Of a stretch of DNA of 41,918 nt, positions 1 to 41,918 are shown one piece after another. The notes under the pieces are model-generated. The model was not told where the DNA came from and searched no databases. It saw only the letters and a program-made list of their open reading frames with translations. The position numbers were made by a program, and so were the translations under genes. This DNA comes from an uncultured Clostridia bacterium (GTDB taxonomy: Bacteria; Bacillota; Clostridia; TANB77; CAG-508): positions 1 to 41,918 of the forward strand of contig CANQPV010000003.1 of the NCBI GenBank assembly GCA_947625825.1, read 5' to 3'. How positions within the stretch are numbered: the stretch's first letter is position 1; every line of letters begins with the position of its first letter.

Positions 1-62
1 CTAGAAAAAACATATATAATACGCAAGCGACGTGGCGGATAATTTTAGGGCTGTGAATAGTA
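1..62 (-). repeat. Partial copy (window edge) of an intergenic palindromic repeat family
   Basis: Reverse complement cacagccctaaaattatccgccacgtcgcttgcgtattatatatgttttttct matches the copies at 5785-5920 and 8989-9128. Confidence 0.85.
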
Positions 63-75
63 ACATAATAGTGTA

Positions 76-765
76 TTAAGTAATATTGCAATCTTCTAAT
101 ATCTTCCAACTACCAATAAAATTTGGAATAGAATAAAATGTTAAAGGCTCATTTGTTATTGGATGATAAATTTGAAGTTTATAAGCCCAAAGGGCAATTT
201 GCTTTCCGTGCCCTCTTTCTCCATATTTTTGGTCACCGTAAATACTATGATTTCTGCTAGATAGCTGAACTCTTATTTGATGATGTCTGCCTGTATGAAG
301 TAAAATTTTTAGAACTGAAAGGTTAATTTCTTCATCATATTTTAAAACTTCATAATCTAAAATAGCAAGTTTGCTATTTTTAGTTTCTTTTTTTACAACC
401 TTACTCATATTATTTTTTTCATTTTTTAGTAAATAATCTTCAAGTGTATCTTTTTCTTTTTCCATTTTTCCATTTACTATTACTAAATATGTTTTTTGAA
501 ATTTCTTTTCTCGTACTTGCTCGCTAAGCCTTGCAGCTGCTTTAGAGGTTTTTGCAAATACCATTACACCACCAACTGGTCTATCTAGTCTATGTATTAA
601 GCCTAAATATACATTCCCTGGTTTATTATACTTTTCTTTTAAATATTTTTTTATTAAAGTTAGCATATCTATATCTTCTGTTTTGTCTGCCTGTGATGGA
701 ATGTTTACTGGCTTTTCTACAACTATTATATGGTTATCTTCATAAATTACTTTTATTTGCTCCAT
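76..765 (-). CDS. RluA-family RNA pseudouridine synthase
   Basis: IHRLDRPVGGVMVFAKTSKAAARLS and GRHHQIRVQL motifs; likely start at the internal Met (MEQIKVIYEDNHIIVVEKP) preceded by AGGAGC. Confidence 0.9.
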   Translation of the reverse strand: MEQIKVIYEDNHIIVVEKPVNIPSQADKTEDIDMLTLIKKYLKEKYNKPGNVYLGLIHRLDRPVGGVMVFAKTSKAAARLSEQVREKKFQKTYLVIVNGKMEKEKDTLEDYLLKNEKNNMSKVVKKETKNSKLAILDYEVLKYDEEINLSVLKILLHTGRHHQIRVQLSSRNHSIYGDQKYGERGHGKQIALWAYKLQIYHPITNEPLTFYSIPNFIGSWKILEDCNIT

Positions 766-773
766 TTTTGCTC

Positions 774-1637
774 CTATTTTTCCCAACGGGCGTAAATTCC
801 GCATGGAAGTATTAATTTAGAATCTGTCATTGGTAAGCCTAATTCTCCGCTAGAAACCTTTCCTTTATGCGTTTTGCCAATAGTTAATCTTAAAATATTT
901 TCTAATACCATACTAGAAATTCCAGTAGTATATGAATTAATTAAGAAAAATAATGGATTATTTGATAATACTTTAGAACATAGTTCTACTAGCTCTGTTA
1001 AGTTTTCTTCAAACTTCCAAACTTCTCCATTAGTGCCTCTTCCATATGAAGGTGGATCCATAATTATAGCATCATATTTATTGCCCCTTCGTATTTCACG
1101 ATTTACAAATTTAAATACATCATCAACAATAAATCTAACCGGGTTATTTTGCAAGGATGATGCTTGTATATTTTCTTTTGCCCATGTTACCATTCCTTTT
1201 GAACTATCTACATGGCAAACCTCAGCCCCAGCATAACTACAAGCTACTGTTGCACCACCTGTATAAGCAAATAAGTTTAATACTTTAATAGGTTTTTCTG
1301 ATTTTTGAATTTTAGAAATCATCCAATCCCAGTTAACTGCCTGCTCTGGAAATAAGCCTGTGTGTTTAAAACCCATAGGCTTAATGTTAAAGGTTAAATC
1401 TTTATATTTTATTTGCCAAGCTTCTGGCATCTTTTTTTCGTATTTCCAGCTACCGCCACCTGATGAACTTCTATGGTAAGTTGCATTTACATTTTTCCAT
1501 TTTTCTGGAAAACTTTTTTCTTTCCATATAATTTGTGGATCAGGTCTTGATAGAATAACATTTTTCCATCTTTCTAATTTTACGCCGTCTGCCATATCTA
1601 ATATTTCATAATCTTTCCAATCATTTGCTACATCCAT
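774..1637 (-). CDS. Class I SAM-dependent rRNA methyltransferase (RlmI-like)
   Basis: VLNLFAYTGGATVACSYAGAEVCHVDSSKG (SAM motif), IIMDPPSYGRG (DPPxxxR). Confidence 0.85.
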   Translation of the reverse strand: MDVANDWKDYEILDMADGVKLERWKNVILSRPDPQIIWKEKSFPEKWKNVNATYHRSSSGGGSWKYEKKMPEAWQIKYKDLTFNIKPMGFKHTGLFPEQAVNWDWMISKIQKSEKPIKVLNLFAYTGGATVACSYAGAEVCHVDSSKGMVTWAKENIQASSLQNNPVRFIVDDVFKFVNREIRRGNKYDAIIMDPPSYGRGTNGEVWKFEENLTELVELCSKVLSNNPLFFLINSYTTGISSMVLENILRLTIGKTHKGKVSSGELGLPMTDSKLILPCGIYARWEK

Positions 1638-1713
1638 TTTTTTATTTTATTAGGTCTTCCTAATTCCTTAATATATTTAGGTTTTTTTAGCAGGATTTAC
1701 CTATAAACCTTTT

Positions 1714-1923
1714 TTAAACACTTGTAAGTAAATAAATAAAATTTGTAAGTAAAGCTATATCTATTGCAATAAATAGGCTCAAACTTATTGTAGCAATAGT
1801 TATTGTTTTATGTTTTTTAATACTATTTAAAATACTGCTTGTCAAGCTACTTTTACCTTCTTTTATTTTGTGCTTAACATCTTTCATATTAACATTTAAA
1901 ATTAAATCTTTCGTGTATTCCAT
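1714..1923 (-). CDS. Small hypothetical protein with one C-terminal TM segment
   Basis: 69-aa ORF in an intergenic space, hydrophobic C-terminus. Confidence 0.5.
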   Translation of the reverse strand: MEYTKDLILNVNMKDVKHKIKEGKSSLTSSILNSIKKHKTITIATISLSLFIAIDIALLTNFIYLLTSV

Positions 1924-2003
1924 AAAATCCCCCTAAAATATATTTTCTTTTTTAAATATATGATTAGGTTTTGTAAATTATTCCTAAAATCGTAATACAA
2001 ATT

Positions 2004-3800
2004 TTATGGTATTTCTAGAAAATCTTTTATTTTTTGAGCAAACTCTACAGTTATTCCTGGAATTTGTGCTATTTCCTCAGGAGTTGCTTTTCTAATATTA
2101 GAAACTGTGCCGAATTTTTTAAGTAGTGCATTTTTTCTTGCCTCTCCTATTCCATCAATTCTATTTAATGCAGAGTTTGTTATTTGTTTATCTCTTAGCT
2201 TTCTGTGATATGAAATTGCCGTATCATGTATAGCATCTTGAAAAGCTGTTATTTTATTCATTACAATTTCAGATACTTTTATTTCATTCCTATTTTCATC
2301 AATTAATGCTCTAGTATGGTGTCTGCTATCTTTTACCATTCCATAAACTGGAATAGATAATTTTAATTCAGAAATTGCTTGCTTTGCTGCTTTTATTTGC
2401 GTTATACCACCATCTACAAAAATTACATCTGGAAGATTTCCAAATGCTCCATTTGGATCTTCTATTGAATGATGGAGTCTCCTTTTTATAACTTCCCAAA
2501 TACATTTTGGATCATCTTGATCAAGCATACTTTTTATTTTAAATTTACGGGATAAACTTTTATTTATTTCTCCATCTTTTAAAACACACATAGCAGAAAC
2601 AATATACTGTCCAGATAAGTTTGAAATATCATACCCTTCAATTTTCCTTGGCATTTTTTTCAAGTGTAAAACTTCTTTTAGTTCTTTTATTACACTATAT
2701 TTTTCTCCTTCTTTATTTTGAAGAGTAATAACAGCATTTTTTTCAGCCATTTCTACCAATTTTAGTTTTTCGCCTTTTTGTGGAACTTTTATTTCAACTT
2801 TTCTTCCAGCTTGTTGTGAAAGCCATTCTTCAATTAATTTTTTATCTTCAATTTCTTCTTTTATCATTATTTTATTAGGAAATAGCATACTATCTATATA
2901 ATATTGTTTTATAAAGTTAGAAAGAATTTCGCTATCTTCTTCGTCTTGTAAGTCTTCAAAAAAGTAATGATGTCTTTCTATCATTTTTCTATCACGAATT
3001 AAAAATAATTCTATACATACTTCTATTGCACTTCTTGCAAGACCTATAACATCAATATCAAATTCTGATATATTTGATACTTTTTGTCTTTCTTCTGTAA
3101 TTTTTTGAATTGCAAGAACTTTATCTCTAATTTCTGCAGCTTTTTCATAATTTAAAGTTTGAGAAGCTTCTTTCATTTCTTGTGTTAGCTCTTTTACAAC
3201 TTCTATTGTATCTCCATCTAATAAACTAATAATTTGATTTATTTGTTTCCTATAATCTTCTTTTGAAATTTTACCTATACATGGACCACTACATTTTTTT
3301 ATATGGTAATTTAGGCATGCTTTATTTTTATATTTAAAATTTTTACATTGCCTAATTTGAAATTTAGATTTAATAAAGTCTATCATTTCTTTTGCACTGC
3401 CACTGCTTGCATAAGGTCCAAAATATCTAGCTCCATCATTTAAAATTTTACGTGTTAAATATATATCTGGAAAATCTGCTTTTACATTTATTTTAATATA
3501 TGGATATGTTTTGTCATCTTTAAGCAAAACATTAAATTTTGGCATATTCTTTTTAATTAAATTACACTCTAAAATTAAAGCTTCTGACTCATTATCTGTA
3601 ACAATATATTCAAAGTGATCTATTAAAGCTACCATATTTTCAATTCTTTTTGTTTTATTAGTTTTTCTAAAATACTGTTTAACTCTTTTTTTTAAAGAAA
3701 TAGCCTTTCCAACATAAATAATATGATCATCTTTATCTCTCATAATATAAACGCCAGGTTTACTTGGCAGCTTTTTAAGTTCTTGTTCTATATCAAACAA
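2004..3800 (-). CDS. uvrC: Excinuclease ABC subunit UvrC
   Basis: LPSKPGVYIMRDKDDHIIYVGKA (GIY-YIG), UVR motif, C-terminal HhH; likely TTG start (LFDIEQELKKLP) behind AAGGGGG rather than the longer ATG ORF. Confidence 0.95.
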   Translation of the reverse strand: MFDIEQELKKLPSKPGVYIMRDKDDHIIYVGKAISLKKRVKQYFRKTNKTKRIENMVALIDHFEYIVTDNESEALILECNLIKKNMPKFNVLLKDDKTYPYIKINVKADFPDIYLTRKILNDGARYFGPYASSGSAKEMIDFIKSKFQIRQCKNFKYKNKACLNYHIKKCSGPCIGKISKEDYRKQINQIISLLDGDTIEVVKELTQEMKEASQTLNYEKAAEIRDKVLAIQKITEERQKVSNISEFDIDVIGLARSAIEVCIELFLIRDRKMIERHHYFFEDLQDEEDSEILSNFIKQYYIDSMLFPNKIMIKEEIEDKKLIEEWLSQQAGRKVEIKVPQKGEKLKLVEMAEKNAVITLQNKEGEKYSVIKELKEVLHLKKMPRKIEGYDISNLSGQYIVSAMCVLKDGEINKSLSRKFKIKSMLDQDDPKCIWEVIKRRLHHSIEDPNGAFGNLPDVIFVDGGITQIKAAKQAISELKLSIPVYGMVKDSRHHTRALIDENRNEIKVSEIVMNKITAFQDAIHDTAISYHRKLRDKQITNSALNRIDGIGEARKNALLKKFGTVSNIRKATPEEIAQIPGITVEFAQKIKDFLEIP

Positions 3801-3864
3801 TATAGTAGCCCCCTTATTTTTACTATATGTATTGTAGCACAAATACTAAATTTTTACAATTTTT

Positions 3865-3893
3865 TGACACATTTTATTTTTTGTAGTAATATA
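3865..3893 (+). promoter_or_regulatory. Putative sigmaA promoter of glmS
   Basis: TTGACA - 17 nt - TAATAT upstream of GGAGG and ATG; coordinates approximate. Confidence 0.5.
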
Positions 3894-3925
3894 GTATGTA
3901 TAGTTAAATTTATATGGAGGTACTT

Positions 3926-5764
3926 ATGTGTGGAATTGTAGGATATATTGGTAATAAAAAAGCTACTCCTATTTTAATAAATGGTTTATTAAGTTTAGAA
4001 TATAGAGGATATGATTCAGCAGGTATTGCTGTAATTGAAAATAATGAAATTTGTGTATTAAAAGATAAAGGTAGAGTTGCTAATTTAAGAAAAATACCAG
4101 AAATAGATACTTTAGAAAGTTCTATTGGAATTGCTCATACTAGATGGGCAACTCATGGAAAGCCATCAAAGGAAAATTCTCACCCACATTTAGATAATAG
4201 TAAACAGTTTGCGGTTGTACATAATGGAATAATTGAAAATTATAATGAGTTAAAGGAATTTTTATGTAGCAAAGGCTATAAGTTTTTATCTCAAACAGAT
4301 ACAGAGGTAATTCCTAATTTAATTCATTACTATTATACAAATGGTATATCTGATGATGACAAATTTTTAAGAGCTGTAAAATCAGCTATTGATGACTTAA
4401 AAGGTAGTTATGCTATTGAAGTTATATCTAACTTATACCCTGATAGGGTAATTGTAGTTAGAAAAGATAGCCCTTTAGTAATTGGAACAAGTAAGGAAGA
4501 AAACTTTATTTCTTCTGACATTCCAGCTATTTTATCATATACAAAGAATTTTTATTTGTTAGATGATTATGAATATGCTGTAGTTTATAATGACCATATT
4601 CAATTTTTTGATAATTCTTTAATAGAACATAGTAAAGCTATTAAAAGTATTGAATGGGATGCAACTGCTGCTGAAAAAAATGGCTATGAAGACTATATGT
4701 TAAAAGAAATTTATGAACAACCAAACTCTATTCGTGAAACAATTGGAACTAGGTTTAAATTAGGCGAAAAGTGTTGTTTTGATGATATTGATATAAACAA
4801 AGAATATTTAAAAACAGTTAATAAAATTTATATTGTAGCTTGTGGTACAGCAATGCATGCAGGCTTAGTTGGTAAAGTTGCAATTGAAAAACTATGTAAT
4901 ATTCCTACAGGGGTAGATATTGCATCTGAATTTCGCTACAGAAACCCTATTATTGATGAAAATACGCTTTGCATATTTATTAGTCAATCTGGAGAAACTG
5001 CAGACACAATAGCAGCATTAAAATTAGCAAAAGAAAAGAAAGCTAAAACTATAGCAATTTCTAATGTAATTGGAAGTTCTATAACAAGAGTGGCAGATTA
5101 CACTATATATACACACGCAGGTCCAGAAATTGCTGTAGCTTCTACAAAAGCTTATACGTCTCAAATAATATTACTAGTAATTTTAGCTATGTATTTTGCA
5201 GAAAATTTAGAAAGCTGTAAAAAAGATGTTTTAGATAACTTAAAAGTTGATATATTAGATCTTCCATCTAAAATAGAAGCTGTATTAAATGAAATTAATG
5301 GAATTAAAGAATTTGCTAATAAGATTTATACTGAAAAAGATATGTATTTCTTAGGTAGAGGAAATGACTACTATGTAGCTATGGAAGGCTCTTTAAAGCT
5401 AAAAGAAATTTCATATATTCATTCTGAAGCTTATGCCTCTGGAGAATTAAAACATGGTCCAATTGCATTAATTGAAAATGATGTTACAGTTATTGGAATT
5501 TTAACAGATAGTAATTTAGTAGATAAATCTATTAGTAATATTCAGGAAGTAGTATCAAGAGGTGCTAAAACTTTAGTAATTACAAATCAAAGATTAACTA
5601 ATAATAATTTTGATTTTATTATAAATGTACCTGAAACTAATAATTTAATATCACCTGTACTTTCAGTAATTCCGCTTCAACTTTTGGCTTATTATATTTC
5701 TAAAAATAAAGGCCTAGATGTAGATAAGCCAAGAAATTTAGCAAAATCTGTTACTGTAGAATAA
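3926..5764 (+). CDS. glmS: Glutamine-fructose-6-phosphate aminotransferase GlmS
   Basis: MCGIVGYIGNKKATPILINGLLSLEYRGYDSAG; C-terminal DKPRNLAKSVTVE; Cys2 nucleophile fixes the start at 3926. Confidence 0.97.
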   Translation: MCGIVGYIGNKKATPILINGLLSLEYRGYDSAGIAVIENNEICVLKDKGRVANLRKIPEIDTLESSIGIAHTRWATHGKPSKENSHPHLDNSKQFAVVHNGIIENYNELKEFLCSKGYKFLSQTDTEVIPNLIHYYYTNGISDDDKFLRAVKSAIDDLKGSYAIEVISNLYPDRVIVVRKDSPLVIGTSKEENFISSDIPAILSYTKNFYLLDDYEYAVVYNDHIQFFDNSLIEHSKAIKSIEWDATAAEKNGYEDYMLKEIYEQPNSIRETIGTRFKLGEKCCFDDIDINKEYLKTVNKIYIVACGTAMHAGLVGKVAIEKLCNIPTGVDIASEFRYRNPIIDENTLCIFISQSGETADTIAALKLAKEKKAKTIAISNVIGSSITRVADYTIYTHAGPEIAVASTKAYTSQIILLVILAMYFAENLESCKKDVLDNLKVDILDLPSKIEAVLNEINGIKEFANKIYTEKDMYFLGRGNDYYVAMEGSLKLKEISYIHSEAYASGELKHGPIALIENDVTVIGILTDSNLVDKSISNIQEVVSRGAKTLVITNQRLTNNNFDFIINVPETNNLISPVLSVIPLQLLAYYISKNKGLDVDKPRNLAKSVTVE

Positions 5765-5784
5765 TAATTTTTATAAGAAAAAAA

Positions 5785-5920
5785 TTACAATTCAGGCCCT
5801 AAGATTATCCGCCACGTCGCTTGCGCATGCTATATGTTTTTTCTCGACTAAAGTACGAAAAAACATATGAGCATGCCGCTGTGGCTACTCTAAAATTTAT
5901 AATTAGCTATAAATAGTAAT
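5785..5920 (+). repeat. Palindromic intergenic repeat copy 2
   Basis: Terminal ...ATTATCCGCCAC / GTGGCTACTCTAAAATTTAT and central TATATGTTTTTTCTCGACTAAAGTACGAAAAAACATAT. Confidence 0.85.
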
Positions 5921-5925
5921 TCAAA

Positions 5926-5961
5926 AATCACCTTAAAGCATTTAGCTTAAGGTGATTTTTG
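5926..5961. terminator. Bidirectional terminator between glmS and purA
   Basis: AAAATCACCTTAA / TTAAGGTGATTTTT inverted repeat. Confidence 0.8.
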
Positions 5962-5993
5962 TTTCTCTTTAAAAGAGATTTTTTAAATAGATG

Positions 5994-7361
<1,368 letters not shown>

Positions 7362-7464
7362 TTATATATTGTTTTTATGTAAATTGCAATAATTTTCTAC
7401 AACTTTTCCACTTTTTGGAAGACTTTTGATAACTTTTAAACTTTTAGAAACTAAGGAGAAAAGT

Positions 7465-7725
7465 TTAAATAAATAATTTCAAAATAATAAGTAATATTGC
7501 TCCTGGAATTCCTAAAATTCCTACTAACAAAGATGTTACCACATTAAGTCCTATATGAAAGCTAAATATTTGCCCTATTAGGTTTATTATAAAAATTAGC
7601 AGTCCTCCTAAAACTGAATTTAATATAAGCTTTCCAATGGCTTTTAGTGGAATGGAAAAAATTTTTCCTATTATCCAAAAAGCAAATATACAACCTAAAA
7701 TAATAAAAGCATTAAAAAAATCCAA
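7465..7725 (-). CDS. bofA: BofA-like pro-sigmaK processing inhibitor family protein
   Basis: Small two-TM protein with BofA-like C-terminus (LNVVTSLLVGILGIPGAILLIILKL); adjacent to a yaaL homologue. Confidence 0.75.
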   Translation of the reverse strand: MDFFNAFIILGCIFAFWIIGKIFSIPLKAIGKLILNSVLGGLLIFIINLIGQIFSFHIGLNVVTSLLVGILGIPGAILLIILKLFI

Positions 7726-7782
7726 ATTATATCACCACGCCTTTATTAATCATTATGATATAACTTGGACAAATATGACAAA

Positions 7783-8058
7783 CTATCCTACTTGATTTGT
7801 TCTAAAATATAATTCTTCAATCATATTTAAAGAAATTCCCACTTTTCTTGCTTTATTTACTAAAAAATCTAGCTTGCTTTTGCTTGCTTTAATTTGATAA
7901 ATATAATAGTCAACTAAGCCTGCTTCTGCAGTTTCAAAATTTTTTATAGCTAAGTCTAATTCTTTTTTTGATTTTAATACACTTGTAATTAATTCAACTT
8001 TCTTCTCTTCGGCTGTTTTTTCAATAAGTAAATTCTCTTTTTGAAAATTTTCGTACAT
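7783..8058 (-). CDS. DUF2508 / YaaL family protein
   Basis: KKELDLAIKNFETAEAGLVDYYIYQIKASKSKLDFLVNKARKVG; next to bofA as in Bacillus. Confidence 0.75.
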   Translation of the reverse strand: MYENFQKENLLIEKTAEEKKVELITSVLKSKKELDLAIKNFETAEAGLVDYYIYQIKASKSKLDFLVNKARKVGISLNMIEELYFRTNQVG

Positions 8059-8124
8059 ATTTATTCATCTCCTTTAAACCATGCTTGTTAAAACTTTTAG
8101 TATTATATACCAATTTTTATTTTT

Positions 8125-8973
8125 CTATTCAACAATGCTATATATTATAATTCCAAGTGATTGTATTACAAATAAATTTATAATATTAGAAGTTAGCAAA
8201 TTATTAGTAGCTTCTATTACGCCATCTTCTACATTTTGCTTATTTAATTTGTAATGTTTTTGTGCCTCTAAGAAAGTAATTAATTCTGGTATGCTTGTTA
8301 TAAAGCCAAGTAAAATACCTATAAACCACTCTGGTACACTAAAGATAAAATTTAAATTTTCTAATGTATTACTTAACAAATTTCCAATAAAATAAAGAAA
8401 AATTGATATAAAAATTAAAAATACAATATTTTTTATAACTATTTTCTTTTTCCCTTTTACCCACTTTTGTTCTTCTTGTATTTTCCTTTCTTGCTCAGTT
8501 ATTTTGTTTAAGTATAATTTATGAGAATTATTATTTATAAAATAAAAAAGCAAAAGTAGCAAAACAAACATTGGAACAATTTGAATAGAAAAATCTATTT
8601 TAAATATAAAAAATAATACTGGAATAATAATTGTAAAAATAGCCATAATTAAATCTATTTTAATTGCTTTTTTACTTAGAATTTTCTGATTTTTATTTAA
8701 AAATATTGTAGCTAAGTATTGAACTAAATTTATAACATTAGAGCTTATAATATTATAACTACTTGCAGAAATTAAGCCTGTAAATGCTGAAAAAGACACG
8801 GTTAATAATTCTGGTACAGATGTAGCTATGCCAGAAATGTTTCCCACTGTTTTTGGTTTTAAATTTAAGCTTTCTGCTAAGTTTCTTAAAACTGTTACTA
8901 AAAAATATTTAGATATTAATACAATTATTGTTGTATAAAAAATAAATTTTAAAAATTCTAAAATAAAATTCAT
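8125..8973 (-). CDS. Sodium/calcium exchanger (CaCA)-like membrane protein
   Basis: Two alpha-repeat-like motifs: GNISGIATSVPELLTVSFSA and LLGFITSIPELITFLEA with multiple TMs. Confidence 0.7.
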   Translation of the reverse strand: MNFILEFLKFIFYTTIIVLISKYFLVTVLRNLAESLNLKPKTVGNISGIATSVPELLTVSFSAFTGLISASSYNIISSNVINLVQYLATIFLNKNQKILSKKAIKIDLIMAIFTIIIPVLFFIFKIDFSIQIVPMFVLLLLLFYFINNNSHKLYLNKITEQERKIQEEQKWVKGKKKIVIKNIVFLIFISIFLYFIGNLLSNTLENLNFIFSVPEWFIGILLGFITSIPELITFLEAQKHYKLNKQNVEDGVIEATNNLLTSNIINLFVIQSLGIIIYSIVE

Positions 8974-8988
8974 TGTATGCCTTTCATG

Positions 8989-9128
8989 TTACAATTCACA
9001 GCCTTAAAATTATCCGCCACGCGCCCAACGTATTATATATGTTTTTTCTCGTCTAAAGCACGAAAAAACATATATAATGAAGCAAGTGGCTAATCTAAAA
9101 TTTATAATTAACTGTGACTAGTAGCTAT
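8989..9128 (+). repeat. Palindromic intergenic repeat copy 3
   Basis: ttacaattcacagccttaaaattatccgccac ... gtggctaatctaaaatttataattaactgtg, central cgtctaaagcacg hairpin. Confidence 0.85.
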
Positions 9129-9276
9129 TATTCCCATTTATTTCATGTTTTATTTAAATAGCATTGAAAAATATCAAAAAAAGTGTTAAAATAGCTTTAT
9201 TCTAAAAGTTGTTTCTATGGAAAGCACACTTTCCTAAAAATAGATTTTGAAAATAACCAATTAAGGGGGAATTAAA

Positions 9277-10563
9277 ATGATAGACATTAAATTTTTAAGG
9301 GAAAATCCAGATGCTGTTAAAGAAAACATTAAGAAAAAATTTCAAGACCATAAACTTCATTTAGTAGATGAAGTAATTGAATTAGATGCAAAAAATCGTG
9401 AAGCAAAATTAAATGGTGATGAATTAAGAAGCAAAAGAAATTCACTAAGTAGCGAAATTGGTAATTTAATGAAACAAGGTAAAAAAGAAAAAGCAGAAAA
9501 TATAAAAAAGCAAGTTTCAGAAATCAATGAAAAATTACTTGAAAATGAAAAGCTAGAAGAAGAATATGGAATGCAAATTACTGAAAGAATGATGAAAATT
9601 CCAAATATTATTCATGAATCTGTTCCTATCGGAAAAGATGATAGCCAAAATGTTGAAATTCAAAAATTTGGAGATCCTATTGTTCCTTCTTATGAAATTC
9701 CTTATCATACAGATATTATGGAAGCGTTAGAAGGAATTGATTTAGATAGTGCCCGTAGAGTTGCAGGAAACGGTTTTTATTACTTAATGGGAGATATTGC
9801 AAGACTTCATTCTGCTGTTATTTCTTATGCTAGAGATTTTATGATTAGCAAAGGATTTACTTATTGCGTTCCACCTTTTATGATTCGTAGTAATGTAGTA
9901 ACAGGTGTTATGAGCTTTGAAGAAATGGATGCTATGATGTATAAAATTGAAGGTGAAGATTTGTATTTAATTGGTACAAGTGAACATTCTATGATTGGTA
10001 AATTTAAAGATCAAATTTTGCCAAAAGAAAACTTGCCATATACTATGACATCTTATTCTCCATGTTTTAGAAAAGAAAAAGGTGCACATGGTATTGAAGA
10101 ACGTGGTGTTTACCGTATTCACCAATTTGAAAAACAAGAAATGATAGTTGTTTGTGAGCCAGAAGATAGCTATAAATGGTATGAAAAATTATGGTCTTAT
10201 ACAGTAGAATTATTTAGGAGCATGGAAATTCCAGTTCGTACATTAGAGTGTTGTAGTGGAGATTTAGCAGATTTAAAGGCTAAAAGCTGTGATGTTGAAG
10301 CATGGAGTCCAAGACAACAAAAATATTTTGAGGTTGGTAGCTGCTCTAATTTAACAGATGCACAAGCTAGACGTCTTGGAATTCGTATTAAAGGTGAAAA
10401 AGGAAATTATTATGCACATACTTTAAATAACACAGTAGTTGCTCCACCTCGTATGTTAATTGCATTTTTAGAAAATCACTATCAAGAAGATGGAAGCATT
10501 ACTATTCCAGAAGTTTTATGGCCATATATGGGTGGTACTAAAATCTTAAAACCTAAAAAGTAA
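9277..10563 (+). CDS. serS: Seryl-tRNA synthetase
   Basis: MIDIKFLRENPDAVKENIKKKF, LIGTSEHSMIGKFKDQIL, class II aaRS motifs. Confidence 0.97.
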   Translation: MIDIKFLRENPDAVKENIKKKFQDHKLHLVDEVIELDAKNREAKLNGDELRSKRNSLSSEIGNLMKQGKKEKAENIKKQVSEINEKLLENEKLEEEYGMQITERMMKIPNIIHESVPIGKDDSQNVEIQKFGDPIVPSYEIPYHTDIMEALEGIDLDSARRVAGNGFYYLMGDIARLHSAVISYARDFMISKGFTYCVPPFMIRSNVVTGVMSFEEMDAMMYKIEGEDLYLIGTSEHSMIGKFKDQILPKENLPYTMTSYSPCFRKEKGAHGIEERGVYRIHQFEKQEMIVVCEPEDSYKWYEKLWSYTVELFRSMEIPVRTLECCSGDLADLKAKSCDVEAWSPRQQKYFEVGSCSNLTDAQARRLGIRIKGEKGNYYAHTLNNTVVAPPRMLIAFLENHYQEDGSITIPEVLWPYMGGTKILKPKK

Positions 10564-10576
10564 GAGGTATTTAATT

Positions 10577-11173
10577 ATGATAATTAAACATCCGGAATTT
10601 AAAATTTCAGCTGTAAGTCCTAAGCAATACCCTAACGATAATTTGCCACAAGTTGTGTTAGTTGGGAAGTCTAATGTTGGAAAATCTTCTTTTATAAATA
10701 CTTTGGTAAATCGTAAGGGGCTTGCAAGAACTAGTAGCGAACCTGGAAAAACAAGACAAATTAATTTTTATAATATAGATAATAAATTTTATTTTGTAGA
10801 TTTACCTGGCTATGGATTTAGTAAAATGTCTAAACAAGAACAAGAAAAAGTAGGAAATTTTATTGAACAGTATTTGCAAACAAGTAAAAATATTGCGCTT
10901 ATTATTTTTTTAGTTGATATTAGGCATACTCCTACTGAAAATGACAAATTAATGTATGACTACATTTTCAAAACAAATCTTCCTTGTATAGTAATTGCAA
11001 ATAAAGCTGATAAAATTGCTATTACTAAGGTAGAAGAAAGTGTAAAAAAATTACAAGAAATTTTAAATCCTTTAAAAGATTTAGAATTTCTTCCATTTTC
11101 TTCTGAAAGAAAAGTGTATACTGAAAAAGTTTTGGAAAGCATTGAAAATGCATTAAATGTTTATTATGATTAA
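10577..11173 (+). CDS. ysxC: Ribosome biogenesis GTPase YsxC/EngB
   Basis: VVLVGKSNVGKSSFINTL, DLPGYGF, ANKADK. Confidence 0.95.
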   Translation: MIIKHPEFKISAVSPKQYPNDNLPQVVLVGKSNVGKSSFINTLVNRKGLARTSSEPGKTRQINFYNIDNKFYFVDLPGYGFSKMSKQEQEKVGNFIEQYLQTSKNIALIIFLVDIRHTPTENDKLMYDYIFKTNLPCIVIANKADKIAITKVEESVKKLQEILNPLKDLEFLPFSSERKVYTEKVLESIENALNVYYD

Positions 11174-11245
11174 TAAAATTTACTACTAATAATAGTTAAA
11201 TGCACAATAATACTAATAATAACTAATAAAATTTAATAATTTTAG

Positions 11246-11274
11246 TTGATTTTTTGTCAAAATGAGAGTATAAT
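11246..11274 (+). promoter_or_regulatory. Putative promoter of 75-aa ORF
   Basis: TTGATT - 17 nt - TATAAT. Confidence 0.55.
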
Positions 11275-11321
11275 ATATATTAACTCCCAAGTGGAGAATA
11301 TTTTAAGGAGGACATATATAT

Positions 11322-11549
11322 ATGCCTAGACGGAAATTTTTAATTGTTAAGTTTGCTGACGAAAGTCATGCAAAAGCTGCGTATAACTACTTCCGCTCCC
11401 AAAATCCTAGCCTAATGAGTGCGGCTACCGATTTTTCAAGGGTGGAAAGGTCTACAGTATACATTCAAGAAGGTTCTTACAGCATACCTCACTGCATCGC
11501 CAAAAGTATACTTTTGGAGTGTGAGGGAGCAATTCCTGTTTCCGTATAA
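11322..11549 (+). CDS. Hypothetical 75-aa protein of atypical base composition
   Basis: AGGAGG RBS, good promoter upstream, terminator downstream. Confidence 0.7.
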   Translation: MPRRKFLIVKFADESHAKAAYNYFRSQNPSLMSAATDFSRVERSTVYIQEGSYSIPHCIAKSILLECEGAIPVSV

Positions 11550-11561
11550 TCCTTACAAAAT

Positions 11562-11587
11562 TAGAGGTGGCTTTTAGCCACCTCTTT
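11562..11587. terminator. Rho-independent terminator
   Basis: AGAGGTGGCTTTTAGCCACCTCTTTT. Confidence 0.85.
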
Positions 11588-11589
11588 TA

Positions 11590-11781
11590 TTATTTACTAT
11601 TTTCATTAGTTACCTTTTTAGTAATTGCTTTTAATGCCTTTTGCCTTTCCATAGTAACTATATGTCCACAGCCTAAACACTTTAATTTAAAATCTACACC
11701 TACTCTTGTTAGTTCCCAAAGTTTGCTACCACAAGGATGCTCTTTTTTAGTTCTAACAATATCTCCAATATTATACTCCAT
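11590..11781 (-). CDS. DUF951 family protein
   Basis: YNIGDIVRTKKEHPCGSKLWELTRVGVDFKLKCLGCGHIVTMER. Confidence 0.85.
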   Translation of the reverse strand: MEYNIGDIVRTKKEHPCGSKLWELTRVGVDFKLKCLGCGHIVTMERQKALKAITKKVTNENSK

Positions 11782-11813
11782 ATTTTTAATAATTTACCTT
11801 CCATTTTTACATT

Positions 11814-13484
11814 TTAGCTAATTATTTTTTGAATTCTTTTTTCTATACTTTCTTTTCCTAAAACTTGCATAATTTCATAAAGATCAGGTGTATTTTGTCT
11901 TCCGGTAAGGCTTACTCTTAAAACTGTGCTAATATCTCCAACATGTCCTGGCCATTTTTCTGGGTCTTGTTTATACTCTTTTACTTCCCTTGCATAGCCT
12001 AATTCTTCTGATAAATCTTTCATTTTATCAAACCAAGTTTGCTTATCATCATTTATGTCAAAATATTTTTCTAAGTACAAGCTTAATATTTTTTTGATTT
12101 CATTTTTATCATTTATTTTAGCATATTCAAAGTCTGAATTTTGTTTAAAAAATTCTTCATCATACATATAAATAATTGCATTTTTAACATCAGACCATTT
12201 AGAAATATCTTTTCTTGGCTTGCTATTACCTCTTTCTATTCCAAAAATTTTAAGAGAATATTCTTTATTTTCTAATAATTTTTCAAGCTCGCTATCATAT
12301 CTTTTTGCCCATTCAAAAACTTCTTCGTACATTTCTTCTTTTGTATATTTAGAAATTACATTTTTAGAAACATCTAGTAATTTTACTAAGTCAAATATTG
12401 CACCACTTACGCTCATTTTGTTTATTTCAAATTTAAAATCTGACATTGGGCTATCAGGATTTGCTTTTCTCCAACTTTCAAAATTAGAATTTCCAATATT
12501 CATTAAATATTCACAAACAGCTTTTGCTGGAATGCCTTCTTCATGATAATAGCTTACTGCTGCTTCTGGATCTTTTCTTTTACTAATTTTACGTTTTTTG
12601 CCATCTTCTTCTTTTAATATAGGAGCATAGTGGCAATATTTTGGTGTTTTAAAGCCTAATGTTTTAAATAGCTCTAAATGTAATGGTATAGATGAAACCC
12701 ATTCATCTGAACGAATTACGTGGGTTACTCTCATTAAATGGTCATCTACTGCATGCGCAAAGTGATATGTAGGAAGGCCATCTGCCTTAATAATAACTAT
12801 GTCTTGGTCATTTTCAGGGAAATCAATATTTCCTTTAATAACATCATGATGTCTTATTTTTCTCTCTTCGCTTCCCATTGATTTAAAACGAATAATATAT
12901 GGAATTCCTGCTTTTATTTTTTCTGCTGCTTCATCTACTGGCAAGTTACGGTATGTTGCCCAAACGCCATAATAACCTGTTCTAATTTTAGCTGCTTCTT
13001 GCTTTTTTCTCATTTCTTCTAGTTCTTCTGGTGTTGCAAAACATGGGTATGCTCTTCCTTGCTCAATTAAATATTTAGCATAGGCTTGATAAATAGGAGC
13101 TCTATTGCTTTGCTTGTATGGTCCATAAGAGCCTTTTTCCTCTGTTTCGTTTATCATTCCTTCATCAAATTCTATACCAAAATCTTTAATAGCATTTACA
13201 ATTTGCGCTACACCATTTTCAATTTCACGCTTTTGATCTGTATCCTCTATTCTAAGTAAAAATACCCCACCAGTTTGGTTTGTAAGTTGTCTATTTATAA
13301 CACATTGCATTAAGCCACCAACATGAACAAACCCTGTTGGACTTGGTGCAAATCTTGTAACAATAGCATCTTCTGGTAAGTTTCTTTCTGGATATTTTTC
13401 TTCATAGTATGATATTTCTTTTACATCTGGAAAAATCAAATCTGCTAGTTCTTTATAATTCATTTTTAAAATCATTCCTCTCAA
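11814..13484 (-). CDS. gltX: Glutamyl-tRNA synthetase
   Basis: VTRFAPSPTGFVHVGGL, KKRKISKRKDPEA; start may be an internal Met (MNYKELADLIFPD). Confidence 0.93.
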   Translation of the reverse strand: MRGMILKMNYKELADLIFPDVKEISYYEEKYPERNLPEDAIVTRFAPSPTGFVHVGGLMQCVINRQLTNQTGGVFLLRIEDTDQKREIENGVAQIVNAIKDFGIEFDEGMINETEEKGSYGPYKQSNRAPIYQAYAKYLIEQGRAYPCFATPEELEEMRKKQEAAKIRTGYYGVWATYRNLPVDEAAEKIKAGIPYIIRFKSMGSEERKIRHHDVIKGNIDFPENDQDIVIIKADGLPTYHFAHAVDDHLMRVTHVIRSDEWVSSIPLHLELFKTLGFKTPKYCHYAPILKEEDGKKRKISKRKDPEAAVSYYHEEGIPAKAVCEYLMNIGNSNFESWRKANPDSPMSDFKFEINKMSVSGAIFDLVKLLDVSKNVISKYTKEEMYEEVFEWAKRYDSELEKLLENKEYSLKIFGIERGNSKPRKDISKWSDVKNAIIYMYDEEFFKQNSDFEYAKINDKNEIKKILSLYLEKYFDINDDKQTWFDKMKDLSEELGYAREVKEYKQDPEKWPGHVGDISTVLRVSLTGRQNTPDLYEIMQVLGKESIEKRIQKIIS

Positions 13485-13578
13485 AAAGGCGCAACTAACT
13501 TTATTTAACCTTTTTTAATTTTTTACTTAGGTATTATACCAAATTTTTACTTTGTTTACAACTGATTGTATTAAATAA

Positions 13579-13926
13579 TTAATGACTCAATTTATATAAT
13601 GCATATTGATTTAATGATACACCTTCTTGTTGTGCTTCTATTGATAGTTTATAATGTAATGATTTTGGAATTCTTACTATAAACTTACCGCTAAAATTTT
13701 CATATCCAACCGGTAGTGGTACTTCAAAACCATTTTCTATCTTAGTTTCTATCCATCCTCTCATTGCTTCTTTTAAATTTTTATATGCTTCTTCCAATGT
13801 TTCCCCTGTACTTTGGCAGCCATCTAGTTCTAGTATATGTGCATAAAAATAATAGCCACTTTCATCATTAATAGGCTGCACAATATAATTATATGGTAAA
13901 TTCATATAATCTTCGACATTTTTCAT
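13579..13926 (-). CDS. hicB: HicB-family antitoxin
   Basis: YYFYAHILELDGCQSTGETLEEAYKNLKEAMRGWIE and ribbon-helix-helix-like C-terminus. Confidence 0.85.
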   Translation of the reverse strand: MKNVEDYMNLPYNYIVQPINDESGYYFYAHILELDGCQSTGETLEEAYKNLKEAMRGWIETKIENGFEVPLPVGYENFSGKFIVRIPKSLHYKLSIEAQQEGVSLNQYALYKLSH

Positions 13927-13968
13927 ATAAGCCCCTCCTTTTTTATAGTGTACTCAAAGAATAGAATT

Positions 13969-14197
13969 TTATTCTCCTATTCTTTTTAATACGTCTTTAA
14001 TATAAATTGCCTTTAATGGATGATCTTCTTTAATTGTAATAACATCTCCTTTTTCATTTATAAAATTTCTATGAGATGTTCCGTTTCTTTGGTTTCATTG
14101 TATAACCGTGATATTCCAAAACCTTTGCTAATTCTTGAAATCTAATGCCATTTGGCTGTCTTTTCATCTTTTGTATAAGCTTAGTGATGTCTGGCAT
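13969..14197 (-). pseudogene. hicA: HicA-family mRNA interferase toxin, disrupted by a +1 frameshift
   Basis: MPDITKLIQKMKRQPNGIRFQELAKVLEYHGYTMK then, shifted by one base, RNGTSHRNFINEKGDVITIKEDHPLKAIYIKDVLKRIGE; total length 229 nt (3n+1). Confidence 0.85.
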
Positions 14198-14315
14198 AAA
14201 TATTGCTCCTTTCACCAGAAATATATGCCTACTTTTTAACTAATTTTATAATATCATATATGATACTATGTGTCAATATTTTCCTATATAATTTAGTAAT
14301 TATATTCATAGTCAT

Positions 14316-14349
14316 CAAAAAATCGTTTGCTTTGCAAACGATTTTTTGA
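14316..14349. terminator. Terminator downstream of RNase J
   Basis: AAAAAATCGTTTGC TTT GCAAACGATTTTTT. Confidence 0.85.
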
Positions 14350-14351
14350 TA

Positions 14352-16256
14352 TTACACTTCCATAATAATTGGTAAAAGCATTGGGTTGCGCTTTGTTTTT
14401 TCAAAAATGTAATCTCTTAAAGTATCTTTTACATTAGCTTTAATAGTAGACCAATCACGAATATGATTTTCTTCACATCTTTTTACTTCTTCCCTTGCTA
14501 CTCTTTTTACTTCATCCATTAAGTTTTCAGATTCCCTAACATAAACAAAGCCTCTTGAAACTACATCTGGTCCAGAAACTATCTCGCCTGTAGATGCATC
14601 CATTGTCATTACAATAACAATTAATCCATCTTGTGATAAATGCTGTCTATCTCTTAAAACTATATTTCCAACATCTCCTATTCCTAAACCATCTACTAAT
14701 ATTTTTCCATTTGGCACAGAAGTAGTAATTTTAGCTTCATCTTCATTTAATTCTAAAGTTTTACCATTAGACATTATAAATATGTTTTTAGGTTCAATTC
14801 CAACTTTTTTAGCAGTTTCTGCATGTGCAATCAGTTGTCTGTATTCACCATGCACTGGCATGAAGTATTTTGGTCTTGCTAAAGTTAATATTAATTTTTG
14901 TTCTTCTTGGCAAGCATGGCCAGATACGTGAATATCTTCTAGTGAGCTATAAATAACAGTTGCACCTATTTTCATTAATTCATCTATTACTTTAGAAACT
15001 AGCTTTTCGTTTCCTGGTATTGGAGTTGCGGAAATAATTACCATATCGTTTGGCGTAATTGTTACTTTTTTGTGCTCTCCATTTGCCATTCTAGTAAGAG
15101 CAGACATTGCCTCACCTTGGCTACCAGTTGTAATTATAACTAATTGATCATCACGGTAATTTTTTATATTATCTATATCAATAAAAGTATTTTCTGGTAC
15201 ATTAATGTAACCCAATTCGATTGCGGCATCTATCATATTCATCATACTTCTACCACATACAGCAATTTTTCTGCCATATTTTATAGATGAATTTACAATT
15301 TGTTGCACACGGTGAACATTAGAAGCAAAGGTTGCAACAACAATTCTTTTTGTATTATTTAAAAATAGCTTATCAAATACTTCCCCAACAGAACTTTCCG
15401 ACATTGTAAAACCTTTTCTTTCGCTGTTTGTACTGTCTGAAAGCAATGCTAAAATTCCTTTATTACCTAATTCTGCAATTCTTCCTAAATCTATTACTTT
15501 GTCATCAATTGGTGTATAATCTATTTTAAAGTCTCCTGTATGAAGAACTACTCCAACTGGTGTATGAATAGCAAGCATAACAGAGTCTGGAATACTATGA
15601 TTACTTCTTATAAACTCTATTTTTATTTTGCCAAAATTAATTGTTTTTCCCTGTTCAACAACATGTATTTTTACACTTTTTTCTAAATTATGCTCCTCTA
15701 GCTTATTTTTTATTAAAGCAACAGTTAATTTAGTTGCATAAATTGGAATATTAATTTGCTTTAATATATATGGTATTGCACCAATGTGATCTTCATGTCC
15801 ATGGGTAATTACTAAACCTTTTATTTTTTCTTTATTTTTCTCTAAATAAGTTATATCTGGTATTACTAAGTCTACGCCTAGCATATCATCTTCTGGAAAC
15901 TCTAAACCACAGTCTACAAGCACAATTTCGTTTCCGTATTCGAAAACTGTTATATTTTTTCCTATTTCTTCTAATCCACCTAAAGGAATAATTTTTAAAT
16001 TTTCTTTTTTAAATTCAAATTTAAGTTTATCATCTAATGAGATTTTTTCTGTTACTTTAGAATGAGCAACCCTTGTTTGTTCACCTCTAGTATGATTAAC
16101 TTTTGTTTGTTTTTCTCTACTTTGTATAAAATTATCCTTCGTAGATGTGCTATTTTCTTTCTTAGAATTTAGCCTAGAATTTCTGTAATTATCTTTTCTT
16201 TTGTCTATAATAGTATTACTTTTTACATTACTTTGATGTCTTTCATTTGTTAACAT
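14352..16256 (-). CDS. rnj: Ribonuclease J
   Basis: GGLEEIGKNITVFEYGNEIVLVDCGLEFPEDDMLGVDLVIPD, THGHEDHIGA, LSDSTNSERKG; long basic N-terminal extension. Confidence 0.95.
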   Translation of the reverse strand: MLTNERHQSNVKSNTIIDKRKDNYRNSRLNSKKENSTSTKDNFIQSREKQTKVNHTRGEQTRVAHSKVTEKISLDDKLKFEFKKENLKIIPLGGLEEIGKNITVFEYGNEIVLVDCGLEFPEDDMLGVDLVIPDITYLEKNKEKIKGLVITHGHEDHIGAIPYILKQINIPIYATKLTVALIKNKLEEHNLEKSVKIHVVEQGKTINFGKIKIEFIRSNHSIPDSVMLAIHTPVGVVLHTGDFKIDYTPIDDKVIDLGRIAELGNKGILALLSDSTNSERKGFTMSESSVGEVFDKLFLNNTKRIVVATFASNVHRVQQIVNSSIKYGRKIAVCGRSMMNMIDAAIELGYINVPENTFIDIDNIKNYRDDQLVIITTGSQGEAMSALTRMANGEHKKVTITPNDMVIISATPIPGNEKLVSKVIDELMKIGATVIYSSLEDIHVSGHACQEEQKLILTLARPKYFMPVHGEYRQLIAHAETAKKVGIEPKNIFIMSNGKTLELNEDEAKITTSVPNGKILVDGLGIGDVGNIVLRDRQHLSQDGLIVIVMTMDASTGEIVSGPDVVSRGFVYVRESENLMDEVKRVAREEVKRCEENHIRDWSTIKANVKDTLRDYIFEKTKRNPMLLPIIMEV

Positions 16257-16680
16257 TATTTTTCTATCTCTCCCATCTTTCTTTGTTTTTCAATTTATAT
16301 ATTTTAATAAACTACAAAAACAAATAAATCATTTTTACTATTTCTATGATTTACTATTTTTTTATTTTTTAAACTAAAAACAATATAAAATAAATATTTT
16401 TCGTACAAAAATATTTTTTAAATTATATAAAAATTTCTCCTACTAATTTTTCATTTAACAAAACATATATGTTTAATTTAAATGCCGCACATTAAACATA
16501 TTTTTATTTTATTTTGTTTTTAAAATATATATAAATCTCCTCTTTACCAAAACTGGTAACAACTGTTATTTATTATAACGTTTTTTTTTGATTTTGTCAA
16601 ATTATTTATGTTAACTGTATGTAAAAAAGTATTAACTATTTGTAAGAAAAGTTTTTAACCTGGCTCCAAATTACCATGAG

Positions 16681-16780
16681 ATTGAGAAATTACCACGAGG
16701 TCGAAAAATGGATTGGCCCACAATTCTACTGACCTGTCCCTAATAGCTTAAAAACAAGCAATTGGACCTGTCCCCAATAC
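16681..16780. repeat. CTGTCCC-type repeat cluster A
   Basis: Two acctgtccc motifs; contains 32-nt GCTTAAAAACAAGCAATTGGACCTGTCCCCAA at 16746-16777. Confidence 0.8.
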
Positions 16781-17659
16781 CGCACCAATAATTCCTGCAT
16801 CATTACCTAATGTAGCAAGTTTTAATTCTGGTAATTCTTCTTTATTAAAAGCATATCTTCTTTCAGTGTATTCTTTTAATAACTGTTTATATAAGATATT
16901 TTCAAAATAAACAAAACTACCACCAAGTGAAATTGCTTCAGGCTCAAATATATCTATTATATTAGAAAGTCCTATAATTAAATTATTTATGTATTCTTTT
17001 ATAATTTTTTGAAGTTTCTCTTCTTCTTTTTTAGTATTTAATATTTCTAATAAGTCTTTAGCTAAAATTTCTTCATTTAAGCCCAATTCTTGTATTAATT
17101 TATTTTTTAATCTTTTTATAGAGCAATAAGTTTCAAAACAACCTCTTTTGCCACAATTACAAAGTTCTCCATTTTTATCTATAATCATATGACCTATTTC
17201 AAAGGCTGGGTATCTAATAGGCTGTAATTGTTTATTTTCAATAAATACACTTCCGCCAATGCCAGTTCCTAAACATAAAAATACACAATCATTATATTTT
17301 TTTAAACTGCCATAAGTTTTTTCTGCTAATCCGGCACATTTAGCATCATTTCTTACTATTATTTGACCATTATACGCCTTTTTTATAATGCTAGTAATAT
17401 CTAATTCTTCTAGTTTTAAATTTACTATAGAAGTAATTTTGCCATCCTTTGGCGTTCCTGCACATGCTATGCCAATTAAATCTATACTATAATCTATTTG
17501 TATTTTTTTTATGATTTCTATAATATATTTTTCTATAAATTCAGCTATGTTATTTTCTTTATTATTTATATCAATTTCATATTTTTTTATTATTTTTCCA
17601 TTTTCATTTAGTAAGCCAATTCCAATGTGGCTTCCACCAATATCAATTCCTATTTTCAT
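16748..17659 (-). CDS. ROK family sugar kinase
   Basis: IGIDIGGSHIGIGLLNENG, LGTGIGGSVFIENK, CNCGKRGCFETYCS. Confidence 0.9.
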   Translation of the reverse strand: MKIGIDIGGSHIGIGLLNENGKIIKKYEIDINNKENNIAEFIEKYIIEIIKKIQIDYSIDLIGIACAGTPKDGKITSIVNLKLEELDITSIIKKAYNGQIIVRNDAKCAGLAEKTYGSLKKYNDCVFLCLGTGIGGSVFIENKQLQPIRYPAFEIGHMIIDKNGELCNCGKRGCFETYCSIKRLKNKLIQELGLNEEILAKDLLEILNTKKEEEKLQKIIKEYINNLIIGLSNIIDIFEPEAISLGGSFVYFENILYKQLLKEYTERRYAFNKEELPELKLATLGNDAGIIGAVLGTGPIACF

Positions 17660-17756
17660 GATTAGTTATATCCTTTCTTTAATCTGCAAATTCATAAAAC
17701 ATTTGTCACAAAAGCGTCATGTTGTCGCATTAATGAATGTACAAAAGCATCTTTAA

Positions 17757-17853
17757 CCTGTCCCCAAGTGCTTAAAAACAAGCAATTGGACCTGTCCCCA
17801 AAGAAAAAAGGACCTGTCCCTAATTACCCAAAAGGGGAAAAAGGGACTGTCCC
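17757..17853. repeat. CTGTCCC-type repeat cluster B
   Basis: Four ctgtccc motifs; exact second copy of the 32-nt repeat at 17770-17801. Confidence 0.8.
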
Positions 17854-19200
17854 TTATAACAATGCTTCGATTAACCAGTTGCCCATGTATAATTGGATAC
17901 ATGGTACAAGTACTACTACTACTAAGAATATTAATACTATTCCAACTAATAAGTAAGATATTTCTGGTAATACTTTCATTATCTTGTTTAGGCTTTCTTG
18001 AATGTCTACATCCATGTAGTCTAATAATTTTTCCATCATTTCTGGAAGGTCTGTTTGCATACCTATTTTTAACATTTCAATTTCCATTGACCTACATAAT
18101 CCAGAGTTTTCAAATGGCTCAATCCATGAACCACCAATAAGTAAGTTGTTAATTGATGTTTCTACTATTGATAACATTACATAGTTTTTAATTACACTTT
18201 TACTAACCTCTAAAGCTTCTTGAATTCTCATTCCATTTTGTAAGTTCAAAAGCATTGCTCTCATTAGTCTTGAAAAATCTATACCAAATATTAATCTTCC
18301 AAAAACAGGTGCTTTATATTTAAAATAATGCCAATTGTATTTTCCTTTTGGTGTATTTATATAAGCAACTATGACACCAACTATTGCTACAATAATCCCT
18401 ACTGGAAAATACCAATATGCCATAAACCAATCTAAGAAGTCCATAAACCATAGTGTAATTTCTGGTAAAGTAGCACTACTACCAATTTGTATAAATACAT
18501 CTTGAATAGAAGGTAGTACGTATATTGTTCCTATAATTAATAATGCAATTATTGCAACAAATTGGCCAATATTTGGAATTAAAATGCTTTTTATCTTTTT
18601 ATTTCTTGTTGTTGTATCATCTAAGTATTTTACTGCTTGCTCTAAAGATTGTGTAAGTGAGCCTGAAAGCTCTCCTACTTTAATCATATTTATATATATG
18701 TATGGGAAAATATCTGAATAATATTCCATTGTAGTATACATATACTCTCCAGATTCTACACCTGCTAAAATATCTTCTATTATCCCTTTAAAAGAAAGGT
18801 TTTCTGTACTTGATATAAGTGTATTTAAAGCATGAATATTATTGAAATTTGCCTTTTTTAATAAATAAAAGTTTTGTGTAAATATAATAAGGTCTCTTTC
18901 TGTAATTCTTTGGCCAACAGATAAAGCCATATTAAATTTTTCTCTTGCAGTTTGCTTATTAGCCGTTTTTCCTTGCATAATAGTTGCAGAGTTAGATGCT
19001 CGCATAACTTCATCTATGTCTATAACATTTCTTCTATTTACTTTTGATCTTTTACTTTTATAGCCTATTTGTATTACTTCAATAGGAAGTAACTCATTAC
19101 TTTTTAGCATTTTTATTAAATTATTTTTACTAGATTGCTCTACTCTGTTTCTAACAACTTGTCCTTGTTTCGTAACAGCTCTATACATATATTCTGGCAC
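17854..19200 (-). CDS. pilC: Type IV pilus / T2SS inner membrane platform protein PilC (GspF family)
   Basis: MPEYMYRAVTKQGQVV N-terminus, two GspF domains with TMs. Confidence 0.92.
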   Translation of the reverse strand: MPEYMYRAVTKQGQVVRNRVEQSSKNNLIKMLKSNELLPIEVIQIGYKSKRSKVNRRNVIDIDEVMRASNSATIMQGKTANKQTAREKFNMALSVGQRITERDLIIFTQNFYLLKKANFNNIHALNTLISSTENLSFKGIIEDILAGVESGEYMYTTMEYYSDIFPYIYINMIKVGELSGSLTQSLEQAVKYLDDTTTRNKKIKSILIPNIGQFVAIIALLIIGTIYVLPSIQDVFIQIGSSATLPEITLWFMDFLDWFMAYWYFPVGIIVAIVGVIVAYINTPKGKYNWHYFKYKAPVFGRLIFGIDFSRLMRAMLLNLQNGMRIQEALEVSKSVIKNYVMLSIVETSINNLLIGGSWIEPFENSGLCRSMEIEMLKIGMQTDLPEMMEKLLDYMDVDIQESLNKIMKVLPEISYLLVGIVLIFLVVVVLVPCIQLYMGNWLIEALL

Positions 19201-19221
19201 TTTATCATCTCCTTTTTATCA

Positions 19222-20346
19222 CTAATTGTTAATTTTTGATTTTTCCTCACTATCTTTTTTAATTTTTAGTTGCATAATTGTTCTATTTAAAGTTTCAATA
19301 TTTTTTTCTTCTATTTGTGATTTAGCTTGGTCTAATGTAATTCTATCTGCCACAAATAATTCGGCAAGTGAATTTATTAAGCCAATATTTCCTTTATCTG
19401 AATTACTTTGAATAGCATCTTCTATTTCAGAAACAATAATTTTATCTTTACGAATTATACCTGCTATAATATTATCTACTACCATTACTTCTGGTACTAA
19501 AACAAGTGAACCATTTTTACCTTTTAATAATCTTTGAGATACTACTAATTTTAGTAATGAAGCTATTAAATATTTTATAGTTTGTTGGTCACGTACGTCA
19601 TAAAAGTTAATCATTCTATCAATAGTTTCTGCACAAGACTTTGTATGAAGTGTTCCTATTACTAAATGTCCTGCTTCTGCTGTTTCAATTGCTGCTTCCA
19701 TAGTTTCTTTATCACGAATTTCTCCTATTATTAAAATATCGCAGTCTTCTCTTAAAGAGTTTTTAATACCCGTACTATAATCTAAGCAGTCTCTTCCTAT
19801 ACCTATTTCCTTTTGTATAATAATTGATTTTTTGCATTTATGTTTATATTCTACAGGGTTTTCCAAAGTTAATATCTTTTTATTTTGATTTTCATTTATT
19901 TCATTAATAAGTGCATTTAATGTAGTTGTTTTACCAGAGTTTGTTTTACCAGTTACTAGTATTAAACCTTGTGGCTGGCTCATCATTCTTCTAACAATAT
20001 CTGGTACACCTAAATCTTCATATCTTGGAAGTGTATTTTTTATAATTCTTAGTACTATTACTGGAATGTCATCTAATGTTGAAATATTGACTCTTAATCT
20101 AATATCTCCAAATACATAAGAAGAATCTAATTTTTTAGTTTCTCTATAGACTTTATCTTTATCTACGTTTCCTCTTACAAAATAATCATAAATTTCTATC
20201 ATGTCTTCATTGGTTAATTCTTCAGAGTCTTTTACTTCTATTAAATCTCTTCTAATTCTTAAAAAAGGTTTGATACCCGGAATTAAATGTACATCTGAAG
20301 CATCTTTTTTTACAGCCTCATTTAAGACTTTTTCTATATCAATCAT
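19222..20346 (-). CDS. pilT: PilT-like retraction ATPase
   Basis: LILVTGKTNSGKTTTLNALINEIN, LREDCDILIIGEIRDKETMEAAIETAEAGHLVIGTLHT. Confidence 0.92.
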   Translation of the reverse strand: MIDIEKVLNEAVKKDASDVHLIPGIKPFLRIRRDLIEVKDSEELTNEDMIEIYDYFVRGNVDKDKVYRETKKLDSSYVFGDIRLRVNISTLDDIPVIVLRIIKNTLPRYEDLGVPDIVRRMMSQPQGLILVTGKTNSGKTTTLNALINEINENQNKKILTLENPVEYKHKCKKSIIIQKEIGIGRDCLDYSTGIKNSLREDCDILIIGEIRDKETMEAAIETAEAGHLVIGTLHTKSCAETIDRMINFYDVRDQQTIKYLIASLLKLVVSQRLLKGKNGSLVLVPEVMVVDNIIAGIIRKDKIIVSEIEDAIQSNSDKGNIGLINSLAELFVADRITLDQAKSQIEEKNIETLNRTIMQLKIKKDSEEKSKINN

Positions 20347-20363
20347 TGCTTTCCTCCTATGTA

Positions 20364-21986
20364 TTAATAAATAACTAGTTTATTATTTAATTCTTCTAAA
20401 GTAGTAATTCCACTTAATACTTTATAAATTCCATCTACAATTAGTGGTTTATAGCCTAATTCTAGTGCAGCTTTTCTTATTTCCATACTAGAGCTATTAT
20501 TTGAAATTAACTCTTTAATTTCATCATTAATATTTAATATTTCAAAAATACCAATTCTATCTAAATAACCACTTTGATTACAATGTTTGCATCCTGTAGT
20601 TTCATAAGTTTTCTTGCCTTTTAAATCAAAATTAACGTTATACTTTTCTCCAATTTTGTTTATTATTTCAATTTCTTTTTCATTAAAGTCTCTTTCTTTT
20701 GCACAATGTGGACAAACTTTTCTAACTAATCTTTGTGAAACTGATGTTGCTAAAATACTAGCAATATCATAATTAGATATACCTATTTTTCTAAGTCTTG
20801 TAATAACCTCTATACTATCTATTGTATGTATTGTAGATAAAACATAGTGTCCTGTTTGACCTGCTTGCATTGCAATTTCGGCCGTTTCTTTATCACGAAT
20901 TTCTCCTACTAGAATAATATCTGGGTCTTGTCTTAAAACAGTTCTTAGAGCATTTGAAAAGCTTTCTTTGGCATCTATTTCAATTTGATTTAGTCCATCA
21001 ATTCTAATTTCTACTGGGTCTTCAATTGTAGTAATATTTATATTTGGATTATTTAAATAATCTATAATGCTATAAAGTGTTGTTGTTTTACCTTCACCAG
21101 TTGGTGCAGCAACAACTGTAATACTATTTCTTTTGTTAAAACTATTTTTAACTATGTTTTCATCTTCTGGAAAACCTAATTCAAAAATTCTTCTAATGTT
21201 AGCATTTTTCTTTAATAATCTTAGTACAAATTTTTCTCCATGTATATTTTTTTGTGATGATACACGTATATTGTAATCTGGATAAATAAGTATTCTACCA
21301 TCTTGAGATTCTTGTTTTTCTTGATGCATATTAGAAATTGCTTTTAATCTACCTATTAATTGTGATTGTTTATCTTTATTAATTTCTACTGCTTTAATTA
21401 ATCTACCATCTATTCTATACCTAACTCTTACTATATCCTCTTGTGGTTCAATATGAATATCACTAGCTCTTTTTTCCATAGCAGTTTTAATAATACTATC
21501 TACTAAACCAGAAATATCTGCATCTGCATTTATTTCTTCCGACGCACTTCCTTCATATGTATCTAGTATTCTATCTATATTACTTTCAAAAGTAATATAT
21601 TTTTCCATAATTAGACCCTTATTTAATAACAATAGTCTAACAACATCAATAGATCTTTTATTTGAAGTATCAGCAAAACAAACTTTTATTTTTCCTGTTG
21701 ATATTTCAAATGGTATTGCTTTATATTGTTTCATTAGGTCTAAAGATATAAATTCAGTTGTATTTACTTTAATATCTGGCTCTGTTAAATAAATTGCTTT
21801 TTCTTCTAATATTTCTCCAATAGCTTGAATTAAAACATAAGAGTCACAAAGTCCTAAAATATTAATAATATCTCCTATTTTTTTTCTTGGATGCCCTTTT
21901 TGATAGTCTAATGCTTGTTGAATACTATTTTCTGTAACAATGCCTCTTTTTACAAGTTCAATTCCTAATGGTTGTTTTTTATCCAT
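20364..21986 (-). CDS. pilB: PilB/GspE-type assembly ATPase
   Basis: VVAAPTGEGKTTTLYSIIDYLN, LRQDPDIILVGEIRDKETAEIAMQAGQTGH, CPHC..CKHC zinc motif. Confidence 0.93.
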   Translation of the reverse strand: MDKKQPLGIELVKRGIVTENSIQQALDYQKGHPRKKIGDIINILGLCDSYVLIQAIGEILEEKAIYLTEPDIKVNTTEFISLDLMKQYKAIPFEISTGKIKVCFADTSNKRSIDVVRLLLLNKGLIMEKYITFESNIDRILDTYEGSASEEINADADISGLVDSIIKTAMEKRASDIHIEPQEDIVRVRYRIDGRLIKAVEINKDKQSQLIGRLKAISNMHQEKQESQDGRILIYPDYNIRVSSQKNIHGEKFVLRLLKKNANIRRIFELGFPEDENIVKNSFNKRNSITVVAAPTGEGKTTTLYSIIDYLNNPNINITTIEDPVEIRIDGLNQIEIDAKESFSNALRTVLRQDPDIILVGEIRDKETAEIAMQAGQTGHYVLSTIHTIDSIEVITRLRKIGISNYDIASILATSVSQRLVRKVCPHCAKERDFNEKEIEIINKIGEKYNVNFDLKGKKTYETTGCKHCNQSGYLDRIGIFEILNINDEIKELISNNSSSMEIRKAALELGYKPLIVDGIYKVLSGITTLEELNNKLVIY

Positions 21987-22070
21987 TTTGTACCTCCATA
22001 TTCTTTAGTATTAATATTATTATACTACATATTTTATCAAAACAGTGCATTTTGTGCAATTTACATAAAA

Positions 22071-22571
22071 TTACCAATATTTTAATACATATTCTATAGT
22101 TTTATTAAATCTTTGGTATATATTTTTATCTAAATTTTCTTGAGACGTACCTTCTGCAATTTTCTTTCCAATACTTAAGTGTACATTAATTAACTTTTTT
22201 GTTATACCAGCTTCTGGTTCATCATCATTTACTGCTTTGTATTCACTTTCTTCAAATTGTACTGATTGTATTTGACTTGCTATTTTAGTTTCATTTCTAT
22301 ATATATCTGTACCTCTTAGTTCATAAACAACAGAGCCATTTCCAAATGTTATTCTCGTAGGTTCAACTGTTGCTTCGTTATAGCTTTTTACATCATTTAT
22401 AAAAAACATATTGAATTTATTAAATTCAACTGCATATATATCTTGATTTTTTATTATATCTACATTAGAAAAAAAATTTGTACTCATGTAAGCAAAAATA
22501 GAAATAATAATTGTAGCTAATATAATGTAAACAATTAATGCAATTAAAGTAATACCATTTTGATTTTTCAT
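22071..22571 (-). CDS. Minor pilin / pseudopilin-like protein
   Basis: MKNQNGITLIALIVYIILATIIISIF prepilin-like N-terminus. Confidence 0.7.
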   Translation of the reverse strand: MKNQNGITLIALIVYIILATIIISIFAYMSTNFFSNVDIIKNQDIYAVEFNKFNMFFINDVKSYNEATVEPTRITFGNGSVVYELRGTDIYRNETKIASQIQSVQFEESEYKAVNDDEPEAGITKKLINVHLSIGKKIAEGTSQENLDKNIYQRFNKTIEYVLKYW

Positions 22572-22990
22572 TATGCTTCTTTAAACTCCTTTACTTTTAA
22601 TACTTTAACTAAAATTCCTCTATCTTTATTATTAAATTTATATTCTAACTTAACTTTCACTGTTTTTACAAGATCATTTGTGATTTCATCTGGTTCTATT
22701 TCAATATTAACATTAAAACTATTTGGAATTTTAAAATCTGCCCTCATTGTTGAAATTACACTATCTATAGTACTTTCCTGAACTTCATTATAACTTAATT
22801 TATCTATACGCTCCATAATTTGAACCACAAAAAGCATAGCAACAGAATCTACTTTTGTTCCTGCTTGTATTTCATATATTGATATAAAACATGTTGAAAC
22901 TGTACCAGCACATATAAGAATAATCGCTATAGCAACTGCTGCATCTTCAAGTGTAAATGCTTTATTTGATTTTAATTTTTCATAATTCAT
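22571..22990 (-). CDS. Minor pilin-like protein
   Basis: NKAFTLEDAAVAIAIILICAGTVSTCF prepilin-like N-terminus; overlaps the next gene. Confidence 0.7.
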   Translation of the reverse strand: MNYEKLKSNKAFTLEDAAVAIAIILICAGTVSTCFISIYEIQAGTKVDSVAMLFVVQIMERIDKLSYNEVQESTIDSVISTMRADFKIPNSFNVNIEIEPDEITNDLVKTVKVKLEYKFNNKDRGILVKVLKVKEFKEA

Positions 22991-23014
22991 ATTGTAATTC
23001 CTTTCATAAGTTTT

Positions 23015-23821
23015 TTAGAAAAATATATAATAATTAACTATAATTAAACATATAATATTTGTAATACATAAGTAAAAACCAATTGGAATAGGCTTTTCTT
23101 CTTTAGTATTTACCTTTTTTTGTATTATATTAATTATTTTTTTAATAATTAAACTTATTGCAATTACTAATAATGTAAAATCTATTGTTAATATAGTAGT
23201 TGCTTCATATGTAAACATTAAAAACATTATACAAAGTAGTAATATATCTAATGGATAACTGCTTTTCATTTTTTTTCTTAAGTAGAAGGTATTTAGTAAA
23301 ACAAGAAGAAGTACAATTATTAAATATATAACATATCTATATGCATTAGCATCTTTTTCTACTATATATAGATAAATTATATATATAGTTTGCATTATGT
23401 AGCCAAATAATAATACACCTTTTTCTATTTTATAGTTTTCTTTGTCTATTCCAGCTATTATAAATAGTGTAGCAATATAAATTAAGCCAAATATAAAATA
23501 TATAATAGTGCTTACATTAGAACTATATATACTTAATTTTATAGACATAGCAAATAAAACAAAAACTATACCAGATAATACTTCTAAAATTAAGTATCTT
23601 GGTCTTATTTTTTGTTTGCAGTATCTGCATTTTCCTCTTAAAAATATATAACTTAAAATTGGAATCATATCAAAAAAGCTTAATTTATGACCACAATTTG
23701 GGCAGTATGAACGCTCATGAGTAATATCTTGTTTTAGTGGTAATCTATAAACTGCTAAAGTAAAAAAACTACCAAACAATGTTCCAATTATGAAGATTAT
23801 AATATATAAGAATATATCCAT
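23015..23821 (-). CDS. pilD: Prepilin peptidase (A24) PilD
   Basis: GSFFTLAVYRLP, CPNCGHKLSFFDMIPILSYIFLRGKCRYCKQKI. Confidence 0.93.
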   Translation of the reverse strand: MDIFLYIIIFIIGTLFGSFFTLAVYRLPLKQDITHERSYCPNCGHKLSFFDMIPILSYIFLRGKCRYCKQKIRPRYLILEVLSGIVFVLFAMSIKLSIYSSNVSTIIYFIFGLIYIATLFIIAGIDKENYKIEKGVLLFGYIMQTIYIIYLYIVEKDANAYRYVIYLIIVLLLVLLNTFYLRKKMKSSYPLDILLLCIMFLMFTYEATTILTIDFTLLVIAISLIIKKIINIIQKKVNTKEEKPIPIGFYLCITNIICLIIVNYYIFF

Positions 23822-23963
23822 TTATTTGCTATTTTCCTTTTTTATTTAATACTTCATTTTTTGCTTAAATTTTACAGGTATTTATAAAAGTTTAGGCATA
23901 TACACTTTGTTGCATATGCCTTTTGCTTTTATATTATACTATTTATTAAAATTGTACTATATT

Positions 23964-24383
23964 TTATTCTCCTGCTTTTATAGTAACTTCAGGAACACCA
24001 TCTGTATAATTTACTGTATAAGTTTTGTCTTTATACGTTACTTCAAAGTTTCCACCAACTACACCATTTGTTGTCTTTACAGTTCCTTTTGTAACGGTCC
24101 ATCCACCTGTTGATGGGAATAATGATGTTAATATGTCATTATTACTCGTAAAATCTAACTCTTTTCCATTTACATAATATTCAATATCTGCTTTTCCTTG
24201 TAAGTTTCCAGCATAATCTCTTATCATTGCCATTGCTGCTTCGTCTCTAGCTTGTGTTGCAGAGTTAAATATACCTCCATCAGCTAATACGTAAGTAATA
24301 GTTACACCTGCTAATATTAATAATACAACGATAGTAACTACTAATGCAATAAGTGTAATACCATTTTCATTAGTCTTTTTCAT
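23964..24383 (-). CDS. pilA: Major type IV pilin-like protein
   Basis: ENGITLIALVVTIVVLLILAGVTITYVLADGGIFNSATQARDEA; its own strong RBS. Confidence 0.85.
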   Translation of the reverse strand: MKKTNENGITLIALVVTIVVLLILAGVTITYVLADGGIFNSATQARDEAAMAMIRDYAGNLQGKADIEYYVNGKELDFTSNNDILTSLFPSTGGWTVTKGTVKTTNGVVGGNFEVTYKDKTYTVNYTDGVPEVTIKAGE

Positions 24384-24451
24384 AGTTTTTTCTCCTTTCT
24401 CTTTAGATTTTGTTATATTTTTATATTTATTTAAATAAATATAACCTAAAA

Positions 24452-24871
24452 TTATTTTAGACCGTTATTTTCAAAGTATGTTCCAGTTGAGTTTGGGTCT
24501 TTTATCTGATTTTTAGAGCCAGAACTTCCTGAAGGGCTATTTCCATCATCTTCTATATTTTCATCTATATTAGTGCTTGCTGAAAATGGGTCAGGTTTAC
24601 CTGCTATATAGCTTTCTTCTTCTTCAAATACTGAAAGGTCTGCTCCTGTAATATCATAAGTTAAAATTTCCTCTGTATTAAAATTAGTTTCTGTAATTTG
24701 CTGATCTATTTCTTCTTTAATGTTTTGTGGAGTAGAATATGCTTGTAATTTATTTGGCACTGCTTTGTTTGCTGGAATATAGTCATAAAATATAACACCT
24801 AAAACTAAAACAATTGCCACACATAATAATAACATTATGCATATTTCTTTTAAAATTGATTTAATCTTCAT
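24452..24871 (-). CDS. Bitopic membrane protein with a PilP-like KPDPF motif
   Basis: One N-terminal TM; YIAGKPDPFSAS; sits between pilA and pilO. Confidence 0.55.
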   Translation of the reverse strand: MKIKSILKEICIMLLLCVAIVLVLGVIFYDYIPANKAVPNKLQAYSTPQNIKEEIDQQITETNFNTEEILTYDITGADLSVFEEEESYIAGKPDPFSASTNIDENIEDDGNSPSGSSGSKNQIKDPNSTGTYFENNGLK

Positions 24872-24943
24872 ATTTTTCTCCTTTAAAATTATTGTTACTC
24901 AGTTGTTTGTGTACTTTCAGCAGTTCCAGCTGTTTTTTTAAGT

Positions 24944-25564
24944 TTATTCTGCGTTTGATCCAGTATTAACAGTACCTCCACCTCGTAAGGTTTCTTCTAT
25001 TACAGTAACATTTGTTACTAAGAATGTTGCTGTTAAATTTTCTCCACTTGGTATTAGTTTAAAATTTCTAATTCTAAAACCTAGCTCTGTATCATCTTCT
25101 ATATCTGATAAGAATGTTATAATACGGCTATAAGTTCCAGAAACAGTGAAATTAATGTTGTTAGAATTTTCTGAAGAGCCAGATGAGATTTCATATTTTA
25201 AATTAACACCTTTTGAGGTAGCATGTCTACCAAGACTTGTTAATAAAAATTCTACTGTATATTCTTCTTTTTGTGTTGCTTTTTTAATTTCATCTTCTGT
25301 ACTAACACTTGCTAAGTCTAAGTATTCATCTCTAGCAGTTAATAATGTAGAAACATTTTTATCTAATGAACTTGTTTTAGCTGGATAGTTTGTGTTCATT
25401 AAAACTTCTGTCTGAGCAATTTCTTGTATAAGTTTTTCATTTTCAAATTTTATTTGCTCTAAACTTAATATTTTTATATTACCAATGGATATTCCTCTAA
25501 TTATTGCGAAATATGCCATGATAATTAATAATATAATTAAAATACTTATTAAAATTTTTTTCAT
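24944..25564 (-). CDS. pilO: PilO-like type IV pilus biogenesis protein
   Basis: N-terminal TM plus coiled coil, SGTYSRIITFLSDIEDDTELGFRIRNFKLIPSGENLTATFLV. Confidence 0.8.
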   Translation of the reverse strand: MKKILISILIILLIIMAYFAIIRGISIGNIKILSLEQIKFENEKLIQEIAQTEVLMNTNYPAKTSSLDKNVSTLLTARDEYLDLASVSTEDEIKKATQKEEYTVEFLLTSLGRHATSKGVNLKYEISSGSSENSNNINFTVSGTYSRIITFLSDIEDDTELGFRIRNFKLIPSGENLTATFLVTNVTVIEETLRGGGTVNTGSNAE

Positions 25565-27207
25565 GGCAAAACTCCTTCTACTGTAAACTTAACTAAATCT
25601 CCATCTTTAGTTCCTGCTGTTGAGACAACATCGTTTAAAATTCCTTGTGTTTTTAAAATAACTTTAAAATAACCTAATTGCTCGTATTTTTCTGATTGTG
25701 CATTTATAATAATATGATTTTCAGATGTGTTTTCTATAGATGTTAATTGCACACCTTGTGGAATTGAAAACATTATTTTAGTTAATAGGTTAGGAATTGC
25801 TTTTTTATTCTTTGTTTCTTCTTCAACTTGTGCTCTAATGTTTTTCAAATTTTCTGTTAATTCTTCATATTCACTTGTTTTATTATTTATTCTTTTAATA
25901 TCAGAATCTACTGCAGAGATTTGTGCTAAAGTATCTTGTTCAACTTCTAATACTTGTATATTTTTTATATTAATAGAATAATTTAAATACATAGAAAAAG
26001 CAGAATATATAACTGTTAAAAATAAAATTCCACAAGCTGTACGAAGCATCCATCTTTCTGTAGCATCCAAACCTCTTTTAAAGTCAAGTTTAAAGAATTT
26101 AGATAAATTAGATGATAATACTCCTTTATTTTCTTTAGTGTCATCTTCATCTTTTCCTATTGTAATATTAAACCTTTCAAGAATGTTATTTAAATCGTCT
26201 TTCCATTTTTTTTCTTTAAAGTTCATGTCTTTTAGACCATATTCTAATCCTTGTAAAGCTAAGCTAATTGCTGAGTTTACTTCTATATAGTCTTTCATGT
26301 TTATTTTTAAACTATCTTTAATAAAAAATGGTTTTAATATTTCACATTTTTCTGTTTTAAAGAATTCTTGGAAATATAAATCTATATTATTAATTACAGA
26401 CAATGTACCTGTTAAATAAATTCTATCTATTTTAACTGTACTACTTGAAAGTATTTCTTGTACACTACTTACTATTTTGTATAATGTAGGCATAATATCT
26501 TCTAGATATTCATTTGCTTCATCTTGAAGTTCTTTACCTTCCATTGTATAAATAGTGCTGTTTTTGCATATTTCATAAGCTTTTGAATAAGAATTTTCCT
26601 TTTTATTAATGCTATTTAATACATCGCTAGAGCCTTCTTCTAGCTTTTCTACTGAATATATTTTATTATCTACAATAGTAGTTAATGTAGTTTTTTCTTC
26701 CATATTAATAATTAGTATATTTTCTTTTTCTTTTAAATTTGCAATGTTGGAAATACTAACTGATATTGGAGAAATTGTAGATACATTATATTCTGTAAAA
26801 GGTTGCATTATTGTACTAATAGTATTTTTATTTGCTGAAACATGAACTACTTTTATTTTTTCTTTATCATCAAGGTCATTTACTAATGCGTATCTTGATT
26901 CTAATGCGTTTCTATTATAGCCTCTTTCTGCACAAAATGATTCAAATTCTGTTTCTATTGCTTTTTTTAGGTCATTTTTGTTTAGCAAGCTAAACATTGA
27001 AAAATACTGGTAAGTTTCTTCTGATAAGTTAATACTTATTGGAACTTTATAACTATAAGTATCTGATATAATTTGTTTTATTGCTTCACCAATTTTGTCA
27101 TAAAATTTTATTCCAAAGGAGTTTACTACTAAAATGTCGCGTTCTTTTGTGACTTTTGCATATTTTATAATATTTGGTTCTATATATATTCCTAAGCAAC
27201 TAGACAT
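25561..27207 (-). CDS. PilM-PilN fusion protein
   Basis: N-terminal actin-like PilM (LGIYIEPNIIKYAKV; ISINLSEETYQYFSMF) then TM and PilN-like C-terminus (IPNLLTKIMFSIPQGVQLTSIE); start at internal Met behind GAAGGAGAAAA. Confidence 0.85.
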   Translation of the reverse strand: MSSCLGIYIEPNIIKYAKVTKERDILVVNSFGIKFYDKIGEAIKQIISDTYSYKVPISINLSEETYQYFSMFSLLNKNDLKKAIETEFESFCAERGYNRNALESRYALVNDLDDKEKIKVVHVSANKNTISTIMQPFTEYNVSTISPISVSISNIANLKEKENILIINMEEKTTLTTIVDNKIYSVEKLEEGSSDVLNSINKKENSYSKAYEICKNSTIYTMEGKELQDEANEYLEDIMPTLYKIVSSVQEILSSSTVKIDRIYLTGTLSVINNIDLYFQEFFKTEKCEILKPFFIKDSLKINMKDYIEVNSAISLALQGLEYGLKDMNFKEKKWKDDLNNILERFNITIGKDEDDTKENKGVLSSNLSKFFKLDFKRGLDATERWMLRTACGILFLTVIYSAFSMYLNYSINIKNIQVLEVEQDTLAQISAVDSDIKRINNKTSEYEELTENLKNIRAQVEEETKNKKAIPNLLTKIMFSIPQGVQLTSIENTSENHIIINAQSEKYEQLGYFKVILKTQGILNDVVSTAGTKDGDLVKFTVEGVLP

Positions 27208-27426
27208 TATTTTTTCTCCTTCGTTTAAAATTTTCAAAACTAGTATTATATTTGACAAATTTAGTGAAAACATACTTGAATTTTTTGTTTTATTTGACAA
27301 TTTTTGATTATTTTTTGTTTTTTCTTTATATATTTTATATGTTTTAAAATAAATGTCAATATGTATATTTATTATTTAATATAATTGTAAAATTTCTGTA
27401 ACATATTTGTAATATTTAAGTTGCTA

Positions 27427-28230
27427 TTATTTTATGAAAAGAAGTGCAAGTATTATTATACCAAATATTACACGGTATATTGCAAACCATTTGAAATCGC
27501 CTTTTTTTAAATAATTTAATAAAAATTTAATAACAAAAATTCCTACTATAAAGCTTGCAAATACTCCAATAAAAAATGGAATACTAAATACAAAGTCTTT
27601 TGCTTTAAAAACTGTAGCAGCTAATACTATTGGAGCAGATAACATAAATGAATATTTAGCAGCCGATTCTCTTTTTACTCCCATAATTCTTGCTGTTGTC
27701 ATTGTAACTCCTGAACGTGAAACGCCAGGAATAAAGGCAAGTGCTTGTGATAGGCCTATTAAAAATGTTTGTTTTAAGCTCATATTTTCATAGTCTGTTA
27801 CAGATTTGCATTTTTTATCTGCTATGTAAAGTATAATTCCCATTACAATTAAAGCAATGGCTATTATTAAAGGTGTAGTTAAAGCATTTTCTAAATATTT
27901 ATCTAATATAAAGCCAATAATTCCTCCTGGAATTGTTGCTAAAACAATGTACCAAAACATTCTTCCTTCTGTTGTATTTTCTTTTTTTATTACTTGGTTA
28001 AAGCCACCCTTTATTAGTTGTAACCAATCTTTGAAAAAATATAATCCTATTGCTAAAAGTGTGCCAAAATGAAGTGCTACATCAAACCCTTCAAAAGCTA
28101 AATTAAAATCTGGGTTATTTATCCAGCCAAACATCCATGGAATTATTGCTAAGTGTGCAGAACTAGATATAGGTAATAATTCTGTTAAGCCCTGAATAAT
28201 TCCTAAAATTAATGATTGATATATTTGCAT
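27427..28230 (-). CDS. uppP: Undecaprenyl-diphosphatase UppP/BacA
   Basis: LGIIQGLTELLPISSSAHL, FIPGVSRSGVTMTTAR. Confidence 0.95.
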   Translation of the reverse strand: MQIYQSLILGIIQGLTELLPISSSAHLAIIPWMFGWINNPDFNLAFEGFDVALHFGTLLAIGLYFFKDWLQLIKGGFNQVIKKENTTEGRMFWYIVLATIPGGIIGFILDKYLENALTTPLIIAIALIVMGIILYIADKKCKSVTDYENMSLKQTFLIGLSQALAFIPGVSRSGVTMTTARIMGVKRESAAKYSFMLSAPIVLAATVFKAKDFVFSIPFFIGVFASFIVGIFVIKFLLNYLKKGDFKWFAIYRVIFGIIILALLFIK

Positions 28231-28244
28231 TCTATTTCCTCCTT

Positions 28245-29453
28245 TTAAATTTGTTTTTCTTCTTTATCTATTTGTTTTTCTTTAGCCTTTCTAATTACTT
28301 GTAAATCTTCATTACTTAAATTTTCTACTAGCATGCACATTTTGCTTAAGTGTTTATTTACATTTGTTTCTTTTTTAGTTAAAGTTTTCTTTATTTCTTG
28401 TTTTTCTTCTTCTACAACTTCTTGTGGAGGTGGAACTTCCTCCTTTATTGGTGTAAAAAGAGGGTCTTTTTGCATTTGTTTATATGCTTTTGAATCTAGC
28501 TGTACAGCTACATTCATATAATTTTTTGCTTTATCTTCATCACCTTTTAGCAAAGCAATTTGTGAAAGATAGTAATATGAACCTGCTTCTAAGTCATTTT
28601 GTTTTAAAGATTGTCTAAAATAATTTTCAGCTTCATCTAAATCTCCATATATTAATGCAATTTGACCTAAATTTAGCTTTGCATTGTATGCAAGTGAATT
28701 AACTTCTGCTGCTTTTTCATAAAATTCTTTTGCTCTTCCAAAATCATTCATCATGGTATATATCATTCCTAAGTTATAATATATATCAAAACTGCCAGGA
28801 TGGTAGCGAAGTGATGCCATATATATAGATGCCGCTTCTTTATATCTTTCTTGTTCAAAATAAATTTCACCTAATAAATTAGTAATTTTTTCATTTTCGG
28901 GAGCATTTTTTATAATGTCTTTAAGTATAGTAATTGCTTCTTCATTTTGCTTATTTTTATTTAATACTACAGATAGATTGTAGTAATCTTCAATGTTTTT
29001 TTTGCCAAGTTCAGTTACCCTAATATATTCATTAACTGCTAAGTCGTAATTTTCTTCTTTTGTATAAATTTGCGCTAATAGCTTATGTGCTATATAACTA
29101 TTTTGATTTCTGTTTAAAAAATTAGTTAAAATTGTTTTTGCTTCTTCTGTTTTTCCGGCTTTTTCTAATATTGGAACCGTTAAGGTAATAAGTAACTCAG
29201 ATAATTCTATTTTTTTAATTTTTTCTATTGCAAATAATGCTATTGGTAAAATAATAGATAATAAATACATTAAAAGTTTTAAACTCCAATGAAATGGAGT
29301 TTTTAAAAATAATTCTATAAAGTTAATTGCAATTCCTATAAATTCTACCGCTAAAACATAAATATATGTTGTATCATTTTTTTTAATTAATTTTAAAAAT
29401 GTAATTGTAAATAAGGCAATTGCTATTGTTGTAAAAAATATTTTTTCTATCAT
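28245..29453 (-). CDS. Membrane-anchored TPR protein
   Basis: N-terminal TMs and several TPR units (GSFDIYYNLGMIYTMMNDFGRAKEFYEKAAEVN). Confidence 0.8.
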   Translation of the reverse strand: MIEKIFFTTIAIALFTITFLKLIKKNDTTYIYVLAVEFIGIAINFIELFLKTPFHWSLKLLMYLLSIILPIALFAIEKIKKIELSELLITLTVPILEKAGKTEEAKTILTNFLNRNQNSYIAHKLLAQIYTKEENYDLAVNEYIRVTELGKKNIEDYYNLSVVLNKNKQNEEAITILKDIIKNAPENEKITNLLGEIYFEQERYKEAASIYMASLRYHPGSFDIYYNLGMIYTMMNDFGRAKEFYEKAAEVNSLAYNAKLNLGQIALIYGDLDEAENYFRQSLKQNDLEAGSYYYLSQIALLKGDEDKAKNYMNVAVQLDSKAYKQMQKDPLFTPIKEEVPPPQEVVEEEKQEIKKTLTKKETNVNKHLSKMCMLVENLSNEDLQVIRKAKEKQIDKEEKQI

Positions 29454-29530
29454 AGTTCTCCTCTTTATTTAATTTTTGCTTATATTATTTTGTAGATTTT
29501 GTTGTGCTTTTCCTAAATTTTTATTTGATT

Positions 29531-30061
29531 TTACTTTTTAAATTTTTCTTGGTAATTTATTATAGATTTTTCAATTATTTCTTCTGCTTCTTTTCTGCCA
29601 AGCATTTTGTCTACTGATGTAGTTTTATTTTCTAATTGTTTATATACTTCAAAAAAGTGCATAATTTCAGAAGAAATTTGTGTTGGTATTTCTGAAATAT
29701 CTTGATAAGTGTTTAAAAATGGGTCTTGTTTGCAAATAGCAATAATTTTTTCATCATACTCTTTTTCGTCTGTCATGGTTAAAACGCCTATTGGATAGCA
29801 ATCTACCAAAGTTAATGGCATAATTTCTTCTTGGCATAATACAAGCACATCTAACGGGTCATTATCATTTGCATATGTTCTTGGAATAAAGCCATAATTA
29901 GCAGGATAATGTGTTGAAGTGTATAATACTCTATCTAACCTAAGCATTCCTGTTTGTTTATCTAGTTCATATTTATTTCTACCATTTTTGCTTATTTCTA
30001 TTACAGAAACAAAGTTATCTTTCTTTATTCTACTTTCTGAAATATCATGCCAAATGTTCAT
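29531..30061 (-). CDS. ppa: Inorganic pyrophosphatase (family I)
   Basis: YPANYGFIPRTYANDNDPLDVLVL. Confidence 0.95.
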   Translation of the reverse strand: MNIWHDISESRIKKDNFVSVIEISKNGRNKYELDKQTGMLRLDRVLYTSTHYPANYGFIPRTYANDNDPLDVLVLCQEEIMPLTLVDCYPIGVLTMTDEKEYDEKIIAICKQDPFLNTYQDISEIPTQISSEIMHFFEVYKQLENKTTSVDKMLGRKEAEEIIEKSIINYQEKFKK

Positions 30062-30137
30062 TTTTTAATTCCCCTATTCTTATGTTTTTAAAGCATCTTT
30101 TTATTATATTTAAAGTGCTTTTTCTTTCTATTATATT

Positions 30138-30353
30138 TTAAAGCATTTTTTCTTTTTTGTAGTTTTTGTATATATCTTTGCATAAATCTGAAAATTTTAT
30201 TCCAGATAAATATCCTAATGACTGACTTGTTAAAAGATTTTTTGCAGATGCAACTTTATTCCAAACTTTTTCTGTTGGAATTAATTTATTTTCCTTAATA
30301 TATTGTGTTAATGCTTCTATACTTTCTTGATAATATTGTTCATAATTTGCCAT
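30138..30353 (-). CDS. Small conserved-looking hypothetical protein
   Basis: 71-aa ORF, intergenic. Confidence 0.5.
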   Translation of the reverse strand: MANYEQYYQESIEALTQYIKENKLIPTEKVWNKVASAKNLLTSQSLGYLSGIKFSDLCKDIYKNYKKEKML

Positions 30354-30636
30354 ATTAATAACCTCATATTTTGTTTTTTTATTTATTCTATCATTATATG
30401 TTTAATTAAGTCAATTATTTTAGATTTATTATTTATATTGTTTATTTTTAAATTAATTTATAAATTTCTTATATTATCAATATTTATTTTATTCAATTAG
30501 TTTTTTTCTATAACTGTAATGATTTTTTATTTTCTTATATTTTTTTGTTTTAATACTTGACATTTTATATATAATTGTAGTACAATAAATTTTGTCAGTT
30601 CAAGGTTTTGCATTTTATTTGCAAAATTATATTTAT

Positions 30637-30724
30637 GCAGATGTGGCGGAACTGGCAGACGCACAGGACTTAAAATCCTGCGGTTGAATAAACCGTGCCG
30701 GTTCGATTCCGGCCATCTGCACCA
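30637..30724 (+). tRNA. tRNA-Leu(UAA), CCA encoded
   Basis: GCAGATG..CATCTGC acceptor, anticodon arm CAGGA-CTTAAAA-TCCTG, GGTTCGATTCC T-loop, long variable arm, ACCA end. Confidence 0.97.
30714..30724 (+). repeat. att-like repeat copy 1 (tRNA 3' end)
   Basis: CATCTGCACCA; ATCTGCACCAGAC extends to 30727 and matches copy 3. Confidence 0.75.
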
Positions 30725-30725
30725 G

Positions 30726-30753
30726 ACGGCGATTTTTAAAAATCGCCGTTTTT
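30726..30753 (+). terminator. Terminator after tRNA-Leu
   Basis: ACGGCGATTTTT/AAAAATCGCCGT then T-run. Confidence 0.85.
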
Positions 30754-30906
30754 CTATGCGCCTGTAAGGTTTGCTTAATTTTTGGTGCAAATTTAACATT
30801 GTTTTTTTGTAATTATTGTTGTTCTAAGTAAAAATCGCTCAAACGCAGTCACGACTTCACTTTCAGTCACTTTTAGTCACTCTTAAACTTTGTTAACCTT
30901 CGATTG

Positions 30907-31173
30907 TCATGCACTTGATTTGCACTTGATTTTTTTGCTTTGTATAATTACAGTACCAAGCATTTGCTGGCTTTTTTCGAAATCTACAACTGACCTTGTA
31001 CCTGCTTCAATATGATAAATTGATTTTGATGGAATATCAACTCCAAGCATAATAAGTTTATTTGATAGTTCTTGCTTAGATAATTTCTCCATTTGCCTAT
31101 ATTTTCGTAAATTTAAACCAATAATATTTCTTTTCTGCTCTAAAGCACTATTATAGTTTCTAGCATGTGCCAT
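30907..31173 (-). CDS. XRE-like helix-turn-helix regulator
   Basis: IGLNLRKYRQMEKLSKQELSNKLIMLGVDIPSKSIYHIEAGTRSV; AGGAGGAATTTTTATG start region. Confidence 0.8.
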   Translation of the reverse strand: MAHARNYNSALEQKRNIIGLNLRKYRQMEKLSKQELSNKLIMLGVDIPSKSIYHIEAGTRSVVDFEKSQQMLGTVIIQSKKIKCKSSA

Positions 31174-31231
31174 AAAAATTCCTCCTAAAAACCTTATTTT
31201 ACTATTGATTTTAACATTTATTTATGGTACT

Positions 31232-31253
31232 ATTGGTATACGGACGTACCAAT
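31232..31253. promoter_or_regulatory. Candidate operator of the XRE regulator
   Basis: ATTGGTA-8nt-TACCAAT inverted repeat about 60-80 bp upstream of the regulator start. Confidence 0.5.
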
Positions 31254-31399
31254 AATTAATTTTTTACACATAAGAGTTAAAATTAAAGGGTTTCGAAATA
31301 ATCCATTGTGAAAAAAAGGAAAAATTTGGCTAGTAGGAGAATAATTAAATAAAAGGCTTCTTGGAATAGCTATAAAAGATAGTTTCTTCTTTTAAATTA

Positions 31400-31428
31400 T
31401 TGACATTTGCTTATAAATGTTGTATTAT
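31400..31428 (+). promoter_or_regulatory. Strong sigmaA promoter driving a putative ncRNA
   Basis: TTGACA (31400-31405) - 17 nt - TATTAT (31423-31428). Confidence 0.75.
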
Positions 31429-31435
31429 AAGAATA

Positions 31436-31588
31436 ACAAAAAAAATGTAGCATATAATAATTATAGGTTATTCAAGGGTAGAAAGTGGCAGCTACCGTGC
31501 CAGTGATGGTCTGAAAAAAGATGTAGGGTACGCCGTCCTACTGAATAATCAATAAAAAGGGATACTTCACATAGTATCTCTTTTTACT
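31436..31588 (+). ncRNA. Putative stand-alone structured ncRNA
   Basis: Near-consensus promoter, no convincing ORF, 9-bp closing stem (31466-31474/31542-31550), inner helices, 13-bp terminator at 31554-31585. Confidence 0.65.
31554..31585. terminator. Bidirectional terminator shared by ncRNA and nuclease-like ORF
   Basis: AAAAAGGGATACT-TCACAT-AGTATCTCTTTTT, 13-bp stem. Confidence 0.85.
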
Positions 31589-31986
31589 TTCTTTATTCTA
31601 TTTTGATTTATTCCATTTTGCAATTTTACTTTACTTATTGGATATATACTTCTAAAAAATAAATCGCCTTTTGCTTTTAGCCTCACAGCAACTAAAGTTA
31701 ATTCATTAATTTCTTTTATATATTCAATACTACTATGATTTGAATTATAGCCTACATAGTCAGGATTTTGCAAAATATATGGTAATAATTCCATACTTTT
31801 ATTGTATGATTGTTCATCTTTAAAGTCAGGTTTATGTTTATCGCAGTGCTCTATTCTATCATAAGAAATTTTTATATTTCTAGGCTTTTCGTTTAATTGT
31901 AGCAAATTAATTATTTCTTGCTTTAATTCGCCTATTTTTAGTATTTGCTTTTCTTTTTGCAATTTATTTATATCCAATTTATTCAT
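31567..31986 (-). CDS. Stand-alone PBECR-like (phage Barnase-EndoU-ColicinE5/D-RelE) nuclease-fold protein
   Basis: RNIKISYDRIEHCDKH...YILQNPDYVGYNSNHSSIEYIKEINELTLVAVRLKAKGDLFFRSIYPISKVKLQ resembles the family pattern; recalled, not searched. Confidence 0.6.
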   Translation of the reverse strand: MNKLDINKLQKEKQILKIGELKQEIINLLQLNEKPRNIKISYDRIEHCDKHKPDFKDEQSYNKSMELLPYILQNPDYVGYNSNHSSIEYIKEINELTLVAVRLKAKGDLFFRSIYPISKVKLQNGINQNRIKKVKRDTM

Positions 31987-32000
31987 TTTTGCACCTACTT

Positions 32001-32115
32001 CTATTTGATATTTTTCTCAATACTTTTTACAAAATTATCAACTAACCTTTTAAGCCTATCAATAGGGAAATCAAAAAGATTTTTTACTACTTGAAATTCC
32101 TTCTTGTATATTTTA
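32001..32115 (-). pseudogene. C-terminal remnant of an unknown ORF upstream of the PBECR-like gene
   Basis: NKIYKKEFQVVKNLFDFPIDRLKRLVDNFVKSIEKNIK* open only for about 38 codons, preceded by a stop and AT-rich sequence. Confidence 0.5.
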
Positions 32116-32335
32116 TTTTAATTTATTATTTAATTTAATATTTAATTTAAGCAAAGCTACGTAAGCTTTTACTTATGATCTAGTACTTATTAATTTAGCT
32201 AATATAACACAAATGAAAAAGTGTTAGAACATCTAGAACACTTTTTTTAGAAAGTGTTCTGTATGATTAGGAACAGACTTCCTAATAACCTTTCTTTCTA
32301 GTATTGACAAACAAGTGAATTGATAGTAAAACAAA

Positions 32336-32434
32336 TATAGGAAATGAGCTACAGAGTGGTTGCCGAGAAAAGATTAGTAATAACCATTCCCTCGTCAAAG
32401 CAGAATGGCTATTTTTTATTACCTATTTCCTATA
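32336..32434 (+). ncRNA. Second putative structured RNA
   Basis: TTGACA at 32304, 10-bp closing stem TATAGGAAAT/ATTTCCTATA, inner CCATTC/GAATGG hairpin followed by T-run. Confidence 0.4.
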
Positions 32435-32550
32435 ACTAAGAATATACCATATAAAAAATAAAAATTCAAGTATTTTTAAAACAAATTTTCGTGCACTTAT
32501 GTGCACTTAAAAAGGTGATAGAAACGCATAGATAGCCGATTTTTATAGCA

Positions 32551-32561
32551 CATCTGCACCA
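32551..32561 (+). repeat. att-like repeat copy 2
   Basis: CATCTGCACCA identical to the tRNA-Leu 3' end. Confidence 0.7.
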
Positions 32562-32597
32562 AAAAATGCTAAATTTTAACCAAATTTAGCATTTTTT
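32561..32597. terminator. Terminator after att-like copy 2
   Basis: AAAAAATGCTAAATTT-TAACC-AAATTTAGCATTTTTT, 16-bp stem. Confidence 0.85.
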
Positions 32598-32726
32598 ACT
32601 TTTTAATAAAATACTTCTGCCACAAATGCTTTATATTTTTTATTGACATAACGAATAAAAAAATAGTATAATAAATATACTAAAAAGAAAGAAAAAATAG
32701 TTTATTTAAATGGAGTGTGAAGAATT

Positions 32727-32969
32727 ATGTCAATAGAAAAACAAGAATTATTTAAATCCATAGAAACTTTACCAGAAGAACTTGCTCTTCAAGTTCTTGA
32801 TTATATAGAATACTTAAAATTTAATTCTATTATTTATAATGCTCCTAAAGATTTAATAATAAAAGATGAAGAAGATCTAAAAAAGAAATTAGAAGAAGGA
32901 ATTGAAAGTACAGAAAAAGGAGAAGTATATTCTCTAGAAGAGGTTTTTGAAGAAGTACAAAAAATATAA
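32727..32969 (+). CDS. RelB/DUF2281-like antitoxin
   Basis: Small acidic protein with LPEELALQVLDYIEYLKF, directly upstream of a RelE-like ORF. Confidence 0.7.
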   Translation: MSIEKQELFKSIETLPEELALQVLDYIEYLKFNSIIYNAPKDLIIKDEEDLKKKLEEGIESTEKGEVYSLEEVFEEVQKI

Positions 32970-32986
32970 ATCGGAGACTTTAAAAT

Positions 32987-33302
32987 ATGGAAAAATATAA
33001 GATAAAATTTTCAAAGGAAGCTAGAAGTGATTATTTTGATATTATTAGATAATATTAAATATGATTTAATAGAGCCTAATATTGCTAATAAATATGCAAA
33101 ATTGATAAAAGATGAAATTAAAAAATTAGAATATAACCCACAAAGATTTTCTATTATAGATATTAAAGCAAAGAATTATACTAATATACACAAGTTAATT
33201 ATAAAAAATCATATTGCTTTTTATAGAATAAATGATAATAATAAAATTGTAAATATTGAACGAATTTTATATGGAGCTTCTAATTGGCAGAGTAAAATTT
33301 GA
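32987..33302 (+). pseudogene. RelE/ParE-family toxin disrupted by a +1 frameshift
   Basis: MEKYKIKFSKEARSDYFDIIR then stop; removing one base in AGATAATATT restores RYIKYDLIEPNIANKYAKLIKDEIKKLEYNPQRFSII...; total 316 nt (3n+1). Confidence 0.8.
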
Positions 33303-33388
33303 AATTATTTTATATTATTAGTCTATTTGCTCGGAAACAAATTGCAAAATGCTTGTAAATAGTGGTTCTTAGCATTTAGACTTTTTTT

Positions 33389-33401
33389 ATCTGCACCAGA
33401 C
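33389..33401 (+). repeat. att-like repeat copy 3
   Basis: ATCTGCACCAGAC identical to 30715-30727. Confidence 0.7.
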
Positions 33402-33402
33402 A

Positions 33403-33436
33403 AAAACTACTGAATTTTAGGAATTTCAGTAGTTTT
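33403..33436. terminator. Terminator after att-like copy 3
   Basis: AAAACTACTGAA-10nt-TTCAGTAGTTTT. Confidence 0.85.
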
Positions 33437-33532
33437 ATTGTATAGAAAATATGGCATATCATATAATATAAAATTTTTAGCTTAGAACCATGAGTTATTA
33501 CTAAAGCAGTAATAAAATTAAAGTTTGCAATA

Positions 33533-34459
33533 TTATTTTTTTCTTCTATCAATAGCATATGCACTACCTGGTGTGGTTTTTGCTACGTGTTTTACTTGTG
33601 CTGCCACTTCTCCAATTTCTAGAACATTTTTAAATCTTCCTTTATCTATAATAACTACACCTATAGAAATTGATGTTAGAGGGAATTGTTCTATAATACA
33701 TTTTCTATTAGGTACTTCTAAATAACCTCTTTCTATATCTTCTTCATTAAAATATTTTAACACGCCTTTATCAAACTCTAAAATAATATCTTGGCATATT
33801 TTTTCGCAGTCTATACTAGAAGTAATTGCAACGAAGTCATCTCCACCAATATGACCAATAAAATTATCTTCTGTTTCAGTATTTGAAAGATGGTTTACAA
33901 TACATCTAGAGGTAAATTTAATAATTTCATCACCTTTTAAAAATCCATAAATATCATTATATGCTTTAAAATTGTCTAAGTCTACATATAAAATAGCAAA
34001 TTCTTCTTTATTTAATAATCTTTTTTTCATTTCTGCTTGAATTTGTACATTGCCTGGAAGTCCAGTAAGAGGGCTTACTCTACGGTTTGTATCTAGAAGT
34101 CTAATTACATTTTTTATAGTATAGTATAAATATTCTTCATCAATAGGCGCTTTAATATAATGTTCTACGCAAGCTTGTAGTATTTCAACTCTATGCTTTT
34201 TTTCTTTAATAGATGAAATAACTATAATAGGTGTTATACTGTTATCTTCATTTTGTCTAATTTTATTGCAAAGCTCTACTATATTTTCTTTAATACCATC
34301 TTCATTAATTATAATTAATGATGGAATATTTTTTAAAACAATTTCAATATCTTTTGTTTTTGCTTTTTTAAATTTATAATCTGACTCTTTTTTAAATAAC
34401 TCTATTAACTTATTTTTTAGGTCGTTATTTTCATCAATTATATAAATTTCTTGTGCCAT
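33533..34459 (-). CDS. Receiver-like + GGDEF diguanylate cyclase
   Basis: SPLTGLPGNVQIQAEM, ILYVDLDNFKAYNDIYGFLKGDEII, HIGGDDFVAI. Confidence 0.88.
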   Translation of the reverse strand: MAQEIYIIDENNDLKNKLIELFKKESDYKFKKAKTKDIEIVLKNIPSLIIINEDGIKENIVELCNKIRQNEDNSITPIIVISSIKEKKHRVEILQACVEHYIKAPIDEEYLYYTIKNVIRLLDTNRRVSPLTGLPGNVQIQAEMKKRLLNKEEFAILYVDLDNFKAYNDIYGFLKGDEIIKFTSRCIVNHLSNTETEDNFIGHIGGDDFVAITSSIDCEKICQDIILEFDKGVLKYFNEEDIERGYLEVPNRKCIIEQFPLTSISIGVVIIDKGRFKNVLEIGEVAAQVKHVAKTTPGSAYAIDRRKK

Positions 34460-34484
34460 TTTTATCTCCTTTTTCTATAGTTTT

Positions 34485-35411
34485 TTATTGCGGACTATAC
34501 ACAAGTTCTGTTGCAGCGTTTTCTGTGTATCCGCTAACATTTGTTACTTCAATAGAAATTATATTATTTCCTTCTCGTAAAGTTAAAGGTCCTACTTTTA
34601 CTTCTTTTAGGTTTATGTTTGTAGCAGAATAAGTTTCTCCATTTAGATTAATTGTAATATCTTTTATTCCATCTTTATCTTTTACTTCAAAAGTAAGTTC
34701 ATCTCTATTTTTGAATACAGCTATTTCTGGTTTTGATGTTGATGTTATTATTTCTTTTTCTATTTGTTCTACATTTCCATTTAAATCTTCTGCAATAATT
34801 GTAATTGTTCTAGTTCCAGGAGCTAATGTTAATTCTTGTTTTAATTCTTTTTGCCCCTCTGTTTCGGCATAAATAGTAACTTCATCTTCTTCTTCCCATT
34901 TATAAGTAATACTTGAAATTGCTGTTTCATCTTTAGCTATAATGATCATTTTGTCGCTACCATTTGATGTATCTATTTCTATAGTTGGTTTTGTAATATC
35001 TACTCCGTCTAATATAAATTGTTTTTGGTAAGTTACTTGTTTACCATTAACATCTTCTACTATAAGGTTTAATGTGCTATTATGTCCTAAAAGTGTAATT
35101 GTTTCTTCTGCTGAATAGTTATTTATTGGTACAACATTTTCTTCTCCGTTATCCCAAGAATATTTAATTTTCATAATTTCAGTATTGTTTTCTATGTTAA
35201 CAATAATTTCATCATTTATTCTTTGAATATTAACTACCGGTGTATTTCCTGGCTTTTTATCTTCTATATTTTTATATATTGCATAGCACCCTTCACCTGA
35301 TAGTATTAATCCAAAAATCATAATACTAATAGCAAAGAACATAACTATACTTTTTATTTCTGATGGTTTATTTGATTTTTTAGTATTTTGTGTGACAAGA
35401 ATTTGGTTCAT
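34485..35411 (-). CDS. Membrane-anchored protein with repeated Ig-like domains
   Basis: One N-terminal TM, repeated beta-rich units (KYSWDNGEENVVP / TYKWEEEDEVTIYAETEG / PGTRTITIIAEDLNGNV). Confidence 0.7.
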   Translation of the reverse strand: MNQILVTQNTKKSNKPSEIKSIVMFFAISIMIFGLILSGEGCYAIYKNIEDKKPGNTPVVNIQRINDEIIVNIENNTEIMKIKYSWDNGEENVVPINNYSAEETITLLGHNSTLNLIVEDVNGKQVTYQKQFILDGVDITKPTIEIDTSNGSDKMIIIAKDETAISSITYKWEEEDEVTIYAETEGQKELKQELTLAPGTRTITIIAEDLNGNVEQIEKEIITSTSKPEIAVFKNRDELTFEVKDKDGIKDITINLNGETYSATNINLKEVKVGPLTLREGNNIISIEVTNVSGYTENAATELVYSPQ

Positions 35412-35517
35412 AAAATTAAACCCTCCGTAAATATTTTATATAAAAATTATAACATAAGCATTTTTTAATGTAAACCTATAAAAATAAAAAAGATGTGAAT
35501 TTTTAAAATGAAGAAAA

Positions 35518-35577
35518 AAGCTTTGTCTTAAGCTTTTAAGGTATTTAGACCTATTTGCTTAAGACAAAAGCTTTATT
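35518..35577. terminator. Terminator downstream of the large surface protein
   Basis: AAAGCTTTGTCTTAAGC ... GCTTAAGACAAAAGCTTT. Confidence 0.75.
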
Positions 35578-35583
35578 TTTAGT

Positions 35584-38500
35584 TTATAATACAAATTTCT
35601 TAATTAAAATTGTTCCACCTAATAACATTGAAGTTGATGCTAATGCTAAGATTATATAAGTTGGCGTATTACCTGTTTTGATTGATAATATTACTGGTGC
35701 ATCATCTATATCATCTTCTCCATGTACGTTATTTCCTGGAGTTGAGTCTATATCTGGTGAATTATATTCATTTTCGTCTTTATATATTTCTGCCCAGTTT
35801 GTTTTTTGTCCTAAATTGTCTTTGCTATTTTTCCATGTTAGTACAATTTCAACTGTTGCACTTTCGCCTGGTTGTAATAATTTATCTGTTAATTGATCTG
35901 TTAATACTTTGCCATCTTCTTCTCTCCATTTAGGATTGTCTTTTTTATCAAATGTTAATCCTTCTGGAATATAATCTATTATTTCTTTTGCATAACCTGC
36001 TATTTCACCTTCGTTTGTTACTTTTATTACAAATCTAAATTTAACTGTTGTTTTGCTAAGTTGATTTGATTTTATTTCAACTTTTGCAGGTGCTTCTGGG
36101 TTTTCATTTCCAGTATGTCCTGTTTTGTTTACTGTTGTTTTTCCGTTATATGTTACTATAGATTCGCTTACCCATTTCTTTAATGATAAATCAAAGTATT
36201 TTACTTTTATATGTTCTTCATCTATATCATCTTCATTTTCTTTATCATTATTTGGCTCTGAGTCTATGTCTTCAACTTCATTACCATCTTCATCAGAATC
36301 ATCTGTAATTTCTGCTATGTTTGTTATTATTCTATCTGATGTATTTGGCTCTACTACTTGGAATGCTATTTTTACATCTTTATAATCTGGCATTGTCATT
36401 TCTTTAGTAAATGCATTTATTAAGTTTTCGCCTTCTGTTTCTTCTTGCTCTTTTGATAAATAATCTGTTTCTATGTATTCAGCTTCTTCAACATTTTCTG
36501 TTTCTTCTCCTTCTGCTGTATACATTTTCCAACGATATTCTATATTAGTTTGATGTTCTGGTAAAAATACTAGTCCTTCTGGTAAATCATCTTTTACTTT
36601 TGTAGCATACCCTGCAGTATTTCCTTCATTAAATATTCTTAATGTATATGTAACAATATTTCCATTTGCTACTTCTACTGGGTCTTTTGGATGTGTATAT
36701 GTATTAGTTTCTTTATCATATACTGGCACTCTATTTGTTATTTGAGTGTCATTTACACCTGTAATAAATTTTCTTAATGCTAAGTCAAATCTCTTTAATT
36801 CTAATTTTTCAAAGTCATCATCATCTTGTTGACCTGGAATGTATTTATCTCCACGTTCAATTTCTGTGTCTTTGTATGTTGGTAAGTCTTCATCTGATGG
36901 TAAGTTATCTTCTACTATATTATCCTCTGGTTTTGAATTATTGTTTGCTAAGCTATTAGCTGTAGAATCTCTATCTAATAGATTTTGATTATCTTTGTCT
37001 TTATAGCCTGTAACTTCTGCAATATTTGTAATTTTTTCATATAAGTCTATACCATCTTTTACTTTACACCTAATTTGGACATCTATGTAATCTAAAGTAG
37101 AACTACTAAATGCTTTTAATAAAACTTTATCTTGGTCTGAAGTTCTTTGTTTATATATTTCATTTCTATTTGCAGAATTTGTAGTGTTTGGTGATGTAAT
37201 ATCTGTTGTTACTGTTCTACCATCTCTAGATACTGTCCAACCATATTTTGCATTTAATTCATCATTTATTAAAAATTCTAATTGTTCTGGCAAATAATCT
37301 GTAATTTCTGTTACATACCCGTCTATTTGTCCTTCATTATATACACGAATTGTATAAGTTACAATATCTCCATTAGAAACACTAACTGGATTTTTTGAAT
37401 GCTCATATGTTGCTGTAGTATTTTTTCCATTTGCTAAATTCTGTGTTTTTACATCTGGAACTCTACTATACATCTTTATATTTTCTCCAGATTGAACTGA
37501 ATATATAAATTTTCTTAATGCTAAATCAAAATATTGTCCTTTTAATATTAAATTTTCAAAATCGTCATCATCTTGCTGACTTTGTTCACCATAATTTTGT
37601 CTATTAACATCATTTGGAATAGAATCTCTATCTTGTAGTTTTCCGTCTTTATCAGCTTCTTGTGTAATTTCTGCAATATTTTTTAATGTTTGATCTTTAT
37701 TTCCTACTTCTGCCACTACTTCGCATTCAATTAATAAGTCTTCATAATCTAATGTAGTTCCATCAAACGCATCAATTAATTTATTATTTAAGTGATCAGT
37801 TGTTACTGTTTTTCCATCTGTAGATAATTTCCAACCATAATCTTTATTTGTTGTACTATCTGTTAAGAATTTTAATCCGTCTGGCAAGTAGTCTGTTACT
37901 TCTTTTGCATAACCTGCTACTTCGCCTTCATTATATACTCTGATAGTATATAATACTTTATCTCCTTTTTCTACTCTTAAAGGCTCTTTTGAATGTACTT
38001 TATTAGCTGTTTCTGTTTGACCATTTTTTAAATTTTGAAGTTCTTCATTTGAAATTGATGGTGTTCTAGTAGAAGTTATATCTATTCCATCAATATTAGT
38101 TGTTTTATCATTTATTTTTGTAATAAATTTTCTTAATGCTAAGTCAAATTCTAATTCTGGTGCATATGTATATATTTTTTCATCTTCAAATGTTTCTTGC
38201 TTCTTTTCTACAATAACAACTGGCTGATCTTTTTGTGCATTTGGGTTTTCTACTGACCAATATGTTGCTGTTGTTGTAAAGAATGAGCCTGAAATTTTTA
38301 ATTTTAGATTTGTAGTATTAGTTCCTGTTGGAATTGAAATGTAAAAATTTTCGCCTAATAAATTTTTTATATTTTGTTCTGTTGTTATTTTATCTGATTT
38401 TAAAAGTTTAACATCTGTAACATTGTTTCCAGCTCCATCTGTTACTGTTACATTTAAAGAATAATTAATATCAGTTCTTGATGCATTCATCTTATATGGT

Positions 38501-39384
38501 CCTAATATTAATCTATTTCCTTGATTTACTCTTGTAATAGTTGTATCTTCTAATTGTACAGGTTGCATTTGTAAAGTATTTTTATAATTGTAATTTGAAT
38601 TTTCTTCTGCAGTATTTACTAAATATTTAAACAAAGCTGTACATGCATGCATTCTATCCCAACCATTTGTAAAGTAATCTGAATCTCCAGTTCCTCTTTC
38701 ACTTAATGGTTTTTTTAAACTCTCCTCTTGGCTTCGTACTGAATTTAAATAAAATTCAAAATTTCCATTTGTTATATGATAATCACCATCACTATTTGTA
38801 AAATACCATATTGCTAACTGTTGTACTGCATCTATATCGTCATCTGTTAAATATGAAAATTCATCGCCATTTATATTTGGAAAGCCTTGTTTTTCAGCAT
38901 AATTTTTAGCTGATTCTAGTAAAATTGCTTTATTCTCTGTAGCTCTATTCATTTCTTCTGAAGATGCATTATTTAATGCTGGAACATAAATATTATCTAA
39001 AAGCCACATTAGAGATGCATAGGTTGTATTACTTTGAGGTAAGAATTTTTTATATTCTTCTGTAATGTTATCTTGCTTTAAATCAAAATATTTTGTATAT
39101 TTTGTTTGTTGTGGCTTTCCTGATAAAAGGTCATCAGAGCCAAAACCAGGTCCTCCTTTTAAGCAATATATAGTTTGTCCTATGTCATTCTGTTCCTCAT
39201 AAATTTTCCATATATTTTTTTGACTATTAGCTAATTGATAGCCATAACCTGATTTTCTTAAAAATTTAATATTTAAGGTCTTACCTTGACTATCTATTGC
39301 TGCTTGTACCATTCCAAATGAATTTAGTACAATTGTTATTAAGAACAATAATGTAAATATTAGCGCTCCTTTTTTTAATTTCAT
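35584..39384 (-). CDS. Large secreted surface adhesin: thioester-like N-domain, four related repeats, C-terminal anchor
   Basis: Signal peptide; TIYCLKGGPGFG + AVQQLAIWYF; four FDLALRKFIT/FDLSLKKWV repeats; IKTGNTPTYIILALASTSMLLGGTILIKKFVL. Confidence 0.88.
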   Translation of the reverse strand: MKLKKGALIFTLLFLITIVLNSFGMVQAAIDSQGKTLNIKFLRKSGYGYQLANSQKNIWKIYEEQNDIGQTIYCLKGGPGFGSDDLLSGKPQQTKYTKYFDLKQDNITEEYKKFLPQSNTTYASLMWLLDNIYVPALNNASSEEMNRATENKAILLESAKNYAEKQGFPNINGDEFSYLTDDDIDAVQQLAIWYFTNSDGDYHITNGNFEFYLNSVRSQEESLKKPLSERGTGDSDYFTNGWDRMHACTALFKYLVNTAEENSNYNYKNTLQMQPVQLEDTTITRVNQGNRLILGPYKMNASRTDINYSLNVTVTDGAGNNVTDVKLLKSDKITTEQNIKNLLGENFYISIPTGTNTTNLKLKISGSFFTTTATYWSVENPNAQKDQPVVIVEKKQETFEDEKIYTYAPELEFDLALRKFITKINDKTTNIDGIDITSTRTPSISNEELQNLKNGQTETANKVHSKEPLRVEKGDKVLYTIRVYNEGEVAGYAKEVTDYLPDGLKFLTDSTTNKDYGWKLSTDGKTVTTDHLNNKLIDAFDGTTLDYEDLLIECEVVAEVGNKDQTLKNIAEITQEADKDGKLQDRDSIPNDVNRQNYGEQSQQDDDDFENLILKGQYFDLALRKFIYSVQSGENIKMYSRVPDVKTQNLANGKNTTATYEHSKNPVSVSNGDIVTYTIRVYNEGQIDGYVTEITDYLPEQLEFLINDELNAKYGWTVSRDGRTVTTDITSPNTTNSANRNEIYKQRTSDQDKVLLKAFSSSTLDYIDVQIRCKVKDGIDLYEKITNIAEVTGYKDKDNQNLLDRDSTANSLANNNSKPEDNIVEDNLPSDEDLPTYKDTEIERGDKYIPGQQDDDDFEKLELKRFDLALRKFITGVNDTQITNRVPVYDKETNTYTHPKDPVEVANGNIVTYTLRIFNEGNTAGYATKVKDDLPEGLVFLPEHQTNIEYRWKMYTAEGEETENVEEAEYIETDYLSKEQEETEGENLINAFTKEMTMPDYKDVKIAFQVVEPNTSDRIITNIAEITDDSDEDGNEVEDIDSEPNNDKENEDDIDEEHIKVKYFDLSLKKWVSESIVTYNGKTTVNKTGHTGNENPEAPAKVEIKSNQLSKTTVKFRFVIKVTNEGEIAGYAKEIIDYIPEGLTFDKKDNPKWREEDGKVLTDQLTDKLLQPGESATVEIVLTWKNSKDNLGQKTNWAEIYKDENEYNSPDIDSTPGNNVHGEDDIDDAPVILSIKTGNTPTYIILALASTSMLLGGTILIKKFVL

Positions 39385-39718
39385 TGTTTTTACCTTCTTT
39401 CCTAATATTACTATTTAAATTTATTTTACTTTTGTTTTTATACTATGTCAATAGCACTATTTTACACATTTTCCATATTTTTTTTGCATTGACACTTTTT
39501 TTCTTACGGATTTTATTATTACTAATTCTATAAGAAATTTATAGTCCTATATTACAATTATATTACATTTTTGTCATATTTTCAAGGGTTTTGGCGAATA
39601 AATTGGATATTTTCTTAGATTCCGTAGCAATTTACAGAATTTATACATTTTTTTCCATATTTTTATTGAACTAAAATGATATACTAATTGCATTAATTAG
39701 CTTTCTATAAAGTAAAAG

Positions 39719-39757
39719 AAAAAGCATATGAAATATTAATTTCATACGCTTTTTCCT
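39719..39757. terminator. Terminator of the 94-aa ORF
   Basis: AAAAAGCATATGAAA ... TTTCATACGCTTTTTCC. Confidence 0.75.
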
Positions 39758-39760
39758 TTT

Positions 39761-40045
39761 TTACGGGTTCATGTTTTTCCAGAACCTGTCTATTGCTTTT
39801 TGTCTAACTGCTTCCGGCAAATCCTCTTTTTTGATACTTGTGAATTTGCCACACTCCGGGCACTGGAAAACGTAAACCTGTTCATCTTCACCCTCCAGAT
39901 GGCCATAGTCGCAGATTATGAAGATATCATCCTCAGAAACTGCGAGCAGTGCTTGGCATCCGCCGCCACCATGTCCGTTTATATTTCCAGTGCAAGTTCT
40001 TTCAATTTCCCAACTTTTCGGATTTCTTGTTGATAAGACTCTCAT
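39761..40045 (-). CDS. Small Cys-rich, zinc-ribbon-like hypothetical protein
   Basis: VFQCPECGKFTSIK; AGGAGG RBS; atypical composition. Confidence 0.75.
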   Translation of the reverse strand: MRVLSTRNPKSWEIERTCTGNINGHGGGGCQALLAVSEDDIFIICDYGHLEGEDEQVYVFQCPECGKFTSIKKEDLPEAVRQKAIDRFWKNMNP

Positions 40046-40105
40046 GATGTAACCTCCTTAAAAGAAATTGAATTGATATAGATGCAACTTGTGCAATGTG
40101 TATAT

Positions 40106-40134
40106 ATTATAGCAAAGTATATGTATTATGTCAA
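40106..40134 (-). promoter_or_regulatory. Perfect-consensus sigmaA promoter of the 94-aa ORF
   Basis: Minus strand TTGACA (40134-40129) - 17 nt - TATAAT (40111-40106). Confidence 0.85.
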
Positions 40135-40381
40135 ATTTTAAAATTTATGAAAAACTGTTATTAGTAACAAAAATTATTTAAATATATAAACCAAAAACAA
40201 TTAAGTAAAGATAGCAATAAAAAAGGTAAGAGATGAAAATAATAATGATATGTCGAAGTAAAAAAGACTTGTAACAAATGCCTAGAATGATTTAATATTA
40301 TCCAAAAATTTAAAATATAAAATTAAACTTTATGTAAAATATGGTATAATATGCTTAATAAAAATAAAATGGAGGAAATTT

Positions 40382-41368
40382 ATGCAAGTATTCAGATTAT
40401 GCAAATATGAAGAATTTAAATCTATATTAGTAAAAAGAAGCTTTGAATATGTTGGACAAGAATTTCAAATTAATTCTCAAAAAAATACGCATCAATATTT
40501 ACCAAATGTAAAATATATGCATTTTTTTAAAGATGAAATTAGTTTGCTATATTTAGCAGGACATAAGGGCGATTATGTTTTTGTTTATGATATTCCTGAT
40601 GAGATTTTAAATGCTTCAAGTGGATATGGCTTTTATTTTGATTTTATTAATTTTTCTTCTATTAATAAAATAACTGAATACGCAATAGACACTAAGAAAA
40701 TTGGATTTGAACACATAAAAAGAATTTATTCTATAATACAGGATTTAGATTTTGATTATTTTCCAGAAGTTTCTGAAATATATAATAATTTAATTTGCAT
40801 ATGTAATTTTGATTTGTTGAAAGAAAAAATACAAAAAATATTAACAGGGCCCAATGCTGCTGAAGCACTATCTAAAAATATTGAAGATTTATTAAAATTA
40901 ATACCAGAAATTGAAAATATTATTAATTTTGACCATAGGCATCCACATCATAACTTAGATGTTTGGCAACATACTCTAGCTGTAATAAGAAATTTAAATA
41001 CAGATGATTTTGAACTTAATATGGCAGCATTATTACATGATATTGGAAAGCCTTTTTCATGTCAGGATGGTGAATTAAGACATTTTCATGGACATCCTGA
41101 GAAATCGTATCAAATGACTATCTCTATATTAACAAGGTTAGGCTATGATAAAGAATTTATAAACAGAGTATCATATTTAGTAAGGACTCATGATACAATC
41201 ATTGACCCTAATAGTTTAGATTCTACCTATGATATGATAAAAAAAAGATTAAAATTACAGTATGCAGATGCTAGAGCCCACCATCCTGATACAGTAGAAA
41301 AAAGAGTTAATTTCTTAGACAGCATAGAAAAGCAATTACATATATCTTTAGATGGATTTGAGATATAA
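40382..41368 (+). CDS. HD-domain phosphohydrolase
   Basis: HHNLDVWQHTLAVIRNL...AALLHDIGKP...HFHGHPEKS. Confidence 0.85.
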   Translation: MQVFRLCKYEEFKSILVKRSFEYVGQEFQINSQKNTHQYLPNVKYMHFFKDEISLLYLAGHKGDYVFVYDIPDEILNASSGYGFYFDFINFSSINKITEYAIDTKKIGFEHIKRIYSIIQDLDFDYFPEVSEIYNNLICICNFDLLKEKIQKILTGPNAAEALSKNIEDLLKLIPEIENIINFDHRHPHHNLDVWQHTLAVIRNLNTDDFELNMAALLHDIGKPFSCQDGELRHFHGHPEKSYQMTISILTRLGYDKEFINRVSYLVRTHDTIIDPNSLDSTYDMIKKRLKLQYADARAHHPDTVEKRVNFLDSIEKQLHISLDGFEI

Positions 41369-41386
41369 TTAAACTTAATTATATCT

Positions 41387-41426
41387 ACAAAAAACTTACG
41401 AAACTCTTTAGAGCTCGTAAGTTTTC
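41387..41426. terminator. Terminator after the HD protein
   Basis: AAAACTTACGA...TCGTAAGTTTT. Confidence 0.8.
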
Positions 41427-41544
41427 TTAAATTGGAGGCATACTCCGGATTGATGTTTTTATAAAGTTAGTAGTATCAATGCTTACAAGGCACAGAATGT
41501 GAAAATTAACGTAGTGTTAATGTAGTTTTTAAAAGTAATTTTTA

Positions 41545-41904
41545 TCATTTTTCATTAACAAATATTTTATTAAAAATTGTTTTTACAAATTCATTATCAT
41601 TCATTTTATTTTCTAAATACTTGTTGAAATTATCTTCATTTATCTCATTACTTTTTATATCATTATAATTAGGATATAAGTTTTCAATTTGTTTTCTATT
41701 TACTTTGTATGAATTACCACTAAAATTAAAAGTAATATCTTGAACATTATCAATTAAAGAAAATATAGATACAGTATTATATAATAAACATTTTTCTAAA
41801 TATTGATTTTCATTTATATACCAGTCTGTAATATGATAATCAATAGTTAATCCTAAATTTTCTGAATCTATTTCAAACACATATCCGTACTCTGAAAGAG
41901 GCAA
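41545..41904 (-). CDS. Hypothetical protein, possibly truncated by the window edge
   Basis: 119-aa ORF whose Met lies only 14 nt from the window end. Confidence 0.5.
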   Translation of the reverse strand: MPLSEYGYVFEIDSENLGLTIDYHITDWYINENQYLEKCLLYNTVSIFSLIDNVQDITFNFSGNSYKVNRKQIENLYPNYNDIKSNEINEDNFNKYLENKMNDNEFVKTIFNKIFVNEK

Positions 41905-41918
41905 ACTATCTATTAAAT

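What the first reader, a model, noticed from the sequence alone, without database searches (positions are those of the whole stretch)
31400..31590. Unassigned structured ncRNA with strong promoter and 13-bp terminator
Seen: TTGACA-17-TATTAT, then about 150 nt without a convincing ORF. GGTTATTCA/TGAATAATC closes a junction holding TGGCA-loop-TGCCA (31486-31490/31498-31502), GTCT/AGAT, and GTAGG/CCTAC (31523-31527/31537-31541). GGTAG (31477-31481) can alternatively pair with CTACC (31492-31496), which sits in the loop of the TGGCA hairpin. That gives either a switch or a pseudoknot; the simple H-type version looks sterically strained, with only 1 nt crossing a 5-bp stem. The overall fold is compact and cloverleaf-like. 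I could not match it to any riboswitch, ribozyme or sRNA family I know.
Basis: partly seen in the sequence, partly recalled or inferred. Interest (0 to 1): 0.72.

Follow-up and report, generated by a model that had tools for sequence, protein, structure and literature searches.

The report
Skipping-rope RNA beside an RNase-like toxin
The structured RNA is a known but unexplained RNA family (skipping-rope), and here and across several bacterial phyla it sits next to a small gene for a predicted RNA-cutting enzyme, so the two look like an RNA antidote and its toxin.

Summary
The RNA at 31467-31549 (+) is real. It is not unassigned: it matches Rfam RF02924, skipping-rope, over the whole model (61 bits, E 2e-12), a family of unknown function. 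Its TGGCA/TGCCA hairpin does not: the conserved pseudoknot joins the P2 loop (31485-31489) to the P4 loop (31532-31536).

The new result is the neighbour. ORF 31567-31986 (-) is a PBECR3 nuclease-fold protein (Pfam E 7e-21). Stand-alone PBECR genes, found by protein alone, have this RNA within 90 bp of their 3' end in 44 of 50 testable cases. Large polyvalent PBECR proteins (0/10) and ParE toxins (0/30) do not. The pair occurs on Bacillus, Fusobacterium, Enterococcus and Treponema plasmids and on Streptococcus prophages, where the gene is annotated spbA. RNA and protein co-diverge. Broken genes keep intact RNAs, and some phages and satellites carry the RNA alone. The RNA has tRNA junction lengths (2-1-4-0) and a D-loop/T-loop-like kiss.

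Best reading: a type III-like toxin-antitoxin pair in which a tRNA-shaped RNA restrains a BECR-fold RNase. Linkage is shown; neutralisation is inferred.

The parts
31400..31428 (+). sigma-70-type promoter of the RNA, TTGACA-17-TATTAT
   Evidence: 11/12; promoter-like elements sit upstream of most copies, mean best score 8.9 against 6.6 for shuffled sequence
31453..31458 (+). second -10-like hexamer TATAAT just before the RNA, recurrent in other copies
   Evidence: sequence; same spacing in many loci
31467..31549 (+). skipping-rope RNA (RF02924): P1 31467-31474/31542-31549; P2 31477-31481/31492-31496; P3 31498-31502/31507-31510 plus 31518; P4 31523-31527/31537-31541
   Evidence: cmscan 61.2 bits, E 2e-12, model 1-80 of 80; covariation
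31485..31489 (+). pseudoknot strand 1 (P2 loop, GUGGC)
   Evidence: complementary to 31532-31536; loop-loop complementarity covaries over 70 copies
31532..31536 (+). pseudoknot strand 2 (P4 loop, GCCGU)
31553..31586 (+). terminator hairpin, 14-bp stem; overlaps the 3' end of the convergent PBECR gene, so it may serve both transcripts
   Evidence: sequence
31567..31986 (-). 139-aa stand-alone PBECR3-family nuclease-fold protein, proposed toxin; conserved His47, Lys91 and a Ser/Thr near the C-terminal strand
   Evidence: Pfam PF18812 E 6.9e-21, PF18810 E 2.6e-8; alignments; AlphaFold2 pLDDT 87, pTM 0.82
32034..32062 (-). candidate promoter of the PBECR gene, TTGATA-17-GATAAT
   Evidence: consensus match only

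Best explanation
The locus is a two-gene module: a stand-alone PBECR-family RNase-fold protein (31986-31567, -) and, convergent to it, a skipping-rope RNA (31467-31549, +) with its own promoter and terminator. The RNA is the antitoxin. It is made in excess, folds into a tRNA-shaped four-way junction (junctions 2-1-4-0 as in tRNA, with a P2-loop/P4-loop kiss in the place of the D-loop/T-loop kiss), binds the nuclease and blocks it. If the module is lost, or transcription is shut off by a phage, the RNA decays faster than the protein and the RNase is freed to cut cellular RNA, plausibly tRNA. This would make the module a plasmid/prophage stabiliser and possibly a phage-defence system; phages and satellites that carry the RNA alone would be carrying an antidote. 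Shown: RNA identity and covariation, the linkage, co-divergence, decayed genes with retained RNA, RNA-only copies, junction lengths. Inferred: binding, neutralisation, toxicity, tRNA mimicry, target.
For: RNA is RF02924. The neighbour is PBECR3. Both own-genome copies of the RNA pair with the two PBECR3 genes of the genome. Protein-selected tests: 21 of 25 stand-alone genes in the family and 23 of 25 intact genes in GTDB contigs have the RNA within 90 bp; controls are polyvalent PBECR 0/10 and ParE 0/30. 63 of 64 genomes with a stand-alone PBECR3 have the RNA, against 50 of 231 others (Fisher p 1e-31). 15 plasmid/phage loci from Bacillota, Fusobacteriota, Spirochaetota and Mycoplasmatota have both. 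RNA and protein distances correlate over 71 pairs: Mantel rho 0.59, null maximum 0.13, and within the window's own subfamily 0.72. In 8 GTDB loci the gene is broken and the RNA full length. An IS-like insertion separates gene and RNA in L282, and the RNA keeps promoter-like sequence. Junctions 2-1-4-0 equal those of the Rfam tRNA model. The PBECR/BECR fold includes tRNA- and rRNA-cleaving toxins (PMC5512222). Homologues are annotated spbA; an spbA locus stabilises pHT1030 (Lereclus & Arantes 1992, title seen).
Against: No experiment. About half of the RNAs outside the family (13 of 28 phylum-wide loci) and 13 of 32 top family loci have no PBECR gene beside them, so the RNA also has a life without the protein. 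L039, L040 and L051 and L230 are PBECR genes without an adjacent RNA. The gene order differs from type III systems (RNA at the gene's 3' side, no repeat array). PDB fold matches to HigB, BrnT, YoeB and CdiA toxins are not significant (best E 0.07). pHT1030's own spbA was not found in the plasmid collection, so the spbA link rests on annotation names. The P3 arm does not look like an anticodon arm (4-nt loop, 3' bulge).
Confidence: 0.66

Rival explanations
1. The RNA is an activating cofactor or guide of the PBECR nuclease, for example in anti-phage immunity, rather than its inhibitor.
For: Same linkage and co-divergence; residence on prophages and satellites.
Against: Intact RNAs persist next to broken genes and in phages without the protein, which fits an antidote better than a cofactor. 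PADLOC has no model for the protein.
Confidence: 0.12
2. The RNA is the substrate or target: a host or phage trans-acting sRNA of independent function that the PBECR enzyme processes or destroys.
For: Many RNAs stand alone, some at chromosomal sites such as 3' of secA (L024-L027).
Against: A target need not be encoded beside its nuclease in 44 of 50 cases with subtype-matched co-divergence.
Confidence: 0.1
3. The RNA is a mobile-element or 3'-end structural element (terminator, recombination or insertion signal) that hitchhikes with small mobile genes.
For: RNAs tend to lie at 3' ends of genes, followed by terminators.
Against: Both gene orientations relative to the RNA are found; own promoters; strong covariation; ParE genes in the same genomes show no association; PBECR subfamilies with 14-19% identity to the window protein share the RNA.
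Confidence: 0.07
4. A trans-acting regulatory sRNA controlling mRNAs, as Rfam's type 'sRNA' suggests, with an incidental PBECR neighbour.
For: Rfam type 'Gene; sRNA'.
Against: 63/64 against 50/231 genome-level co-occurrence, p 1e-31; structure rather than an antisense-like single strand is conserved.
Confidence: 0.05

Closest known systems
skipping-rope RNA, Rfam RF02924
   Same: Full-length match, same four stems, same R-scape-supported pseudoknot family (PMC7779021, Fig. 3 legend).
   Different: The window copy is a plain member. What is added is the PBECR partner and the tRNA-like geometry, neither of which appears in the passages that name the family in the two held papers.
Type III toxin-antitoxin systems (ToxIN, CptIN, TenpIN)
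   Same: Predicted endoribonuclease next to a pseudoknotted structured RNA; found on plasmids and in phages; known type III systems stabilise plasmids and abort phage infection (PMC5086642); phages carry antitoxin mimics (pseudo-ToxI, PMC3475682).
   Different: Toxin is PBECR/BECR fold, not the MazF/Kid-like fold; RNA is a single 70-115-nt four-way junction, not a tandem array of H-type pseudoknots; RNA lies at the 3' side of the gene as its own unit, either strand.
PBECR domains of phage and plasmid polyvalent proteins (Iyer et al. 2017, PMC5512222)
   Same: Same Pfam family, His and Ser/Thr active-site pattern; solo forms in phages were noted there.
   Different: Solo forms here are paired with an RNA; the polyvalent forms tested had none within the fetched flanks (0/10).
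spbA stability locus of B. thuringiensis pHT1030 (Lereclus & Arantes 1992)
   Same: Streptococcus prophage homologues of the window protein are annotated spbA and those with sequence beyond the gene have the RNA right after it.
tRNA (RF00005)
   Same: Four-way junction with linkers 2-1-4-0 and a kiss between first and last hairpin loops.
   Different: No Rfam tRNA score, no 7-nt anticodon loop, no CCA end; kiss of 3-7 base pairs instead of tRNA's two.

Membership tests
skipping-rope RNA RF02924 | covariance-model score over the gathering threshold, full length | tested here: met
   61.2 against 36.7 bits, positions 1-80 of 80
skipping-rope RNA RF02924 | pseudoknot supported by covariation | tested here: met
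   P2-loop/P4-loop complementarity 11.3 native against 8.0 shuffled, maximum 9.1 of 500
Type III toxin-antitoxin system | RNA antitoxin gene beside an endoribonuclease-like toxin gene | tested here: met
   PBECR3 ORF 18 bp from the RNA; general in relatives
Type III toxin-antitoxin system | antitoxin is an array of tandem repeats upstream of the toxin in one operon with a terminator between | tested here: not met
   single RNA, convergent here; elsewhere mostly downstream of the gene with its own promoter; occasional two copies
Type III toxin-antitoxin system | MazF/Kid-like toxin fold | tested here: not met
   Pfam PBECR3/PBECR2; model resembles MuF-C/polyvalent PBECR
Type III toxin-antitoxin system | RNA directly binds and neutralises a toxic RNase | not testable with these tools
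   needs expression and binding assays
PBECR nuclease family (PF18812) | profile score over the cut-off | tested here: met
   74.7 against 30 bits
[quoted passage not shown]
   His47 invariant; RS/RT/KT in the last strand in most aligned proteins
tRNA or tRNA-like structure | cloverleaf linkers 2-1-4-0 with loop-loop kiss | tested here: met
   Rfam consensus structures; kiss; per-copy parsing gives 2-1-4-0 as the commonest of all combinations, 36 of 115, with the P3-P4 linker variable
tRNA or tRNA-like structure | recognised as tRNA by ARAGORN or RF00005; anticodon loop; CCA | tested here: not met
   sequence

The most novel reading that the evidence does not exclude
Skipping-rope RNA is the antitoxin of a new type III-like toxin-antitoxin family: a tRNA-mimicking RNA that occupies the tRNA-binding cleft of a BECR-fold tRNase (PBECR/SpbA), with RNA-only copies in phages and satellites acting as counter-defence.
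Probability: 0.42. Interest if true: 0.9.

Novelty: new variant of a known kind. Interest (0 to 1): 0.8.

Why it matters
Skipping-rope has been an RNA family with no assigned function in the sources available here. The linkage gives it a partner and a directly testable function, proposes a function for stand-alone PBECR nucleases and possibly for the spbA plasmid-stability locus, and would add an RNA antitoxin built like a tRNA and a new toxin fold to type III-like systems.

Tried and rejected
Riboswitch or cis-leader: the RNA ends in its own terminator and no gene follows on its strand nearby. H-type pseudoknot or switch between GGTAG/CTACC and TGGCA/TGCCA: not conserved. GibS sRNA (25 bits, cut-off 115): chance. 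tRNA: not called by ARAGORN or RF00005. Direct blastn of the window RNA against named phages: no match. First alignment A1 mixed strands because genome-search loci are in contig orientation; redone as A2. A2/R1 misregisters P2 and P3 between subtypes, so covariation was re-counted on a wider model-based alignment (fitted to the structure, so it leans towards it) and the pseudoknot tested separately by shuffling loops. A3 had no stretch conserved enough for a genome scan; the subfamily alignment A4 was used. PADLOC and PDB sequence searches gave nothing useful. Searches for pHT1030 or a B. thuringiensis spbA plasmid did not find one. Of the viral contigs pattern hits scanned, 22 of 80 are true RNAs; the rest are treated as chance. 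The 2017 paper that I recall as describing the family (Weinberg et al.) is not held, so whether it noted PBECR neighbours could not be checked.

Full report
OBSERVATION. The window holds TTGACA-17-TATTAT at 31400-31428 and a 14-bp terminator stem at 31553-31586, with the structured stretch between them at 31467-31549 (+). cmscan against Rfam 15 finds skipping-rope RNA RF02924 there, 61.2 bits, E 2e-12, full length (alignment). TGGCA/TGCCA and GTCT/AGAT are not. On 84 distinct copies aligned to a model, 21 of 23 pairs change on both sides and the covariation score is 0.575 against 0.173 in shuffles and at most 0.10 when slid (that alignment was fitted to the structure). The P2 loop and P4 loop are complementary far beyond loops dealt at random (mean helix score 11.3 against 8.0, maximum of 500 shuffles 9.1), with many compensations such as TGTGCCA/TGGCACA, CGTGGC/GCCACG, CGTCCG/CGGACG and CGTACAA/TTGTACG. 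In the window this is GUGGC 31485-31489 with GCCGU 31532-31536. Rfam 14 reports a covariation-supported pseudoknot for this family (PMC7779021). Energy alone is unremarkable for the core (z = -1.44).

THE NEIGHBOUR. The ORF 31986-31567 on the other strand, whose 3' end overlaps the terminator hairpin, is a PBECR3 protein (PF18812 E 6.9e-21; PF18810 E 2.6e-8). The genome has one other skipping-rope RNA and one other PBECR3 gene, and they are neighbours too (56 bp).

IS THE LINKAGE GENERAL? In 295 genomes of the family, RF02924 is in 113 and PF18812 in 69. Counting from those tables, 63 of 64 genomes with a stand-alone PBECR3 have the RNA, against 50 of the 231 others (Fisher p 1e-31). Starting from the protein, 21 of 25 stand-alone genes among the family loci L036-L062 have the RNA within 90 bp, and one more has it at 753 bp. 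An independent, protein-only scan of GTDB contigs gave 25 intact testable genes: 23 have the RNA within 90 bp, one at 753 bp behind an IS-like insertion (L282), one not. Phylum-wide PBECR3 loci behave the same way. Negative controls: ten large polyvalent PBECR proteins and thirty ParE toxin loci in the fetched genomes, no RNA near any. Geometry: the gene's 3' end faces the RNA; 52 pairs have the gene upstream on the same strand, 18 are convergent like the window; gaps 18-87 bp.

NAMED REPLICONS. tblastn with the window protein finds Streptococcus prophage genes annotated spbA and plasmid genes annotated 'PBECR2 nuclease fold'. Rfam then finds skipping-rope beside the gene in B. subtilis pTA1060, B. 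velezensis, F. nucleatum, E. faecalis, a Mycoplasmatota plasmid, S. suis prophages and Brevibacillus and in Treponema, Sporosarcina, Priestia, Macrococcus, F. animalis and S. thermophilus; Azospirillum has a sub-threshold hit (30.9 bits) in convergent position. On the Mycoplasmatota plasmid the RNA lies 5' of the gene on the same strand, the order of classical type III systems. Javan254's record ends at the gene. [quoted passage not shown] That pHT1030's SpbA is the same protein is not shown here.

CO-EVOLUTION AND DECAY. Over 71 non-redundant pairs, protein and RNA distances correlate (rho 0.59; null maximum 0.13 of 2000), also inside subfamilies (0.80, n = 23; 0.72, n = 14, the window's; 0.29, n = 21); two small subfamilies (n = 6 and 5) show no correlation. 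In eight GTDB loci (L293-L300) the gene is broken but the RNA is full length; the reverse, an intact gene with no adjacent RNA, is rare (L039, L040, L051, L230). RNA copies without a PBECR neighbour exist in chromosomes (for example 3' of secA, L024-L027), in phage contigs and in streptococcal satellite phages Javan99 and Javan256. S. himalayensis HTS2, host of Javan256, also hosts the prophage Javan254 that carries the PBECR gene.

SHAPE. The Rfam consensus of skipping-rope reads 8 bp, 2 nt, 5 bp, 1 nt, 5 bp, 4 nt, 5 bp, 0 nt; the Rfam tRNA consensus reads 7 bp, 2, 4 bp, 1, 5 bp, 4, 5 bp, 0. The kiss joins the hairpins that correspond to the D- and T-arms. Free parsing of 115 copies gives 2-1-4-0 most often (36), with the outer linkers firmly 2 and 0 and the P3-side linker variable. 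This resemblance is geometric; the tRNA model itself does not score the RNA.

PROTEIN. AlphaFold2 with 17 sequences gives a confident model (pLDDT 87, pTM 0.82): helices and an antiparallel sheet. Viral matches are MuF-C and polyvalent PBECR proteins (E to 8e-6). The best PDB matches are HigB2, BrnT, YoeB and CdiA-type toxins but none is significant. His47 is invariant, Lys91 nearly so. Iyer et al. predicted RNase activity for PBECR domains and noted solo forms in phages (PMC5512222).

MECHANISM. The pattern (nuclease-fold gene with an adjacent, independently transcribed, co-diverging, pseudoknotted RNA; plasmid and prophage residence; gene decay with RNA retention; RNA-only copies in phages) is that of an RNA antitoxin and RNase toxin. 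It works like a type III system but fails two features that define the known families: no repeat array upstream in an operon, and not a MazF-like fold (PMC5086642). It is therefore filed as type III-like, a new variant. That the RNA binds the tRNA site of the enzyme is a hypothesis from shape and fold. Phage-borne pseudo-ToxI is the precedent for RNA-only copies (PMC3475682).

NOVELTY. The RNA family is known; the passages that name it in the two held papers do not link it to a gene. The founding paper could not be read, so priority of the association is unverified.

Noticed in passing
window 32727-32969 (+) and 33027-33302 (+): A DUF2281-like protein followed by a ParE-type toxin (PF05016 E 1.9e-7): a probable type II toxin-antitoxin pair 0.7 kb beyond the PBECR gene.
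   Followed up: partly
window 30637-30724 (+) and 30907-31173 (-): tRNA-Leu(TAA) followed by a small HTH protein divergent from the RNA promoter; possibly the edge of an integrated element at the tRNA.
   Followed up: no
window 31453-31458 and upstream of most other copies: A second -10-like hexamer (TATAAT/TACAAT) recurs 5-10 nt before the RNA, downstream of the main promoter; tandem promoters or an operator.
   Followed up: partly
L249 2580-2635 (pTA1060) and L250 2380-2435: Bacillus-plasmid RNA (RF01691), another Rfam plasmid RNA, lies within 100 bp of the convergent skipping-rope RNA behind the PBECR gene on two Bacillus plasmids.
   Followed up: no
L177, L178, L179, L124, L119: Two skipping-rope RNAs of different subtypes side by side, downstream of a PBECR gene or its remnant in L177, L178, L179 and L124.
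   Followed up: partly
L282 2370-3119; similar in L290: An IS-like transposase remnant inserted just after the PBECR gene; in L282 it lies between gene and RNA and the RNA keeps promoter-like sequence.
   Followed up: partly
L024-L027: Skipping-rope RNA without PBECR at the 3' end of secA in three genera of the family; looks like an old chromosomal site.
   Followed up: no
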